DNA of 64,000 nucleotides from a bacterium (GTDB taxonomy: Bacteria; Patescibacteriota; Gracilibacteria; Absconditabacterales; Absconditicoccaceae), in the NCBI GenBank assembly GCA_020627925.1, contig JAHDFY010000001.1:189297-253296 (forward strand), given 5' to 3'. Position 1 is the stretch's first letter. The number at the start of each line of letters is the position of its first letter. The position numbers were made by a program, and so were the translations under genes. Of this stretch, positions 1 to 64,000 are shown in pieces. The notes below the pieces were generated by a model. That model saw nothing but the letters and a program-made list of their open reading frames with translations. It made no database searches and was not told where the DNA came from.

Positions 1-2
1 AT

Positions 3-635
3 TCGTACCCATACCAACAAGTAGTAGTTCAATACTCGCTACATAAGTACTATGAAGATGGAACTATGAAACACTATGGTTGAATACTATGAGGACTAGA
101 AAACTCTAAAGGACTAGAAGAAATTGAGATACAAAACAATCCTAACAAAGTTTCTCATGAATCGGAGAAAATTATTTATGGATCTTACAAAGATCTACTA
201 GATGAATTCCTAGTCGATATCTGAGAAGATTTATGAAAATCGTCTTTCATAGTGTGGCACAAATGATTTGAAAATGCGAGAAACAAGGAAGTAGCAAAAT
301 TATTCTATGACATCTCAGACTGATATCTGGCTATTAATGACAAGACTTTTGATCTAAAGGAAGTATTTAGTAAAAAACATTACTTTGATTTAGCCTTCAA
401 AGGCTCAGCATCTATCAAAAAAGTTCTTCCTGTATTAGTTCCAGAAATGAGCTATGATAATCTTACTATTGGTAAATGAGATATTGCTATGAAGGCTTTA
501 GCTGATGTCTTGCAATGAAAACTAGAGTGAGATAAGAAGAGACAAACATTAGAAGATCTTCTCCTATACTGTGGTCAGGATAGTTTGGCTATGGTTAAGA
601 TTTATGAATTCTTGCAAAGCGTGCTATATTGATAA
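3..635 (+). CDS. DUF2779 domain protein, C-terminal part (5' end outside window)
   Basis: The open frame enters from the left edge and ends at UAA 633-635, preceded by a UGA. About 210 residues are visible. The stretch GSASIKKVLPVLVPEMSY and the following YCGQDSLAMVKIYEFL match the C-terminal pattern of the DUF2779 family as I remember it, a family with an exonuclease-like fold often found beside CRISPR or defence genes. UGA occurs about nine times, in each case where glycine is plausible (for example GKGDIAMKA). The next gene starts inside the stop codon (UAAUG), so the two are translationally coupled. Function in this organism is not known; the family call is fairly safe, the role is not. 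Confidence 0.72.
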
Positions 636-1015
636 TGATTACAAAAAGTTCTATTGCTTTGATATTTTTCCACGAATATAATCCAATGTTCAAGAGAACA
701 GATTTAGTTGTTAAATATTGAACTATGACTTTTTTAGAGATTGTTGATAGCTATAGAGACGCTACGAATGACATTTATTTGCCTATAGTCTACTTTGAAG
801 ATTTAGGTATTCACAACAAGTTTCATAACGATGATAATGTTGAAATGAAGCATGTATTAAGTGTTCTTGAGGAGGAAATCAAAAACTTTAAAGAGTTAAT
901 GGATTATTCGCTTCCTGTTGTTCCATCAGATAGCAGAATAGCAATAGATTGACTTACAGAAGCTCAGGTGAGAAGCTTTCAACGATTCGTAAAGTTTCTT
1001 GGTGGAGATGAGTAG
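635..1015 (+). CDS. Hypothetical protein, 126 aa, coupled to the DUF2779 gene
   Basis: The AUG overlaps the last base of the upstream UAA, and the frame runs through two UGA codons (719, 950) to UAG 1013-1015. The N-terminus contains a hydrophobic patch (SSIALIFFHEYNP), the middle is acidic, and there is no recognisable motif. The tight overlap with the DUF2779 gene suggests the two products work together. An AUG at 725 would give a shorter protein, but the 635 start is favoured because of the overlap with the upstream stop. I do not recognise the family. Confidence 0.55.
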
Positions 1016-1510
1016 TGCCCAACAGAGCACTTTTTGGAATATATCTTTCAAGTTATAATAACCCATTGCCATCATCGAATGGATAGTGTACCGGCCTTAT
1101 TTATTTTTAAATTGAAATAATTTGAGGTGTATCAGTAAGCTAAATTTCTCTTCAATAATATAGAGAAAGTATGGGATCTATAAGATCCAAAACTTACGAC
1201 ACTACTTATCGGGGTTCGATGTAACTGAAAAATTTATTATAAAAAAAATGTCTGAGCTTTTAGTTCTGAAACCTCTCTTTGTACCTATTAAAATAGTGCT
1301 TTTTGTTCCAATTTTACCAAATGAGGATGTACGAAGAAGTCAAAAATAATTTTCCTTCAGGAATTATTTTTAGTGCTATAAAGCCTAAAATCGACAGGTT
1401 TCAAAGCAAATCTGAGGAAGTTCTATAATGGATGTTTTATGTTAATTTCTTTAATAATTCTTAATAAGGTCAATTGTAAAGAATCTATTATCATTGATAA
1501 ATAGTACATA
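1016..1510. other. Gene-poor stretch with possible gene remnants
   Basis: No convincing intact gene was found on either strand. On the minus strand around 1061-1090 one frame reads HYPFDDGNGLL followed by UAA, which resembles the HPFxxGNG core of Fic proteins without its final arginine; nothing around it extends the match, so at most it is a Fic relic. On the plus strand 1249-1350 encodes a 33-residue ORF that runs into the diverged repeat at 1322-1424. This looks like decayed accessory DNA. Confidence 0.3.
1322..1424 (+). repeat. Diverged repeat, copy A
   Basis: About 100 bases similar (roughly three quarters identical by eye) to 2058-2160. Both copies begin with GGATGTACGA and end with AAATCTGAGGAAGT. 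Copy A has an open frame starting MRMYEEVKNNFP, but copy B keeps no single equivalent frame. It may be a fragment of a mobile-element gene or a non-coding repeat; I do not recognise it. Confidence 0.5.
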
Positions 1511-1930
1511 TTATTCAATAAATTCCTGTTGAGGATAGTTTTCATGTTTTTTAAAAAGGTCTTCTAGGTGCTTTCTACTTACGAATGTTGTCAAAGAAGA
1601 TGATTCAAAATCAAGTCTACAAAGACCGCTATGACTGCAAGTCATTTTATTGATCTTCTCATTAATTATCATACCTTCAATAGTTCAACTATCTACTATG
1701 TCTGGTTTATTTGAAATTTCTTTGATACCATATAATAGCCCACACTCAGATGGTATCATGTCCAAAGTTGTGTTATCTCTAGGAAAGTATAGCTTACATA
1801 TTCTGGGCATACTTTTTCCGTTATATAAACTTTGAATAAATCAATCTAATGCTGGTGAAAATAAAAAAACTAAGATAAATCATATTACTATGAAGTTAAT
1901 TAGAATAGATATTTTTCATACTATTTTCAT
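1511..1930 (-). CDS. Small membrane-anchored hypothetical protein, 139 aa
   Basis: The frame opens at AUG 1930 and closes at UAA 1511-1513 with several UGA codons read as glycine. An N-terminal hydrophobic segment (about residues 6-25, LINFIVIGFILVFLF with UGA-coded Gly) looks like an uncleaved signal or a single membrane anchor. The rest is soluble and has four cysteines (RICKLYF, SECGLL, MTCSHSGLCRL), which could form disulfides if it faces outward. No family recognised. It lies downstream, in the same orientation, of the nuclease/ATPase operon and the 103-bp repeat copy. Confidence 0.6.
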
Positions 1931-1958
1931 ATGCACTAATTAATAAACATAAAATTTT

Positions 1959-2061
1959 TTGATATTTAGCAATATTCTGTAATACTCCACTAATATATAA
2001 TAATAACAATTTTTTTTCCAATACCAAAAAATCCCCCGGTAAGGAGGATTTTTTGATGGGG
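1959..2061. repeat. 103-bp direct repeat, copy 1 (left end of the defence-gene segment)
   Basis: Identical to 6691-6793 except for one substitution (an A for T in a T-run). It contains the sequence found just 3' of tRNA-His, including a terminator-like hairpin (2026-2054), but here no tRNA follows. The pair encloses 4,629 bp holding the nuclease and SMC-like genes. Confidence 0.9.
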
Positions 2062-2160
2062 ATGTACGAGGAAGTAAAAGTAACTTCCCTCCAAGGACTA
2101 TTTCTAGTGATATAACCCCTGAAGTCAACAGATTTTGAGACAAATCTGAGGAAGTATTTA
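2058..2160 (+). repeat. Diverged repeat, copy B
   Basis: Relative of 1322-1424. It overlaps the right end of the 103-bp repeat by a few bases and stops just before the UAA of the SMC-like gene. Its position at the junction suggests the 103-bp repeat was inserted beside an older repeat. Confidence 0.45.
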
Positions 2161-2171
2161 TTTATACTCTT

Positions 2172-4958
2172 TTATAATTCTGCCATGTCGATTGTTTTAT
2201 GCTGAAGTCACTGTTTTTTAAACTTATAACGAGCTATTATATCAAAATTTCTCTCGTGGGTAGAAACTATGAGTTGAGTGTTTCAGAATTCATAACGAAG
2301 AATATTTATGAAGTTCAAAATATTTAGATCATCTATTGTTTGTAGTGGATCATCAATAAGCAAGCATTTCAAGTTTGACCCATTTAGAATGAAAGCTTTA
2401 TATAATGATAACAAACATCAAATTGCCACTGCTGCCAGCTGTCATTGAGAGAACGTAAAGTCAGGCGCGAGGTTGCTTTCTTCTGAAATAATTTCGACTC
2501 AGCTAGTGCTATTCTTTGATCTGGTCATTGTTACATCTCACTGTTGTTGAAACTTTATGATAGATTTTGTATATATTTCTACAGTATCTTTTATTCTAGC
2601 AAGGACCAATTCTTCATAATCTCAGATTATTGTTTTTGATTTATCTACAAACATTTTCAATCTATCTCTTACTTCCTTGATTTTTTCTAATCTAGATGAA
2701 AGATTGCTTTGTTCCTTGAAGTTCTCGAATCTTACGATGTCTTCTAGTATTGAAATAGATAGCTTCAATTTTTCTAAATCCATATCGTTGAAGCTGTTTA
2801 TTATTTCTGTAATTCTACTTAGAGATAAGTATCCGCCTTCATTTAATATTTTGCCAGAATAAGCACTGTCATAGTCACTAATAATTTTAGAGAAATTTTT
2901 CTTCACTAAATCATTAGTGAAAGTATAATTCTCAAGAACCCAGGAGAACGTTTTAAGTAACTTTTCATCTTTATTCATCTCGTCTAAGTATGTACTTTCT
3001 TTTTTATAAAAGGGCGTATTAAGTATTTTTTTATAGATTCAATCTCTAGCCGAACTATCAAGGTTTTTTTTAAGATTTTCTAGGGATGTTTGAATTGATT
3101 CCACCAGGCTATCATTGCTATTAAACTCTGTTAAACAGACAGGACAGTTCTTGTTTTTTTTAGATATCCTTTGAAGTATATCTACAATGTTTTTTTCCAT
3201 TTTTTCAAGTTCTTCATTAGTAGCTTTAACAGTATTTGCTTCTGAGCAATAGGTTTTTACTAACTCAAAAAACTCTCTATTTTCTTCTAAGTTCAATCTC
3301 TGGAATATCTCATAATTAGACTCTTTATTTTTAATTAATTCAATGACTTTTAGACGGTTTCAGAAGATTTGAATTTTTTCTTTTTTCTGTGTTATTTTTG
3401 ATTCTAGTTCCTTGATTGTAACGAGAGTTTTATCAGTGATTAGGTGTGTACTAATAATATCTCTATGTTGCGTCATCTCTATATTCAAGTCATCAAAGAC
3501 TTTGTTATAATTTTTTGCTATTAGTTGAGCATTTTCAGATTCAATGTTTTTTTTAATTTCTTTATTTATCTTTAGTTTTAATAATAGCTTTGAATAATTT
3601 TTCGTATCCAAATCATCTTTTTCAATATTATATAAGCCATTAAGAAAATCACTCAAACTATCTAACTCACCCCTTCTATCTTTGTTTATTCAAACTTCTT
3701 TTTTTGCTCCATCGGAAATCTTATTTGCTATATCTTTAATCATCACCTCTAAATCCTTAATCAGTCATCCTTTTTTTGTTCCGATCTTTTTTATTTTTTC
3801 TCTGATTTCCATAGTTCATATAAGAGGAGATAAGAGCTTCCCCCTTTCGCCTTTTGTACTATCGACAATAAATTTAAGATATTTATCTTGAGGAAGGTAC
3901 ATAAAGTGGTCAAACGTTGATTCAGAAATATTAAAGAATTTAGAAATGTAATGACTATCTATACTCTTAAGGTCTCAGTCATTAACTTTCATCATACATG
4001 AAACATTTCAAGATTCAGAATCACATGTTCTGACAAATGATATTTCTTCGCCTAAATCATTTACAAAAATCCCATTTACAAAATATAATTTTTGTTCCGA
4101 TTGAATATTTACATTTATATCATAACCACTTTGCTCTCTCTTTTTGTGCTCTTCTAATCAATTAGCTCCAAAAAGTAACCAGCGAATTGCATAATAAAAA
4201 GTAGTCTTTCCAAGACCATTTGGCCCAGTCAGTGTTACTAATCATGGTCCTGATCAACCACTAGATGAATATTCCAAGTCATATTTGGTTCCTTCATTAT
4301 ACAATCAGTCATGGGGCTCATATGAAGAATTTCTGAAATTATTAATCGTAATTGATTTAATATAATATCCTTCACTATTATCGTGTTTGGGGTCATCAAA
4401 TTGTTGCTCATCAATCATTGTATTTTCGACATCTTCGCTATCCAAGAGTTTTATAACTTCTTCAACAGATAACTCGTCATTTAATACTCAAAATACTCAG
4501 GCATCATGATTTCTTAGCTTTTCATATATATTTACAGCACTAAGAATATTTCAATTACTACTATCAAAAGAATAAAACAATGGGATGTGTTCTTCAATAT
4601 AGTTTGTTATATCGCTAATATTTGAATACGGTACAATAAATTTATTTGCGTAAAAATAATCATCTTCAACAGTAATAATATCATGTCAGAAATTTTGTTT
4701 GAATGATTTAGTGTCTTGGCATTGTTTCAAAACAAAACAAGTTAGGTTTTTTTCAAAGGACTCATATTTAGTGATAAACAGCTTATGAATCGTCTCAAGT
4801 TTGGTATTTATCGTTTTACAATTGATTTTTTCCTCAACTATAAAAATATAGAACTCACTAAAGTTTTTTCCTATTCTTTTTCAAAATAACATTCGTTCTT
4901 CTCTTGTTTCTATTTCCTCTAGTTTAGTTTTTATGAATTGAGATATATCGTTTAGCAT
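2172..4958 (-). CDS. SMC/Rad50-like ABC ATPase with zinc hook and N-terminal extension, 928 aa (LmuB-like / ABC-3C-like)
   Basis: Read with UGA as Gly this is a single 929-codon gene. Residues 1-200 form an extension with no ABC motif. Walker A (GPNGLGKTT) lies at about 245-253, long charged helical segments follow, a CPVC zinc-hook motif is at about 605-608, the ABC signature FSQGQLA is at about 837-843 (its Gly is UGA), Walker B LLIDDPLQTIDD is near 867-878, and the H-loop STHER follows. This is the layout of RecF/RecN/Rad50-type ATPases used in Lamassu and ABC-three-component defence systems. It starts 11 nt after the upstream nuclease gene, so both are one operon. The N-terminal extension could be a fused accessory (middle) component; that is inference. 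Alternative: a housekeeping SbcC homologue, less likely because there is no sbcD and the partner is a nuclease-type gene. Confidence 0.82.
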
Positions 4959-4969
4959 AGGGATTCATT

Positions 4970-6412
4970 TTATATAAATTTGCATTTACAACTCGGGCAA
5001 TCATCTTCTTCCCAAAATTTATGAAGAATATTTTCATTAAAAATTTCTTCCATACAACAAACTTTTATTTTATATGGATCCACCTGAGAAATATCCTTTT
5101 TTCTATCTAATATCTCAAGAATATTGGGTCTTTCATTATGGCCTAGACATCATATAATTTTATTCCTATCGCCATACACTTCCACAAAATTTTTATCGCA
5201 ATGATTACTTAATAAATGATTCGTAAGTCATGTAATGTTTATGATATTTGAGTAACTTCTTTCTAAACACTTGTTACAGCAAAACAAATTTACTCTCTGC
5301 CAAATATTTATATGTGCTTCAGGTAAATTTTTAGAACATAAAAATAAAATATCTGTTAATTTGAGTGTACTTCATATTTGAGGAGCTCTCTCTATGCTAA
5401 TCCAGAATAGTAACTTATCTAATTCTTCTTCATTTGTTATACTGATGATGTTATCTATTAGAGATTGATGAGATACTAATAAATGATTTCTAAGGTTATT
5501 TTTTTCTATCTCAGTCATGGTTTCTGACTGTTTTCTTTCAAAAAATTTTAAATAATCATCAATATCAAATGTGTTAATTAAACCGTCTATTAGAAAGTTT
5601 TTTTTAAACTTAAAGAACCAATCAAGTTCTACTCAAGAGAGAATGTTATCGACTTCATTTTCAACACTCTCTCTGACAATCTCCTTTATTCTATGTAGTG
5701 AAAGTATGTTGTTCCCACTAATCAATTCCCTATTGATTAGAAAATAAAGTTTTTGAATTTTTAGGAATCAATTAGAGAAATTGCTTGAAATAGCATTTAC
5801 ATACAAATCAATTTTATTAAAGAGTTCTTTCCAGTTTATGAAATGAAAGTGATCTTGGTTTGAAAATATTGGAGATTTTCTGAATGTGCCTTCCGTAAAT
5901 GTAGGGATATCAATATGATCAAATTTTGGCGGAAATGGTATCTGAGCATTTCTTCAATTTAACTTGGAGATGAGAGATTTTTTATTTTCTTCATTAATAT
6001 CCTCTTCTATCAAATACCATTTACTATCATAGTGATGAATATGTTCAAGTGTAATGAAGTCTACAAATGTATGTTGTCGTTCTTGATTATGAAATTCTTG
6101 ATTCAAATATAACTGTATAATTGCTTTTTCATGCTTACTATAGCTATTTGTGCTTGAATAATGTTTACATTGAAATAGGTGAATCTGGTTTTTAGTTAAA
6201 ATACAAGAATTCGATTGATCCAACGCTCACTCAAAAATTGCTACATCGTCATGTTCCTCTATAGATACAAATCGACTTTTTAAATCATCTTCTTCTGAGT
6301 ATAAATTGTGATCTCATTTCGTCGATATAAAGTGCAAAGAACAATAAATTGCAAAAAGTTTCTGATATGTAAATCAGATCAAACTTGCTGTTGCGTCTGT
6401 TGCACTACTCAT
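4970..6412 (-). CDS. Predicted Cap4/DUF4297-like nuclease effector with Cys-rich C-terminus, 480 aa (LmuA-like)
   Basis: The N-terminus (residues about 1-85) begins with a GFTYQKLFAIYCSLHF helix and has SIEEHDDVAIFE (E52, D56) followed by LFQCKH (Q81, K83). This is the E...D...QxK pattern of PD-(D/E)xK restriction-like nucleases such as the DUF4297 domain of Cap4 and LmuA. The middle (150-390) is helical without motifs. The last 120 residues carry Cys clusters (CCNKC, NHLLSNHC, CC, CPSCKC) that look like zinc-binding knuckles. First gene of a two-gene operon with the SMC-like ATPase. Known Lamassu systems use such a nuclease gated by an SMC ATPase to cause abortive infection; here that role is inferred from architecture. 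The assignment of the nuclease fold is by motif only. Confidence 0.7.
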
Positions 6413-6488
6413 AAACTACTAAAAATAAAGAATAAACTCACTGCTGTTTCCTATGTTCCTTTTTCTATTCTCAATCAGTCCTAATAAT

Positions 6489-6674
6489 TTAGTTTAATTC
6501 GATTTCGTAAACTTCTTCATCCACGCCCAGATAAAACTGCTTCAAAATAAACTGAGGCAACTTGAAGTTTATCTTCATGTGGTATGGTATAAACTTTCCT
6601 TTTTTACGAGGTCTTCAAAGATTTAGATCACTATAGAGGCTAGGTCTAGAGTTGATAAGGATCCCCTTGATCAC
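6489..6674 (-). CDS. Small ORF or gene fragment, 61 aa
   Basis: A GUG-started frame reads through one UGA to UAA 6489-6491. It has a basic segment (GRPRKKGKFIPYHMKINFK) and an acidic end (GVDEEVYEIELN). It lacks a good start and lies at the right junction of the repeat-flanked segment, so it may be the C-terminal remnant of a larger gene cut by rearrangement. Family not recognised. Confidence 0.3.
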
Positions 6675-6690
6675 TTGAGTTTATACAACT

Positions 6691-6793
6691 TTGATATTTA
6701 GCAATATTCTGTAATACTCCACTAATATATAATAATAACATTTTTTTTTCCAATACCAAAAAATCCCCCGGTAAGGAGGATTTTTTGATGGGG
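6691..6793. repeat. 103-bp direct repeat, copy 2 (3' flank of tRNA-His)
   Basis: Partner of 1959-2061. It starts in intergenic DNA and ends with the last two bases of the tRNA-His gene, so the repeat boundary coincides with the tRNA 3' end. That is the usual place for integration or recombination next to tRNA genes. Confidence 0.9.
6758..6786 (-). terminator. Rho-independent terminator of tRNA-His
   Basis: On the minus strand a stem AAATCCTCC / GGGGGATTT with a short loop is followed by a T-run, a few bases after the tRNA 3' end. The same hairpin is duplicated at 2026-2054 inside the other repeat copy. Confidence 0.8.
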
Positions 6794-6865
6794 CGGCTAA
6801 CGGGACTCGAACCCGCGGCCCAAGGTACCACAAACCTTTGCTCTACCAGCTGAGCTATAGCCGCC
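6792..6865 (-). tRNA. tRNA-His (GTG)
   Basis: The cloverleaf folds with acceptor GCGGCTA/TAGCCGC, D-arm GCTC...GAGC, anticodon stem AAGGT/ACCTT with loop TTGTGGT (anticodon GTG), and T-arm GCGGG-TTCGAGT-CCCGT. The extra G at position -1 opposite C73 is the hallmark of tRNA-His. It sits 22 nt downstream of the GIY-YIG gene on the same strand. Confidence 0.95.
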
Positions 6866-6887
6866 ACGTTGTGGCTGTAATTATTAA

Positions 6888-7133
6888 TTAAGCCCTTATA
6901 AATGTCTCATGTTGTAACCGATGATTAATGTGACCATTTCTTTTTATCATTTTTTCTAGCTTTAACGCCTCTGACTTAGTGCTTTTTTCAAAGTATCCAA
7001 GCAATGTAAGTGTTCACATTTTTCTTGTAGTAAGGGTGTTTCATTGGTTATGTCTGTCAATTCTAGTTTTTAAATTAGCTGTATATCATATGTAGTGCTT
7101 TTTATTTCACTTTAGTATGTATACATAAAACAT
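6888..7133 (-). CDS. GIY-YIG endonuclease domain protein, 81 aa
   Basis: Visible only when UGA is read as Gly. MFYVYILKG then HYIGYTANL give the two strands of the GIY-YIG motif (here VYI...YIG, the Gly of YIG being UGA-coded), followed by the conserved Arg in KTRIDRH and the Asn/Glu region GYFEKSTKSEALKLE. Size and sequence fit the small UPF0213/YhbQ-like group. It lies between a truncated tRNA-His copy (7159-7223) and the intact tRNA-His (6792-6865), all on the minus strand. This is the arrangement expected of a homing or integrating unit that regenerates its tRNA target. Whether it cuts DNA is not known. Confidence 0.85.
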
Positions 7134-7158
7134 TAATTTAATCATTTGTTTAATAAAT

Positions 7159-7223
7159 GATCCGCGACCAATAGGTACCATCACGCAGTACTGCGTGACT
7201 CTACCAGCTGAGCTATAGCCGCC
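7159..7223 (-). repeat. Truncated tRNA-His-like sequence with palindrome
   Basis: Minus-strand bases 7223-7199 repeat the first 25 bases of tRNA-His exactly. They are followed by a perfect 18-bp palindrome (7181-7198, TCACGCAGTACTGCGTGA) and then TGGTACCTATTGGTCGCGG, which resembles the tRNA-His segment from anticodon 3' side to T-arm. No 3' acceptor strand is present, so it cannot form a mature tRNA. It is probably the left-over 5' part of an original tRNA gene or an attachment site. Confidence 0.7.
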
Positions 7224-7342
7224 ATGTTTTGTCTAGTATTGACAACTCGACAGGGATAAACATAACTATTTGTATATTTTTTTCAAGAGAAAATGACTTT
7301 GGAATAAGTTACCAAAGCCACCTTCTAGATACTAGAGTCTGT

Positions 7343-8008
7343 TTATTTCTTTTTTTGATGAAAACACTGTATTTTGATGGCGTTTGTGTTGAATCCTTTT
7401 TTGTAGCCATTATATGCAATGCCTACATATGCTTCATTTCCATCAAGGTAAAGAGCTTCTTTACATCCAGTTTTTTTAAATTCTTGAGCAAGCTGCCAGT
7501 AGGTAACTGGTGTTTTTGAAACAATAATATAGATGTTATTGTTTTGATCAAAGCCAATTCCCGACCTAATATACTTATTTGGCGAACTGGCATTGTGTTT
7601 GTTTACTCCATTATGAAGTAACCTTCGCCCATTTTGAAATGCCCAAATAAAATTAGTTGTATGAGAAAAATTTTTGTAAGGGATCAAACGCATTTTTCCT
7701 TCTACATCTAATCCAAAGATACAGTTGTCAGCAGCGAAATTGCCATTTTTGGTACTAGGATTAACCCACTCTTTTCTTTGTGCGTAGTTATCTACATAGC
7801 CACCAACAGGACGGCCATTTTCATTAACAAGAGGACCATTAACGATAATGTGGAGGTACTGATTTGTATTAGATGACTTTCCAAAGCCAATACTTCTATT
7901 ATTTGTCAATCGTATTATTTCAAAGTTCTCGTTGCTCTGAAATATTTGACCATAACTTACTATCGTACAGATTAAACAAATGGAAATAATTGCTAGTGTC
8001 TTTTTCAT
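7343..8008 (-). CDS. Secreted phosphodiester glycosidase (NAGPA/DUF2233-like), 221 aa
   Basis: An N-terminal signal peptide (MKKTLAIISICLICTIVSYG, cut before Q) is followed by a domain with FIWAFQNGRRLL, SGIGFDQNNNIYIIV, and YLDGNEAYVG, the pattern of the phosphodiester glycosidase / NAGPA family that removes sugar-phosphodiester caps. No UGA codon is used although glycine is frequent. The signal peptide ends in YGQ as in Bacteroidota secreted proteins, so horizontal origin is likely. It is a separate unit 74 bp from tyrS. The substrate cannot be read from the sequence. Confidence 0.75.
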   Translation of the reverse strand: MKKTLAIISICLICTIVSYGQIFQSNENFEIIRLTNNRSIGFGKSSNTNQYLHIIVNGPLVNENGRPVGGYVDNYAQRKEWVNPSTKNGNFAADNCIFGLDVEGKMRLIPYKNFSHTTNFIWAFQNGRRLLHNGVNKHNASSPNKYIRSGIGFDQNNNIYIIVSKTPVTYWQLAQEFKKTGCKEALYLDGNEAYVGIAYNGYKKGFNTNAIKIQCFHQKKK

Positions 8009-8082
8009 TTTTAGAAAAGTTATTCTGTGATTTAATTTTATTTACCACCAAACTATATATATTCACTATATTTAGTCAATGC

Positions 8083-9378
8083 TTAGCCTTGCTTCACTAC
8101 TTTAAATGTCTTTTTTCCTTTTCTAAGAAGTAGGATACCATTGGTGTAGTCGTTTTCGTTGATTGCTTGATTAGGGTTTTCTACTGGTTTTTCGTTGACA
8201 AAAAGGCATTGCTGTTTGACGAGTTTTTTGATCGCTCCATTAGACTCACCTAGACCAGCTTTGACAGCAAGGTCAGTAATGCTTGTCGATTGGTCGACAT
8301 TGATAAATCCTCCACATTCATCAAAAAGTGCATTGATTTCATCTGCTGATAATTGGTTGACGAGTTCCATTCTTTTTGTTTTATGAGCAAAAAGAATTTC
8401 TGTAACCTTCGCTGCTTCATTAGCTGCTTTTTTTCCAAAAATAGTCGTCACAACGTATTTTGCGAGCTCCTTTTGTCCATGTCTAGCTGCGGCATCTTCT
8501 TGGTGCGTTGCAACAATTTTTTCTATAGTTTCCAATGGTAAGAGTGTCAACAATTGCAAAAACCTTTCGACATCTTCATCATTAGTATTCATAAAATATT
8601 GATAAACAGAAAACGGCGAAGACTTTTTTGGATCCAACCAAATTGCGTTTCCTTCTGATTTACCAAATTTTTTACCTGTCGAGTCAACAACAAGAGGTCC
8701 TGAAGCAACATACGCTTGTTTTCCTTCTGGATGAAGTTTTCTAATAAGTTCCAAACCAGTTACCGCATTTCACCATTGGTCAGAACCACAAATTTGCAAT
8801 CTTACTCCATGATCTTCAAACAATCTCACATAATCATATCCTTGTATCAACATGTAGCTAAATTCCGTATACGAAATTGACTTGTCTGGCTCTTCAATTC
8901 TTCTTCTCACTGTTTCCTTTTTCATCATGGAATTAGCAGTAATATGTTTTCCAACCACTCTCAAAAAATCAATATAGTTCATATCTTTGTAGAAATCCAT
9001 ATTGTTCACGACTTCAAATTCAAACGTGATACCTGTCAACTCTGTTAGATGATGTAAAACGTGATTCATTTGGTCTGCCAACGCTTGTACATTGTGTGCC
9101 AATGTTTCTTCACTCAAAAAAGATCTTTCTGACTCTTTCCCGCCTGGATCTCCGATCATTCACGTTGCACCTCCGACGATCAAGTAGAGCTTATTTCCTT
9201 TTTTCATATAGTTTACCGCTTGCATGAAGACTACAAAATTTCCCAAATGCATGCTGTCTGCTGTCGGATCAACACCAAAATAGAATGCTTGTCCACCTTT
9301 GTCATATAGGTCATAAAGTGCCTCATCAGAAAATTGGTAGAGCAATCATCTTTTTTCTAATTCTTCTTTCAAATGCAT
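8083..9378 (-). CDS. tyrS: Tyrosyl-tRNA synthetase
   Basis: 431 residues, the usual length for bacterial TyrRS, which charges tRNA-Tyr with tyrosine. The Rossmann core has FGVDPTADSMHLGN (HIGH-type motif HLGN), then IVGGATGMIGDPGGK with one Gly from UGA, QICGSDQWGNA with UGA Gly, and KFGKSEGNAIWL in place of the KMSKS loop. The C-terminal S4-like RNA-binding domain (about 365-430) contains KAGLGESNGAIKKLV. The start at AUG 9378 restores MHLKEELEKRGLLYQ, the typical N-terminus. Transcribed divergently from the antiporter gene. Confidence 0.96.
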
Positions 9379-9478
9379 AGTAAAACTATTATGAACTAAA
9401 CTACACTCTATATACGATTTTTATCACTTTTGGCAAGCCCAACAAGGCAATGATCTTTCTCAAAATTTTGTTACTATT

Positions 9479-11257
9479 ATGCAATCACTATACTTAGTAT
9501 ATTATGCTTTATTAATTGAAACAAAAATGTTCAACGAACTCTTGCTTATGCTTACAACGTATTTTAGTGCACATCCTGTTGCCGAATTGACTTTTATTTT
9601 GTTGCTCATCTTGATTGTCGTAGGATTGACAAGGTTGTTTAATCAACCTATTTTGATCGGATATATTATTGCGGGAATTATTGTCAGCCCTACCGTGTTT
9701 GATCTGGTACAGCATCATGAAGGTATCAAAATATTTGCAGAATTAGGAATCGTGATACTACTATTTATGGTAGGAATGGGGTTGAATCCAAAAATTATCA
9801 AAAAATTAGGAAAAGTGTCGGTTATTGCGTGATTATCACAAATTTTGCTGACCTTTGGAGTGTGATTAGTGCTAGCTTATCTGTTAGGTTTCTCGTGAGT
9901 AACTGCGCTCTATATCGCCATAGGTTTGACCTTCTCATCAACCATTGTGATTGTCAAACTCCTTTCGGATAATAAAGAAATGGAAAGATTATATGCAAAG
10001 CTATCATTAGGAATACTGATTATGCAAGATATTGTTGCGATGTTGGTTTTGATGGTGGTAGCAATGTTTGCTCAATCATACGCAGCAGACCTCGAACTTG
10101 CTCCATTTATTGGAATTCTAGTTGCAAAAATAACACTTTCTCTTGCAGGAGTGTGGCTATTCTCTCGTTTTGTGCTCAACTCATTGATGGAAAAAGTCGC
10201 AAAATCACAAGAATATTTATTATTGTTTTCGCTTGGGCGATGTTTGGTGCTTGCCAGCCTCTTTTCGGTGCTTGGTTTTAGTATCGAAATTGGTGCGTTA
10301 TTGGCAGGTATTTCTCTTGCCTCGTCGCCTTATAGACATCAGGTATCGAGCAAACTCAAATCACTGAGAGACTTTTTTGTAGCGATGTTTTTTGTATATT
10401 TGGGACTTGGTACTTCCTTTGATAATATTTTTGAATACTGGCTCCCTATCCTTGTTTTCTCATTATTTGTTTTGATACTGCAGCCAATGATTGTGATGGG
10501 AATTCTTGGTTTTATGGGATACACAAAAAGAAATAGTTTCTTGACTGGTCTCACGTTAGCACAGATTTCAGAGTTTTGATTCATTGTCTTGTCTCTTGGA
10601 GCGGCTGCTGGTCACCTACAAGATGAACGTATCGTTTCCATGATTATTATTGTTGGATTGATTACGATCGCTGGATCAAGTTACTTCTTCGCGTTCAACA
10701 ATAGGCTATTCAAATTGTTCTCTCCTTATTTGAGCATCTTTGAAATCAAAGGAAAAAAGGTCGACGAAAAATCAAGACAGCAATTTGGTTATACAACACT
10801 GGTATATGGTTACCACAGAATTGGTAAAAGGATAATAAAAACGCTCAAAAAGCAGAAAGAACATTTCCTCGTGATAGACTTCAATCCGGTCAGAATTGAA
10901 GAATTAGAAACAAAAGAAATACCATGCCTGTATGGTGATGCCACGGATGATGAGCTTCTTGATGAAATACCGCTCGGGAAATTAAAAAATGTGATCATTA
11001 CGGTGAGTGACTATGAGGTAAATCTGGCGGTACTCAAAAGGATCAAAAAATTGCACCCTCATGCAAAAGTTATTGTTGTGGCAAACACCGTTGATGAAGC
11101 AAACCTCTTGTATGAGTTGCAAGCAGATTACGTGATTATGCCTCATTTTTTGGGTAGTTCTCATGCAATATCATTACTCAAAAAATACCCAGACAATCAA
11201 AATATTTTTGATGAACGAAGAACAAAGCATCGTAAGAAGTTACAACATGCAACCTAA
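9479..11257 (+). CDS. Kef-type cation/proton antiporter (CPA2) with TrkA-N domain, 592 aa
   Basis: About 12 membrane segments occupy residues 30-400, with the CPA2 pattern (FAELGIVILLFMVGMGLNP, GLTFSSTIVIVKLL, LSLGAAAGH). A cytosolic Rossmann/RCK domain (about 430-560) begins VYGYHRIGKRIIKTL and has FLVIDFNPVRIEEL and GDATDDELL. Such proteins exchange potassium or sodium for protons and are gated by nucleotide binding to the RCK domain. UGA codes Gly at several helix positions. Start 9479 is the first AUG; an alternative at 9527 (MFNELLLML) would remove only 16 residues. Followed by a clear terminator. Confidence 0.9.
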
Positions 11258-11290
11258 CAAAAAAGAGCAACATTTCGTTGCCCTTTTTTT
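11258..11290 (+). terminator. Terminator of the antiporter gene
   Basis: A-run, stem GCAAC...GTTGC with a small loop, then seven T, starting at the stop codon. Confidence 0.8.
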
Positions 11291-11493
11291 ATTTTTCCAC
11301 TGTCAATAAAGAAGATAACTCATCATATTCTATCCTAGTGATAGGAGTGTTGCTACTATAATGAACAAATGTTTTTTCACAATTTGTGAAAACTATGTGA
11401 AAAACTTTTTTGCAAAGGTCGTCTTACCTTTTTTGGGTGCTCATACAAGCATAATGTGAAAAACTTATTCTTTTTTCAAAAAACTATTTTTTA
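11291..11493. other. Intergenic region with a frame-broken P-loop-like fragment
   Basis: On the minus strand a short frame (around 11394-11452) reads MLVGAPKKGKTTFAKK, like a Walker A loop, with UGA as its first Gly. It stops at UAG, but a one-base shift at an A6 run continues into a frame ending ITRIEYDELSSLLTVEK. It is too short for a kinase, so a decayed gene or chance. The element ATGTGAAAAAC occurs twice here. Confidence 0.25.
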
Positions 11494-11525
11494 TAAAAAA
11501 ATCAGAGAATGTTATTTCTCTGATT
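11494..11525 (-). terminator. Terminator of the 134-aa secreted protein gene
   Basis: Perfect stem AATCAGAGAA / TTCTCTGATT followed on the minus strand by a T-rich run, 38 bp after the stop codon. Confidence 0.8.
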
Positions 11526-11562
11526 GTGTAATGAGGACAAAGAGTAATGTGGTCATATAATG

Positions 11563-11967
11563 TTATTCATAACCATAGAGAGAATCGTAACTTCTATAGC
11601 TTTTGAGAAAAATTTTGAGGTAAAAATGAACTATTTCATAGCTGAGTTTTTCATCATAGTGTGATGTTTGTTGCGCTTTGAGATAGGTTGCATCAATAAT
11701 TTTTTCTAATTGAGCCGTTCTTTGCGCGACATCATGATGTTGTGCTTCAAACTCTTGCACCCAGACCCACAAATTATTAAGAATAGTACGAGCTTTTTCT
11801 TGCACTGCTGCATCCTGGCAGCGAATTTGCGTCGCATTGTTATTTCCTCCCCATTGACACGCTTGCGCCAACACATCATAGCTACCATTTCCGATAACAG
11901 AGGGTACGGTGGCGGACACAAAAACAACAAGACAAAAGACGAAGAAAGAGTGAATTGTTTTTTTCAT
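11563..11967 (-). CDS. Secreted protein of unknown function, 134 aa
   Basis: N-terminal signal peptide (MKKTIHSFFVFCLVVFVSAT) followed by an Ala/Gln-rich mature part with two cysteines (QACQWGG, IRCQDAA) about 14 residues apart, suitable for a disulfide. The C-terminal half is helical. No UGA codon in this short gene, so its origin cannot be judged. It is divergent from the flavin reductase gene. Family not recognised. Confidence 0.7.
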   Translation of the reverse strand: MKKTIHSFFVFCLVVFVSATVPSVIGNGSYDVLAQACQWGGNNNATQIRCQDAAVQEKARTILNNLWVWVQEFEAQHHDVAQRTAQLEKIIDATYLKAQQTSHYDEKLSYEIVHFYLKIFLKSYRSYDSLYGYE

Positions 11968-12103
11968 GGTAGCTCTGTGAGAAAATAAATAACTTGCTTA
12001 CATAATATAATACGAATCAGGTCTGTATTTTGTGACAAAAATCGTTACTCATTTTTGGTGAGCGAAAAAAAATAATTATATTTACTATATTCAGCACAAA
12101 AAT

Positions 12104-12847
12104 ATGTTACGCACAACAGCGGTTTGTACCAAAATAGAAAAATCTGACAGTGGTCATGTTTCGTTTGTTCGATTCAAGCCTAGCCAGAAATTTGAGTTTC
12201 GTGAAGGACAATTCATGTTTTTAGAAATTCCATGAAGACTCAAAAAAAACGGTAAAGTCCTCAAAAACGCTTATAGTATTGCAACAACGAACCAATTTCT
12301 CCAACAAAAAGGCGAAATAGGATTTATCGTCAAAAAAGCTTCGGATGATGGTGTTTCTCATTTTCTTACACAAGAGGTAGCAATAGGGTATGAAATTATG
12401 ATGACAGGCCCATTAGGTCACTTTGTTGATCACCACAAAGCAAAAAATTATCTTATGATAAGTATTTGAAGCGGAGTGACACCGATTTTCTCATTATATG
12501 ATCACTTAATCAACGAAGGACAAGAGTTTGGAAAGATTGCGAATCTTTTTGGAGAGAGGTATGCGGATGATGTGTTGTGATCAATTGAAGAATTGTTTCA
12601 TCATAAGACGGAACATATACAAAACTATCTTTGTCTCTCCAGAGAAGAAGAAAAAAATGGTTCATGTCCATCAGGACGACATACGTGATACGTGCAGACA
12701 CAGCTTGAATCCGCTCTAAAATTTTTGTGAGATGCTAATGATATTCATGTTTTTCTTTGTGGAAAACCTGCAATGTGCGATGACGTGCAAACAGAATTAC
12801 TGGCAAAATGATTTACCAAAGAGCAGTTAACTATTGAAAAATATTAA
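12104..12847 (+). CDS. Ferredoxin/flavodoxin-NAD(P) reductase-like flavoprotein, 247 aa
   Basis: Full length only with UGA as Gly. An FAD-binding beta barrel (1-100) has the NAYSIATT motif that replaces RxYS. The NAD(P) Rossmann part starts YLMISIGSGVTPIFSLYDHL (GxGxxP, the first Gly from UGA) and ends with VFLCGKPAMCDDV (CGxxxM type). Length and motif order match bacterial FNR-type oxidoreductases that pass electrons between NAD(P)H and a small carrier. No carrier gene is adjacent, so the partner is unknown. It converges on the next gene across a shared terminator. Confidence 0.85.
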
Positions 12848-12861
12848 GTTTAATCAATAAC

Positions 12862-12894
12862 AAAAGGAGTGTAATGATAAACTACACTCCTTTT
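12862..12894. terminator. Bidirectional terminator
   Basis: Perfect 12-bp stem AAAAGGAGTGTA / TACACTCCTTTT between two convergent genes. Confidence 0.85.
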
Positions 12895-12924
12895 GATGAA
12901 ATACATCATTATTCTGCAGCGAAA

Positions 12925-13743
12925 CTATTGTTCCACAGCCAAACCAGGCCCTTTTCCACCTTTGGGATTCGCTAAATTTTGTAATGAGTTCGTTTCTTCT
13001 TCTGTCAAACGATGATTGTTGACAGAAATGATTTTTTTCCACATACCACTAGATGTGCTTTCTCCATGCTTCTGAATATAATCAGAGAGAATAGTATGAA
13101 AACTGTTTTTTCTCAATGAATCACTCGTTAGTAGTAAATACTTTTTACCAACAGCACCATTGTTGCAGATCATCTCTACATGGTTTGTATAAATTTCATT
13201 AATTTCTGCGTCTCTATCTAAGAAACCAGTTTTTTCAATAAAATTTACTAATAGCACCCTATCATTGAAAGAGCAGCCTTCAATTAATAGTTTTTTGTCA
13301 ACTTTTTTCAAACATCTTCTAACTCCAGGAAGGACATTAGATCCACCTTTTTCCCAACCTTTGAAGTACATTCTAGCCAAGTAGAACCAGTCATTAGCTG
13401 TATAATTTACGACTAAGCTACTGTGCTCAAACTTTTCCGCAAACCAGGGGTATTGCCAGTTATCACTTAGGTCGGCTTTTATTCTCCCTTTTTTAAGACT
13501 TGGGAAGTCTTTTAATTCAGTCACATCTTTAAGAGTTAGTGAGTCGTTAACTAAGTCATCCCAGTTGTGTCTTGGGTATTGTGTTTGTAGTTTTTTATTG
13601 CTACTTTTTAAAGAAAAAGAAAGATTTAAACAGTTTTCCTTTTTTTCCATTACTTCCTCATTTCCTATCTGCGCATTCTGAGCACAAATACTAGTAGAGA
13701 TTAGAAGTAAAGACAAAGCCAATAGATTAGTTAAATTTTTCAT
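12925..13743 (-). CDS. Secreted protein, Bacteroidota-like, 272 aa
   Basis: The start at 13743 gives a signal peptide ending TSICAQ. A longer frame from 13872 exists, but its extra N-terminus is a second hydrophobic stretch without support. The mature protein is charged, contains WYLARMYFKGWEKGG-like segments and four cysteines, and ends GGKGPGLAVEQ before UAG. It has no UGA codon. The signal peptide style and lack of UGA resemble the other Bacteroidota-like genes in this window. No domain recognised. Confidence 0.65.
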   Translation of the reverse strand: MKNLTNLLALSLLLISTSICAQNAQIGNEEVMEKKENCLNLSFSLKSSNKKLQTQYPRHNWDDLVNDSLTLKDVTELKDFPSLKKGRIKADLSDNWQYPWFAEKFEHSSLVVNYTANDWFYLARMYFKGWEKGGSNVLPGVRRCLKKVDKKLLIEGCSFNDRVLLVNFIEKTGFLDRDAEINEIYTNHVEMICNNGAVGKKYLLLTSDSLRKNSFHTILSDYIQKHGESTSSGMWKKIISVNNHRLTEEETNSLQNLANPKGGKGPGLAVEQ

Positions 13744-13959
13744 GTTGTTATTTTTATTGTTTGTTCGATACAAATTCGTATCTGTCACTAATAATAAGGT
13801 TAAAAGTAGAAGAGTCAATAGTATCTTGAGGAAAAGAAAAATATGTGTTTTAATATTTATTATTATATACACTTCTCTTTTTACCTTTGTTTTATGGGTT
13901 TTAGTGGTTTTTGGCTTTGATGTTTATTTTACTCACTACTAATACATAGAATGGAGGTG

Positions 13960-15747
13960 TTAGTGAATGCGCCCGTGTTGTAGATCAACAAGTGTTGCAT
14001 AGACTCCTTCTTGTTGCAAGAGAGTTTGATGGTCTCACTCTTCTATGACTGATCAATTTTCTAATACAATGATATTGTCTGCATGTTGTACTGTTTGTAA
14101 CCTGTGTGCTATGACTATGACGGTTTTATCTCTAGTGAGCTCATGGAGTGCCTGAGTAATTATTTCTTCGCTAATACTATCTAGAGCAGAAGTAGGTTCA
14201 TCCAAAATAACGATTGCCGGGTTGCGCAACATCAAACGAGCTATTGCCAAACGTTGCCTTTCTCCACCTGATAATTTCACTCATTTTTCGCCAAGTTGTG
14301 TCTGTAACCCATTGGGTAGGTCATACAAAAAATGACAATGAGATGCATCTATCACATGAGCGAGTTTTTCAAGAGGATTGTTGTAAGTGTTTTTGTTATC
14401 GAAAGAAGGAAGACCTTCTACCGGAATTGTTACCCCATCAAAACAATCCAATCAATAAATAAGATTATCTACAGCGCTGCCATCAAAAATAGCTGGCTCT
14501 TGGCTTACGTAGCCAATATGTTGGTAGATAGTCTTTTTTTGCAATGTTTTGAGTTCTTGCCCATCGTAGAGAATACTTCAAGAGTTGGCATCATATAGTC
14601 TCAAAAGCAGTTTAATTAGGGTTGATTTTCCTGATCAGCTATGTCCTACAAGCGCTGTTGTTTGTTTTGCGGGAATATGTATGTTGAGATTAGAGAATAT
14701 ATTTTTCTCATGTTGATATCAAAATGAAAGATTTTTTATTGTAATTTCTCATTTTTCAAAAATAAATTTATGATCACCATCAATAATATGGATAGGTTTG
14801 CGTATAAAATCACGTAACGATTGATAGGTAACGATATTTTTGTTGATATGAGCAATTTCATGAATTGTGGTGCTTATAGGGTCCCATAACTTTCGTATAT
14901 AAGAAACCAATAACAAGAGGCTTGCCAGAGACAAATTACCTTGCAAGACTTCCCATCCCAGCCAAAAAAACACAACAAATTCAGCAGCTCTTACTCCTAT
15001 CGCCAATATATCAAAACCAAGATATTGCACTAGTACCATTTTCTTCTCGTAGTGAGGCCAAAGGCTCATAAATTTTTCATAACTACTCAGCTCTTTCCCT
15101 TTCATGTTACTTAATTTTACTAATTGGTGTTCCATCACCATCCTTGCCACAAACCTTCCTGATTCTTCCGAATGCTCAACAAGTTTTTTTCTTGTAGGAA
15201 GTAAGTAACGGTAAACAACCCTATCAATAGCAAATGTCACCAAAAAAACGACTCCTATGATAGGTAACACTCTTCGCTCAAAGTAACTGATCATAGCGAT
15301 GATAATAGCTCATTTCCAAACACTATTAATAAAAATAATACAAAGTGATTCAATGAGGTTGGCTTCAGCGTTGATCCCTTTTTGCAATCTGGTGAGAGAC
15401 TTTCACGTCCCTACCTCTGTAATGGTCTGATAATCCATCTGTAAATACTTTTCCAAATACAGATGTGCTTTGTATGCATAGAGACTGGCCCATCGATAAT
15501 CCCTTATAGCGTGGCTCATTCTCTTCAATACGACAAAAAGTATGCCTGATAGACCCAAAACACCCAACCAAAAATAAAAGTCGTAGGTGCTTCCCGATTC
15601 TTCCAACACAGCAATGATATTGTTTCCAATATATACCGAATATAGTTGGAGAGCAACAGCGATCATTCCAGATCAAAGGTATGCGAATAACAGTGTTTTT
15701 TTACATCGCCAATTATCGTAAAAAACTGTTTTTAATGTATGAAACAT
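13960..15747 (-). CDS. ABC exporter (fused membrane and ATPase domains), 595 aa
   Basis: Six membrane segments in residues 15-310 ([18 protein letters not shown], then [18 protein letters not shown] and others) are followed by an ATPase domain: Walker A LVGHSGSGKST with one UGA-coded Gly, Q-loop YVSQEPAIF, signature [16 protein letters not shown], Walker [12 protein letters not shown] and IAHRLQTV. Size and order are those of MsbA/LmrA-type half-transporters that act as homodimers in the cytoplasmic membrane. Substrate unknown (lipid, drug or peptide). It sits 124 bp downstream of the ABC-F gene in the same direction and may share its transcript. Confidence 0.93.
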
Positions 15748-15871
15748 GATTAATTTTTTATATCGTAAATAGTTATTATTTTTTCAGTCAATAGTGAAAA
15801 ATAATATGGGTTCTTTTTTGTTAGATTGTTGTATAATCAAATTGTTTACCTGCGTTGTCAAAAATAGTGTG

Positions 15872-17347
15872 TTACAACATCGGTTCTTGTAAAATATTTT
15901 TATCGACAATATGTCGAATGTCGGTTGTGCGAATAGCTGCGGCAAACCATTTATCATGACTAACAAGTAATATGGCGCCAGAATAACTATTGAGCATGTT
16001 TTCCAATGATTCTCTTGTCGAAATATCAAGGTGATTCGTCGGTTCATCGAGTATGAGTAAATCGTGGTCTTGAGAGGTCATTGCGATAAAACGCAGTTTC
16101 ACTCTTTGTCCATAGCTCAATTCGTGCATTTTTTTACGTAATTGAAGATGATCAATTCATACAAGAGATAATTGACTGACGATATGATGTTCTAGTCCGT
16201 GATTTTTGACGTTTTGGGTGTACCAGTCCAGTACACTGCTATCCGATTGTTTCAATGAGTCGTGTTGAGAAAAGTAGGCTATACGCAAATTATTTCCTAC
16301 AAAAATTCACGGAATTGTTTTTTGTTGTGTATAGGTAGCAAAAATGTTTTTCAAAAAAGTCGATTTTCCAACACCATTAGGCCCACTAAGAAGGATTCTC
16401 TGTGTTCCTCTGGCATCAATGCTGAGATTGCGGAATAACTGTTTATCAGCAAAACTACATGATCGCCTCTCCGTACGAAAAAGCATTTTTCATGAATGAG
16501 TTCCTCCTGACGTGCTAAGAGTCAGTTTTTTTTTATTTCATGGTTTGTGTAATTTATTTTGTACAAAATTTCTGTCGTACATTTTGACTCTTGATCTGAT
16601 TAATTTTCCTAAGCGTGGATCAACGTAGACGGTGGCTCTTTGTCTCATTAATGCCAGCCAATTTTCAAATTTCTTTCTTTCACGTTCTTGGCGTGTAAAG
16701 TTGGCTAGTTCTTTTTGATAGCGTTGTTGTTTTTGTTGTTCGTACGATTCATAATCTCCAGTATAATAATTAATGCTTCCTTGCCATATTTCGATACAGT
16801 GGGTAGCTATTTGGTTGATAAATCGTCTATCATGAGAAACAAAAAGCACCAAGCCTTCATATTGTTGTATATAGCTAAGTAATCGTTCAATTGCGTCTTC
16901 ATCAAGATGATTGGTTGGTTCATCCAAAATAAGAATACTGGATTCTCTCAAAAAAAGTGCTGCAAGGCGAAGTTTTGTTTGCTGACCTCATGATAATTGT
17001 TGTATCGACAGTGTAGAGTCAAATTCGCATCCTGCATCTTCTAGTGCCATCCATATTTTGTATTCCTCTCGTTCTTGTACAAAGCTCATAAGGTAGTCAT
17101 AAGCTGATTGTGTTTTGTCTGGAATATCTTGCTCCAAATAAGCAATTTCTCCTGTGATGTTAATGTTTCCTTTTTGTGGATAGCGTTGTTTGGTAATGAG
17201 TTGTAAAAGAGTTGTTTTTCATTCTCCATTATCACCCAATAAACACACGCGTTGTCCAGCATGTAAAACATGGTTCATATTGGTAATGATTGTTTTATCG
17301 TCAAAGGAAAATGATATATTCTGTATTTTTATCTGTGATTTTTTCAT
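15872..17347 (-). CDS. ABC-F family ATPase, 491 aa
   Basis: Two ABC domains without membrane segments. Domain 1 has Walker A LLGDNGEGKTT (third Gly UGA), signature LSGGQQTK (first Gly UGA) and ILDEPTNHLD. A charged linker with QKQQRYQKELANFTRQERER follows, then domain 2 with SGPNGVGKST, the unusual signature LSYGQRVK and LLILDEPTNHLD. ABC-F proteins bind the ribosome E site and relieve stalled or antibiotic-blocked ribosomes. Start AUG 17347 is the first in frame. A structured leader lies directly upstream, as in inducible resistance-type ABC-F genes. Confidence 0.93.
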
Positions 17348-17460
17348 AACAAAAAAATGAGTAGGTTAATAAAAGCGATAACAGTGCAAAATAGCGGTGT
17401 TGATGCACTAAAGTGGTTTCACTTAGCTTGCTACTCATTTTTGTTCATTACAAAACTTTT
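17348..17460 (-). promoter_or_regulatory. Structured 5' leader of the ABC-F gene
   Basis: Outer inverted repeat of 12 bp (17353-17364 with 17431-17442), enclosing alternative inner hairpins AGTGCA/TGCACT (17383-17388 with 17404-17409) and AAGTG/CACTT (17411-17415 with 17420-17424). On the minus strand a short frame starting MSSKLSETTLVHQHR begins inside the outer stem. Mutually exclusive stems plus a leader frame suggest attenuation; this is inference from structure. Confidence 0.5.
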
Positions 17461-17692
17461 ACACGAAAAATACGCGTTGTCATAAAATATCTGACTAAAT
17501 AACTATAGTCATATAATTAGTAATCAAGAAAATAATGAGAGCAAAACTATGCGTGTTTTACTCCAAATCTGGTAAAGAATGCTACGAGATGTCCGTTTTT
17601 TAGTCTCATGGCCGTAGGGTAAAAATAAAATAATAGACGTATGTCTTTGTACACATTACTACGAGTAACAATGATATCTGTGACAAAAAAAC
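17461..17692. other. Intergenic region, nothing convincing
   Basis: A 22-codon plus-strand frame at about 17534-17602 (MRAKLCVFYSKSGKECYEMS) is the only feature and has no support. The rest is AT-rich and without hairpins. Confidence 0.3.
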
Positions 17693-17722
17693 AAAAAAAA
17701 GCGACACGAAGTCACTTTTTTT
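17693..17722 (-). terminator. Terminator of the PKD-protein gene
   Basis: Minus-strand stem AAAAAAAGTGAC / GTCGCTTTTTTT with a TTCGT loop, 20 bp after the UAA. Confidence 0.75.
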
Positions 17723-17740
17723 GTTGATAATACTATGGAA

Positions 17741-20700
17741 TTACGCAGCATTGTTTCCTCTTTTTAGTCTGCTTCTGATAGCAAAGAAGACAACAATAGC
17801 AAGAAAGAGTCATCCAAGAATCAACACAATAATACCAAGCCATTTAAACAAGGTAAGCAGACCGCTTGACGCGGTACTTGTTGTATTGCTAACATCTACA
17901 CCGTCTTGGTTTGGACATAATGTTGATGGGATATTGTAGAACCCTAAGATGTCACATAGTGCTGGTATAACGATAAGATCAATTTCTTCTTGAGAGATGG
18001 TGTCTGTTGTAACATCACTGGCAGTAGCGCTGTTTTCTACCAATGTGTTGAGTATATTTTGTAGACGTTCCTTGACTGCTTCTCATTCTTTGGCCGGTTC
18101 TTCGATTTGTTCTATCGCAAAGAAATCTTCACTTACATCGCTTTGGGCGTTGAGAGGAGTGTACTCAAGAATGGTTTGTTTTGCTTGGAAGTATAGTGAC
18201 GCTCATTGTGAAGCGAGGACGTCCGTATTTGCTAGTGAACTTTCAATGAAGGTCAGTTGTTTCTCTTCTTGTGCGGACAACACAATTTGTTTGTCTGCAA
18301 TATTCGCATCGTTTCTATAATCATTGATTGCAATCAATGAAAGGGAAACTTCGCTGTCATTTTGTAGATTATCTCTGATATTAATTAATTCATCCTTGAT
18401 AATAGCATTACCTAAATAGTTATCATCGATGGTAGAAATAAGGCTATTGGCAACAAAGTAGATTTCTTTTTGTTCATTGCTCAAGAGTGAATCGTAGTCA
18501 ATAAAATCAATAACAAAATCTTGTGTCATTAATTTTTTGATTCATTCGACATTTTTTTCGTAAAATACTCTTCCTTGTGACTCTCCTAGTTCGGGTGTAT
18601 AGGTAACGACTTTAGGCGAGTTACAAGACATGCTTTTGTCGTTGTCGCTAATTCCATCACCATCTTGGTCTCTTGCTATATTGGTATCAATATAACACAA
18701 CCCATCTTCAAAATAGTGAACAAAAAGAAGAATTTCGTCATTGAAACTATTTCACAAACGAACAGTAGGAAAGCCATCAATAATCGTTGCTTCAGGAACA
18801 GTAGAGATGTGGATGGTTTCGTTGGCAGGCGCTGGGGTAAGGTTGATAACACGTCTATCAATAGCGCTGTTTCCAAATTTATCGGTAACATTAAATTCTA
18901 ATACATATTGTCCGTAATCACTATATTTTTTAACATATTCTTTTTGGTTTTTTTGTGTTATTCCTGATGCTTTACACTTGGTACGATCAAAACAAACAGT
19001 GCTTTGTTCGACTTCTCCCATACTCAAATCTCTTAGGAAAACAAACTTGTCATAGGCGGTAGATAAGATGCTTGCTCTCAAAGCATTTTGTACGTTGATA
19101 GTTTCTCCATAGGCAGTTCCAGGATTTCCTCTGTAGGTTACTTTTACTTTGGGGGTATATTTTCCTGCTTTTTCATATCTGTAAGTAATAGAGGATTTTT
19201 TTGTTCTTAATTTTTCGCTTCCATCACCAAAATCATATTCAATGGTTCTTGCTGCCTCAAAATCTGATCTATTAGAAAGAATTTTTGATACAACATCAAG
19301 GGTAACTTCTTCACCGACTTTGGTGTTAATGGTATTTGTTTTTAAGGTGACGATAGGTATATCAATGTTTTGTTTTCCTGATGGAAGGAAAAATAATGAT
19401 GGTCATTGACCAATACGTTCCTCACTAGTTATTTCTCCTCCATCATTATCAGTCATTCTTACACCAAATGCATAATCTCACCTGAGAGCACTTTTGCTCA
19501 TCGTAAAGAACGCATAAGGAACATTTCCGGGATTTGCTTTGACTTCAAGAAGTCTATTGGGGTCGTCTTTGTTATAGTAATACCAGGTAAAAGTGCTTAT
19601 TTGTCCATCAAAATCATCCGCATTGTGGGCGATTACTTTGACGATCAGTTCATCCTTATCGCTCTCAAAGATATTTTCTACATTGTTTTGATCTAATCCA
19701 ACGCCAATTTCATTACCAAATTGAGGGAAAAACAAAATAATTTGTTCAATATCAGGTAATGCATTAATGACCTTAAACCATATTTTATCCTGCACTGTAA
19801 TTGTACTTTCCTCATCTTCCAGGGTGATAGTGATGTATTTACATCAAAGTTCTCTAAATCTTGTCGTAAATCTATCTGTTTCAAAAATCTCTTTATTTTG
19901 TGGGCTAAAAAACGTTTTTAATCCACTACTTCTTCCTTTGATATTGACAGACTCGTTGCTATTGATCACAAATTCTTTTTGTCTTTCTATTTCATATGCG
20001 ATGTGTTCGACACCATCATCACCTACACAGCTGCTATTTTGTTTCATGATGTTTTGTGCATTGTCCGTTACTTTGTACGCTATGGTAGGTTTGTTGAGTT
20101 CTCCAATAAAAACACTTGTTGTTATTTCATTCTCATCACCATTTTCATCAATCGCAGTCAGTGAAACCTGATAGACTCATGCTTTGTCATAAGTATATTG
20201 AATATTATTACTCTGTATCAGTCTTGTTACATTATTCCCAAAATCCCAATTGTAGCTCACGATATCTTTATTCGCTGTTACTGCAAAAGTTACCGGATTT
20301 CCCCATGTGGTAGCGATAGGAGAAACGATAACACGAGGCCTAAGCGCAGATTGTACTTTAATAGTCTTCTCAACCTCAGCTCTTTTCCCAAAACTATCAG
20401 TAACAATTAATTTTACTTTATGATCACCTACTTTATTAAAGGCAATGACTACTTTTTCATTGTTTCCTTCAATCATCGGTGTTATGATTGTATTGTCTGG
20501 ATCGGAAAATGATCGTTCATAGTTTAATTCGTCAACATTGTTTGCAACATCAATATCACTACTAAGAGATGCATCCAAAATAAATTGAGACGGCGATGTT
20601 CGTTCTGCGGTAGGTTCGATAGTAAATTGAGGCTGTGGCGTGGTAGAGTCCACAAAGAGAAGTAATGTTTCACTGTTTTCTTGACCAATTTCATCCTGTA

Positions 20701-21928
20701 CGGTAAGCTTTATGTTGTAAGTTCCTGGTGCCAAGAAGTCTTGCGAGAAATTCTTCTTTTGTGTGGTAAAGAGCTTGTTTCCTTGCTCATCAAATATTTC
20801 CCATGTGTATAGTCTAATGCTTGACTGGATAGAATACGATGCTGATGCATCAAATTTGACACTGGTTTGTGTATCTGGTTCTTCGGGAGTATGTTTGATA
20901 ACTGCAATGGGATCGGACACACTCAATAGGAAGCTTTTTTCAACCACATTATTTTCATTATCATTAGTGATGAGTGTTATGGTATATTCACCATTATTGG
21001 GTAACTGAACCGTATAGTTTCCAGGGTTACCATTTCTTATATCACTTTGAGACAAAAGATTATTTCCTTGTTTGATTTCCCATTGATGACTGAGTATTGT
21101 TCTTCCGCCTTTGGGTTGAGTAGCGCTTCCATCAAATAGTACACCTCTTTGAGCTTCTTGGGTTCCTATTTTAGTAAATGACGTTTCACCGAGCCTTTGC
21201 CCATTAGCATATACCACCAAAGTTGCTGCCTGTGGTGCAACATTGATTGCTATCGTTTCTTGTCCATCAAGTATTCCTTTGCTTTGTTGATTAGCACTTC
21301 TCAGAGTAAGGCGAACAATATATGTTCCTTCTTTGTTAAAAGTATAATTAACAACTGGTCATTGACCAATTGCTTTGTCTACTCCATCAACATCTTTGAA
21401 GTACCAAAAATAATTATTTGATGGAATAGTATCATTGGAAGGATCTTTTGATTTTTTTGCATCGAAGGTTACTGTAAGTGGTGCTGATCATTGCGTTGGA
21501 TTAGCGGTGATGCTGGGTTTCATTGTAGCTTTTTGTGTGATTTCCTTGATCGTTCTATTGAGCGGATCAAAACAGTTTTCCATAAAATTAATAAACTTGT
21601 CATAGGTATACCCTCATGACAATTCTGAGCTCAGAATAGTACATTGTTCATAAATAATTTTGTAATTGCTATCAGAAGGTAAGAAAGGAAACACGCTAGC
21701 AAAATCACTACGAAGCTGCGAAAAAAGACTTATCGACGGATCTTGTCCAATTTTTTTTTGTGCTTCTAATTCAACAAAAGTATCAAGAATGTTGTCTCGT
21801 TTGTCTTGAATTTGATAGTTGGGATAGTATTGCGCGGGTACTGCTGCTTCTGCCTGACCCACAAAAACCACGACAAGCGCAAGCAATAGTGTAAAAAAAT
21901 GTCTGAAACGATAGATGAGATACTTCAT
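17741..21928 (-). CDS. Giant PKD-domain surface protein, 1,395 aa
   Basis: One gene once about a dozen UGA codons are read as Gly. A signal peptide (residues about 1-28, ending QAEA) leads into repeated immunoglobulin-like PKD domains, seen as YFWYFKDVDG, LYTWEIFDEQGN, VSYNWDFGN and IEYDFGDGSEK, each about 85-100 residues apart. A region with DQDGDGISDND (about 1110) looks like a calcium-binding thrombospondin-3-type loop. Near the C-terminus a hydrophobic helix (LLTLFKWLGIIVLILGGLF) followed by RSRLKRGN anchors it in the membrane. It is probably a cell-surface adhesin or stalk. A terminator follows. The family is clear; the ligand is not. Confidence 0.9.
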
Positions 21929-22074
21929 GTATTGTAGTGAAAAAACAAATTATCAGGACAATTATAGGTATTTTTTTTTGCAAAAGAATTTTTGACTAGT
22001 TAGACAGTATTTTTACTTGCATTATTTGCTATTATAGATATATGTATGGTGCTTTATTGATCGTGCTAAATTAT

Positions 22075-22308
22075 ATGACACAAAATAAACCAACAAAAAC
22101 AATTGAACTGCCTGAAGAATTGTACAATGCTGTTTTCGAATTAAGAGATGTATTTAGAGATGTTTCACAAAACAAAGATTTGACAGAAGTAGACGTTGTA
22201 GCCACATTGGTTGCTGGGTTTATGGACGGTATGAAGCAAGATGCTGGAGGATGTTGCTCTGGAGGTAACTGCGGATGATGCTCAGGCGATTGTGGATGTA
22301 AACACTAA
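22075..22308 (+). CDS. Small protein with Cys/Gly-rich tail, 77 aa
   Basis: The body is helical and acidic (ELYNAVFELRDVFRDVSQNK, VATLVAGFMDGMK). The tail has GGCCSGGNCGG then CSGDCGCKH, with six cysteines and a final His, likely to bind metal. One tail glycine is UGA-coded. An upstream AUG at 22042 would add 11 residues (MYGALLIVLNY), but the -10-like TATAGA sits just before it, so 22075 is preferred. The gene is immediately upstream of the tRNA-Gly(UCA) promoter. Function unknown. Confidence 0.7.
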
Positions 22309-22332
22309 AACACTATTTTTTTCAAAAAAGTC

Positions 22333-22360
22333 TTGCATTCTGTATATAAAGATATATAGT
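22333..22360 (+). promoter_or_regulatory. Promoter of tRNA-Gly(UCA)
   Basis: TTGCAT (22333-22338), 16-bp spacer, TATAGT (22355-22360), 14 bp before the tRNA. Good sigma-70-type match. Confidence 0.7.
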
Positions 22361-22374
22361 ACCTCGCAGACCAT

Positions 22375-22448
22375 GCGAGCATGATGTAATTGGTGTAGCA
22401 TAGCAGACTTCAGCTCTGCTCGTACGGGTTCGAGTCCCGTTGCTCGCT
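22375..22448 (+). tRNA. tRNA-Gly (TCA), decoder of UGA
   Basis: Cloverleaf: acceptor GCGAGCA/TGCTCGC, D-stem ATGT/GCAT, anticodon stem AGCAGA/TCTGCT with loop CTTCAGC (anticodon TCA), and T-arm ACGGG-TTCGAGT-CCCGT. The first pairs G1-C72, C2-G71, G3-C70 and discriminator T73 are glycine identity elements for bacterial GlyRS and unlike tRNA-Trp or tRNA-Sec. This tRNA explains UGA as glycine across the window, as described for SR1 bacteria. It has its own promoter. Confidence 0.95.
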
Positions 22449-22538
22449 GATTCTAGCGATTTATTACCTCTCTAATTGCTTCTAATGTTAGCAAATATTA
22501 TCGTATGATTAATGATAGTATGAATTGGTGTGTGAATA

Positions 22539-22757
22539 ATGTATTATTCACAAACGCTAACACAATTGTTTGGTAGAGTTGCATGGGCAGACAAAAATGT
22601 ATGATGAACAAGACAATTTTTTGTTCTCATGGGATTTGTTGTATGCATCCTTTGAATGTTCTTTGTGTTTTGATTGATGAATGTATCACAAGTACAAGAT
22701 TCAGCAATCAATGCAAATCTAAGTAATGGGCGTTTAGGTGAAACAACTCCACAATAG
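22539..22757 (+). CDS. Small single-pass membrane protein, 72 aa
   Basis: Open only with UGA as Gly. One hydrophobic helix (FFVLMGFVVCILGMFFVFG) is preceded by RVAWADKNVGGTRQ and followed by a polar tail ending ETTPQ before UAG. An upstream AUG at 22512 would add nine residues. It lies between tRNA-Gly(UCA) and tRNA-Tyr on the same strand. No family recognised. Confidence 0.55.
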
Positions 22758-22769
22758 AAATACCTACAT

Positions 22770-22852
22770 GGGCGGCTGGCAGAGCGGTCAAATGCAGCGG
22801 ACTGTAAATCCGCCGACGAAAGTCTACGCAGGTTCGAATCCTGCGCCTCCCA
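22770..22852 (+). tRNA. tRNA-Tyr (GTA)
   Basis: Class II tRNA with long variable arm, anticodon stem GCGGA/TCCGC and loop CTGTAAA, and T-arm GCAGG-TTCGAAT-CCTGC. The acceptor GGGCGGC/GCCTCCC has one C-T mismatch at the fourth pair. Confidence 0.93.
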
Positions 22853-23041
22853 ATTCTTCATAAAATTTGTTGACATTTGTTTTTGAATGTCTACATCTTA
22901 ATGGCATCATTCTTGATTTATTTATGACAATTTTCATATAAATTCAGAGAATGTGTTCTTCCTTACTATCGATATTAATATATCTTTAGAAAGAGGAAGT
23001 CGATTATATCAAAAGTCTGATAATCGGGAAACCTAGCACCA

Positions 23042-23115
23042 GGGATCTTAGCTCAGCTGGCTAGAGCGCCTGCCTTGCACGCAGGAGGTCAGGGGTTCGA
23101 CTCCCCTAGATTCCA
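23042..23115 (+). tRNA. tRNA-Ala (TGC)
   Basis: Acceptor GGGATCT/AGATTCC, anticodon stem CCTGC/GCAGG with loop CTTGCAC, T-arm AGGGG-TTCGACT-CCCCT. Confidence 0.95.
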
Positions 23116-23152
23116 TTCTTTTTTTTCGTTTAAATGATAATTATACCTACAG

Positions 23153-23226
23153 GCGCCTATAGCTCAACTGGATAGAGCAACAGCCTTCTAAGCTGTAGGT
23201 TCCAGGTTCGAGTCCTGGTGGGCGTA
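23153..23226 (+). tRNA. tRNA-Arg (TCT)
   Basis: Acceptor GCGCCTA/TGGGCGT, anticodon stem ACAGC/GCTGT with loop CTTCTAA, T-arm CCAGG-TTCGAGT-CCTGG. Confidence 0.95.
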
Positions 23227-23303
23227 TTCTTCCTAACTAAATTCCAGAAGTATTATAACTTATAATAATACTTAACAAACTCCTAACAATAGCATAGCAA
23301 TAT

Positions 23304-23377
23304 GCTCTCGTGGTCTAGTGGTCTAGGATGCCACCCTCTCACGGTGGAGGACGCGGGTTCGAATCCCGCCGGGAGTG
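23304..23377 (+). tRNA. tRNA-Glu (CTC)
   Basis: Acceptor GCTCTCG/CGGGAGT, anticodon stem CCACC/GGTGG with loop CTCTCAC, T-arm GCGGG-TTCGAAT-CCCGC. It ends 17 bp before infC and may be cotranscribed with it. Confidence 0.94.
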
Positions 23378-23394
23378 AAAAGATCTTTTACGAC

Positions 23395-23958
23395 ATGATA
23401 CTTTGTATGTACAATAGACAACAAAGAAATTCTAATCAGCCACGTCCAGTATATGTGAATGAAAAAATCAAAGCATTCAATGTTATGGTTGTCGGTGCTG
23501 ATGGAGAGAATGTTTGAGTTGTTCCTAGAGCAAAAGCCTTACAAATGGCTTATGATCAATGATTGGACTTAGTGCAAGTAGCATATAATCCTAAAGACAA
23601 AATATCAACAGCAAAAATAGTTGATTTTTGAAAGTATATGTATGAGAAGTGAAAAAAAGAGAGAGAAAAGAAGAAGCAACAAGCAAAGTGATTAAAACAA
23701 ATCAAAATGTGATACAGTATTGGAGACAATGATTTGGCTATGAAAGTTGATAAAGCAGTAAAATCTCTTGAAAAATGATACACGGTAAAATTCTTTATCA
23801 AAATTAGATGAAGAGAAAGAGTGTATAAAGATAAAGTTATACAAAGGCTTAAAACAATCAAAGAAGAATTGCAATATATAGCAAGATCTCAGTATCCACA
23901 TCCAAAAGAAGAAAGAAATGGATATTCGATCATTTTACTTCCTAATAAGAGTAATTAG
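23395..23958 (+). CDS. infC: Translation initiation factor IF-3
   Basis: 187 residues. The N-terminal domain contains YVNEKIKAFNVMVVGADGENVG and ALQMAYDQGLDLVQVAYNP, and the C-terminal domain DNDLAMKVDKAVKSLEKG then VKFFIKIRGRE, the standard IF-3 pattern. Many glycines, including those in GENVG and IRGRE, are UGA. IF-3 binds the 30S subunit and checks initiator tRNA and start codon. It is first of the classic infC-rpmI-rplT group. Start could also be AUG 23407 (MYNRQQ), which looks equally good. Confidence 0.93.
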
Positions 23959-23962
23959 AAAG

Positions 23963-24175
23963 ATGGCAAAGATTAAAAAGATTAAGAAAAAAACCCACAA
24001 AGGTACAGCAAAAAGAATTAAAATAACAGGTACTGGTAAACTGATGTTTAAAAAGTGTGGAACAAGACACTTGCTCGTAAAGAAAGGAAAATCACCAAGA
24101 CGTGATAAGTACGGTAGAGTTCTTGATAAATCAGAATACAGAAAAATCAAAGATTTACTTCCTTATGCTGCATAA
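23963..24175 (+). CDS. rpmI: Ribosomal protein bL35
   Basis: 70 residues starting MAKIKKIKKKTHKGTAKRIK, with KLMFKKCGTRHLLVKK and SPRRDKYGR, the usual L35 pattern. The start at 23963 lies 4 bp after the infC stop. A longer upstream frame is out of keeping with the family. No UGA codon. Confidence 0.96.
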   Translation: MAKIKKIKKKTHKGTAKRIKITGTGKLMFKKCGTRHLLVKKGKSPRRDKYGRVLDKSEYRKIKDLLPYAA

Positions 24176-24181
24176 CATACC

Positions 24182-24529
24182 ATGGTAAGAGTAACCAACG
24201 GTCTTCAAAGACACAAAAGACACAAAAAATTTAGAAAGCTTGCGAAAGGATACAGACTTGGAAGAAGAACTGTATATAAGCAAATAAGACTAGCAGTAAC
24301 AAGAGCTGGTCAAAATGCTTACATCGGAAGAAAACTAAAGAAGAGAGACTTTAGACAACTATGGATTGAAAGACTATCTGCTGCTACAAGAGCAAGAGGT
24401 GGAAAATACAGCCAATTTGTCAATGGTTTGTACAAAAATGACATCAAACTCAATAGAAAGGTACTTTCAAACATTGCAGTAATGTTCCCTGAAGTGTTTG
24501 ATGTAATCTACGAAAAGGCAATGAGTTAA
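24182..24529 (+). CDS. rplT: Ribosomal protein bL20
   Basis: 115 residues with MVRVTNGLQRHKRHKKFRKL, KGYRLGRRTVYKQ, RDFRQLWIERLSAATR and VFDVIYEKA, all diagnostic for L20, an early 23S rRNA-binding assembly protein. It starts 6 bp after rpmI. No UGA codon. Confidence 0.97.
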   Translation: MVRVTNGLQRHKRHKKFRKLAKGYRLGRRTVYKQIRLAVTRAGQNAYIGRKLKKRDFRQLWIERLSAATRARGGKYSQFVNGLYKNDIKLNRKVLSNIAVMFPEVFDVIYEKAMS

Positions 24530-24543
24530 TCATTACCTTTTAC

Positions 24544-24628
24544 GCCGGGATGGTGGAATTGGTAGACACGAAGGACTTAAAATCCTTTTCCATTCTTTGG
24601 AGTGCCGGTTCAAGTCCGGTTCCCGGCA
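24544..24628 (+). tRNA. tRNA-Leu (TAA)
   Basis: Class II tRNA: acceptor GCCGGGA/TCCCGGC, anticodon stem AAGGA/TCCTT with loop CTTAAAA, long variable arm, T-arm GCCGG-TTCAAGT-CCGGT. Confidence 0.95.
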
Positions 24629-24699
24629 AACTACTTTGAATGGAAGCAAAAAAATATTACCAGATTATATTGACGTATTTAATTATTATTCACGATATT

Positions 24700-24963
24700 A
24701 TGTGATTCACAGTGTATAGAGCTGGAGATTTGAACACAAACGAAAGAATGGTATCTTTCTATAAAAAAGAATTGTGGTCATCTCACATTATAGACAAGAG
24801 AAAAAAACAAAAGCACTACGGAACTAAATGGTATAGAAAATTTGTATCATACAGATTCCCAAGCGCAAGAAGATATAAGAGAATCAGAGCGATTGTTTCT
24901 AATTCATACAGAACAACGAAAAAGAAATACAACACGCTTTCTCAACTTGGTAAAGTTATCTAA
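24700..24963 (+). CDS. Small basic protein in the ribosomal gene cluster, 87 aa
   Basis: AUG 24700 is followed directly by UGA read as Gly (MGFTVYRAGDL). Starting at GUG 24712 is possible but less natural. The protein is rich in Lys, Arg and Tyr (HIIDKRKKQKHYGTKWYRKF, SARRYKRIRAIVSNS), typical of an RNA-binding ribosomal protein. It lies between tRNA-Leu and rplU, 29 bp upstream of rplU. It may be a lineage-specific ribosomal protein; I cannot match it to a known family. Confidence 0.65.
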
Positions 24964-24992
24964 CCTTTAATTTAGTAAAAACACTACATAAT

Positions 24993-25310
24993 ATGTATGC
25001 AGTAGTACAATTGCAATGACACCAATATATTGTTTCTGAAGGTCAAGAAATCGTTGTAGACAAAATGTCTGACGATAAAGGAGCAACAGTAAACGTAGAA
25101 AATGTGTTGGCTGTGTTCGATGAAAAAGGAAAAGTTTCTCTTGGACAACCAAACCTCAAAGGTAAGGTTGTAGTAGAAGTGAAAGATCATATTAGAGAAA
25201 AGAAGATCAGAGTAACAAAGTTTAGAAGAAAGAATAGATACAACAGAATAAAGGGATTCAGAGCACATAAAACTGTTTTAACGATTAAAAAAATCGACGT
25301 TAATGGCTAA
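24993..25310 (+). CDS. rplU: Ribosomal protein bL21
   Basis: 105 residues. MYAVVQLQGHQYIVSEGQE, VNVENVLAVFDEKG and KKIRVTKFRRKNRYNRIKGFR are characteristic for L21. The Gly in VQLQGHQY, conserved in the family, is UGA. Its stop overlaps the start of infA by 8 nt. Confidence 0.96.
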
Positions 25311-25689
25311 GTCTCAAGCATTAGAGCTTATATGAGAAATTGTAGATGTGTTGCCTGCTGGTAAGTACAAAGTAAAATTGGCAGATATGGATTTTGTTAT
25401 CACATGATACAAATCATGAAACATGAAAAGAAACAATATCGTCATAATGCTTTGAGACTATGTGAAGATTGAAATCAATGAGTACGATAATACGCAATGA
25501 CGTATTACTTACAGATATAAGTATCCGCCCGCAGAAGTAACAGGAGAAGCAACAAAAACAGCTTCAGCTTCATGAGGGGATCAATCTTCGCCAAAACCTG
25601 CACAAGGAACAACTTCTCAAAAAAATCCACCGAGAAGACCTGCTCCAAAGAGAAGAACATCTGCTCCTAAAAGGAGAACAACTCGTTAA
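25303..25689 (+). CDS. infA: Translation initiation factor IF-1 with basic C-terminal extension, 128 aa
   Basis: Residues 1-75 are IF-1 (S1-like OB fold): ALELIGEIVDVLPAGKYKV, GNMKRNNIVIMLGDYVKIEI and GRITYRYK. IF-1 is usually about 72 residues; here about 50 more follow, rich in Pro, Lys and Arg (RRPAPKRRTSAPKRRTTR). The tail may contact rRNA. At least six UGA codons encode Gly, more than in neighbouring ribosomal genes. Overlaps rplU. Confidence 0.88.
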
Positions 25690-25719
25690 ATAATTTATCT
25701 ATTATTACCCACATTTTAC

Positions 25720-25881
25720 ATGAAGGTAAGAACATCTCTTAAAAGATTGAAAAAAGAAGGAATGAAAGTTGTACGTAGAAGAAACAAGAGTGGAAAAATG
25801 GTGACTCGTCTTGTTATTGTAGGAAGAAGAACAGGAGACTATGACATCAAGCTATTGAGAAGAAAAGCAAGAGCTGGATAA
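25720..25881 (+). CDS. rpmJ: Ribosomal protein bL36-like, zinc-free variant, 53 aa
   Basis: MKVRTSLKRLKKEGMKVVRRRNKSG resembles L36 (MKVRASVKK...CKVIRR), and the place between infA and rpsM is that of rpmJ. The four zinc-binding residues are absent and the C-terminus (GDYDIKLLRRKARAG) is longer than the usual 37-38 residues. The call rests mainly on position and N-terminus. Confidence 0.6.
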   Translation: MKVRTSLKRLKKEGMKVVRRRNKSGKMVTRLVIVGRRTGDYDIKLLRRKARAG

Positions 25882-25890
25882 CCATACTTA

Positions 25891-25964
25891 GAGGATAACG
25901 AGAGTAAATGGATGGACGGAAAGCACCCGTGTGATCTTTTTGACCATTAACTCTTCTTATCCTC
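25891..25964 (+). promoter_or_regulatory. Stem-loop RNA element between rpmJ and rpsM
   Basis: Stem GAGGATAA / TTATCCTC (25891-25898 with 25957-25964) is extended by GAGAGT/ACTCTT and AATGG/CCATT, enclosing an inner ACGG/CCGT hairpin. It lies 32 bp upstream of rpsM. There is no T-run, so it is not a terminator. It could be a ribosomal-protein binding site for autoregulation (S4 acts near rpsM in E. coli); that is inference. Confidence 0.55.
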
Positions 25965-25996
25965 AGGCTATATTTATACATATTATGCACTAGGAC

Positions 25997-26371
25997 ATGC
26001 TAAGACTTATGGGACACGTAATTCCAGATAACAAATCAATTTGGATTGGTTTGACAGCTATCTACGGAATTGGTAGAAAAAAATCTGAAACAATTCTTGC
26101 TGAAATAGGGATTGATAAAATGACTAAAGTAAAAGAAATTACTGACGAACAAGAAAAGACAATTTCCGAAAAACTAAAAACAATGGTTTTGGAAAATGAT
26201 CTAAAGAGAGAAGTAAGAGGACATATCAAGAGATTGAAAGAAATCAAGTGTTACAGAGGAATGAGACATAATCTTGGACTTCCTGTAAGAGGACAATCTA
26301 CAAAAAAACATGCCAAGACTGCAAAAAAACTTCTTGGTAGATCAAGAGTAAGACCAGTTCTAAAGAAATAA
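25997..26371 (+). CDS. rpsM: Ribosomal protein uS13
   Basis: 124 residues with MGHVIPDNKSIWIGLTAIYG, the helix-hairpin region GIGRKKSETILAEIGID, and RGMRHNLGLPVRGQSTKKHAK, the conserved S13 tail. No UGA. First gene of the rpsM-rpsK-rpsD-rpoA-rplQ block. Confidence 0.97.
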   Translation: MLRLMGHVIPDNKSIWIGLTAIYGIGRKKSETILAEIGIDKMTKVKEITDEQEKTISEKLKTMVLENDLKREVRGHIKRLKEIKCYRGMRHNLGLPVRGQSTKKHAKTAKKLLGRSRVRPVLKK

Positions 26372-26405
26372 CAAACACATATTATTTAGCTTTTATTAGC
26401 TCGCA

Positions 26406-26795
26406 ATGGCAAAGAAATCTGCACCAAAGAAGAAAAAAGATATCAAAATTGTGCAAGGACTACTTCATGTGAAGACTACGTCAAACAACACAACAGTAAC
26501 ACTTACTGACCTTAAAGGAAACAAGGTTCTTGGAGGAGGTTCTGGACTGATGGGATTCAAAGGCGCTAAGCAAAATACTCCTTATGCTGCTGAAATGTTG
26601 ACAAAAAATATCCTACAAGAAGCAAAAGGATATGGACTTGAACAAGTTTGAATCGTTTTTAGAGGAGTTGGAATGGGAAGAGAATGAGTCTTCAAAGCAA
26701 TCAATGAAACAGGTATTGTTGAAATCCAATTCATCAAAGAAAACACTCCTATCCAATTCGGTGGATGTAAAGGAAAAAGACCTAAAAGAAATTAA
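26406..26795 (+). CDS. rpsK: Ribosomal protein uS11
   Basis: 129 residues: GLLHVKTTSNNTTVTLTDL, GSGLMGFKGAKQNTPYAAE, VIVFRGVGMGRE-like core and the C-terminal GGCKGKRPKRN (family form GCRPKKRRR). Two family glycines are UGA (26649 and 26685). Confidence 0.96.
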
Positions 26796-26823
26796 TTTTA
26801 CTTGATATTACACGTAACTATCA

Positions 26824-27444
26824 ATGGTGTATAGAGGACCAAAAAAGAAACTGTGTAGAAGAGAAGGTAGAAACTTATTCTGACCACAGAAATACGAAAT
26901 TCGTAAAGGTGATAGTCTACCTGGAAAGCCTAGAAATGCTAGATCTATGGTAAGACTAACAGAATTTGGAAAACTGCTAAGAAATAAGCAATCACTCAAA
27001 AGAATGTACATGATGTCAGAAAGACAATTTTCTACGCTTGTTACCAAGAAATCACAAAAGTATGCAAAGAATCATGGACTAAGTCATGATCAAGTAATGT
27101 TCCAATTTTTGGAAAGAAGATGTGATTCTGTTCTACTAAGAGCTGGTGTTGCAACAACAATTATGCAAGCAAGACAAATGATGACTCATGGACACTGGTT
27201 GCTTAATGGTCGTAAACATAACATCCCTTCATACTTAATGAAAGCAGGAGATGTTCTGACACTAAGACCAAAGATGCAAAATTCTGCTCTTTATACAGAG
27301 GTTGAAACAAACGTAGATACTCCAGCTTGGATTAAATTTGACAAAAACAAATATACAGTAGAATTGTTGGCATTACCTGATACTCAAACAATGAAACCTC
27401 CAGTAGATCTTCTAAAAGTAATCGAATTCTACGCTAGAGCGTAA
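26824..27444 (+). CDS. rpsD: Ribosomal protein uS4
   Basis: 206 residues. The N-terminus MVYRGPKKKLCRREGRNLFG is followed by the RNA-binding S4 domain FLERRCDSVLLRAGVATTI and GHWLLNGRKHNIPSYLMKAGD. One Gly (NLFG) is UGA. Binds 16S rRNA early in 30S assembly and is a candidate ligand of the hairpin before rpsM. Confidence 0.96.
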
Positions 27445-27462
27445 ATATCCTTTATTTCTGTT

Positions 27463-28473
27463 ATGAAGTGCAATCGCATGCTGGATATACAAAAATATAT
27501 TGGTGCACCTAAAATAGTTGTTGACAAGGTTGACGACACAGTTACAAGATTTGAAGTTAATTATTTGCCAAGAGGATTTGGACATACTCTTGGTAATGCC
27601 ATGAGAAGAATCATGCTAGGATATGATCTAGGAGGTTCAATAACTGGTATGAAAATTAAAGATGTTGCACATGAATATGAAACTATTGATGGAGTAAGAG
27701 AAACAGTAGTTGATATGATGCTACACTTCAAAAAACTACGTTTCAAGATTGACGAATGAATGGACACACTTATTCGAGCTCCTCAAAAGTTTACATGAGT
27801 AGGAACAATCTCATCTGATGATGTAAAAGTACCTGCTGGTGTTGAAATGCTAGATAAAGGAACTTACCTTTTCGAAATTACAGATCCAGGAACAACAGTA
27901 GTGATGGACATTAGAATCGAAAAAGGGTATGGATACTACTCTATTGATTTCCTAAAAAATCGTGATAAACAAGATGAAGCAGAAGATGTAAATATGATTC
28001 TTGTTGATAACGACTTCAGAATAGTTGATTATATCAAATATGAAGTGGAAGAAATCATTGATGATTTTCATGGATCTACCAAAGACAGTCTTATCATTGA
28101 AGTAAAAACTAAGTACGATACTGTTTCACCAAAAGACTTTATGGCTTTTGCTGGAGAAGTACTTGCTTCTTACTCAAAATTATTCATCTTTGATGAAGTA
28201 TATATTGATAAGTCAGTTCTTGTAGAACTCAATGAAATCAAATCAAATGAAACACAAGCTGCTGAAGAAATGGATATTAAAACAATGCCAATTGATGCGC
28301 TACCACTAAGTGAAAGAACAAGAAATGCTCTAATCAAAAATAACATCCTTTATGTAGAAGACCTCGAAAAGAAGAAAAAAGGAGAATTACTACTAATGAA
28401 AGGAGTAGGAAGAAAAGCTATTGAAGAAATAAGCGCTGCACTACACAACATTGATAAGGCACTTGCTTGATAA
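27463..28473 (+). CDS. rpoA: RNA polymerase alpha subunit
   Basis: 336 residues. The N-terminal assembly domain has LPRGFGHTLGNAMRRIML and HEYETIDGVRETVVDMMLH; two Gly codons near 27757 and 27796 are UGA. The C-terminal domain (about 270-336) has ALPLSERTRNALIKNNI and the helix-hairpin LLLMKGVGRKAIEEI that contacts DNA and activators. The gene ends with UGA directly followed by UAA, so the ancestral stop may now add one Gly. Confidence 0.97.
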
Positions 28474-28517
28474 CACATAAACTATATACTTATTTTACTC
28501 ATATACTCTTTGACTAG

Positions 28518-28907
28518 ATGAGACATAGAGATAATAAAAAGATCGAACTAAATCTAGGTGCTCAAAAGAGAAGCCTAGTAGAAAGATCTCTTCTAACTAA
28601 TCTTGTGAAACACGGAGCTATTAAGACAACAAAGAAAAAAGCAAAGGTTCTAAAGTCTGTTGCTGATAAGTTCTTTTCGAAGATGGTGTCTATGCACAAC
28701 AAATTAGACAAAAAAGACTTCGAAAGAGAAGCAATCAAACTTACTAAATCAACAATCTTTGGTGAAGCAGAAGGTAAGAAAGTAATAAGAGAAATTGTAC
28801 CTATGCTTATCTCTTCAAAAAAGAACTCAGGATTCATCGCTGATTACAAATTGGGAGCAAGAGCTGGAGACGCTGCTGAAGAAATTTTGGTTAAGATAGC
28901 TGCTTAA
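28518..28907 (+). CDS. rplQ: Ribosomal protein bL17
   Basis: 129 residues. MRHRDNKKIELNLGAQKRSL, LVKHGAIKTTKKKAK and DYKLGARAGDAAEEILVKI match L17. No UGA. Confidence 0.96.
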   Translation: MRHRDNKKIELNLGAQKRSLVERSLLTNLVKHGAIKTTKKKAKVLKSVADKFFSKMVSMHNKLDKKDFEREAIKLTKSTIFGEAEGKKVIREIVPMLISSKKNSGFIADYKLGARAGDAAEEILVKIAA

Positions 28908-28951
28908 TAACACACACAAATACTCGCTTTATACTATTTGAGGAACGTAAA

Positions 28952-29407
28952 ATGCAATTTACTCACACAGATCTGAACAAAACTCTCTGGGTGAAACCAT
29001 CACACATGGACAAAACTAGAAAATGGTTTGTTATTGATGCTGAAGGTAAAACTTTAGGTAAGATCGCAACAATGATCGCAAATCACCTAACAGGGAAGAA
29101 TAAGGCTCATGCTTGTAATTTTTGGGATGCAGGTGACTTTGTAGTAGTACAAAATGCAGAAAAAATTGTAACGACTGGTTACAAAAAATTCCAAAAAATG
29201 TACTATACATACAGTGGATACAAAGGAAACGTAAAAAGCATGACTCTTGAAGAAATGCTCAACAAAAAACCTGAAAAGGTATTGTGGCTTGCTGTAAGAG
29301 GAATGTTACCAAAAAACAAGCACAGAAAAAGAAGAATGAAAAGACTAAAGTTGTTCGTAGGAACGAGCGATAAATACAATCATTTAAATCCTGAGGTAGT
29401 TGCATAG
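28952..29407 (+). CDS. rplM: Ribosomal protein uL13
   Basis: 151 residues. WFVIDAEGKTLGKIATMIA, GDFVVVQNAEKIVTTG, EEMLNKKPEKVLWLAVRGML and HLNPEVVA fit L13. It ends one base before rpsI starts. Confidence 0.96.
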   Translation: MQFTHTDLNKTLWVKPSHMDKTRKWFVIDAEGKTLGKIATMIANHLTGKNKAHACNFWDAGDFVVVQNAEKIVTTGYKKFQKMYYTYSGYKGNVKSMTLEEMLNKKPEKVLWLAVRGMLPKNKHRKRRMKRLKLFVGTSDKYNHLNPEVVA

Positions 29408-29408
29408 T

Positions 29409-29822
29409 ATGACAAGATATCATTACGCTGTAGGTAGAAGAAAATCTTCTACTGCTACGGTAAAACTATTTCCTGGTGGAAAAGGTAAAATTACTGTTAA
29501 AGCTAACGGTAAAGAACTATCATTACTAGACTTCTTCGGAGGGCGCAAATACCTTATTGATGATGTATATTCACCTTTCAACGTACTTGGAAAAGACGTA
29601 GCAAAAAAATATGATGCTGAATTGACAGTATCTGGAGGAGGTGTTGCAGGACAAGCTGGAGCAATTAGATTGGCATTCGCAAGAGCGCTAACTGAAATTT
29701 CTCCGGAAGCAAGACTTACGTTAAAACCTCATGGTCTTCTGAAAAGAGATCAAAGAATCAAGGAAAGAAAAAAGCCTTGATTGAGAAAAGCGAGAAAAAG
29801 ACCAACATGGTCAAAGAGATAA
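29409..29822 (+). CDS. rpsI: Ribosomal protein uS9
   Basis: 137 residues. YHYAVGRRKSSTATVKLFPG, TVSGGGVAGQAGAIRLAFAR and RDQRIKERKKPGLRKARKR, with the Gly of KKPGLRKARK coded by UGA; this tail reaches the ribosomal P site. AUG 29409 matches the family start. A terminator follows. Confidence 0.96.
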
Positions 29823-29839
29823 ATTTCCAAAAAAAAGAT

Positions 29840-29870
29840 GAAACCTGACAGCTGTCGCGTTTCGTTTTTT
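29840..29870 (+). terminator. Terminator after rpsI
   Basis: Stem GAAAC/GTTTC with inner GACAG/CTGTC followed by eight T. Confidence 0.8.
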
Positions 29871-29908
29871 TTGTCCTTAGTTTTATTTTATCATTTTTTG
29901 CTTATACA

Positions 29909-30472
29909 ATGAGAGATATTATCCTATTTTGAATTCAGTGATCTGGCAAAGGAACACAAGCTGCTATGGTTACAGAAAAAAATCCTAACACTTTTTCATA
30001 TTTTTCAACAGGGGACCTTTTTAGGAGTCTATTGTCTTCTGACAATGCTATTGGAAATTACCTAAAACACCGTATTGAGAGTGGTCAACTAATCGATGAC
30101 AAAGTAACAAACACTATGTTTGAAGCGTACATGTACACAGTTGCCGATGAAGGAAACCATATGCTGCTTGATGGATATCCAAGAAGTGTGCCACAATTAG
30201 AATTTATTCTTAATTTATTGCAAAAAAATCAAAGAAAACCATTAGGAATTCATTATGTAGTACCTGATGAAGTAGTAAAAGAAAGAATGTTACTAAGAGC
30301 TCGTAAAGACGATACACCAGAAGTGATCCAAAAAAGAATAGATCAATTCTACGAAAAAACCATGCCAGTTATCCAGTATTTCAAAGAACATGCCGATCTT
30401 ATTGAAATAAATGCGGACGACACCATCGAAAACATTCATAAAAACACAATGGAAGCGCTAGCTTCTCATTAG
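29909..30472 (+). CDS. adk: Adenylate kinase
   Basis: 187 residues. The P-loop is FGIQGSGKGTQA, where three glycines come from UGA, GGC and GGA. Next come STGDLFRS, LLDGYPRSVPQ and RARKDDTPEVIQKRI. The LID domain is the short form without zinc cysteines, which explains the small size. Interconverts ATP and AMP with two ADP. Followed by cmk on the same strand. Confidence 0.95.
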
Positions 30473-30523
30473 TAGGATATAAAATATCATGATACTCTTT
30501 TGTTTTTCTTTTGCCTTCTTGTT

Positions 30524-31213
30524 ATGATGAATCGCCCACTATCAATCGCTATTGATGGTCTTGTTGCCTCATGAAAAGGAGCTACCGCTAGATGAGTAGC
30601 CAAAACAATGTGATATGTCTATCTTGATACTGGTGCAATGTACAGGTGAATTGCTTGGTACTGCTTGAAACACAAGATTGATCCCCAAGACACACAGGCA
30701 ATTATTGATGCTCTTGATGACATTGCTATGCAAGTGACAACTCAAGAAGGGGATACGCAAATCACTATTAATGGGACTGATGTGACGTCTGAATTAAGAA
30801 CTATGGAGGTTAATCGTGTCGTTGGCGTTACTTCTAAAATCCCCGAGGTAAGAAGTCGTATGAGAGCAATACAATCAGCTATTGGAAAAAAAGGAGGAGT
30901 AGTGATTGATGGAAGAGATGCCGCAACACATATTATTCCTGACGCTTTGCTCAAAGTGTTCCTTACCTGTGATATTACAGTAAGAGCAAAAAGAAGACAG
31001 TTGCAACTCAAAGAAAAACATAATGATGAGGTTCCTCTTGATGAAATTATCGATTCAATACAAAAAAGAGATGAACATGATTATTTATGAGCAAATCCAA
31101 CATCAAAAAAAGCAGATGATGCACGCGATTTAGATACGACTCACCATACCCTAGAGAGTCAAATTCAAAAAATCGTTGATCGAGCTAAACAAATACTAAG
31201 TGAGAAACTATAA
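30524..31213 (+). CDS. cmk: Cytidylate kinase
   Basis: 229 residues. SIAIDGLVASGKGATARGVAK is a variant of the GPAGSGKST P-loop; LDTGAMYRGIAW, VVIDGRDAATHI and a C-terminal ARDLDTTH-type segment support CMP kinase, which makes CDP/dCDP. Several family glycines are UGA. The loop replacing PAGSGKST with LVASGKGAT is unusual but keeps GxxxSGK. Ends before a strong terminator. Confidence 0.9.
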
Positions 31214-31247
31214 TGCGTCTTATTTTTTTATAAAAATAGGTCAAACA

Positions 31248-31291
31248 AAAAAAGACCCCGATGAATGTACTTCATTGATGGGTCTTTTTTT
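31248..31291. terminator. Terminator of cmk (overlaps end of the pilin-like gene)
   Basis: Stem AAAAAAAGACCC / GGGTCTTTTTTT with inner ATGAA/TTCAT; works for both converging genes. Confidence 0.85.
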
Positions 31292-31685
31292 ATAGTAAAT
31301 TGATAACGAGTCTAACGATCACGTACGAAAACATAGAAAGAAGTATTCATACACCAGCTCACTGCAAGACATTTAGCGTGCTGTCTAGTCCATCAGATTT
31401 TCCTCCTATAGAAGTCAATAATCTTAGTCATGCATAAAGGATTGCAGCAAAAGTAACGATAGTGATAGTAAATCGCAAATATTCGTTAACAACTCCGATG
31501 AAATCGTATAATTCGGTCTCATTTCCTTCAATTCTTGTGGGGCCAGTAACTGCGATGTCCTCTTGACCTTTTGAAGGAGGAATTTCAACGTTTATTCCAT
31601 ACGTTTTACTACCCATAACATGTACTAGAAGCACTGCAATTGATGCAAAATATCCTCGTAATATGTGTGATAGGCGATTAAACAT
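31290..31685 (-). CDS. Small membrane protein, pilin/VirB2-like, 131 aa
   Basis: A hydrophobic N-terminal signal-like segment (GYFASIAVLLVHVMG) is followed by a short polar part and two membrane helices (FTITIVTFAAILYAGLRLLT and LLSMFSYVIVRLVINLL) separated by a GGKSDGLD loop. This two-helix layout after a signal resembles TrbC/VirB2-type subunits often found in CPR genomes. Last gene of the PilT operon, 3 bp after the previous gene. Similarity to VirB2 is by architecture only. Confidence 0.6.
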
Positions 31686-31688
31686 TAT

Positions 31689-32387
31689 TTATTGTACTGA
31701 TGTAACTTCATCTAAATTTGCTGATTCTCCTGACAACGAGCTCAGCGTGATTGATTGAATCAACCAAATAATACTCACACTCGAAAGAGCAAGTAATAAC
31801 CCTATTATTAAATTTCTAACATCTTTAATTCAATCAGAGAGCGATCCTCCATTAATTCCTCACCAGATAAATCTGATTCCAATCAGTATCACCATCGTGA
31901 TAGAAAGAGCAATGGTAATTCTCAGAAGCCATTTAGTTATACGAACAATGATTGGTTCTTTTTTGTTGGCTTCTATTCCGCCAAATAGTACCCATTCATT
32001 TCCTTGCTCCTTACAATTTTTTTCTTTTTCAAATGGTCCGTTTCCTTGTACTTGAATAGGTGCTGCACTGTAACACCTTGCATTAATTCAATGCCATTTA
32101 CCCCCCACTGCATCACAATCTGCTTTATTTCAAGGAGGTGCAACCGGTACCTGTACAGGAAATGGTTGATAACATGCAAGCTCTACATTGGTATTGAGTT
32201 CTGTTCATCCTCTAAATACTTCATTTCCTACTGCTTGTTTGTTGTTTCCTAAATCAATGATTTGTTCGTATTCTTTTGCAGGAAGTATGACTTTTTCAAG
32301 TAAGTCTGCGCCCATTGTAACGCCAAAAAACCCACTCGATAGCGAGTATAGTAGAGCGATACCAATTGATGCAAAAAGCTTATACAT
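31689..32387 (-). CDS. Membrane protein with Cys-containing ectodomain, 232 aa
   Basis: Signal peptide (residues 1-26, ends VTMGA), an ectodomain with four cysteines (ELACYQPF, NKADCDAVGGKWHG, NARCYSA, KEKNCKEQGNEW), then two C-terminal helices (ALSITMVILIGIRFIWGGI and LIIGLLLALSSVSIIWLI) around a GGSLSDGIKD loop. The loop and helices look like an enlarged version of the downstream 131-aa protein. It belongs to the PilT operon and is probably part of a pilus or secretion apparatus. Confidence 0.62.
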
Positions 32388-32414
32388 GACAAAATCTTCC
32401 TCTTAGTAAAAAAA

Positions 32415-32852
32415 TTACGCAGCAAGAGCACTTTCTAGCAAAGAATCAGCTTCTTCACTTTCTTGCTTTCTCGCTTCAGATTCTTTGCTCTGAATTTCAT
32501 TGATTTTTTTTATATATCCCATGTTTTGCCATCTCAGAAGATATTTCTTTTTAATTTCTTTTTTCTTTTCATCGTATTTTTTTTCAATTTCTGCCAATTT
32601 ATTTTTTTCTCTTGTGAGAATATCCTCAAGTTTAGCAATTTGTTCTTGAGTCATCATTGGCATAAGGTTAAACCAGCTTTGTTTTTCTTCCGGTTTGTCC
32701 ATTGATCTTGATCTGAGTACAAGTTCTATGAGATCAGGTCTTTTATTCAAAAATTCTCAAGGAATAGAATATTCTTGAGCCAATTCCCATAAATCTTGCG
32801 GAAGATTTGCTTTGATCAAATCTGAATTTGTCATAGGGTCATTTATAGTCAT
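32415..32852 (-). CDS. Coiled-coil protein in the PilT operon, 145 aa
   Basis: Start AUG 32852 includes one UGA (SIPGEFLN). The second half is a strongly charged coiled coil (LEDILTREKNKLAEIEKKYD then KKEIKKKYLLRWQN). No signal peptide, so cytoplasmic. Starts inside the 3' end of the upstream gene (10-nt overlap), indicating coupling. Function unknown; perhaps a cytosolic partner of the PilT ATPase. Confidence 0.65.
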
Positions 32853-33136
32853 AAAAACGACTTAATAGCAGCGAATAACTGTCGTCGCCACGTTTGTTTC
32901 GTCTTGTTTTTGTTTTCTGTAGCAATGCTACGTTGATGAGCAGATGGTTTGGTTGTTTGTACTATTGCGTTTTCCAACATTTGATCTGCTTGGACAGCTT
33001 CTTGTTGATGATACGCTGCAGATTCCTTTTGGATACCTGGTACTTTTTGCATATTTTTTTTCATTTTCTGGATTTGCGCCTGTGATAGTCTTTTTTTTTG
33101 GTAGTTACCTCATCAATATGAATTGCTCAACATCAT
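32843..33136 (-). CDS. Small basic, Gln-rich protein, 97 aa
   Basis: Starts MMLSNSYGGGNYQKKRLSQ with two consecutive UGA Gly codons and ends with FLGL after another UGA, closing at UAA 32843-32845. Composition is Gln/Lys/Ala-rich with a C-terminal amphipathic segment (WRRQLFAAIKSFLG). It lies between pilT and the coiled-coil gene. No family recognised. Confidence 0.55.
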
Positions 33137-33208
33137 AATATAGATGAAAACGTGATAAATCAATTCTATACGTTGATAGCAGTCAAATACATTTTACTTT
33201 TTGTATTT

Positions 33209-34258
33209 CTACTGCATAAGTCGTGAAACACTTGCTGGATCAATAAGATTTTGTTCAATGAGCCTTTGAGCATACATCTTGTGAGTAATCATTCAGTTCG
33301 ACGACGATGTTTCAATGATGTTTTGAATTTGGTTAATTTCCTTTTTCTTAATGTTGTTTCTCACCGAAGTAGTATTCAAAAGAAGCTCAAAAAGTCATAC
33401 TCTCGATTGAAGATCTTTTGTTCTGATAAGAAATTGCGACTGTACACCAAGCAATGATGTTGCCAACCTATCAGCAATACTATCTTGAATGTCAGGTGGA
33501 AAAAAGGAAATATACCTGTTGACCGTACTTGCTGCATCTTTTGTATGAAGCGTACTGAATACTAAGTGACCTGTCTCGGCCATATTAAGCGCAGCTTCCG
33601 CCGTGTCTCTGTCACGAATTTCCCCGACAAAAATCACATCAGGATCTTCACGCATAGCAGCTCTTAATGCATTTGCAAAAGACCATGTATCATTATCTAG
33701 TTCCCTTTGCGATATCAACGCTTTTGCCGGCGTAAATAAGTATTCAATAGGGTCTTCGATAGTGATAATATGTTCATTCCTTGTTTGGTTTAGATATTCA
33801 AGCATAGCAATCAAGGTGGTTGATTTTCATGAACCAGTTGGTCCTGTCACCAAAAAAAGTCCTGCTTTTTTGGCAAGAATCTGATTTTGCAATGTGCTTG
33901 CAATATCTTCATACATGAGCTCACTAATTTTTGCTGCTTTTGCATTGATTTTCCTCATCACAAGAGCAAGTTTTCATGTCTTAATGAAGGCATTCACCCT
34001 ATAAGAGACTCCTTGCTTTGAAACAAAACTAAAGTCCATATCCTTGTCAGACCAAAATTTTGTATAACTTTCTGGTGTGTTTTGTAGGAGCGTTTTTAGT
34101 GTCAACTCCATTCATTCGCCAGTGATTGGTGATAAATCATCCAGTTTGAGAATGTCACCATTGTACCTCACTGCAGCAACTTCACCAGCAGCTAAATGCA
34201 AATCAGAGATGTTATCGTCTTTTTCTATTTCCTGCAATAATAGATGAATGTTGACCAT
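33209..34258 (-). CDS. pilT: Type IV pilus retraction ATPase PilT-like
   Basis: 349 residues, the normal PilT length. The N-terminal PAS-like part contains DNISDLHLAAGEVAAVRYNG. The RecA-like core has LVTGPTGSGKSTTLIAMLEY (third Gly UGA), TIEDPIEYLF, the Asp/His-box region MREDPDVIFVGEIRD and GHLVFSTLHTKDAAST. PilT hexamers pull pili in. An earlier AUG at 34322 is in another frame and stops early, so 34258 is the start. The downstream small membrane proteins are its likely partners. Confidence 0.9.
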
Positions 34259-34502
34259 AGAACCACCTCATTGGCTTGCTAAAGCCCCAAAATTAGCTTT
34301 GATCATTGCCTCGTTTGCCATCAAGTATCTATCCAAATAAAATCTTTTGCTTTATAAGTATAGGGGCAATGTTTTTCTTTGTCAAAAAAAAGTATATTTT
34401 TCCAAAAAAGATAGCTGACACAATCACGTTTGCCTTGTCGATCGACGACCGTTAGCTGTCTGTTTTGCATACCTCTGATTTTTTTTTCTTCTTTCATCAC
34501 GA
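34259..34502. other. Intergenic region upstream of pilT
   Basis: AT-rich with one palindromic spot (GTCGATCGAC, about 34437-34446). A 35-codon minus-strand frame from 34322 is not supported. It should contain the pilT promoter, but I cannot single out a convincing one. Confidence 0.3.
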
Positions 34503-34535
34503 AAAAAGCTTCTGGAAAATACCTCCAGAAGCTCT
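34503..34535 (-). terminator. Terminator of the SprB-repeat gene
   Basis: Stem AGCTTCTGG/CCAGAAGCT followed on the minus strand by TTTTTT. Confidence 0.75.
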
Positions 34536-34571
34536 TTGTATAGTAATATACTATTTTTATAGTCGCAAATT

Positions 34572-37500
34572 TTATTGTTTCACGACTTTGAAGTTTTGTG
34601 TTTGACTGGTAGTTGCTACGCGAATAATGTACGCGCCACTTGCCAATTCTCTCATATCAATACTATTGCTTTCAGTCTTTTGACGTAATAAACGTCCGTT
34701 GATTGAAAATAGCTGATAAGAAATTTTCCCTTGTTCTTTTGTTTCAATGTATATCCAATCAGAAGTAGGATTGGGATACATGGTAATACTATTTTCGTTC
34801 GCTTGTGTATTTACACCAGTAATTACAGCAATATCATGTAAGGTCACCTCGACTGTCTGTATACAACCATTACTATCGGCAATCGTTGCAGTATAGGTTC
34901 CTGGTAATAGGTTTGTCATGATCATTCCTGTATCACCTGTTGACCAAGTGATATTATAAGGGTCAACTCCCCCTGAGGGTATGAGTGTCACCCAACCGTT
35001 TCCTGCGTGATTCGCTGTTGAATCATGAGCAGATGAAGAGATAATATACCTTAGACTGTCAGGTTCAGTAATATAGACACTATCTATGTTAATACATCCT
35101 AGGATGTCTTCAACAGTAACGCTATAACTACCATTGCTTAAACCTGTCGCAGTAGCATTTGTTGCGCCATTACTCCAAGCATAAGTGTAACTTCCGTTTT
35201 GTCCAGATACAATGATCGTTGATGAGCCTCCACCTTGTCCAGCACAACCACTATAGTGGTTACTAAGCGTTGTATTGTACGGTTGTGGTTCATCTAGTAC
35301 AACAGTGTCTATGACAAAACAACTGTTTGTATCTGTTGTTGTAACGGTGTATGTTCCTGCAACAAGATTTGTAATTGTTGACCCTTGGCCAACATTCCAT
35401 ACGTAGTTATATTGTCCAGTTCCACCGTTGGCCAAAATAGTAATAAACCCATTACTATCTGCATGACACAATGGTGAACTGCTTTGTAAAGAGGTAGTGA
35501 TCATTGTTGCATTGTGCACAATGACGCTGTCCACATCGATACATCCATTATTATCGGTTGTAGTGACGGTATATGTTCCAGCACTAAGACCAGACATACT
35601 ATTTGTTGATCCTGCATGAGACCAAGCGAATGCATAAGGAGCTGTTCCTCCTGTAGTACTTATGCTTACACTTCCTGTACTATCATTGTGGCATAAAGTA
35701 GGAGTGCTTTGTAAAGAACTAACTATCGGAGACGGCTCTGTCAGGGTAATCATATGAGAAGCACTATAGCAGTGCTTTTCATCGTAGGCATAGACCGAGT
35801 AGGATCCACTGCCACCACTGATGCTATCTATATTCCCAACACTACTAATATTCCAAACATAGGTTAATGCTCCTGTTCCACCAGTAGCATTCATTTTGAT
35901 GCTACCATTTCCACCATGACATTGTATAGTGGTCAAGCTAGGCGATAGAATCAAGCTGTCAGGTTCTGTCATGATAATGGAATCAAGTCTTCCGACACAT
36001 CCATTATGATCAATAACTGTCACCCCAATGGTTGAGTCAGGGGCTAAGTTGTACATTAGCCAACCGTTAGGAAAGCTACTGTTGAAATTGAAAGGTCCCG
36101 CTGAAGCATTTCCTCCGTCCCATGACCAATAAATATTACCACCTATTGGACTTGTTAGATTCCCAATATTAATTTCTACTGTCCCATCATTGCTGCCTTT
36201 ACAGCTACTAGGAGTAATGGCAACAAGATTAACAGGTATAATATGCAGAGAGTCCTCAACAATTACACTATCTCGATAAACACATCCATTAGAATGGGCC
36301 TCAAAATAATATTTTCCAGGTGTAACATTATTGATAACACCATGATTGGCGCTACCATAATAATTACCTATTGAATCATACCAAAATAGATTAAAACCTG
36401 TTTGGTTGGTATGGTTGTTGATTAATGCCCCTGTAGCAGAACCACAGTAAGCATGGTTGCTTCCCAATGATATGGTAGGAGTTGGATAGCTTTGTATTTG
36501 CACACTATCCAATTGTGTACACCCATTACCATCCGTAAGCGTTACTGTATATCTTCCAGAAGCCAAAGCTGTTATTTGACTTTGTGTTTCTCCTGTAGAC
36601 CATAAGTATGAAAGCGAACCATTGGTGCCATATATCCATGCTCTACCGGTATTAGCATTGTCACAACTACGCTCTGTATTGATATTGTAGTGTGCCGCTG
36701 AGTATTCAGCGATATTAATACTGTCTATGTCACTACATCCGTTATTATCGGTTGTAGTGACGGTATACGTTCCAGCACTAAGGCCAGAAATAGTGCTTGT
36801 AGAATCACCATGCGACCAAGCAAAGGTATAAGGAGCCGTTCCCCCTGTGCTACTGATGCTTGCCGTTCCATTGCTGTCTCCTATGCAAACTATGCTTCCA
36901 TTTTGCATAGTAGTTATTGGAGTTGGAAAAGAGTCAATTACTAGGGTATCATGAAGTAGACATCCCATCGAATCTGTTCCTGTAAGTAAATAATGGCCAA
37001 ATCCAGTGACACTTATAGAATCACCTATCATGATGCCATTTTGTGGAGTCTCCCACAAAAAGCTTTGAGCTCGTAGTATACTATTGGCTTGCAAGTTGAT
37101 ACTACTGTTGCGACAAGCAATACTATCACTTGTCATCATCACAATGCTGTCTTTTGCATAGCTGTTGATCGTAATAGTGTCGCTGTTGACACATCCCTGG
37201 TTGCTAGAAACAAGTATGAAGTCTCCTGTTTCGCTTTGTAATTGAGGTGTTTTTCCCAAGAATGTATCAGAAGGTGTCACCCAATAATTATTCCCTCCCA
37301 TTGCAACAACATTAGGAATTATTATTGTTTCGGGACACTGAAACGTGTTTCTTCCAGGCGATTGTATTTCTACCACAGGTTTGTGGTGGGTATGAATCAA
37401 ATGATTATTTGTTCCAACACATCCAAATGTATCAGATACAAATACGCTTATTCCTCCACTCCAAGAAGGATTCGTGGTTGCAAATAAGATCGAATCACTA

Positions 37501-38951
37501 TTTGCGTTGTTGCTCCAGGATATCGTGTATGGAGGCATAGCTCCTACTGTTGTCCAAAGAGCTATCGTATCACCAACACAACGGTGGGCTGAACCATGTA
37601 TTTGTACTGTTGGATTACTGCTTGTAACGGTATCGCTACTTGTTGCAGTACATCCCATTGCATCAGTTACAGTGACAATAATTGCACTCGCTAGGTTCGT
37701 AATTGTATGTGACCTATTGTAGGGACTATTGCTCCATGAATAATCATAGGAACCAAGACCACCAGTAACGATCGCATCAATTCGTTCATTCTCTCCAGGA
37801 CAAACGTGCCCATCAGTAGAGGAAAGAGAAACTTGTATATCATTTTGTTGCAACGTAAAATTGCGAACAAATTGACATCCTTTTGCATCACTAACAGTGA
37901 CAGAATGAGTTCCTACAGGAACTACTGCATAGTTAGCCCCCAATGATCCACCAGACAAATCAGCACTCCATTGATAATTGTAAGGAGCCGTTCCATTGAC
38001 TGCTTCAGCTCTTACTGTATCAACAGTTTGACACGTGATTGTGTCATGAATGATGATGTCATTAATACAACATGGATTTGTAGCCAAGTTTGTTGTAATG
38101 GTTACACTACCACAAGTGTATTGTCTGTTGAAATAAATTGGCTGCAAAACCGACGGACTTGCAAACAATATTGAGTCTATGCTTCCTGCAAAGAGGAAGA
38201 TGTTATTAAATGATTCAAAAATACTTGAATCATCAGAGTTAATGTGGCTATTACCAGCCATTCTAATAGTGCAATGACTACTGCTGTTTACGGTGACATG
38301 AGCGCCACTTTCAGCATTAATAACACAAAAGGCGCAATTAATTAGTCGCAATTTTCCACCATTTTTCACGTAAATGGTGTCAAAAGCGCTATTAGATATA
38401 TTTACCTCTGAACCATTCATCGCTAGATAGCGATTATGGCTTCCACCATTGAGATTGCCAATTGCACCACTATCCACAACTATACTAGTCCACGTGGGAT
38501 TAGTAACAGAGTTGCTGTGAATAATGCCACTGCAAGCATGAATGTTGCCGCCATGCGTTATGTTATAAATACCTGTAGTCACTAAGTGACTACTGATATC
38601 TAAGTGAGCATTGATGCTGCATTCGGATAAACAGCCAGTGTTGCACACTTGTACTGTGTCTAAAAGAACCCCAGTAGAAGTGTTGATCCATCCAACATAG
38701 CTGACACAAGTGTCGTTCGCTACGATTTGCGGAAAGGTAGTTATTTTTGTCATACTACCTGATACATTAAGCGTGTAGATCGAATCTAGGCTTGCGCCTG
38801 ATGTTGTGTCTAGGCCAAAACTGACCTCATCATATCCATCACAGATATGTTGATTGTTCTGTGTCTGGTTGACGATCAGGGATTGACCTATCCCTTGTTG
38901 TTGCCACACTATACAGATGAGTAGCAATAGGTACTTAATTGTTTGTTTCAT
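34572..38951 (-). CDS. SprB-repeat protein with type IX secretion (T9SS) C-terminal sorting domain, 1,459 aa
   Basis: The signal peptide (1-22, ends GIGQ) is followed by a region with a beta-helix look (about 90-290), then at least ten SprB-type repeats of about 75-90 residues with the pattern GGTAPYTFAWS...GLSAGTYTVTTTDNNGC. The last 75 residues have MYPNPTSDWIYIETK and GRLLRQK...LASGAYIIRV, the classic T9SS type A signal of Bacteroidota. Two repeats are near-identical even at DNA level (around 35510-35700 and 36690-36870). There is no UGA codon among 1,459 although Gly is common, unlike native genes. T9SS needs an outer membrane, which this lineage lacks by general knowledge, so the gene is very likely imported and its secretion route is unclear. 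Confidence 0.9.
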   Translation of the reverse strand: MKQTIKYLLLLICIVWQQQGIGQSLIVNQTQNNQHICDGYDEVSFGLDTTSGASLDSIYTLNVSGSMTKITTFPQIVANDTCVSYVGWINTSTGVLLDTVQVCNTGCLSECSINAHLDISSHLVTTGIYNITHGGNIHACSGIIHSNSVTNPTWTSIVVDSGAIGNLNGGSHNRYLAMNGSEVNISNSAFDTIYVKNGGKLRLINCAFCVINAESGAHVTVNSSSHCTIRMAGNSHINSDDSSIFESFNNIFLFAGSIDSILFASPSVLQPIYFNRQYTCGSVTITTNLATNPCCINDIIIHDTITCQTVDTVRAEAVNGTAPYNYQWSADLSGGSLGANYAVVPVGTHSVTVSDAKGCQFVRNFTLQQNDIQVSLSSTDGHVCPGENERIDAIVTGGLGSYDYSWSNSPYNRSHTITNLASAIIVTVTDAMGCTATSSDTVTSSNPTVQIHGSAHRCVGDTIALWTTVGAMPPYTISWSNNANSDSILFATTNPSWSGGISVFVSDTFGCVGTNNHLIHTHHKPVVEIQSPGRNTFQCPETIIIPNVVAMGGNNYWVTPSDTFLGKTPQLQSETGDFILVSSNQGCVNSDTITINSYAKDSIVMMTSDSIACRNSSINLQANSILRAQSFLWETPQNGIMIGDSISVTGFGHYLLTGTDSMGCLLHDTLVIDSFPTPITTMQNGSIVCIGDSNGTASISSTGGTAPYTFAWSHGDSTSTISGLSAGTYTVTTTDNNGCSDIDSINIAEYSAAHYNINTERSCDNANTGRAWIYGTNGSLSYLWSTGETQSQITALASGRYTVTLTDGNGCTQLDSVQIQSYPTPTISLGSNHAYCGSATGALINNHTNQTGFNLFWYDSIGNYYGSANHGVINNVTPGKYYFEAHSNGCVYRDSVIVEDSLHIIPVNLVAITPSSCKGSNDGTVEINIGNLTSPIGGNIYWSWDGGNASAGPFNFNSSFPNGWLMYNLAPDSTIGVTVIDHNGCVGRLDSIIMTEPDSLILSPSLTTIQCHGGNGSIKMNATGGTGALTYVWNISSVGNIDSISGGSGSYSVYAYDEKHCYSASHMITLTEPSPIVSSLQSTPTLCHNDSTGSVSISTTGGTAPYAFAWSHAGSTNSMSGLSAGTYTVTTTDNNGCIDVDSVIVHNATMITTSLQSSSPLCHADSNGFITILANGGTGQYNYVWNVGQGSTITNLVAGTYTVTTTDTNSCFVIDTVVLDEPQPYNTTLSNHYSGCAGQGGGSSTIIVSGQNGSYTYAWSNGATNATATGLSNGSYSVTVEDILGCINIDSVYITEPDSLRYIISSSAHDSTANHAGNGWVTLIPSGGVDPYNITWSTGDTGMIMTNLLPGTYTATIADSNGCIQTVEVTLHDIAVITGVNTQANENSITMYPNPTSDWIYIETKEQGKISYQLFSINGRLLRQKTESNSIDMRELASGAYIIRVATTSQTQNFKVVKQ

Positions 38952-39189
38952 TTTTTTTTGTTACTTTAGTTTTTATTAACAAATAGTTTATAATGCTCCT
39001 GTATATCACAAGAGTAAAATTTAGTGTAGTAAATATGAGTCATTATACAAGAAGAAAATGAAATATGTATATATGTCAATAGAGATGTTATATTGTTGTA
39101 TATTTTTTACTGTCTATTGACTTCTTGTTTTATTTTTATAAAAGAAAAAATGTAAATTTTTCGCCAAATAAAATTAAAACAAAATAATC

Positions 39190-40116
39190 ATGCTAAAAGA
39201 AAATCCACGTAAAGAAAAAATAATTTTCACAAAAAACAACATTGTTTTCTTGTTCTTGTGTTTCACTCTATTTGCCTTAGTGATACAAAACAGAACACAA
39301 GGCTTTATTTCAATAAATTCTTCCATAAGAACATTTGTTATAAAAATAGAAAGAATGACAAAACAAGATTATTATTCTACTCAAGGCTACAAAGTATTTG
39401 ATCCAAATCAGAGGCCTATAGATAAAGAATTGTACGAATTAATAGAACCTCCAAATAGTTTTGATACAACAATAGAAAAGATACAAAAGGGGCTGCCCGT
39501 GTATATTGATCAAGAATTTGTTGATGAATTGGAGCGTCTATGTATGTTAGATCCTGACAATAATACATATTATTGCAATCTATTAGACGAAATTAGAAAA
39601 TTATTTCCTGAGGTATTCACTGAGTGGGATAATACTTTGTCTATAAAAAAATTATCAATGAATTTGCAAGACCATATTATAAGGGTATGGGGTCTATCTC
39701 CCCTTTATTCCTATGCAATGCTTGCAGCTCTTGAATCAGAGTATTTAGGGGATAATGACAAAGAGTTGCAAGTACTTTTTGAGAAAGAAGGGCTCCTCTT
39801 TGAAGACAGAAAAAAAATTCAAAAAAACTTCAAAAATTGGCTTAATATGAATTACAAGGAAATGATGCGAGAAGCAATAGAGTATCTATTTTCAGAGGGA
39901 TGGAAACATAGTTTATTAAGCTTGCTATCGCTAGAAGATGTTGATACAGCAAATACAAAAAAAAGCTATGATTCTTTGATTCAGAACACAGACTATGAAA
40001 ATGTTCGTGTTAAGCAGCTATTCCGTATCATGATGGCTGCACTAGGTGATTCAGAAGAATATGATCTCATGGTTTGCTACATCAATCATATGCTTACAGA
40101 AGGCGTCAGAAAATGA
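39190..40116 (+). CDS. Membrane-anchored hypothetical protein, 308 aa, probably ending at a true UGA stop
   Basis: One N-terminal membrane helix (IVFLFLCFTLFALVIQ) and a long soluble acidic part with several Trp and paired acidic stretches (LERLCMLDPDNNTYYC). No UGA inside 308 codons. The frame reaches UGA at 40114-40116, and 7 bp later a perfect 11-bp terminator hairpin begins. If UGA is glycine the frame continues 29 codons to UAA 40201-40203, through the terminator itself. The natural end is therefore UGA, which fits transfer from a standard-code donor. No family recognised. Confidence 0.7.
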   Translation: MLKENPRKEKIIFTKNNIVFLFLCFTLFALVIQNRTQGFISINSSIRTFVIKIERMTKQDYYSTQGYKVFDPNQRPIDKELYELIEPPNSFDTTIEKIQKGLPVYIDQEFVDELERLCMLDPDNNTYYCNLLDEIRKLFPEVFTEWDNTLSIKKLSMNLQDHIIRVWGLSPLYSYAMLAALESEYLGDNDKELQVLFEKEGLLFEDRKKIQKNFKNWLNMNYKEMMREAIEYLFSEGWKHSLLSLLSLEDVDTANTKKSYDSLIQNTDYENVRVKQLFRIMMAALGDSEEYDLMVCYINHMLTEGVRK

Positions 40117-40123
40117 AGAAAAG

Positions 40124-40157
40124 AAGAGTTGCGGTACCTCCGTAACTCTTTTTGTTT
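40124..40157 (+). terminator. Terminator right after the UGA of the 308-aa gene
   Basis: Stem AAGAGTTGCGG / CCGTAACTCTT (one G-T pair) followed by TTTTTGTTTTTTT. Confidence 0.88.
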
Positions 40158-40271
40158 TTTTGCGCTGTTGTTACATGTTAACAACACTATACAAAAAAAA
40201 TAATTGAAAAATATGTCAAGTGTTGATATGATACTTACGTAAACAAAACTGTTAATAAAATTATAACTACA

Positions 40272-41075
40272 ATGAAAAATTTATCATTATTTCTGTTGTT
40301 TTTCTCTTATTGTGTTGTTGTTAATGCGCAGGATAGTATAAAACAATATCCATTTGTGTTTCAATTTAATCTTATTAATCAAACAGGAGCGCACGCACCT
40401 CGTATTGCTGCTCAAGTAGGAAAAACATCAAGTCATGTGATTGAAGTGGATTTTGTTCTTCGTCATAAAAAAGGAACGTTTGCTTCTATTTTTGTGTCAA
40501 AATGCTTGTCGCAAATAACAAATCCTACAATACACAATCCTTTCGCGGATTACCTAATGTTCACAGTGGGACATACAATAAAACACAAAAAATTTGTATT
40601 TGTTCCCAATCTTGCTTATCTTGCTCCAGGAGGATCACAGTATGTTAATTTTGCAGTAGAAAAAGGCTTATTTATTGCAAGCGTACACAATCGTTACCTC
40701 ATTAATCAGCAGATGTCTGTTGGTATCTGGTATAATCATTTTATGTTGGTCAATGATGTCGCTGACACTCATGCACCGATGCTGAGAGTAGATTGGACTT
40801 GGCAACCAACGAGTAAAACAAAAAAACTTGGTACAATAGTGTTACTCGCTTCTTTTGCAGGTGGATACAATAATACGGATCCAAGCATAAATCTTGGTGT
40901 CCAGTATACATCTCCCTTTGTGCCTTTTGGTAAAAAGAGTTTGCTTTCATTAGCAGCTTTTGGCTATGGTTACCAGGATATTTGGAGAGCTGGATCTAAA
41001 ACATTTACTGCCAATATTTTTGGAGGAGGTGTTATTATTTCGATAAAAACGCCCCAGCAAAAAATTGTTAACTAA
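40272..41075 (+). CDS. Secreted beta-rich, outer-membrane-protein-like, 267 aa
   Basis: Signal peptide (1-20, ends VVNAQ) then alternating hydrophobic/polar strands with Gly/Tyr-rich turns (TIVLLASFAGGYNNTDPSIN, LAAFGYGYQDIWRAG, NIFGGGVIISI), which resembles small outer-membrane beta barrels of Bacteroidota. No UGA codon. A membrane barrel makes little sense in a monoderm CPR cell, so import from Bacteroidota is likely. It is 11 bp upstream of the Fis-like gene and may form an operon with it. Confidence 0.6.
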   Translation: MKNLSLFLLFFSYCVVVNAQDSIKQYPFVFQFNLINQTGAHAPRIAAQVGKTSSHVIEVDFVLRHKKGTFASIFVSKCLSQITNPTIHNPFADYLMFTVGHTIKHKKFVFVPNLAYLAPGGSQYVNFAVEKGLFIASVHNRYLINQQMSVGIWYNHFMLVNDVADTHAPMLRVDWTWQPTSKTKKLGTIVLLASFAGGYNNTDPSINLGVQYTSPFVPFGKKSLLSLAAFGYGYQDIWRAGSKTFTANIFGGGVIISIKTPQQKIVN

Positions 41076-41086
41076 AACACAAAATA

Positions 41087-41326
41087 ATGAATTTTAAACA
41101 TGTACGGTTCTTTGAAAAATTACAATTTTTTCTTCAAAATGGTCATGCGTTAATTGATGAGTTTCAAGAACACTTTTCAAATGAAATGACTGAAGAGGAA
41201 AAAGTTGAGAAAGAACTAATCGAAAATGTCCTACAAAAAACACAAGGAAAAAGAAAAGATGCAGCAAAACAGCTTGGTATAAGTGAAAGAACACTATACC
41301 GCCGCATCAAAAAATACAATATATAG
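41087..41326 (+). CDS. Fis-type helix-turn-helix protein, 79 aa
   Basis: The C-terminal half (IENVLQKTQGKRKDAAKQLG then ISERTLYRRIKKYNI) is the Fis-family DNA-binding helix-turn-helix found at the end of NtrC-type regulators and in Fis. The N-terminal half is a short helical segment without an AAA domain. A stand-alone HTH of this type may regulate the gene just upstream. No UGA in this short gene. Confidence 0.8.
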   Translation: MNFKHVRFFEKLQFFLQNGHALIDEFQEHFSNEMTEEEKVEKELIENVLQKTQGKRKDAAKQLGISERTLYRRIKKYNI

Positions 41327-41335
41327 TACATTTAT

Positions 41336-41373
41336 TAAGGCCATACAAGTTTTTATTGGGTGGCTTTTTTTTT
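41336..41373 (+). terminator. Weak terminator after the Fis-like gene
   Basis: GGCCA/TGGC pairing with a long loop followed by nine T. Confidence 0.45.
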
Positions 41374-41429
41374 GTTGATTTTGTGGCAAATAGCTTGATT
41401 CTATAGCATAAACAAGCATACATAAGATC

Positions 41430-42143
41430 ATGAAAACAATAACAATAAATAATTTCACTATTCCAGTTCGCCTTACTGCAAGCGCAAGAAGGAAGAGAAG
41501 TATCGCAATGCAGATTGATCAACAATGAGTGCATATTCGCACGCCGCTTCGTTTTCGCATGCAAGATGTCGATGCTTTTTTGCAAAAAAAACAACATCGA
41601 ATCCTCAAACATTGGCAAAAGGCTCAACAAAAAGCGACTATTACCAATGATTTTGTCAAAGGCGATGCTATTCCTTTTTTGGGAAAAAATTATCCATTAG
41701 ACCTCGTTCACGGTTGATCGACAAAATGATCGTTGGAGCTTCTCCATGATCGTTTTCAGCTTACCCTCCCAAAAAACACAAATGAATCACAAATAGGCGA
41801 GTTGATGCAAAAATATCTCAAAAAACGATACATGCAACAGTCAAAAGAAATAATTTCTCGTGAAGTGATACGCTGTGAAAAAGAATTTGGATGTAGCGTG
41901 CAAGAAATATATATCAAAAACTATAAAGCAAAGTATGGTCAATGTATATGACAAGAAGTATTTTTTAGTTACAAAATTGTGCAGTTTCCTCTTTGTATTA
42001 TCAGGCATATTGTTTGTCATGAGTTGGCTCACATTGAACACAAAAACCATGGTCCACATTTTAAGGCACTACTTCGTCAAATGGACCCAGAAACTCCAAA
42101 ACATGAGCAACGAATACGTGAAAATGGAATTATGCTTGAATAA
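41430..42143 (+). CDS. YgjP/SprT-like zinc metalloprotease, 237 aa
   Basis: Open only with UGA as Gly. The N-terminal half contains SARRKRSIAMQIDQQGVHIR, which matches the YgjP-like (DUF45) pattern, and FLGKNYPLDL. The zinc motif HELAHIEHKNHGPHF (HExxH plus a distal His) is at about 200-214, ending RENGIMLE. The family is predicted metal-dependent hydrolase; substrate unknown. Stand-alone unit. Confidence 0.88.
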
Positions 42144-42168
42144 AAAAAGTCTGCATCAAAGCAGACTT
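42142..42168 (-). terminator. Terminator of the 43-aa membrane protein / YbjQ unit
   Basis: Perfect stem AAGTCTGC / GCAGACTT followed on the minus strand by seven T; its right arm includes the minus-strand stop codon. Confidence 0.75.
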
Positions 42169-42298
42169 ACACCATTACAATAAATATCATAGAAAACGCC
42201 CATGTAATTCATCCTATAATGATACTCGCAACAATAATTGTTGCTAGAATTATCCCAAAAGGAGAATTTTCTCGAGTGGATTTGGGTACTATAGCCAT
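42167..42298 (-). CDS. Small membrane protein, 43 aa
   Basis: Open only with UGA as Gly. MAIVPKSTRENSPFG precedes one long hydrophobic helix with a Gly pair (IILATIIVASIIIGG, second Gly UGA) to the end. It starts 10 bp after the YbjQ-like gene on the same strand and ends at a terminator, so the two form a unit. Family unknown. Confidence 0.55.
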
Positions 42299-42308
42299 AA
42301 ATGAGAAA

Positions 42309-42626
42309 TTATTTACTAAATGATACTGCTGTTCCTGAGGCAGTAACCATGAGCATACCACTTCTGATGGTTTCATAGTCTATATCAACACCAACAATTG
42401 CATCTGCACCATGTTGTTCTGCTTGTTGTTTCATCTCGTGTAATGCTGTTTCTCTTGCATCAGATAGTGCTTTTTCGTAAGCACCCGATCTCCCTCCAAA
42501 AAAGTCAGTGAAGCTAGCAAAAACATCTTTGATAACATTTGCTCCGACAATTACTTCACCAGTAACGATGCCTTTGTATGCGCTAATTTTGTGATTTTCG
42601 ATGGTTGCTGTAGTGGTAATAATCAT
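42309..42626 (-). CDS. YbjQ/UPF0145 family protein, 105 aa
   Basis: [60 protein letters not shown] and [15 protein letters not shown] are the conserved blocks of the YbjQ (UPF0145) family, a small pentamer of unknown function with heavy-metal-binding-like fold. Complete and of normal length. No UGA. Confidence 0.93.
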
Positions 42627-42774
42627 TTTTTATAAGTAATGGTAAAAACTAACATAACTATAGTATTTTTTGCTATAAAATCAAATAAATACACACAAAA
42701 ATCGATAACAAATAATGCTGTTTTTGTCGGTAGTTTAGTTATAACAATGGTAGTTTTTATTGAATCAATTGATT

Positions 42775-43677
42775 ATGAGAATGATCCTATCATTGTGACA
42801 CAAGTCAAAAGCGTTGGTACAATATTTTTTCTATGTGGTGGGGCTTTTTCTTTTGTTGATTTATGGTGCTATACGGTTTTTCTTCTTTTTTGAAGAATAT
42901 TATATCCTTGATGATCAAAGATTAGAAAGCGCGATACAAGAAATCCACCCTGAATCATATGTCGATTATTTTGAATGAAGTGGACACACTATTCGTTATG
43001 TGTCTATATGACCAAAAACAGGTCAAGTGCTGTTTCTCATTCACTGATCACCATGAAATATTGGTAATCGAAGAAGGCTGCGACACGAAAAATCGCTTTA
43101 TTCTCGCTATAGAATTGTTGCACCCGATCGTCTTGGCCATGGAAAATCAGCACCGGGTGATGCGCATGAAGACATAGGAATACAGTCCCAATCTTTATTT
43201 GCTTTGTTGGAGAGCCAGTCAGATAAGCAAGCAAAGCCTGTTGTGTTAGGACATTCATATGGTGCGCCTATTGCAGCATCTATGGCAATTCATCACAGTA
43301 ATGCTTTGGATAGTGTGGTTCTTGCTGCTTGAGCACTAGATCCTGAACGTGAAGTATATTGGGAAATTGCCAAAGTAATGTATGTACCATGAGTAAGACA
43401 TCTATTGCCTTTTCGAGCACGAGTTGCCCATAGAGAAAAACACACTCATGCAGTGCAACTCACAAAGCATATGGAGGATCTGAATCGCATTAGTATACCA
43501 GTCTATGCTATTCATGGGACAGATGATATACTCGCACCTTATGAAAATGTTTATTTTTTGCAGAAACATATTGATCCCGAGCTATTAACCGTTGTGACAA
43601 TTGAGCAAGGAGATCATTTTCAACCATTCAGTGCAGTCGATGAACGACTATCTTTATTGCAAAACTTGCCACAATAA
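42775..43677 (+). CDS. Alpha/beta hydrolase with N-terminal membrane anchor, 300 aa
   Basis: Starting at AUG 42775 (or 42781), a hydrophobic segment (VVGLFLLLIYGAIRFFFFF) is followed by an alpha/beta hydrolase fold: oxyanion loop LFLIHGSPGNIGNRR, nucleophile elbow VVLGHSYGAP (Ser), acid AIHGTDDILAPY and catalytic His in EQGDHFQPF. Several glycines, including the one in IHGSPG, are UGA. The overlapping frame from AUG 42639 is longer at its start but has no homology and is rejected. Substrate unknown. Confidence 0.85.
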
Positions 43678-43695
43678 CAGTAAAAATACCACAAT

Positions 43696-43732
43696 AAAAA
43701 AAAGCCTACACCGATTCGGTGCATGCTTTTTG
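43696..43732 (+). terminator. Terminator of the hydrolase gene
   Basis: Stem AAAAAGC-CACCG / CGGTG-GCTTTTT with small mismatches, followed by T-run; also usable by the convergent gene. Confidence 0.75.
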
Positions 43733-43743
43733 TATGCTGTATA

Positions 43744-44124
43744 CTATTCTTCATCAGGGTAAAAAGGGCTTTTAGGGCTTTTTCCTATGATGTTGTTTTC
43801 TCCTAGCCAAATTTTTTGGCTGTTAACTGTTTTTTGAAAATGCTCAATAGCTAACGACAAAATGAATCTTTTATACTGAAACATTTTTTCGTCCAATGTA
43901 TCTATTTGTGACTCTAGCGTTTTTTCTATTAAATAGGTACAAGTGTCCAAAAATGGACTAAATTTAACTAAAGATGAGTCTGGATATAACTCCTTTATCT
44001 CGTTAAAATCTTCTTTTATTGAAAGATAGTTCTTTGTCATTGATTCTACCTCTTTCTTATGATCTAAAGTACAAGAAGTTAGTATAAAAAATAAGAAAAA
44101 GGTCGTAAGAATTGATGTTTTCAT
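43744..44124 (-). CDS. Lipoprotein, Bacteroidota-like, 126 aa
   Basis: AUG 44124 gives a lipoprotein signal MKTSILTTFFLFFILTSC with the lipobox Cys at residue 18. The mature part is a charged helical protein (KEVESMTKNYLSIKEDFNEI). A longer frame from 44187 adds an unlikely N-terminus. No UGA codon. Function unknown. Confidence 0.65.
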   Translation of the reverse strand: MKTSILTTFFLFFILTSCTLDHKKEVESMTKNYLSIKEDFNEIKELYPDSSLVKFSPFLDTCTYLIEKTLESQIDTLDEKMFQYKRFILSLAIEHFQKTVNSQKIWLGENNIIGKSPKSPFYPDEE

Positions 44125-44229
44125 AATTTTTTTTATTTTATTTACAATATTTAGGGGGTGTAAAAGTATGATACACAAAACAAACACAAAGTCAACACAA
44201 AATTAATACACTTTTCTATATTTATGTGA

Positions 44230-45597
44230 TTAGTGGTGAGACGATTGATAATGGCTTTGACTCTCATAATATCTTTGTTTTGCTTTTTTTGACCATAGAT
44301 AGTGGTCCAAGATTGGAGAGGCATATCATAAGTCATTGTTGAGCGGGTCGTGAATACAACGAGGATCAACGTGAGAGAGTTCGGGGATATATTTTTTGAT
44401 GTAAAGACACTCAGGATCAAAACGTTTTGATTGCAACAAGGGGTTAAAAATTCTCAGTGGCTTGGGATCAGCTCCAACGGATGCAGACCATTGCCAACTT
44501 CCTAGATTAACATTGCTGTCGTGGTCGAGTAGATAACGCTCGAATTCTTTCATACCATGACGCCAATCCATGATCATATCTTTGCACAAAAAAGATGCAA
44601 CGACCATTCTCACTCTATTGTGCATCCAGTTTTCTTGCCTTAATTGCCTCATTCCCGCATCAACGAGAGGATAACCAGTCATCCCTGTTGATCGTTTGTG
44701 TAGTCGTTCCTCATTGTTTTCTCGTTGTATATAGCGTCTTTTGGCCAAAAATTCTTCTTGTCTTGTCTCAGGAAAATGAAAGGCAACATGATGCCAAAAT
44801 TCTCTTCGCCCCAATTCTTTGATAAATGTCTCATATCAAGATAACTCACGAGATTTTTTTGCCTTATTTCTTACTGTTTGATAAATTTTTCTTATGGAAA
44901 CCAGTCCCATTCTAATATAAGGAGAAAGAGTCGACGTTCATGCGATACTTGGAGTATTTCTGGTTTCATGATACGATTCGTAGTCAAACTGTTCGAGCAT
45001 ATCTTTTCGTCCATTAATCTGCCAATGAGTCATGATTCATTTATCCAAATGAGCAAATGCTTCCTGGTTGTGATGAACAAATGCAGGACTCTGTATCTGT
45101 GTAATAACTTTAGGCTCGTAATGAGCATATTTTTCTTTGGCTAACTGAAGCCATTTTTTTGAAAAAGGTGTATACATTTTGTATGGTTTGATTTCGTCAG
45201 GCTCGACAAGCAAAAAATCATTCCATTCTTTGTACAGCACATCATTGCTACGACACCACTGGCGCATATGACTGTCTCTTGTTAATGATCCGATCCCATA
45301 GGATTTGTTTCGATAGATTGCATCGCACTGATATTTTTTGACTAATTGAGGATACAATTCCTTGGACTTACCATAATACACATGCAAATACGATCCACAT
45401 TGACGAAGCTGCCTATCTAGTTGCTCAAGTGATTGCTGCAAAAAATCCAATCTTTTGTCGTGAGGAGGAAATTGTGCCAGTATTGTTTCATCCAAAATAA
45501 AAACAGGAACGATGTCACGACTTTCTTGTATTGCATAGTACAGTCAGACATTGTCGTCTATCCTTATATCCTGACGAAAAACAAAAAGAGTTCTCAT
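44230..45597 (-). CDS. phr: Deoxyribodipyrimidine photolyase (class I type)
   Basis: 455 residues. The N-terminal antenna domain begins MRTLFVFRQDIRIDDNVGLY (family form LVWFRxDLRxxDN). The FAD domain contains ELGRREFWHHVAFHFP, GYPLVDAGMRQLRQENWMHN and SNVNLGSWQWSASVGADP, the photolyase signature. Glycines at several family positions are UGA. It repairs UV-induced pyrimidine dimers with blue light. Transcribed away from the second photolyase; start points are 136 bp apart. Confidence 0.95.
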
Positions 45598-45733
45598 GAA
45601 ATAATAATAATGCTACATAAATGGTAATGTTTTTTATACGCTTCTGGTTTTTGTAAACAACCAAATTGCGACATTCTGTTTGATAGATGATGATAATTTT
45701 TATAGTTAGTATTGTTTATATTTGCGATAACCA

Positions 45734-47224
45734 ATGATAGTGCAGTGGATTTTGTATAATCAGTGCGGGACAAGCTGTATTGATAAAAATGTTGACAAAG
45801 TGCTCTATCTCAACAATGATAGCTCACCAGTTTCTCCTATTGGAGCATTACATTTTCATCTTTTGTCTCGTCTCTATTCCTATGCTATTGGATATAATTT
45901 TATTATAGAACTGGCAAATTCTTGAACAGATGCACAATTTCATCAGGTAACAAACTACAAAGAATTCTGGATTCGTTACTGTCTCGAACATAATATTTCT
46001 ACTATCAAAGTGATGGAGTCGAGCGAGCCTTTTTTGCAACAATTCATCATAGATATACAACAAGAGCTTGCAAAAAAATCCATTGTAGTAGATATAGTTC
46101 CTAATAATCAATTTCTCATATCTCACGATTTGTTTTGCAAAAAATACAACAAACCTCCCATAATGGAGTATTTTTATCGTCGAATGAGAAAGAAAACAGG
46201 AATATTAATGGAAGGAGAGATACCTTGTTGAGGAAAGCGAAACTATGATAAAGAAAATAGAAAGTTTGATTCCTCTTTTGTTGATCATGAGCATTGTACG
46301 TTCTTGCCTAGTGAATGACGAAAGAAAGCATGTAATCATTACCAAGCAGAAGTACGTGAATATGAAAACAGACATGGAACACTACAACAAAACTACCCTA
46401 CCAGCCGTCATGAATCTTTGTCACTGTTGCAATATTTTGTTGAGCATACTATCGATAGATTTGGTGAGTTGGAAGACGCGATGTACGATACGAGTGACTT
46501 TGTGCATCATTCATTGTTGTCGGTTTCTCTTAATTTTTGACTATTGGAACCAAGGGAGGTTATTGACGCAATTGAAAATGCACCCACAGCAATCAATAAT
46601 AAAGAATGATGTATTAGGCAAATACTTGGTCGAAGGGAGTATATGTATCACTGGTATATGTTTTATAAGGAGACTATTTATGAACAAAATTTTTTTGCGC
46701 ACACAAAAAAAATTCCTGATTGGTTTTGGTGGCCTCAAAAAACATGAGTCGAAATGAATTGTCTCAATACCGTTCTCAAAAGAGTGAGTCGTTGAGGGTA
46801 TTCTCATCATATAGAGCGTTTGATGATTGTAGGTAACTTTAGTCTTCTTGTTTGATTTCACCCACAAGAAGTCACTAAATGGTTTCGAGAGCAATATGTT
46901 GATGCGTTCGAGCGAGTGGTGACACCCAATGTGATGGGTATGTCACAATTTGCTGATGGGGGAAATCTTGCAACAAAGCCATATGTTGCATCGGCAAACT
47001 ATGTCAACAAGATGTCAAACTATTGTGCATGATGCAAGTACGATCCTAAACAAAAATATGGACCCGATGCATGTCCTCTCAACTATCTGTATCGAAACTT
47101 TATCAATAAGCATCAAGAGATGCTCAAAAAATGAAGACAACGTTTTATTGTTAATCAGTTAGAAAAAATAGATAGAGAGGCTATCACGAAGCAAAGCGAG
47201 GACTTCATCGCAAAGATTTGATAG
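45734..47224 (+). CDS. FeS-cluster photolyase-related protein (FeS-BCP / CryPro type), 496 aa
   Basis: The C-terminal half has VVTPNVMGMSQFADGG, KPYVASANYVNKMSNYCAGC and GPDACPLNYLYRNFINKH with the Cys set (CxxC plus later Cys) that binds the 4Fe-4S cluster in this family, whose members include (6-4) photolyases. The N-terminal DUF523-like/antenna half is degenerate but continuous. At least twelve UGA codons. The gene ends UGA-UAG. The divergent neighbour is a class I photolyase, so the cell has two UV repair enzymes. Confidence 0.88.
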
Positions 47225-47290
47225 ATATGGTGAGGTAATTTACTACAATGAAAAAACAAACAAGATATTTATTTATCACAAACAACAATA

Positions 47291-48637
47291 ATGACTTTTG
47301 AATTTGAAAAGCTTACGATACTTCGTGATGCAATTGTTGCTCATGATTCCCAAAAATATAAGCAAAAAGACCCTTTTGCGATGAAACAAGAATTAGCAAT
47401 TGATGTCAATGGTTTACACACTGACGAGATGGAAAAACTTTTTGTGCAAATAGCTGCGATGACGCCCACGACGGTGGATAAAACGTTCTGGAATCAACTT
47501 TATTCTTGAAGAATTCCAGAAGGAACTATTGCAGAAATGTTAGCATGCTATATGAATAATTCTATGTACACTTTCAAAGTATCATGAATACAAACACTGA
47601 TAGAAAAGGCAGTAATTGATCATATGTTAGCAAAAATTGGTTATCACGATGGTGATGGAACTTTTGCTGCTGGTGGATCGATGTCTAATATGGTTGCTAT
47701 GCTTGTAGCAAGAAATGAAAAAGTAGCGAACTGTAAAGAGTTGTGATTGCAAAATAATAGTTTGGTAGCCTACACTTCCGATCAAGGGCACTATTCTGTA
47801 AGAAAAAATGCTGGTATTTTGGGGATGGGAAGAGATTCTGTGAGAGCTGTTCCATCAGATGGACAAGGAAAAATTCGCCTTGATGCATTACAAGTAATGA
47901 TCAACGAAGACATTGCTGCATGAAAAATACCCTACCTTCTTAATCTTACAGCAGGAACAACGGTATTAGGTGCATATGATCCTATACAAGAGGCTGTTGC
48001 TATAGCAAAAAAATATGATATGTGGACGCATGTTGATGCTTCACGAGGAGGTGGAGTATTACTTGCACAAGAACATAAGCATAAGATGCAAGGAGTGGCG
48101 CAGGCAGATTCGTGCACATGGAATCCTCACAAAATGATGGGAGTTCCATTGAGTGCATCTGCATTATTGGTCAAGAAAAAGTGAATAATCAACAAACATT
48201 TGTCCGAGTGAGCAACGTATTTGTACCAATCAGATGACGATGATCTAAATCTGGGAAACAAATCGCTCCAATGCGGTAGAAGAAATGATGCTCTTAAGGT
48301 GCGAGCTGCTCGAAAAAAACTATGAGATGCAGGGTATGAAGCAAGAGTTGTCAAGCAATTTGCAATGGTACAGCAAGCTCTTAAGCGTATAGAAGAATCT
48401 GATCTGTTTGCATTAGTGCTCAAACCCGAATGCCTCAACGTATGCTTTTCTATTAAAGGGCATCAAGCAGATGAGATATGTGGCGGGCTTTATCATCAAA
48501 ATTTACTCAAAGTCGGCCACTGATCGCGAAATGGAAAGACATTCGTGAGACTTGTGTGCGTCAATGCTGAGTTGGATACGCAAGGAGTCGATTTCTTTTT
48601 TGACACATTACTAGAATATTTATGAAACCAATCCTAA
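47291..48637 (+). CDS. PLP-dependent decarboxylase (group II), probable cysteine sulfinate/glutamate-type, 448 aa
   Basis: The core has DGTFAAGGSMSNMVAMLVAR, AYTSDQGHYSVRKNAG, GTTVLGAYDPI, WTHVDASRGGGVLL and the PLP-lysine motif TWNPHKMMGVP, in the order of group II decarboxylases (glutamate, cysteine sulfinate, aspartate, aromatic amino acids). About ten UGA codons are needed to keep it open. Its 3' end overlaps the cysteine dioxygenase gene by 16 nt, which suggests cysteine sulfinate as substrate and hypotaurine as product. The substrate is inferred from context only. Confidence 0.88.
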
Positions 48638-49077
48638 CTCTCGATGAGCTGTTTGACCACATTGGAAATCGTCTTGCTTCTTGAAAATCTCTCGAATCAT
48701 GTGTAGAAATAGTCAAAGCATACACATGAAATGACTGGCAGGAATACAAAAAATTTTCAACTGAATCCTATGTACGTCAACAATTGAAAGTGAGTGAAAG
48801 TCATGAATTCGTGTTGATTTGCCGATCTCCAGGACAAGGTTTTCCTCTTCATGATCATGCTCAAGGAGGATGTATCTACCACAGTTTGGAGTGACAAATT
48901 CTAGAATCACGTACAGACCTACAAAAAAAGCCACTCTCGGTGAAGCAATTAATGGCAGGAGAGTCAGTATATATAGACAACACTTTATGATATCACGCTA
49001 TTGCAAATACATCAACACAAAATGCAGTCACCTTGCATATTTATACTCCGCCTGGTTACCAGTCACAAATACAATAA
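48622..49077 (+). CDS. Cysteine dioxygenase type I
   Basis: 151 residues, cupin fold. The iron-binding histidines are in FPLHDHAQGGCIYHSLEG and the third in GYHAIANTS, followed by AVTLHIYTPPG (family form SLHVYSPP). It oxidises cysteine to cysteine sulfinate. Four UGA codons. It starts inside the decarboxylase gene, so the two are coupled. Shorter than the 200-residue animal enzyme, but bacterial ones are of this order. Confidence 0.85.
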
Positions 49078-49188
49078 GCTGCTCTTTTGAAGGGCCTTTT
49101 CTTTGTTTACATCGTATTGACTTATTGGTAAATTTAAGTAAAATATTGTTTGTCAGTGTAAACATATTTTATTATAAATAGTATTCTT

Positions 49189-50343
49189 ATGCGCCAATAT
49201 GAGAAGGTGGATCTTGACCAGCCAGAAATTAAGAAAATCGGAGATCAGCTTTATCAAACATATGGAGAAAAACTAACGATCTTTAAGCATGGACCAGATC
49301 AAGATAAAATTAAGTCAAACTTAGTCGGTGTTTTGCAATTTTCGGGTTCTGATCTAAACTATATAAAAGCATTTACTACAGATGAAGTAAAACGTTGAAA
49401 AAGTGAGTTAGAAATCATTAATACTTTTAATGATTTTGCTGATAAAAATGGTACTTTTCATCGTTGACCAGAAATTATTGCAGTGGAAGAACAATTGCCA
49501 GAACAGCCATTTCATTTTATTATGAAAGATGTGACTGCCAATGGAGTAAAAAAAGTTGATTTCCCTTCTTCGGATATCGAGACGCTTTTACCAAATTTTC
49601 AACAATTTAGAAAAGAAATTGAGGAGTTTGGAAAATACTCAAACTATATGACTGCGGTGGGTCCCAAACAAAAGCTTCAGTATTCACTCAATTATGCAAA
49701 TAAGGTAGAAGGCAACAAAAAGGTGTTGAAATACTTCAACACACTAGCTTTCTATAATGGTGTACAAAAAAGATTGCAGACAGTTTATAAATTGTTCAAA
49801 ATACTAAAATGGCATAAGAAAGGAAAACAAAAAGTAGATGATACCATTGATGGTTCTACACTATCTGCAATGAAAATTGCTTCAAAGTTTCATGCTCTAG
49901 CTAATACTATTTCTGCTTTTGATTATGAATATAGTACTGGAAGGTATTTTGGATGACACGTTTTTGATAATGGAAGATTGCTTGATTTTGATAATGTCTG
50001 ACCGCAGGTTGCTGGAACAGACGCTATCTATGTAATGCGGTCAAACACTCTTTTAGCGGTGCATGAATATGAAAGTTATGACAAACGAAGAAATGATGCA
50101 CAAAGGCGATATGATGTATTGTTAGATACAACATGAAATGAACAACAAGCAAACATATTACTTTTTCAAAAATTGATAGGTACTATTTATTCAGACTATG
50201 CTCATGCTATGATATTGCCACACAAAATAAAAGACTTCGAGCAAAAACATCCTGGTATTGATGCAGTGGAAAATGCTCATAAGGGGATAAAACGAAATTA
50301 CGCATTACTCAAAGAACTCTATTTTTCCAACACAACTTCATAA
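49189..50343 (+). CDS. Kinase-like (phosphotransferase fold) hypothetical protein, 384 aa
   Basis: The N-terminal lobe shows VGVLQFSGSDLNYIKAF and FHFIMKDVTANGVKKVDF, reminiscent of the nucleotide-binding lobe of aminoglycoside/choline-kinase-type enzymes. The later FGGHVFDNGRLLDFDNVGP resembles their LIDFD metal site. The usual HGDxxxxN catalytic loop is not evident. UGA codes several glycines. A terminator follows. The fold assignment is tentative. Confidence 0.55.
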
Positions 50344-50350
50344 AAAGATG

Positions 50351-50377
50351 AAAACATCCTACTTGGGGTGTTTTTTT
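50351..50377 (+). terminator. Terminator after the kinase-like gene
   Basis: Stem AACATCC / GGGTGTT and seven T. Confidence 0.75.
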
Positions 50378-50427
50378 GATAAAAATTACTATAACAAGAG
50401 AGATTTATACAATGGGTTAATATTATT

Positions 50428-51900
50428 ATGTCAGTAAGTAACAATAAAGTCATACTACGTTTTGCAAATACAAGTTTTGCATATAACGATGGTAAAAAAA
50501 TCATTCTTGAAGATACAAGTTTTTCGCTTCGTGAAAATACAAAAATTACTATCATGGGACAAAATGGTGCTGGTAAATCGACCATGTTCAAACTTATTAT
50601 GGGAGAGCTCACACCGACTACGGGAAAAATTTTTAATGATGCAAATGCAAAAATAGCTATCGCAAGACAGGTCATACCCAGAGAAAAAATGGAATTGTCG
50701 GTAAGAGAATGGTATCAACAAACTCTTGATGAAGAAGATTATTCTTTTGATAAAAAAATTGCCAAAGTATTACAAGAGGTTAATTTGACCGTTCCGGATT
50801 TGGACAAAAAACTAAAGGATTTTTCTTGAGGGCAGCAAGCAAGGTTGTTGCTTGGATACGCATTAATTCAGGACCCAGACATTCTTTTGCTAGACGAACC
50901 AACCAATAATCTAGATACAGCGTGAATTGGCGATCTCATCTCTTTTTTGATGATGTATGAAAAAACCGTTGTAGTAATTTCCCATGATGCAGATTTTCTC
51001 AACATGTTTACTGATGGAGTTTTGTATCTGAATGTGATGAAACACAAGGTAGAACAATACCGATGAGATTATTACAATGTACAAGATAAAATTATTGCAC
51101 AGGTAGAGAAAGAAGAAAAACAAAACGCACGTGCAAAAAAGCAAATAGCTGATGCTAAGGGTAAAATTGCGCAATTCTCACAAAAATGAGGTAAAATGCG
51201 TAAACTTGCAAAAAAAATGAGAGCGCAGGTTGCTGATGCGGAAGATGATTTGGTAGAAGTAAGAAGAGATGATAAAACGATTAATACATTTACTATCGAT
51301 TTCGAAAATTATGTAGGACCGATTGTAACTATCAATAACGTTTCTCTTATGAACAAAATGCATGTGGTAGAACATCACCCCCTGGATCTGCAGGTCAAGA
51401 AAAAAGAGAGATACATATTAGAAGGTCCTAACGGGATTGGGAAGACAACCTTACTCAAAAGACTTGTACATGCTCATGATGAAGATGCAACAATACATGA
51501 CTGAGTGAGAGTCGGGTATTATTCTCAAGATTTCAACGCTTTGGATATGAATATGAAAGTGTGGGATGCTCTCCACGAAGTAAACGCTGAACTAACCGAT
51601 GAACAAGTGTACAAAACAGCTGCTTGATTTTTGTTGAGAGGTGATCTACTCAAAAACACTATTGGTTCGCTCTCAGAATGACAAAAGTGACTGCTTTGTT
51701 ATGCGCGTTTTGTTCTTCAAAAACCGCATCTCCTCATCATGGATGAACCAACAAACCATATAAATTTTCGTCACCTTCCTATTATCGCTGACGCGTTAAA
51801 TGATTATCAAGGAGCGCTTATAATGGTAAGTCATGATCAGGAATTTGTTCGCAAGATGAATGGATTGCAAACTATTAATTTAGGGAAGTTAATGAAATAA
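50428..51900 (+). CDS. ABC-F family ATPase (second paralogue), 490 aa
   Basis: Two ABC domains: [23 protein letters not shown] (first Gly UGA) and [11 protein letters not shown], then a basic linker ([16 protein letters not shown]) and the second domain [23 protein letters not shown] (both Gly UGA) and [13 protein letters not shown]. The second Walker B region ends NHINF instead of NHLD. Family role is translation rescue or antibiotic protection at the ribosome. It differs clearly from the ABC-F at 15872-17347. Confidence 0.93.
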
Positions 51901-51930
51901 GGCTTTTGTTTTTATTTATCTGATGAGATA

Positions 51931-52356
51931 ATGGCGGAACTAAAAACCAAAAAAAACAACGCTTCAGTAGAAGCATTTATTGCAACTGTTGAAAACGAAC
52001 AAAAAAGGCTGGACAGTATACAATTGTGTAAAATTTTTGAAGAAGTAACTGGCGAGAAGCCAATGATGTGGGGAGATAGTATCATTGGTTTTGGTGAATA
52101 CCATTATAAATCAGAAAGGAGTCGTCAAGAATGAGATTGGCCACTTACAGGCTTTTCTCCTAGAAAACAGCATCTTACCATTTATATCATGTCTGGTTTT
52201 GATTGATATGATGATCTATTGAGTAAGATAGGAAAAAGCAAACATACAAAAAGCTGTTTTTATTGTAAACGCCTTGCTGATATAGATATTAGTTTGCTCA
52301 AAATAATGATAGCAGATTCTGTAAAAAAAATGAAAAAAATATACTGTTCGCTGTAG
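51931..52356 (+). CDS. DUF1801 domain protein, 141 aa
   Basis: NNASVEAFIATVENEQKRLD, KPMMWGDSIIGFGEYHYKSE, GFSPRKQHLTIYIMSGFD and KSCFYCKRLADIDISLL are the conserved blocks of DUF1801 (YdhG/YdeI-like). UGA Gly occurs at two places. Function of the family is not established. 30 bp after the ABC-F gene. Confidence 0.9.
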
Positions 52357-52395
52357 TATAAAAAAAATATTTTCACAAAAAACGAAGTATATTAC

Positions 52396-52773
52396 TTATT
52401 CATTAATGAGTGTATTTTTGTGTTTTTCTTTCTTGTAAGAAGTTGCATTTTTTATTTTTTGAATGCGATTGATAGCGGAAATATTGGATTTTCTGATTGC
52501 ATCAATGTTCGCCATTGATTCCAGCGTAAGGGCAAGTTGTTCGATGTATTGTTTCATTGCTTTGTTGTATTCACTATCCAACGCTACATGGCCCAATGCG
52601 TCGATTTTTTGTTTTAATCAAAAAAACCTTTTGCGTAATTGCTCTTTGGTCGTTGTTTCGTCTCGAAACATTTTGGAAACATTTCTGATTGTTTTTTCGA
52701 GTAGACCGATACATTTTTGGCGTTTGTACTTTGCAATTTGCTTTGGCGTGTATTTGTTAGAACTGGTGGCCAT
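52396..52773 (-). CDS. Basic helical protein, 125 aa
   Basis: MATSSNKYTPKQIAKYKRQK then a helical, Lys-rich body (LLEKTIRNVSKMFRDETTTK) and KIKNATSYKKEKHKN near the end; one UGA (FFGLKQK). Possibly nucleic-acid binding. No family recognised. Confidence 0.6.
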
Positions 52774-52852
52774 GTTGTTGCCCTATGAACTAAATAACTT
52801 ACACAACAATAATGACTTACCAACAAAATCAAACATGAAATCTTTTTTCACA

Positions 52853-52884
52853 TAAAAAAACACTCTCATGCGAGAGTGTTTTTT
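52853..52884. terminator. Terminator of the 140-aa membrane protein gene
   Basis: Perfect stem AAAAAACACTCTC / GAGAGTGTTTTTT. Confidence 0.85.
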
Positions 52885-52903
52885 GTATATAATATATCCG
52901 TAT

Positions 52904-53326
52904 TTATTTTGCAGCATAGAGTTTTGCAAAGAGATATCCAAATGTTGCTCCAAAGATACCAGTATACCATGCGAGAGGAATGCTAAGCACTTCAGGAAAT
53001 AGTTTGATAATAAACAGACCAATCACGATAACTGACGTTTCAAAAACAACAAAATCTCGTGTCTTATAATTTTGGAAGAACTTTTTTCCTAGATGACACA
53101 TAAAGACATCTTTGAAATAATTTCCTTCTTTGGTAATAATTGTCTTGAGTGAGATAAGCCAAAAAACAACAGCAAGCACTGCATAAAGCCATAATGGCCC
53201 ATCCATGATCACGGGAACAGCAATTGCTCATAGTCATGCTGCAGACAAAAGACAAAACTTATAAATAATGATTTCCCATCCAGTAAGCTTTTGTGCTTTT
53301 TTTACAACAGTTTTCAATAATTTCAT
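52904..53326 (-). CDS. Membrane protein, 140 aa
   Basis: AUG 53326; three to four hydrophobic helices (FCLLSAAGLGAIAVPVIM, LYAVLAVVFWLISLKTI, VFETSVIVIGLFIIKLF, TGIFGATFGYLFAKLY) with a polar loop between the second and third. UGA Gly in the first helix. Family not recognised; divergent from the DUF2585-like gene. Confidence 0.65.
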
Positions 53327-53424
53327 CTATCAAAGTAATGAATAAAAGGTACTATACATAGTATACTCTTGACGGTTTATTATTGCAATAAAACACGGAC
53401 TTTTTTATATAAAAGATGTTATTT

Positions 53425-54015
53425 ATGAACCTACATCAATACTGGCAAAATCAAGACAAAACAAGGATAGTAGCCTTTGTTGTTTTACTAATTATATTTG
53501 TTGCAACTGTTTTTTTGTTGTCATATCAATGAAGAATTTGGCTACCATCGGATGGAACACTCTTTTTGTGGGTAAGTGATGCGTGGAGCGACCAAAACTC
53601 TCAGCATATATTGGATCCATACAGTTTTTCTCATTTGCTTCATGGAATTATTTTTTTTGGTTTGCTGTATCCTTTTGCAAAAAAAGTGTCATGGTGGCGA
53701 AGGCTCAATATTGCTATGTTCATCGAAGCTCTTTGGGAAATAGTAGAAAACTCAGCAGTGATTATTGATCGTTATAGAGATGCAGGAGCGCTGTGATATT
53801 CAGGAGATACTATTGTCAATGCAACAGGAGACTTGTTATGCTGTTTATTAGGTTTTGTACTAGCTCATCATCTTGGTCGAAAAAAATCACTTGCTGTGTT
53901 TGTTGCCGTTGAGCTGGTGCTAATATGAGCAATTAGAGACAGTTTGCTCATTAATGTTATTATGCTAATTCACCCTATTGAAGCTATTCAACAGTGGCAA
54001 TCGGTAATGTTGTAG
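53425..54015 (+). CDS. DUF2585 (UPF0314)-like membrane protein, 196 aa
   Basis: Five or so membrane helices. Diagnostic stretches are SFSHLLHGIIFFGLLYPFA, IEALWEIVENSAVIIDRYR and YSGDTIVNATGDLLCCLLG, the conserved core of DUF2585. UGA Gly at three sites. Converges on the MscS gene with only 5 bp between stop codons. Confidence 0.85.
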
Positions 54016-54020
54016 TATGC

Positions 54021-54869
54021 TTATTTTTCTTTGCTATGATCATGTAGATGAACGACTTGGTGAGGATAAGGAATATTAATATTGTGTTCATCAAGAGCTA
54101 TTTTGCAGCTTTCCGTAAGACCAAAAAAGACATCCCAATAGTGAGTTGGCTTTGTGTATGCTCTCACAATCAAGTTGACTGATGAATCACCTAGTTCGTT
54201 GACCGCAACAGAAGGTTTTGGTGATGTAAGAACATGCTTTTCTTCAGTAATGACTTGTAGTAATATCTTCTTTGTCTGTTTAAGATCGGCATCATAGCTT
54301 ACTCCAACAGATACGTCCACTCTTATTTTTCATTCTTTTGAATAATTGACGATGTTGTTGGCGGTTGCCAAAGAATTAGGAACAACAATGAACTTATTTT
54401 CAGGACTCAAAAGATTGGTAGTAAACGCGGTAATTTCTTTGACATTTCATAATACTCCATTGATTTCTATAAGATCGCCAATCTTATAGGGTTTAAAAAA
54501 AAGTATCATTACTCCTGATGCAAAGTTAGAAAGAGATCCTTGCAATGCCATACCTACGGCAAGTCATGCGGCACCCAAAATTGCAATAAAGGAAGTTGTT
54601 TCGATACCAAACATTCCCGCAACCGAAATGAAAAGCATTATTTTGACAAAAATGCTCGCAATACTGACAATAAATGATCCCAACGAGACATCGATCGTTG
54701 TTTTTTGTAAACTCTTTTCTAATAATTTCTCTATCATAGCGATAGCCTTCATTCCTAGCCACAAAATAAGTAGGCCTCCGATGACTCTTGGTCCATAGTT
54801 TACAGCATTTTCTATAATAGTTGCATATATCGTTGATCACGTGTGTGAAATAGTTTCAAAATTGTTCAT
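54021..54869 (-). CDS. mscS: Small-conductance mechanosensitive channel (MscS)
   Basis: 282 residues, the E. coli MscS size. Three N-terminal helices, the pore helix [21 protein letters not shown] (one Gly UGA), then the beta domain [20 protein letters not shown] and [17 protein letters not shown]. Opens under membrane tension to release solutes. All family glycines in the pore helix are kept. Confidence 0.95.
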
Positions 54870-54978
54870 GACAAAAATAGAGAGATAAAAATAACTACCA
54901 TAAGCAATAATACATATATAGTAAAAAGCTAATTTCCTACAAACAAATATAAAAAAAGAACATTGTCTTTTACAAAAA

Positions 54979-55007
54979 ACTAGCTTACGGGTATACCATA
55001 AGCTAGT
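54979..55007 (-). terminator. Terminator of the 60-aa membrane protein gene
   Basis: Perfect stem ACTAGCTTA / TAAGCTAGT with inner GGTATACC, T-run on the minus strand. Confidence 0.85.
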
Positions 55008-55023
55008 CTTATTTTTAGTTGTA

Positions 55024-55206
55024 TTATAGTCTATCAATATTACAAAGACCAAGAAGAAGTAGAAGAATACTTGGTATTTTGAATATGTTAAGGGCTTCTT
55101 CACTTATTAATGCTTCTCCTAAAAGTATATTGAAAAGACCATAGGCAAAAAATGCTACGACGTAGACAATTATTGCTGCAGCTAGTAAGATTTTTGTATA
55201 TTCCAT
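55024..55206 (-). CDS. Small two-helix membrane protein, 60 aa
   Basis: Two hydrophobic helices (ILLAAAIIVYVVAFFAYGLF and IPSILLLLLGLC) with a short acidic loop. Complete with its own terminator. No UGA. Family unknown. Confidence 0.6.
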   Translation of the reverse strand: MEYTKILLAAAIIVYVVAFFAYGLFNILLGEALISEEALNIFKIPSILLLLLGLCNIDRL

Positions 55207-55255
55207 TGTGGGTGTTTTTACTTAGTTAATTTTTATTTGTAATAAATCTTTGCTA

Positions 55256-55321
55256 TTACACCAATTTTGAGGATTATTTCAACTCAAAATTAAAACAAAA
55301 TTTGTTCTTATTTTGGTGTAA
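55256..55321. other. Nested hairpin
   Basis: Outer 9-bp inverted repeat TTACACCAA / TTGGTGTAA enclosing ATTTTGAG / CTCAAAAT (55264-55271 with 55283-55290). No T-run, so more likely an operator or RNA element than a terminator. Confidence 0.45.
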
Positions 55322-55413
55322 TTTAGAATTATGCAATGCAAGTGTTTGTTAAAATCGCTTGATAAAAGTAAAAAAAATACTACCATACTTCCAGTTTATA
55401 CACAAAAATAGCA

Positions 55414-55480
55414 ATGAAAACTACTTTGGTTATTTCATCAAATCATCATAACCTAACAGTCTGTTAGGGTAGTTTTTATT
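55414..55480 (+). promoter_or_regulatory. Attenuator-like unit: 17-codon leader ORF and terminator
   Basis: AUG 55414 opens a 17-residue frame (MKTTLVISSNHHNLTVC) ending UAG 55465. CCTAACAG/CTGTTAGG (55452-55468) forms a hairpin over its last codons, and AAAACTAC (codons 2-4) can pair with GTAGTTTT that follows, giving a terminator with T-run. This resembles a transcription attenuator; no target gene follows directly. Confidence 0.4.
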
Positions 55481-55487
55481 GATACAA

Positions 55488-55540
55488 AAAAGGACTCTGA
55501 CAGCTATCTCGTTTGGTATGCTGGTCGGGGTCTTTTTTCG
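55488..55540 (+). terminator. Second terminator-like hairpin
   Basis: A-run, imperfect long stem (GACTCTGACAGC with GCTGGTCGGGGTC), then TTTTTT. Confidence 0.5.
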
Positions 55541-55546
55541 TTATTG

Positions 55547-55687
55547 GTGTTTTATTTTGATTGCTACTATGATCTGTTTTGTTTTGTATTTTCTCGTCCA
55601 TCATCACAGCCATTCGCTGCATTGTTTTTCGTGTCGATAGGAAAAAAACATAAAAAACAAATCTTACAAAAACTTGTGCAGCAGTAA
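55547..55687 (+). CDS. Possible small ORF, 46 aa
   Basis: GUG-started frame with aromatic N-terminal half (FYFDCYYDLFCFVFSRP) and basic end (GKKHKKQILQKLVQQ), ending in the arm of a terminator (55679-55713). No support beyond position. Confidence 0.22.
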   Translation: MFYFDCYYDLFCFVFSRPSSQPFAALFFVSIGKKHKKQILQKLVQQ

Positions 55688-55713
55688 CGTGAAAGCGTCA
55701 GTGCTGTTTTTTT
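55679..55713 (+). terminator. Terminator upstream of the GNAT gene
   Basis: Stem CAGCA...ACG / CGT...TGCTG followed by seven T. Confidence 0.6.
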
Positions 55714-55729
55714 ATACTCATGCAAAATA

Positions 55730-56665
55730 ATGAAAAAAACAACAGAAAAATACACAATGGAGCCTATTGTTCCAACGAATGCAAAAAAGGTAGCGCAAGC
55801 TTTTATTGATGTATTTTCGCTCCCTCCTTGGGAAGAGCAGATGAAGTGTTCTGATGCAGATTGCTCATGTAAAGCAAAATATTCATTTGAAGAAGCACAA
55901 AAGGTCAATAATGTATGTCCTAATGGGCAAGCAATCATACCTTTTTGGAATAGGGAGACGATGGAAGAATTATTGTTAACTCTTTCGACCAAAGAAGATT
56001 TTGTTGGAAAAATGCTGCGTAATCAAACATCCGTGGTAGGCTTTACGTATGGTTACTGTTTAGATCGAAAGACAATGGTCACTAAGCTGCAATCATGACC
56101 GGAAGATGTAGCCATTTTGCTCGCTCAAGAGCAACTAGAAAAGCAGAATAAACTTTTTTTTGCCAATTTGTTTGATCAGTTAAACATGTTGAGTAAAAAA
56201 TCTGCTTTTCAAAACTTACAAACAACAGGAGAGCCAGAAAATCCATCCACACGACAAACAGCATGACCTATTGTTTACGCGTCAGATACTTGAGTAACGG
56301 AAAGATGAAAGTGATTGGGCTCATTGCTCTTTAGGTCAAAAGAGATTGCGTCATTTGCTCAATGATATGAGTATCTTTTGGGAAGAACCGTATCGATGAA
56401 ACAATCTCCCCTGCCTTTGTGACAGCATCTTGCAAGAGGATACTCTCAACTTATAGAATATCCCAATGATGCGTTGCAAAGAGTATTATTTGTTGCAAAT
56501 TTACGTGATATCGTTGAAACTACGATAACAACCCTATTACAAAAATGATATAATCCATTGTATCAATCCTTGTATCAAGATCTTGCGCAATTACCTTCCA
56601 AGCAACGTGCATTACTCTCTCCGTGAGCAAATGAATGAATTAACTTTTTAGCATCTTTATGATAA
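55730..56665 (+). CDS. GNAT-family acetyltransferase with Cys-rich insertion, 311 aa
   Basis: The N-terminus AKKVAQAFIDVFSLPPWEEQ fits GNAT enzymes. An inserted segment KCSDADCSCKAKYSFEE...VCPNGQ has four cysteines and may bind zinc. The acetyl-CoA loop is ERGKGLGSLLF (R-x-x-G-x-G/A type, one or more Gly UGA). Twelve or so UGA codons keep the frame open to UGA-UAA. It lies 2 bp before the M20 peptidase gene, so they share a transcript. Substrate unknown. Confidence 0.72.
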
Positions 56666-56667
56666 CA

Positions 56668-57771
56668 ATGAACAACAAAACAGATACCATCGTAACAATA
56701 TTGACCCAACTTGTAAGTATTCGTACCGACAAAACAGAAGTAGAAGCCATGAAATGGATAGAAAATTATATCAAACAATACACAGAAAAATATGATTTGT
56801 CTGTAACAAGACAAGATATTGATGATCAATGAAGATATAATCTCATTGTTTCTAATACCAAAAAACCAAAACTACTTTTGTGATGACACTTGGATACGGT
56901 TCCGGTTGTCAATGAGCAACAACTTCAGCCAACAATACAAGAAGGAAAATTGTATGGAAGAGGCGCTTTGGATATGAAATCATGAGTTGCTGTGATGATC
57001 GCGATGCTTCCAGCATTATTGGAAAAAGAGATTCCAATGATGATGTTGTTCTATTGTGACGAAGAGTACAACTTTTTGGGAATGAAAAAATTTGTAAAAG
57101 AATATCAATGAATGATAGAGCCCGATCTGGTTATCATTCCTGAATGAACGAATCAAAGTATTCTAATTGGGTCAAGGTGAATTGTAGAATTCACTTGTAG
57201 TGTTGGTGGGCAGTCGGCTCATGCTGCAAGAAAACACTTAGGCCGTAACGCCATTGAATGAGCAGTAGCGCTAGGAGCATTCTTAGAAAAAGAATTACAA
57301 AAGTATGATGAGTCATTTACAACGACGGTCAATCTTGGAGGATTGCAAGGAGGTCTCAAAAGAGGAGATAGTATTATTCAAAAAGCGAATGTTGTTCCCA
57401 ATATTGCTAATTGTATTTATGATATTAGACTAGGAGGAAAGGCCAAAGAAAAAGACCTGTGGATGCTTATCGATCAATTTTGTACACAAACGGGATATAC
57501 AGTCAATAATGTTTCTATTAATTTTTGGCTTGGTAGCTTGATTCAAGATGAAATATCGCGATATTATCAACAGTTTTCTAGTGTTGATACAGGAACCAAT
57601 TCTGGTTATTCAGATATTCAAATGATCAATGAAACATTAGGCGGTGATTGTTTACAAATAGGTCCATCTCCTCGAGAACAAGCACACCAAGTGGGTGAAT
57701 ATGTAAGCATTGATTCCCTACAAAAAACCTATGACATAATACGAGAAGTAATTATGAAGAAGGTGGGGTAG
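56668..57771 (+). CDS. M20 family metallopeptidase (ArgE/DapE type), 367 aa
   Basis: Metal-binding motifs LLLGGHLDTVPV (both Gly UGA), YGRGALDMKSGVAVM, FYCDEEYNFLGM and IPEGTNQS are followed by the dimerisation domain VGGQSAHAA and a terminal His in EQAHQVGEYV. The family hydrolyses N-acyl or peptide bonds with two zinc ions. Which (deacetylase, deacylase, dipeptidase) cannot be told. The upstream GNAT partner suggests an acetylation/deacetylation pair. Confidence 0.92.
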
Positions 57772-57777
57772 AAATCA

Positions 57778-57811
57778 AAAAAAACAGTAGCATTTATTGC
57801 TACTGTTTTTG
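57778..57811. terminator. Bidirectional terminator
   Basis: Perfect stem AAAACAGTAGCA / TGCTACTGTTTT between the M20 and proS stop codons. Confidence 0.85.
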
Positions 57812-57812
57812 T

Positions 57813-59336
57813 CTAGTATGCTTTTGCAAAGAGAACTCTTTGGGTGCTTGGTTTATTCGTTACGATACATTTTCATTCCGCTGTTTGCCCTTCCAAATAG
57901 TTATCAAAAGGGATACATCTGATTGTTGCTTTTGTCTCTTCTTTGATTTTTAGCTCTGTTTCAACCGTTCCATCCCAATGAGCCATCACAAAACCATGTT
58001 CGATCTTTTCTTTAAAATCATCATAATTATCTACAAAATATGTGTGTTCTTTTCTATGTTCGAGGTTTTTCTTATGGAGATTTTTTTGTATGTCTTCCAA
58101 TGTGTTAACAAGGTACTGAGTCAGTTTTCTTGCAGGAACAATTTCTTTGGTTTGCGTATCTCTTCTATATACCTCAAACTCTCCGTTTTCCATATCTCTT
58201 TTCCCTAATCCAATTCTCAACGGTACTCCTTTAAGTTCATATTCGTTGTATTTCCATCCTGGTGATTTTTGATCATCTGTATCAATTTGGATATTGATTG
58301 GTAACTCGATATCTCCCAAGAAAGCACTAGAAATTTTGATACTTTCACGGTCTAGCTCACTCAGGAAAGGAGCAAGGTATTCTTCGATAGCAGTCAGATC
58401 TTCTTCTTTTTTGAAAATAGGAACAATAGCAACATGAACAGGTGCAATAGCTGGTGGTAAGACCAGTCCTTTATCATCACTATGAGACAGAATTAATCCC
58501 CCCATCATACGAGTTGACGCACCCCATGAAGTTGCCCAAACATGTTCTTTTTTGTTCTCTTTATTGGTAAACGTAACATCAAAAGCTTTGGCAAAATTTT
58601 GCCCCAAAAAGTGTGATGTACAAATTTGTAATGCTTTTTTGTCTTGCATCATTGGCTCAATAGTGAAAGTATTTTCGGCCCCAGCAAATCTTTCATTTTC
58701 ACTTTTCTCTCCCATGACACCGTCAATAGCCAAGAAATTTTGGAAAAGATCTTGATAGACTGCATGCATCAATTGCGCTTCCTCAATAGCCTCTTCTGCT
58801 GTTGAATGAGCAGTATGACCTTCTTGCCACAAAAACTCAGCAGTTCTCAAAAACATTCTTGTTCTCAATTCCCATCTTACAACATTTGCTCGTTGATTGA
58901 TCAATAATGGCAAGTCACGATGCGAATTAATCCAATTTTTGTATTGGCTCCAAATAATAGTTTCTGAAGTAGGACGAACAATCAATTCCTCTTCCAATTT
59001 TGCTTCAGGATCAACATCGATTGTTCCATTTTCTGCCTTAAGTCTGTAGTGAGTAACTACCGCACATTCCGTAGCAAACCCTTCGACATGCTTTGCTTCT
59101 TTAGAGAAAAAAGACTTGGGAATAAAAAGGGGAAAATACGCATTTTGGTGCCCGGTCGCCTTGAACATACTATCAAGTGTTTCCTTGATGTTTTCCCAAA
59201 TTGCAAAACCATAAGGCTTGATTACCATTGACCCTCTCACGGCACTTGTCTCTGCAAGACCAGCTTCCACCACGAGTCTGTTGTACCATTCACTAAAATT
59301 ATCTTCACGAGTTGGAAATGTTGTTTTTGCCATCAA
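57813..59336 (-). CDS. proS: Prolyl-tRNA synthetase (ProS type 3, archaeal/eukaryote-like)
   Basis: 507 residues. Class II motifs: motif 1 [15 protein letters not shown], motif 2 [20 protein letters not shown], motif 3 [19 protein letters not shown], and an anticodon-binding domain. One UGA (57873-57875) lies where the conserved tail [21 protein letters not shown] needs a Gly; with UGA as stop the enzyme would lose its C-terminal domain. This is a clean test of the code. A hairpin lies in the leader. Confidence 0.96.
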
Positions 59337-59365
59337 CTATTATCAAAAAAACAAAAAAACTGACT

Positions 59366-59435
59366 TTTTCTACGTATGGATATATATATCTAAGTCTGTT
59401 TTGCAATTGGAGTTATTATCATTCTACGTAGAAAA
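59366..59435 (-). promoter_or_regulatory. Inverted repeat in the proS leader
   Basis: TTTTCTACGTA (59366-59376) and TACGTAGAAAA (59425-59435) can form an 11-bp stem 30 bp upstream of the proS start. Possible leader hairpin or operator. Confidence 0.45.
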
Positions 59436-59533
59436 CATTGCTCCATGAGTATTAATTATTTATACTCAAACAGACATAAGACAAAATCATCTCCACAATA
59501 AATAATATTTCTTTATATTTGCTCCTATTTATT

Positions 59534-60385
59534 ATGGTAAAAAAAGTATTGGTTGCATGAGCGACCTGATATCTAGGAAAGTACATAGTACAAGAATTAA
59601 AAGCCAGAGGCTATCGAGTAAGAGTGTTGGTTCGTACCAAAGAGCAGCAGTCATTATTTCCTTTTGTTGATGAGGTATATAAAGGACAAGTGACGCAACC
59701 TGAAACAATCAATAATTGCACAAAAGATATTGATTGGGTGGTAAGTACTGTTGGTATCACCAGACAAAAAGACGGTTTTTGTTACATGGATGTAGACTAT
59801 CAGGGGAATCACAACATTCTCCAAGACGCGCTCAAAAACAATGTAGCATCATTTTTATACGTATCAGCCCTCAATGGAGAAAAGCTTCGTCATATAAAAA
59901 TTTTTGAAGCAAAAGAACGCTTTGTCGACGAACTACAATCTTCGACGTTGCACACAACTATTGTACGTCCAAACTGATTTTTTTCTGATATGAAAGACTT
60001 TTTGCATATGGCAAAAAAGTGAACAGTGTATTTGTTTGGCACGTGAGAAAATAAAGTAAATCCTATCCATGGAAAGGACTTGGCTGTTGCTTGTGTTGAT
60101 GCTCTTGAGTCCAAACAAACAGAATTAGAAATTGGAGGACCTACGGTACGAACACAAAACCAAATTGCTTCACTTGCTTTTGATGCTCGATGAAAGCAGT
60201 GAAGAATTATCCATCTTCCGGACATAATAAGAAAAATGATTATATGGTTACTAAGAACATTCACCTCATCAAAAACCTACTGACCTTTTGAATTTTTCTT
60301 GACAGTGATGGCCAGCGATAATGTTGCAAAACAATACGGAACTCATTCCTTGCAGTCATTTTTCAAAAAAGAAGCACAAGAGTAA
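59534..60385 (+). CDS. Atypical SDR NAD(P)-binding protein (NmrA/NAD-epimerase-like), 283 aa
   Basis: N-terminal VLVAGATGYLGKYIVQEL with the GxxGxxG dinucleotide loop (first Gly UGA); DWVVSTVGITR and ASFLYVSALNGEKL follow, and IHGKDLAVACVDAL. There is no standard YxxxK catalytic pair, as in atypical SDRs. Substrate unknown. Stand-alone gene next to a decayed insertion sequence. Confidence 0.85.
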
Positions 60386-60405
60386 GAAAAAAGTACTAAT
60401 TAAAT

Positions 60406-61158
60406 AAGGGTCTAGAACGCTTTAGTAGATAATTTTGCAAACATTTTAGTAATTTTCAATAATTGTTTATACGTATTTTCTTTCTGTAATTTACAGTTAA
60501 ACCTAAACTCACATTCTTTTACGTGAAGCTTAATTTTTTCGTTGGTTATACCATTAAACTTTGCTAATATTCTTTTTGTATAGCTCCAGAAACTTTCTAT
60601 TCCATTGATATGTTTTTTGCCTCTAGTAAATTCATTTTTTCCATTGTGGACTCTATAATGTTTTTCGTATTAAAGGTCAACTAATTAGTCATATGCTCTC
60701 CATCAATCGGTATTCATAATAGATTATTTTTCTACTTTTCACCTTATAATTGGAAGCAAACTTTAAGCTGAACAATCAGGTACTATCTGTACGGATACCT
60801 TTCATTCTCTTTTCAATAATCATAATACTTTTGTCTTTCATCGTTCTCATCTTCCAGGTTTTCATTTGATTCTTCTATGTCAAAAGTAACTTTCATCTAT
60901 CTCAATTGCTCAGTTCCACATTTCTTTATCTGTCGCCAAGCAGCTCTAAAATACTGCTTGGCGAATACAATTATACCAGCCATTTACTGTTTTTCTTTCA
61001 ATTCACTAGTCGTTGTTGCAGTTAAATCTTCAGAAAAATAATGGATAATTTTCCTTGTTTTCCACAAACTCAAGTGGCTATTTTTCCTATAAGGGTTTTT
61101 AGCAGTCATGAACTATATCTATTGATTATAGATAGCTATTTAATTACCCTAGACCCTT
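60406..61158 (-). mobile_element. Decayed IS1595-type (ISXO2-like) insertion sequence
   Basis: Imperfect ends: AAGGGTCTAG at 60406-60415 and its complement at 61149-61158. On the minus strand, frames broken by many stops contain a recognisable end: HINGIESFWSYTKRILAKF then ECEFRFNCKLQ, diagnostic of ISXO2/IS1595 DDE transposases. The N-terminal part (SELKEKTVNGWYNCIRQAV, EIDESYF) is also present but frameshifted. No obvious target duplication. Confidence 0.72.
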
Positions 61159-61159
61159 T

Positions 61160-61371
61160 ATATATTCAGGAATTATAATACCTCCAGCAGTGATTAATAG
61201 GTGGATATGAGGGTTTCGGTTGAGTTTTGCTCAAAATGTATGTATATCAGATAATATTCAAGGTGTGTATTTGTGTTGCTTTCATGTTGTACTGACAGAG
61301 GTGGTATTGGTCTAGATAGTTTGGTATATTAATATTTATAACTCTTATACTACTAAAGGTTCTAAAATAAT
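61160..61371 (-). pseudogene. Remnant of an IS91-like (Y2) transposase
   Basis: A minus-strand frame reads IHTFGAKLNRNPHIHLLITA followed by GG, matching the HTFGxxLxxNPHIHxLxxxGG core of IS91/IS801-family transposases. The 5' part is in another frame and the 3' part is missing where the IS1595 element begins, so the IS1595 element probably landed in it. Confidence 0.65.
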
Positions 61372-61611
61372 TTAGCTAATAATCTTATAAAACCTACTTT
61401 TTTCAGAAGTATCACACAGGAACTGTAAATTTTTTTCTTGAATAACTTGAAAGAAACGAGCTCGTGTAATCTCTTCAAGGTTATCTTGGAGTGAGTCGAA
61501 TCTTACTCTTAAAAGGTCTTCTGTACCTTTGACAATACAAGGAACAGCATCTCTAGCTTTTACTCGTTTTTCTATTTGTATAGGGTCATTTGTTGTTTGT
61601 GTTGTTGTCAT
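61372..61611 (-). CDS. Hypothetical protein, 79 aa
   Basis: Complete frame to UAA. Charged, with RVKARDAVPCIVKGTEDLLR and EEITRARFFQVIQEKN; no motif recognised. Lies 28 bp after the AI-2E-type permease gene on the same strand and may belong to its operon. Confidence 0.5.
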   Translation of the reverse strand: MTTTQTTNDPIQIEKRVKARDAVPCIVKGTEDLLRVRFDSLQDNLEEITRARFFQVIQEKNLQFLCDTSEKSRFYKIIS

Positions 61612-61639
61612 TTAAATTAGGAAAAAATAAAATATGAAT

Positions 61640-62635
61640 TTAAAAAGGCTTGCTACTTATTAGTACTCAAAAAGGATGGTTGTTTTTCTCGAACAATTTT
61701 TGTACAACTCACATAGTAGGAATAGCTAAGAATAGTCATGCTACTCACCATAGCATTCATCATACAACCAATGAAATAATAGATGCCAAAGTATTTAGAG
61801 AAACTCTTTCACCAACAACCTTAGGCATTATAAAATATTCCTCTATTTGCTGTATTGCTATATACCAAACAAAAATTCATACTCATACAAGCAAAGATCC
61901 TTCTAGAAATCATCATACTAATGTTGCTCATATTCATCATATCAATGTTCATACAGTTGGTATCAATGTTGCAAGTGCAGAAAATCAACCAATAAGTGGA
62001 GCGTAAGGAACTCCAAAAATGAGTAATCATATAGTATTTAACACGAATAGAATACTTACCAAAATAAGTAGTCAATAGCAGTATTGTGCTATTACTTTTT
62101 TAGCTATATCTAAGATTTCTTCACCATTGTTCAGTGTCTTTTTCATACTATGTTCTATACGTTTTTCATTTAGCAAGAATAATAGACTAAGAACAAAAAT
62201 CAGTAATCATTTACTCAATCAATGTAAAGTTCATCAAGCTATTCATCATATAGTGTCTAAAGTTAAGAGTTTTTTTCATTGTTCTTTCAAATCTTTAATA
62301 TGTTGATTTTTTATAAACCTATTGCTTTTAACCTTTGCTTCATATCAAGCATATGTTTCTTCAATCTGTTGTATTAAAGATGATGTGTTTTTTTCTATAT
62401 ATCAAGCGCTGGCTCAAATACCATAGAGAATTCATCATAGCAATACAATATATCATACTATAATACTTACCACCGATCGTTTGTAAGGAAAAATTTTATC
62501 TAATAGTCATACTTGATAGCTCATAATGAGCCAAAAGAAGACGCTTAGAGCGAAGGGTATTAAGAATGTTTTTCCGTAATACACCATAGCTATAACAAGA
62601 AAGATACTTCACAATGTATAAAATGAATTTTTCAT
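61640..62635 (-). CDS. AI-2E family (PerM-like) membrane permease, 331 aa
   Basis: Visible as one gene only with about thirty UGA codons read as Gly. Seven to eight helices; the conserved C-terminal part has LIFGVPYAPLIGGFSALATL, LIPTVG, WYIAIQQIEEYFIMPKVVG and LFLAIPTMGVVQKLFE, the PerM/AI-2E transporter pattern. The middle holds a soluble coiled segment (IQQIEETYAGYEAKVKSN). Family members move small molecules or ions; substrate unknown. Confidence 0.88.
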
Positions 62636-62911
62636 AAATATAATGATGTAGTATGATAAATAATTTATGTTCTTTCTTCTATTAAATCAATCTCTTGTAT
62701 TATGTTTTGTATTGCATGCTATGATGATAGGTCAATCTGCTTGGCTATCAAGCCTGGTGAATAATATGAATCAAGCTATAGTTATTCCAGTGATCAGTTC
62801 GCTTGTATTTTTATAATGTTCTATTGCGAATAAGCTGCTTTAGATTATTGATGGATACTTCTAAATTTTTTCAAAATTTCATACTATTATGGTACACAAG
62901 ACACATATTAT
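62636..62911 (-). pseudogene. Possible frameshifted small gene
   Basis: Minus strand: MKFGKNLEVSINNLKQL stops at UAA, while a shifted frame (about 62829-62636) reads AIEHYKNTSELITGITIAG with a helix and UGA Gly codons, running in frame into the next gene's AUG. Either a broken membrane-protein gene or a sequencing frameshift. Confidence 0.3.
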
Positions 62912-63256
62912 TTAATCATCTTTTATGCTAGCAAATAATCAGCATATTATAGCCAATACTATCGCAAAGAGGGATGCATTCCAGAATCATCACACATTAA
63001 ATCAATCAATGAGATTACTAGTTAATAAAATCATCAGTACGGTAATAATTCAACTTACCAATCACAGAGTAATCCAATTGAGCGGTACGGTAAGAATACG
63101 TAGTATCCAACCTACTGTGGTATTTAATAATGCAATCACCACACCTACAACAATAGCTCGCCAAAAATTAGCTACTTCCACTCATGGGATGATATATGCC
63201 GATAGCGTTACTGCAGCTCAGATCAAAACAAACTGTATAATTATTTTCATAAACAT
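62912..63256 (-). CDS. YvlD / phage-holin-family-4-like membrane protein, 114 aa
   Basis: Four helices with the family pattern VVGVVIALLNTTVGWILRIL, TVPLNWITLGLVSGIITVLM and FNVGGFWNASLFAIVLAII. Eight UGA codons code Gly, including the GLV and GGF sites. Start could be the second AUG (63250). Function of the family is unclear (membrane stress in Bacillus). Confidence 0.82.
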
Positions 63257-63288
63257 ATTCTAAGAATAGTAAAAAATATTCACACGCA

Positions 63289-63570
63289 TTACTTCACATC
63301 AATGTTGTCTAGTTTTGTTTGGAGTTCTCCTATTTTTTTTACTAGCTCGTTTTTACCTTCACTAGCTTCTTCTTGAAGAATTTTTTTGTAAGCTTTATAC
63401 TTTTCTTCTAGTTCTTGTTTCTTGGACATGAGTTCTGATTTCTTTTTTTGGGTCATTTCTTCTTTTGTTTGTTTCCAGTTATCTAACAGGTTGTTCATTT
63501 CATCAATAAGCGTTGCTACAAGTGCTTTCGCTTCATTAGTGATGTTATTTACATGGTCTTGTATAGTCAT
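63289..63570 (-). CDS. Coiled-coil protein, 93 aa
   Basis: Almost entirely a charged coiled coil (MTQKKKSELMSKKQELEEKY, EGKNELVKKIGELQTKLDN), complete and without UGA. It lies 32 bp upstream of the YvlD-like gene in the same direction. Family unknown. Confidence 0.65.
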   Translation of the reverse strand: MTIQDHVNNITNEAKALVATLIDEMNNLLDNWKQTKEEMTQKKKSELMSKKQELEEKYKAYKKILQEEASEGKNELVKKIGELQTKLDNIDVK

Positions 63571-63613
63571 ATGTATAAGGAGGAATAATAAAAAAAATCA
63601 AAATATATCTGTC

Positions 63614-64000
63614 ATTGTATTATTACTGTTATAGGATCATATCAATAATTGATTCGCTTTCTGCTATAGCAGAGTTGTATGAATCAATACCAAAAATTTT
63701 GTCTATAATCCTATCGTCTTCTGTATCAGTAATAGCTTGAACTTTGCATCTGTTTCATCATCAAACTTCATTGTTGCATCTATATCATTATTTCATAGTA
63801 TATTATAGTAAATGGATAAAGGGATTAAGATATTCTTTCTTTAGTTGTATGTTCTTTTAGTTGCTCTATTTTTTGAATAATTTTTTTGGGGTTTGGCATT
63901 TTGGTAATAAGCATATTCCCTGCGTTCTGTACTTTCATGATAATATCTCCATAATCAAAGACAGACTTTAGCATTCCATTTTGACTAGAGGTAATGGATA
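63614..64000 (-). pseudogene. C-terminal end of a PH-domain-like protein, frameshifted; 5' end beyond window
   Basis: From the right edge a frame reads SSQNGMLKSVFDYGDIIMKV then MPNPKKIIQKIEQLKEH, like the end of bacterial PH-domain membrane proteins, and stops at UAA 63825-63827. Neighbouring frames continue sensibly: EYLNPFIH, then YYNILGNNDIDATMKFDDE, then VQAITDTEDDRIIDKIFG to UAA near 63634. Two or three one-base shifts are needed, so this is a pseudogene or contains sequencing errors. Confidence 0.5.

Follow-up and report, generated by a model that had tools for sequence, protein, structure and literature searches.

The UGA codon at 40114..40116 on the forward strand of the window (the whole 64,000-nucleotide stretch of DNA that was analysed) was read as the original stop codon of a gene of standard-code format, one of a scattered class of UGA-free genes in a genome where UGA is glycine. 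A probability of about 0.78 was given to this reading. In this format a gene with an A-rich leader has a UGA-free body and a UGA stop with a terminator right behind it, and its neighbours are of Bacteroidota type; such genes are scattered singly among ordinary genes that use UGA as glycine, in this bacterium and its relatives. Membership of the focal gene in the class is inferred from these features, and its stop was likely inherited from a standard-code source. The persistence of a UGA-free class is a larger surprise than the focal stop.

The focal gene and its surroundings

The body of the focal gene (39190..40113, forward strand) was found to contain 308 codons with nine GGN and no UGA. Under the standard code, the open reading frame at 39190-40116 encodes 308 aa without an earlier in-frame UGA, as the first-pass annotation had described. 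Under code 25 the frame extends to the UAA at 40201-40203 and encodes 337 aa, and the extension (40117..40203, forward strand; 28 codons after the UGA, then the UAA) was found to run through and past a predicted intrinsic terminator, which agrees with the earlier claim that a glycine reading passes through the hairpin. The hairpin (40121..40153, forward strand) was identified by folding and stem inspection. It contained 14 unbroken pairs between the arms 40121-40134 and 40140-40153 and a 5-nt loop, followed by a U-tract to about 40161, and the GC-containing stem-loop and U-tract of an intrinsic terminator were thus both present. The gap between the UGA and the hairpin was 4 nt, and the hairpin preceded the UAA at 40201. 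The fold of 40100-40215 had an energy of -33.2 kcal/mol (z = -4.9), and 0 of 200 shuffles were as stable. The terminator claimed earlier was therefore retained, and only the word "perfect" was dropped, as two of the 14 pairs are G.U. Taken alone, the absence of UGA beside nine GGN (p = 0.05) and an open extension of at least 28 codons (p = 0.21) are each weak.

The focal protein was predicted to contain a single N-terminal hydrophobic helix. No usable homologue was found among the relatives, in genome, viral, phage and plasmid collections, in PDB, Pfam and PHROGs, or in 395+50 Bacteroidota genomes. A SepL/TyeA match (NCBIfam) covered 47 residues far below the cut-off and was disregarded, and a single-sequence structure (mean pLDDT 46) was too poor for fold use.

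The gene at 34572..38951 on the reverse strand encodes a 1459-aa SprB-repeat protein with a T9SS C-terminal sorting domain (PF18962, E = 7e-14) and was found to contain 139 GGN and no UGA codons, preceded by an A-rich leader. Related SprB repeats were retained from 80 loci, all of them in Bacteroidota. On the other side, the gene at 40272..41075 on the forward strand encodes a 267-aa protein with an N-terminal signal-like segment ending in NAQD, and contained 19 GGN and no UGA codons. The protein looked outer-membrane-barrel-like by eye, and no relatives of it were found. UGA was used normally in the genes on both sides of this block, which lies within a 393-kb contig. The SprA model of the T9SS machinery gave no match in the focal genome, nor in the control genomes, and the literature search found no paper pairing type IX secretion with Gracilibacteria. 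A further UGA-free gene of the same genome (G000 C6:67770-73322, L076; 1850 codons, 164 GGN) was found to adjoin a T9SS-tail gene and to contain an AQ-type signal peptide and an A-rich leader.

UGA as a glycine codon

UGA made up 27.7% of the glycine codons in 850 kb of the focal genome (722 long ORFs). A tRNA with a UCA anticodon, which reads UGA, was found at 22375..22448 on the forward strand; it was called tRNA-SeC by ARAGORN and is the expected code-25 glycine tRNA. No RF2 was found in the genome, which is about 96% complete (prfB model over its cut-off, 0/1), and the sole match of the prfB model was prfA (RF1), above cut-off and with three in-frame UGA codons. A tmRNA was present on the same contig as the focal gene. 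Within the same family, the UGA share of glycine codons was found to range from about 0.16 to 0.85 (G005, G009, G026, G014, G034 and others).

The UGA share of glycine was even along genes until the last 10 codons, where it rose to 0.37 (about 0.27 elsewhere in this genome), a rise that comes in part mechanically from ATGA gene overlaps. In ribosomal protein S9, the UGA at 29778..29780 (forward strand), 14 codons before the stop, aligned with a glycine of the B. subtilis protein, and the conserved tail was found to go on beyond it. In prolyl-tRNA synthetase (ProRS), the UGA at 57873..57875 (reverse strand), 20 codons before the stop, aligned with a glycine of a solved homologue and was followed by the conserved C-terminus FAKAY. 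A late UGA in a single-UGA gene was tried as a mark of a stop and rejected, the codons being mostly ordinary glycines (S9, ProRS, L1, GrpE). Since RF2 was not found, the UCA tRNA was present and both alignments placed UGA at glycine, UGA is read as glycine in this genome, gene ends included. The glycine assignment of the first-pass annotation was thereby confirmed, and its suggestion of residual UGA termination was not supported: such termination in the resident cell is unlikely.

The class of genes without UGA

Gene calls in the genome counts were longest open frames, uncurated. Among 173 terminator-like hairpins in the 850 kb, 102 were within 300 nt behind a stop, mostly at 0-10 nt, and 22 were inside a same-strand ORF. 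Only two lay in a same-strand gene within 30 codons of its end, namely in the focal gene and in a PnuC-like gene (C3:60674-61486, reverse strand) whose sole UGA has the terminator directly behind it, inside the ORF. Both genes contained exactly one UGA, 3-4 nt ahead of the hairpin. With a looser hairpin definition over 1.12 Mb, four hairpins were found in the last 60 codons of genes, and the other two were not closely behind a UGA. The chance of a UGA within three codons ahead of a hairpin was 0.05, so two such cases are unlikely to be a product of chance. A 123-codon ORF in a relative (G005 67211-67582, L084:7211-7582), where UGA is 70% of glycine codons, was found to contain a single UGA, 13 nt ahead of a terminator; it is a possible third case, and no homologue of it was found.

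A four-gene operon of the focal genome (G000 C3:142593-146646, L050:2593-6646), encoding PPDK-like, NUDIX-methyltransferase, glycosyltransferase and deacetylase-like proteins, was found to contain only two UGA codons vs 70 GGN, and both were ATGA overlaps with the next start. It thus looks like a standard-code operon inside a code-25 genome. ATGA overlaps with a late UGA were counted in UGA-free genes only, because they occur in UGA-rich native genes too. A further UGA stop was found in a UGA-poor gene at C8:9238-9666.

The T9SS tail, found in about 31 genomes of the same family, marks the expected protein end. The 56 T9SS-tail genes from related code-25 genomes contained 2533 GGN vs 14 UGA codons upstream; 52 ended in UAA or UAG and four (7%) in a UGA placed precisely where the domain ends. 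In three of these four (L210, L236, L242) a strong terminator lay before the next UAA or UAG, which is the layout of the focal gene. The share of UGA stops did not differ from that of Bacteroidota loci of similar GC (12/128; Fisher p = 0.78). UGA-using genes were found to flank 19 of 20 T9SS stretches in relatives, with the T9SS-type genes standing singly or in threes. One contig of a relative (G510:C55, L274) was almost without UGA and is probably either Bacteroidota DNA placed in the wrong bin or a long island of foreign origin.

Leaders were taken as the 25 nt ahead of the start codon, in the focal genome and its relatives. The UGA-free genes contained A-rich leaders, with A at -6 in 71% and at -13 in 64%, and native genes contained U-rich leaders; Shine-Dalgarno sequences were absent from both types. 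The leader of the focal gene (39165..39189, forward strand) was A-rich, without a Shine-Dalgarno sequence, and scored 0.48 vs a native mean of -0.12. In the focal genome, genes whose leader scored 0.4 or more contained 6.4% UGA among glycine codons vs 27-32% in the other bins. When the leader class was defined without using UGA, 13 of its 22 genes were UGA-free vs 22 of 625 elsewhere (p = 1e-12). The Bacteroidota loci examined showed the same A-rich trend, more weakly. Adenines at -3 and -6 act in E. coli too, so the A-rich leader is suggestive and not specific. In Flavobacterium, adenines at -3, -6, -12 and -13 are positive determinants (PMC6847099). Upstream of the UGA-free genes (L258-L295), a recurrent sigma70-like promoter, TTGACTTT-N16-TATAnT, was found; the TTGACT promoter was present in 18 of 55 UGA-free genes vs about 28 of 500 native genes, and the Bacteroidota promoter motif in 0 of the 55.

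Syntenic T9SS islands with conserved flanks, 25-71% identical, were found in different species and genera, and none had a UGA-using orthologue. They comprised three loci: the first in L262, L268, L270, L275, L278, L279, L280, L281, L289 and L293, the second in L265, L267 and L288, and the third in L283, L284 and L285. At aligned glycine-glycine positions of the island genes, UGA was present in 0 of 2249 pairs, with the third base differing in 64% of the aligned GGN pairs; in the flanking genes, UGA was present in 1784 of 4149 aligned glycine pairs (43%). Across 21 genomes, the GC3 of UGA-free genes was found to track the resident genome (r = 0.74, with a low-UGA selection that is partly circular). 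Because of this circularity, the argument is carried by the sets defined by domain (T9SS tail) and by leader. With glycine left out, the codon usage of UGA-free genes was not separable from that of native genes.

The absence of UGA in 2249 pairs, the diverged synteny and the resident-like GC3 together mean that a single recent transfer cannot explain the class. Too short a residence for UGA to have arisen does not account for the syntenic islands unless these were repeatedly refilled. Either selection excludes UGA from the class, or its loci have been refilled again and again by genes from standard-code cells.

Competing explanations and known systems

It is possible, though doubtful, that the UGA-free genes are native, with very strong expression by resident ribosomes, that UGA is avoided in them as the slow or inaccurate glycine codon, and that the few UGA-ended members, the focal gene among them, are recent arrivals. 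This is in part compatible with an original stop at 40114, and it accounts for the class and not for the focal stop. In this genome, where UGA is 27% of glycine codons, highly expressed native genes do avoid UGA (EF-Tu 0/38, GroEL 4/49, the S-layer-like protein at C5:168182 0/84), and both the sigma70-type promoters of the UGA-free genes and their resident-like GC3 fit such an origin. However, the native highly expressed genes carry U-rich and not A-rich leaders, and UGA stops ahead of terminators are unexpected in genes tuned to resident translation. In the UGA-rich genome G005, moreover, EF-Tu (12 UGA/20 GGN), L2 (17/13) and the S-layer-like protein (11/79) use UGA, yet the T9SS-tail genes of G014 and G034, where UGA is 70-85% of glycine codons, contained UGA in 0 of 318 cases; expression level alone is therefore a poor reason, on a comparison that takes EF-Tu from one genome and the T9SS genes from two others.

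The other alternatives concern the focal codon and the assembly. An ordinary glycine at 40114, with a real 337-aa protein and a hairpin that is no working terminator, would agree with the established use of UGA and with the ease of an extension of this length arising at random, but it is improbable given the hairpin and U-tract at the usual spacing behind a stop and the identical layout in three T9SS-tail genes whose protein ends are known by homology. That UGA still terminates in some contexts in this cell is very improbable: several genes do carry UGA at stop positions, but the prfB search gave RF1 only, the UGA fraction was flat outside the last 10 codons, and in S9 and ProRS the conserved tails follow UGAs that align with glycine. 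That the block is contaminating or misassembled DNA from Bacteroidota is hardly credible. The UGA-free T9SS-type genes and the wholly foreign look of G510:C55 would suit it, but UGA-using genes lie on either side of the focal block inside its long contig, the same flanking in 19 of 20 T9SS loci of relatives includes the single-contig genomes G026 and G009, and the islands are syntenic across species.

Resident ribosomes, having no factor that reads UGA as stop, should insert glycine at 40114 and read on. The mRNAs ended at the U-tract would lack a stop codon in frame; ribosomes are expected to stall where such an mRNA ends and to be released by tmRNA, and the product is predicted to be tagged for degradation. 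The 337-aa protein would come only from transcripts that pass the terminator, and a clean 308-aa product would require a standard-code ribosome. Against the preferred reading stand the native-like codon usage apart from glycine, the modest p = 0.05 of the nine GGN, and the missing homologue, which leaves no donor gene with the same stop for comparison. The first-pass annotation had proposed a fossil stop from a standard-code donor; a standard-code source is upheld by the position, terminator, leader, neighbours and UGA-ended T9SS-tail genes, and a recent donor is not proven, as the focal gene has no homologue and the class that it resembles is long resident yet UGA-free.

It was also considered that these Bacteroidota-type genes for secreted proteins are kept readable in the standard code because the gene or its message is to be translated in a Bacteroidota partner, which we regard as a long shot. 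If this were so, UGA would be barred from gene bodies and free as a stop, and the focal UGA and terminator would form a normal gene end. T9SS tails are known to be processed in Bacteroidota cells. No transfer step is known, and transcription in such a cell is made less likely by the sigma70-like promoters, so this possibility needs RNA export.

The cost of gene transfer over a genetic-code border has been argued mostly from engineered E. coli, and the gene ends described here are natural ones, clean when read in one code but non-stop when read in the other. An explanation is needed for a family that keeps a conserved class UGA-free while neighbouring genes use UGA for 16-85% of glycines, and the class is relevant to the interaction of these bacteria, which are predicted to depend on hosts, with Bacteroidota. 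As in the Bacteroidota T9SS cargo, the gene at 34572-38951 and the related loci contain cargo domains (PF18962; SprB, PF13573); unlike that cargo, they belong to genomes in which UGA is glycine, and their promoters are sigma70-like and not of the Bacteroidota type.

Code-11-compatible phages predicted to infect Gracilibacteria and Absconditabacteria (PMC10746230) likewise contain UGA-free frames and occasional UGA stops in a host where UGA is glycine. In those phages other stops lie close behind the UGA, giving a viable product in either code, whereas the focal gene has no such backup UAA or UAG, as its next stop comes 29 codons later, past the terminator. The UGA-free genes here also differ in being chromosomal and scattered singly. 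In recoded E. coli, recoding acts as a barrier to gene transfer, with tmRNA rescue at the unassigned stop (PMC6207430), and in Vampirococcus UGA read-through was proposed as a shield against foreign genes (PMC8080830). The focal gene resembles both, as a foreign gene would end at a codon that its host does not use as a stop and tmRNA rescue is expected. In recoded E. coli, however, the codon is unassigned and ribosomes stall at it, whereas the focal UGA is a sense codon; here the terminator is predicted to cause the defect by producing a non-stop mRNA, and the example is a natural chromosomal one.
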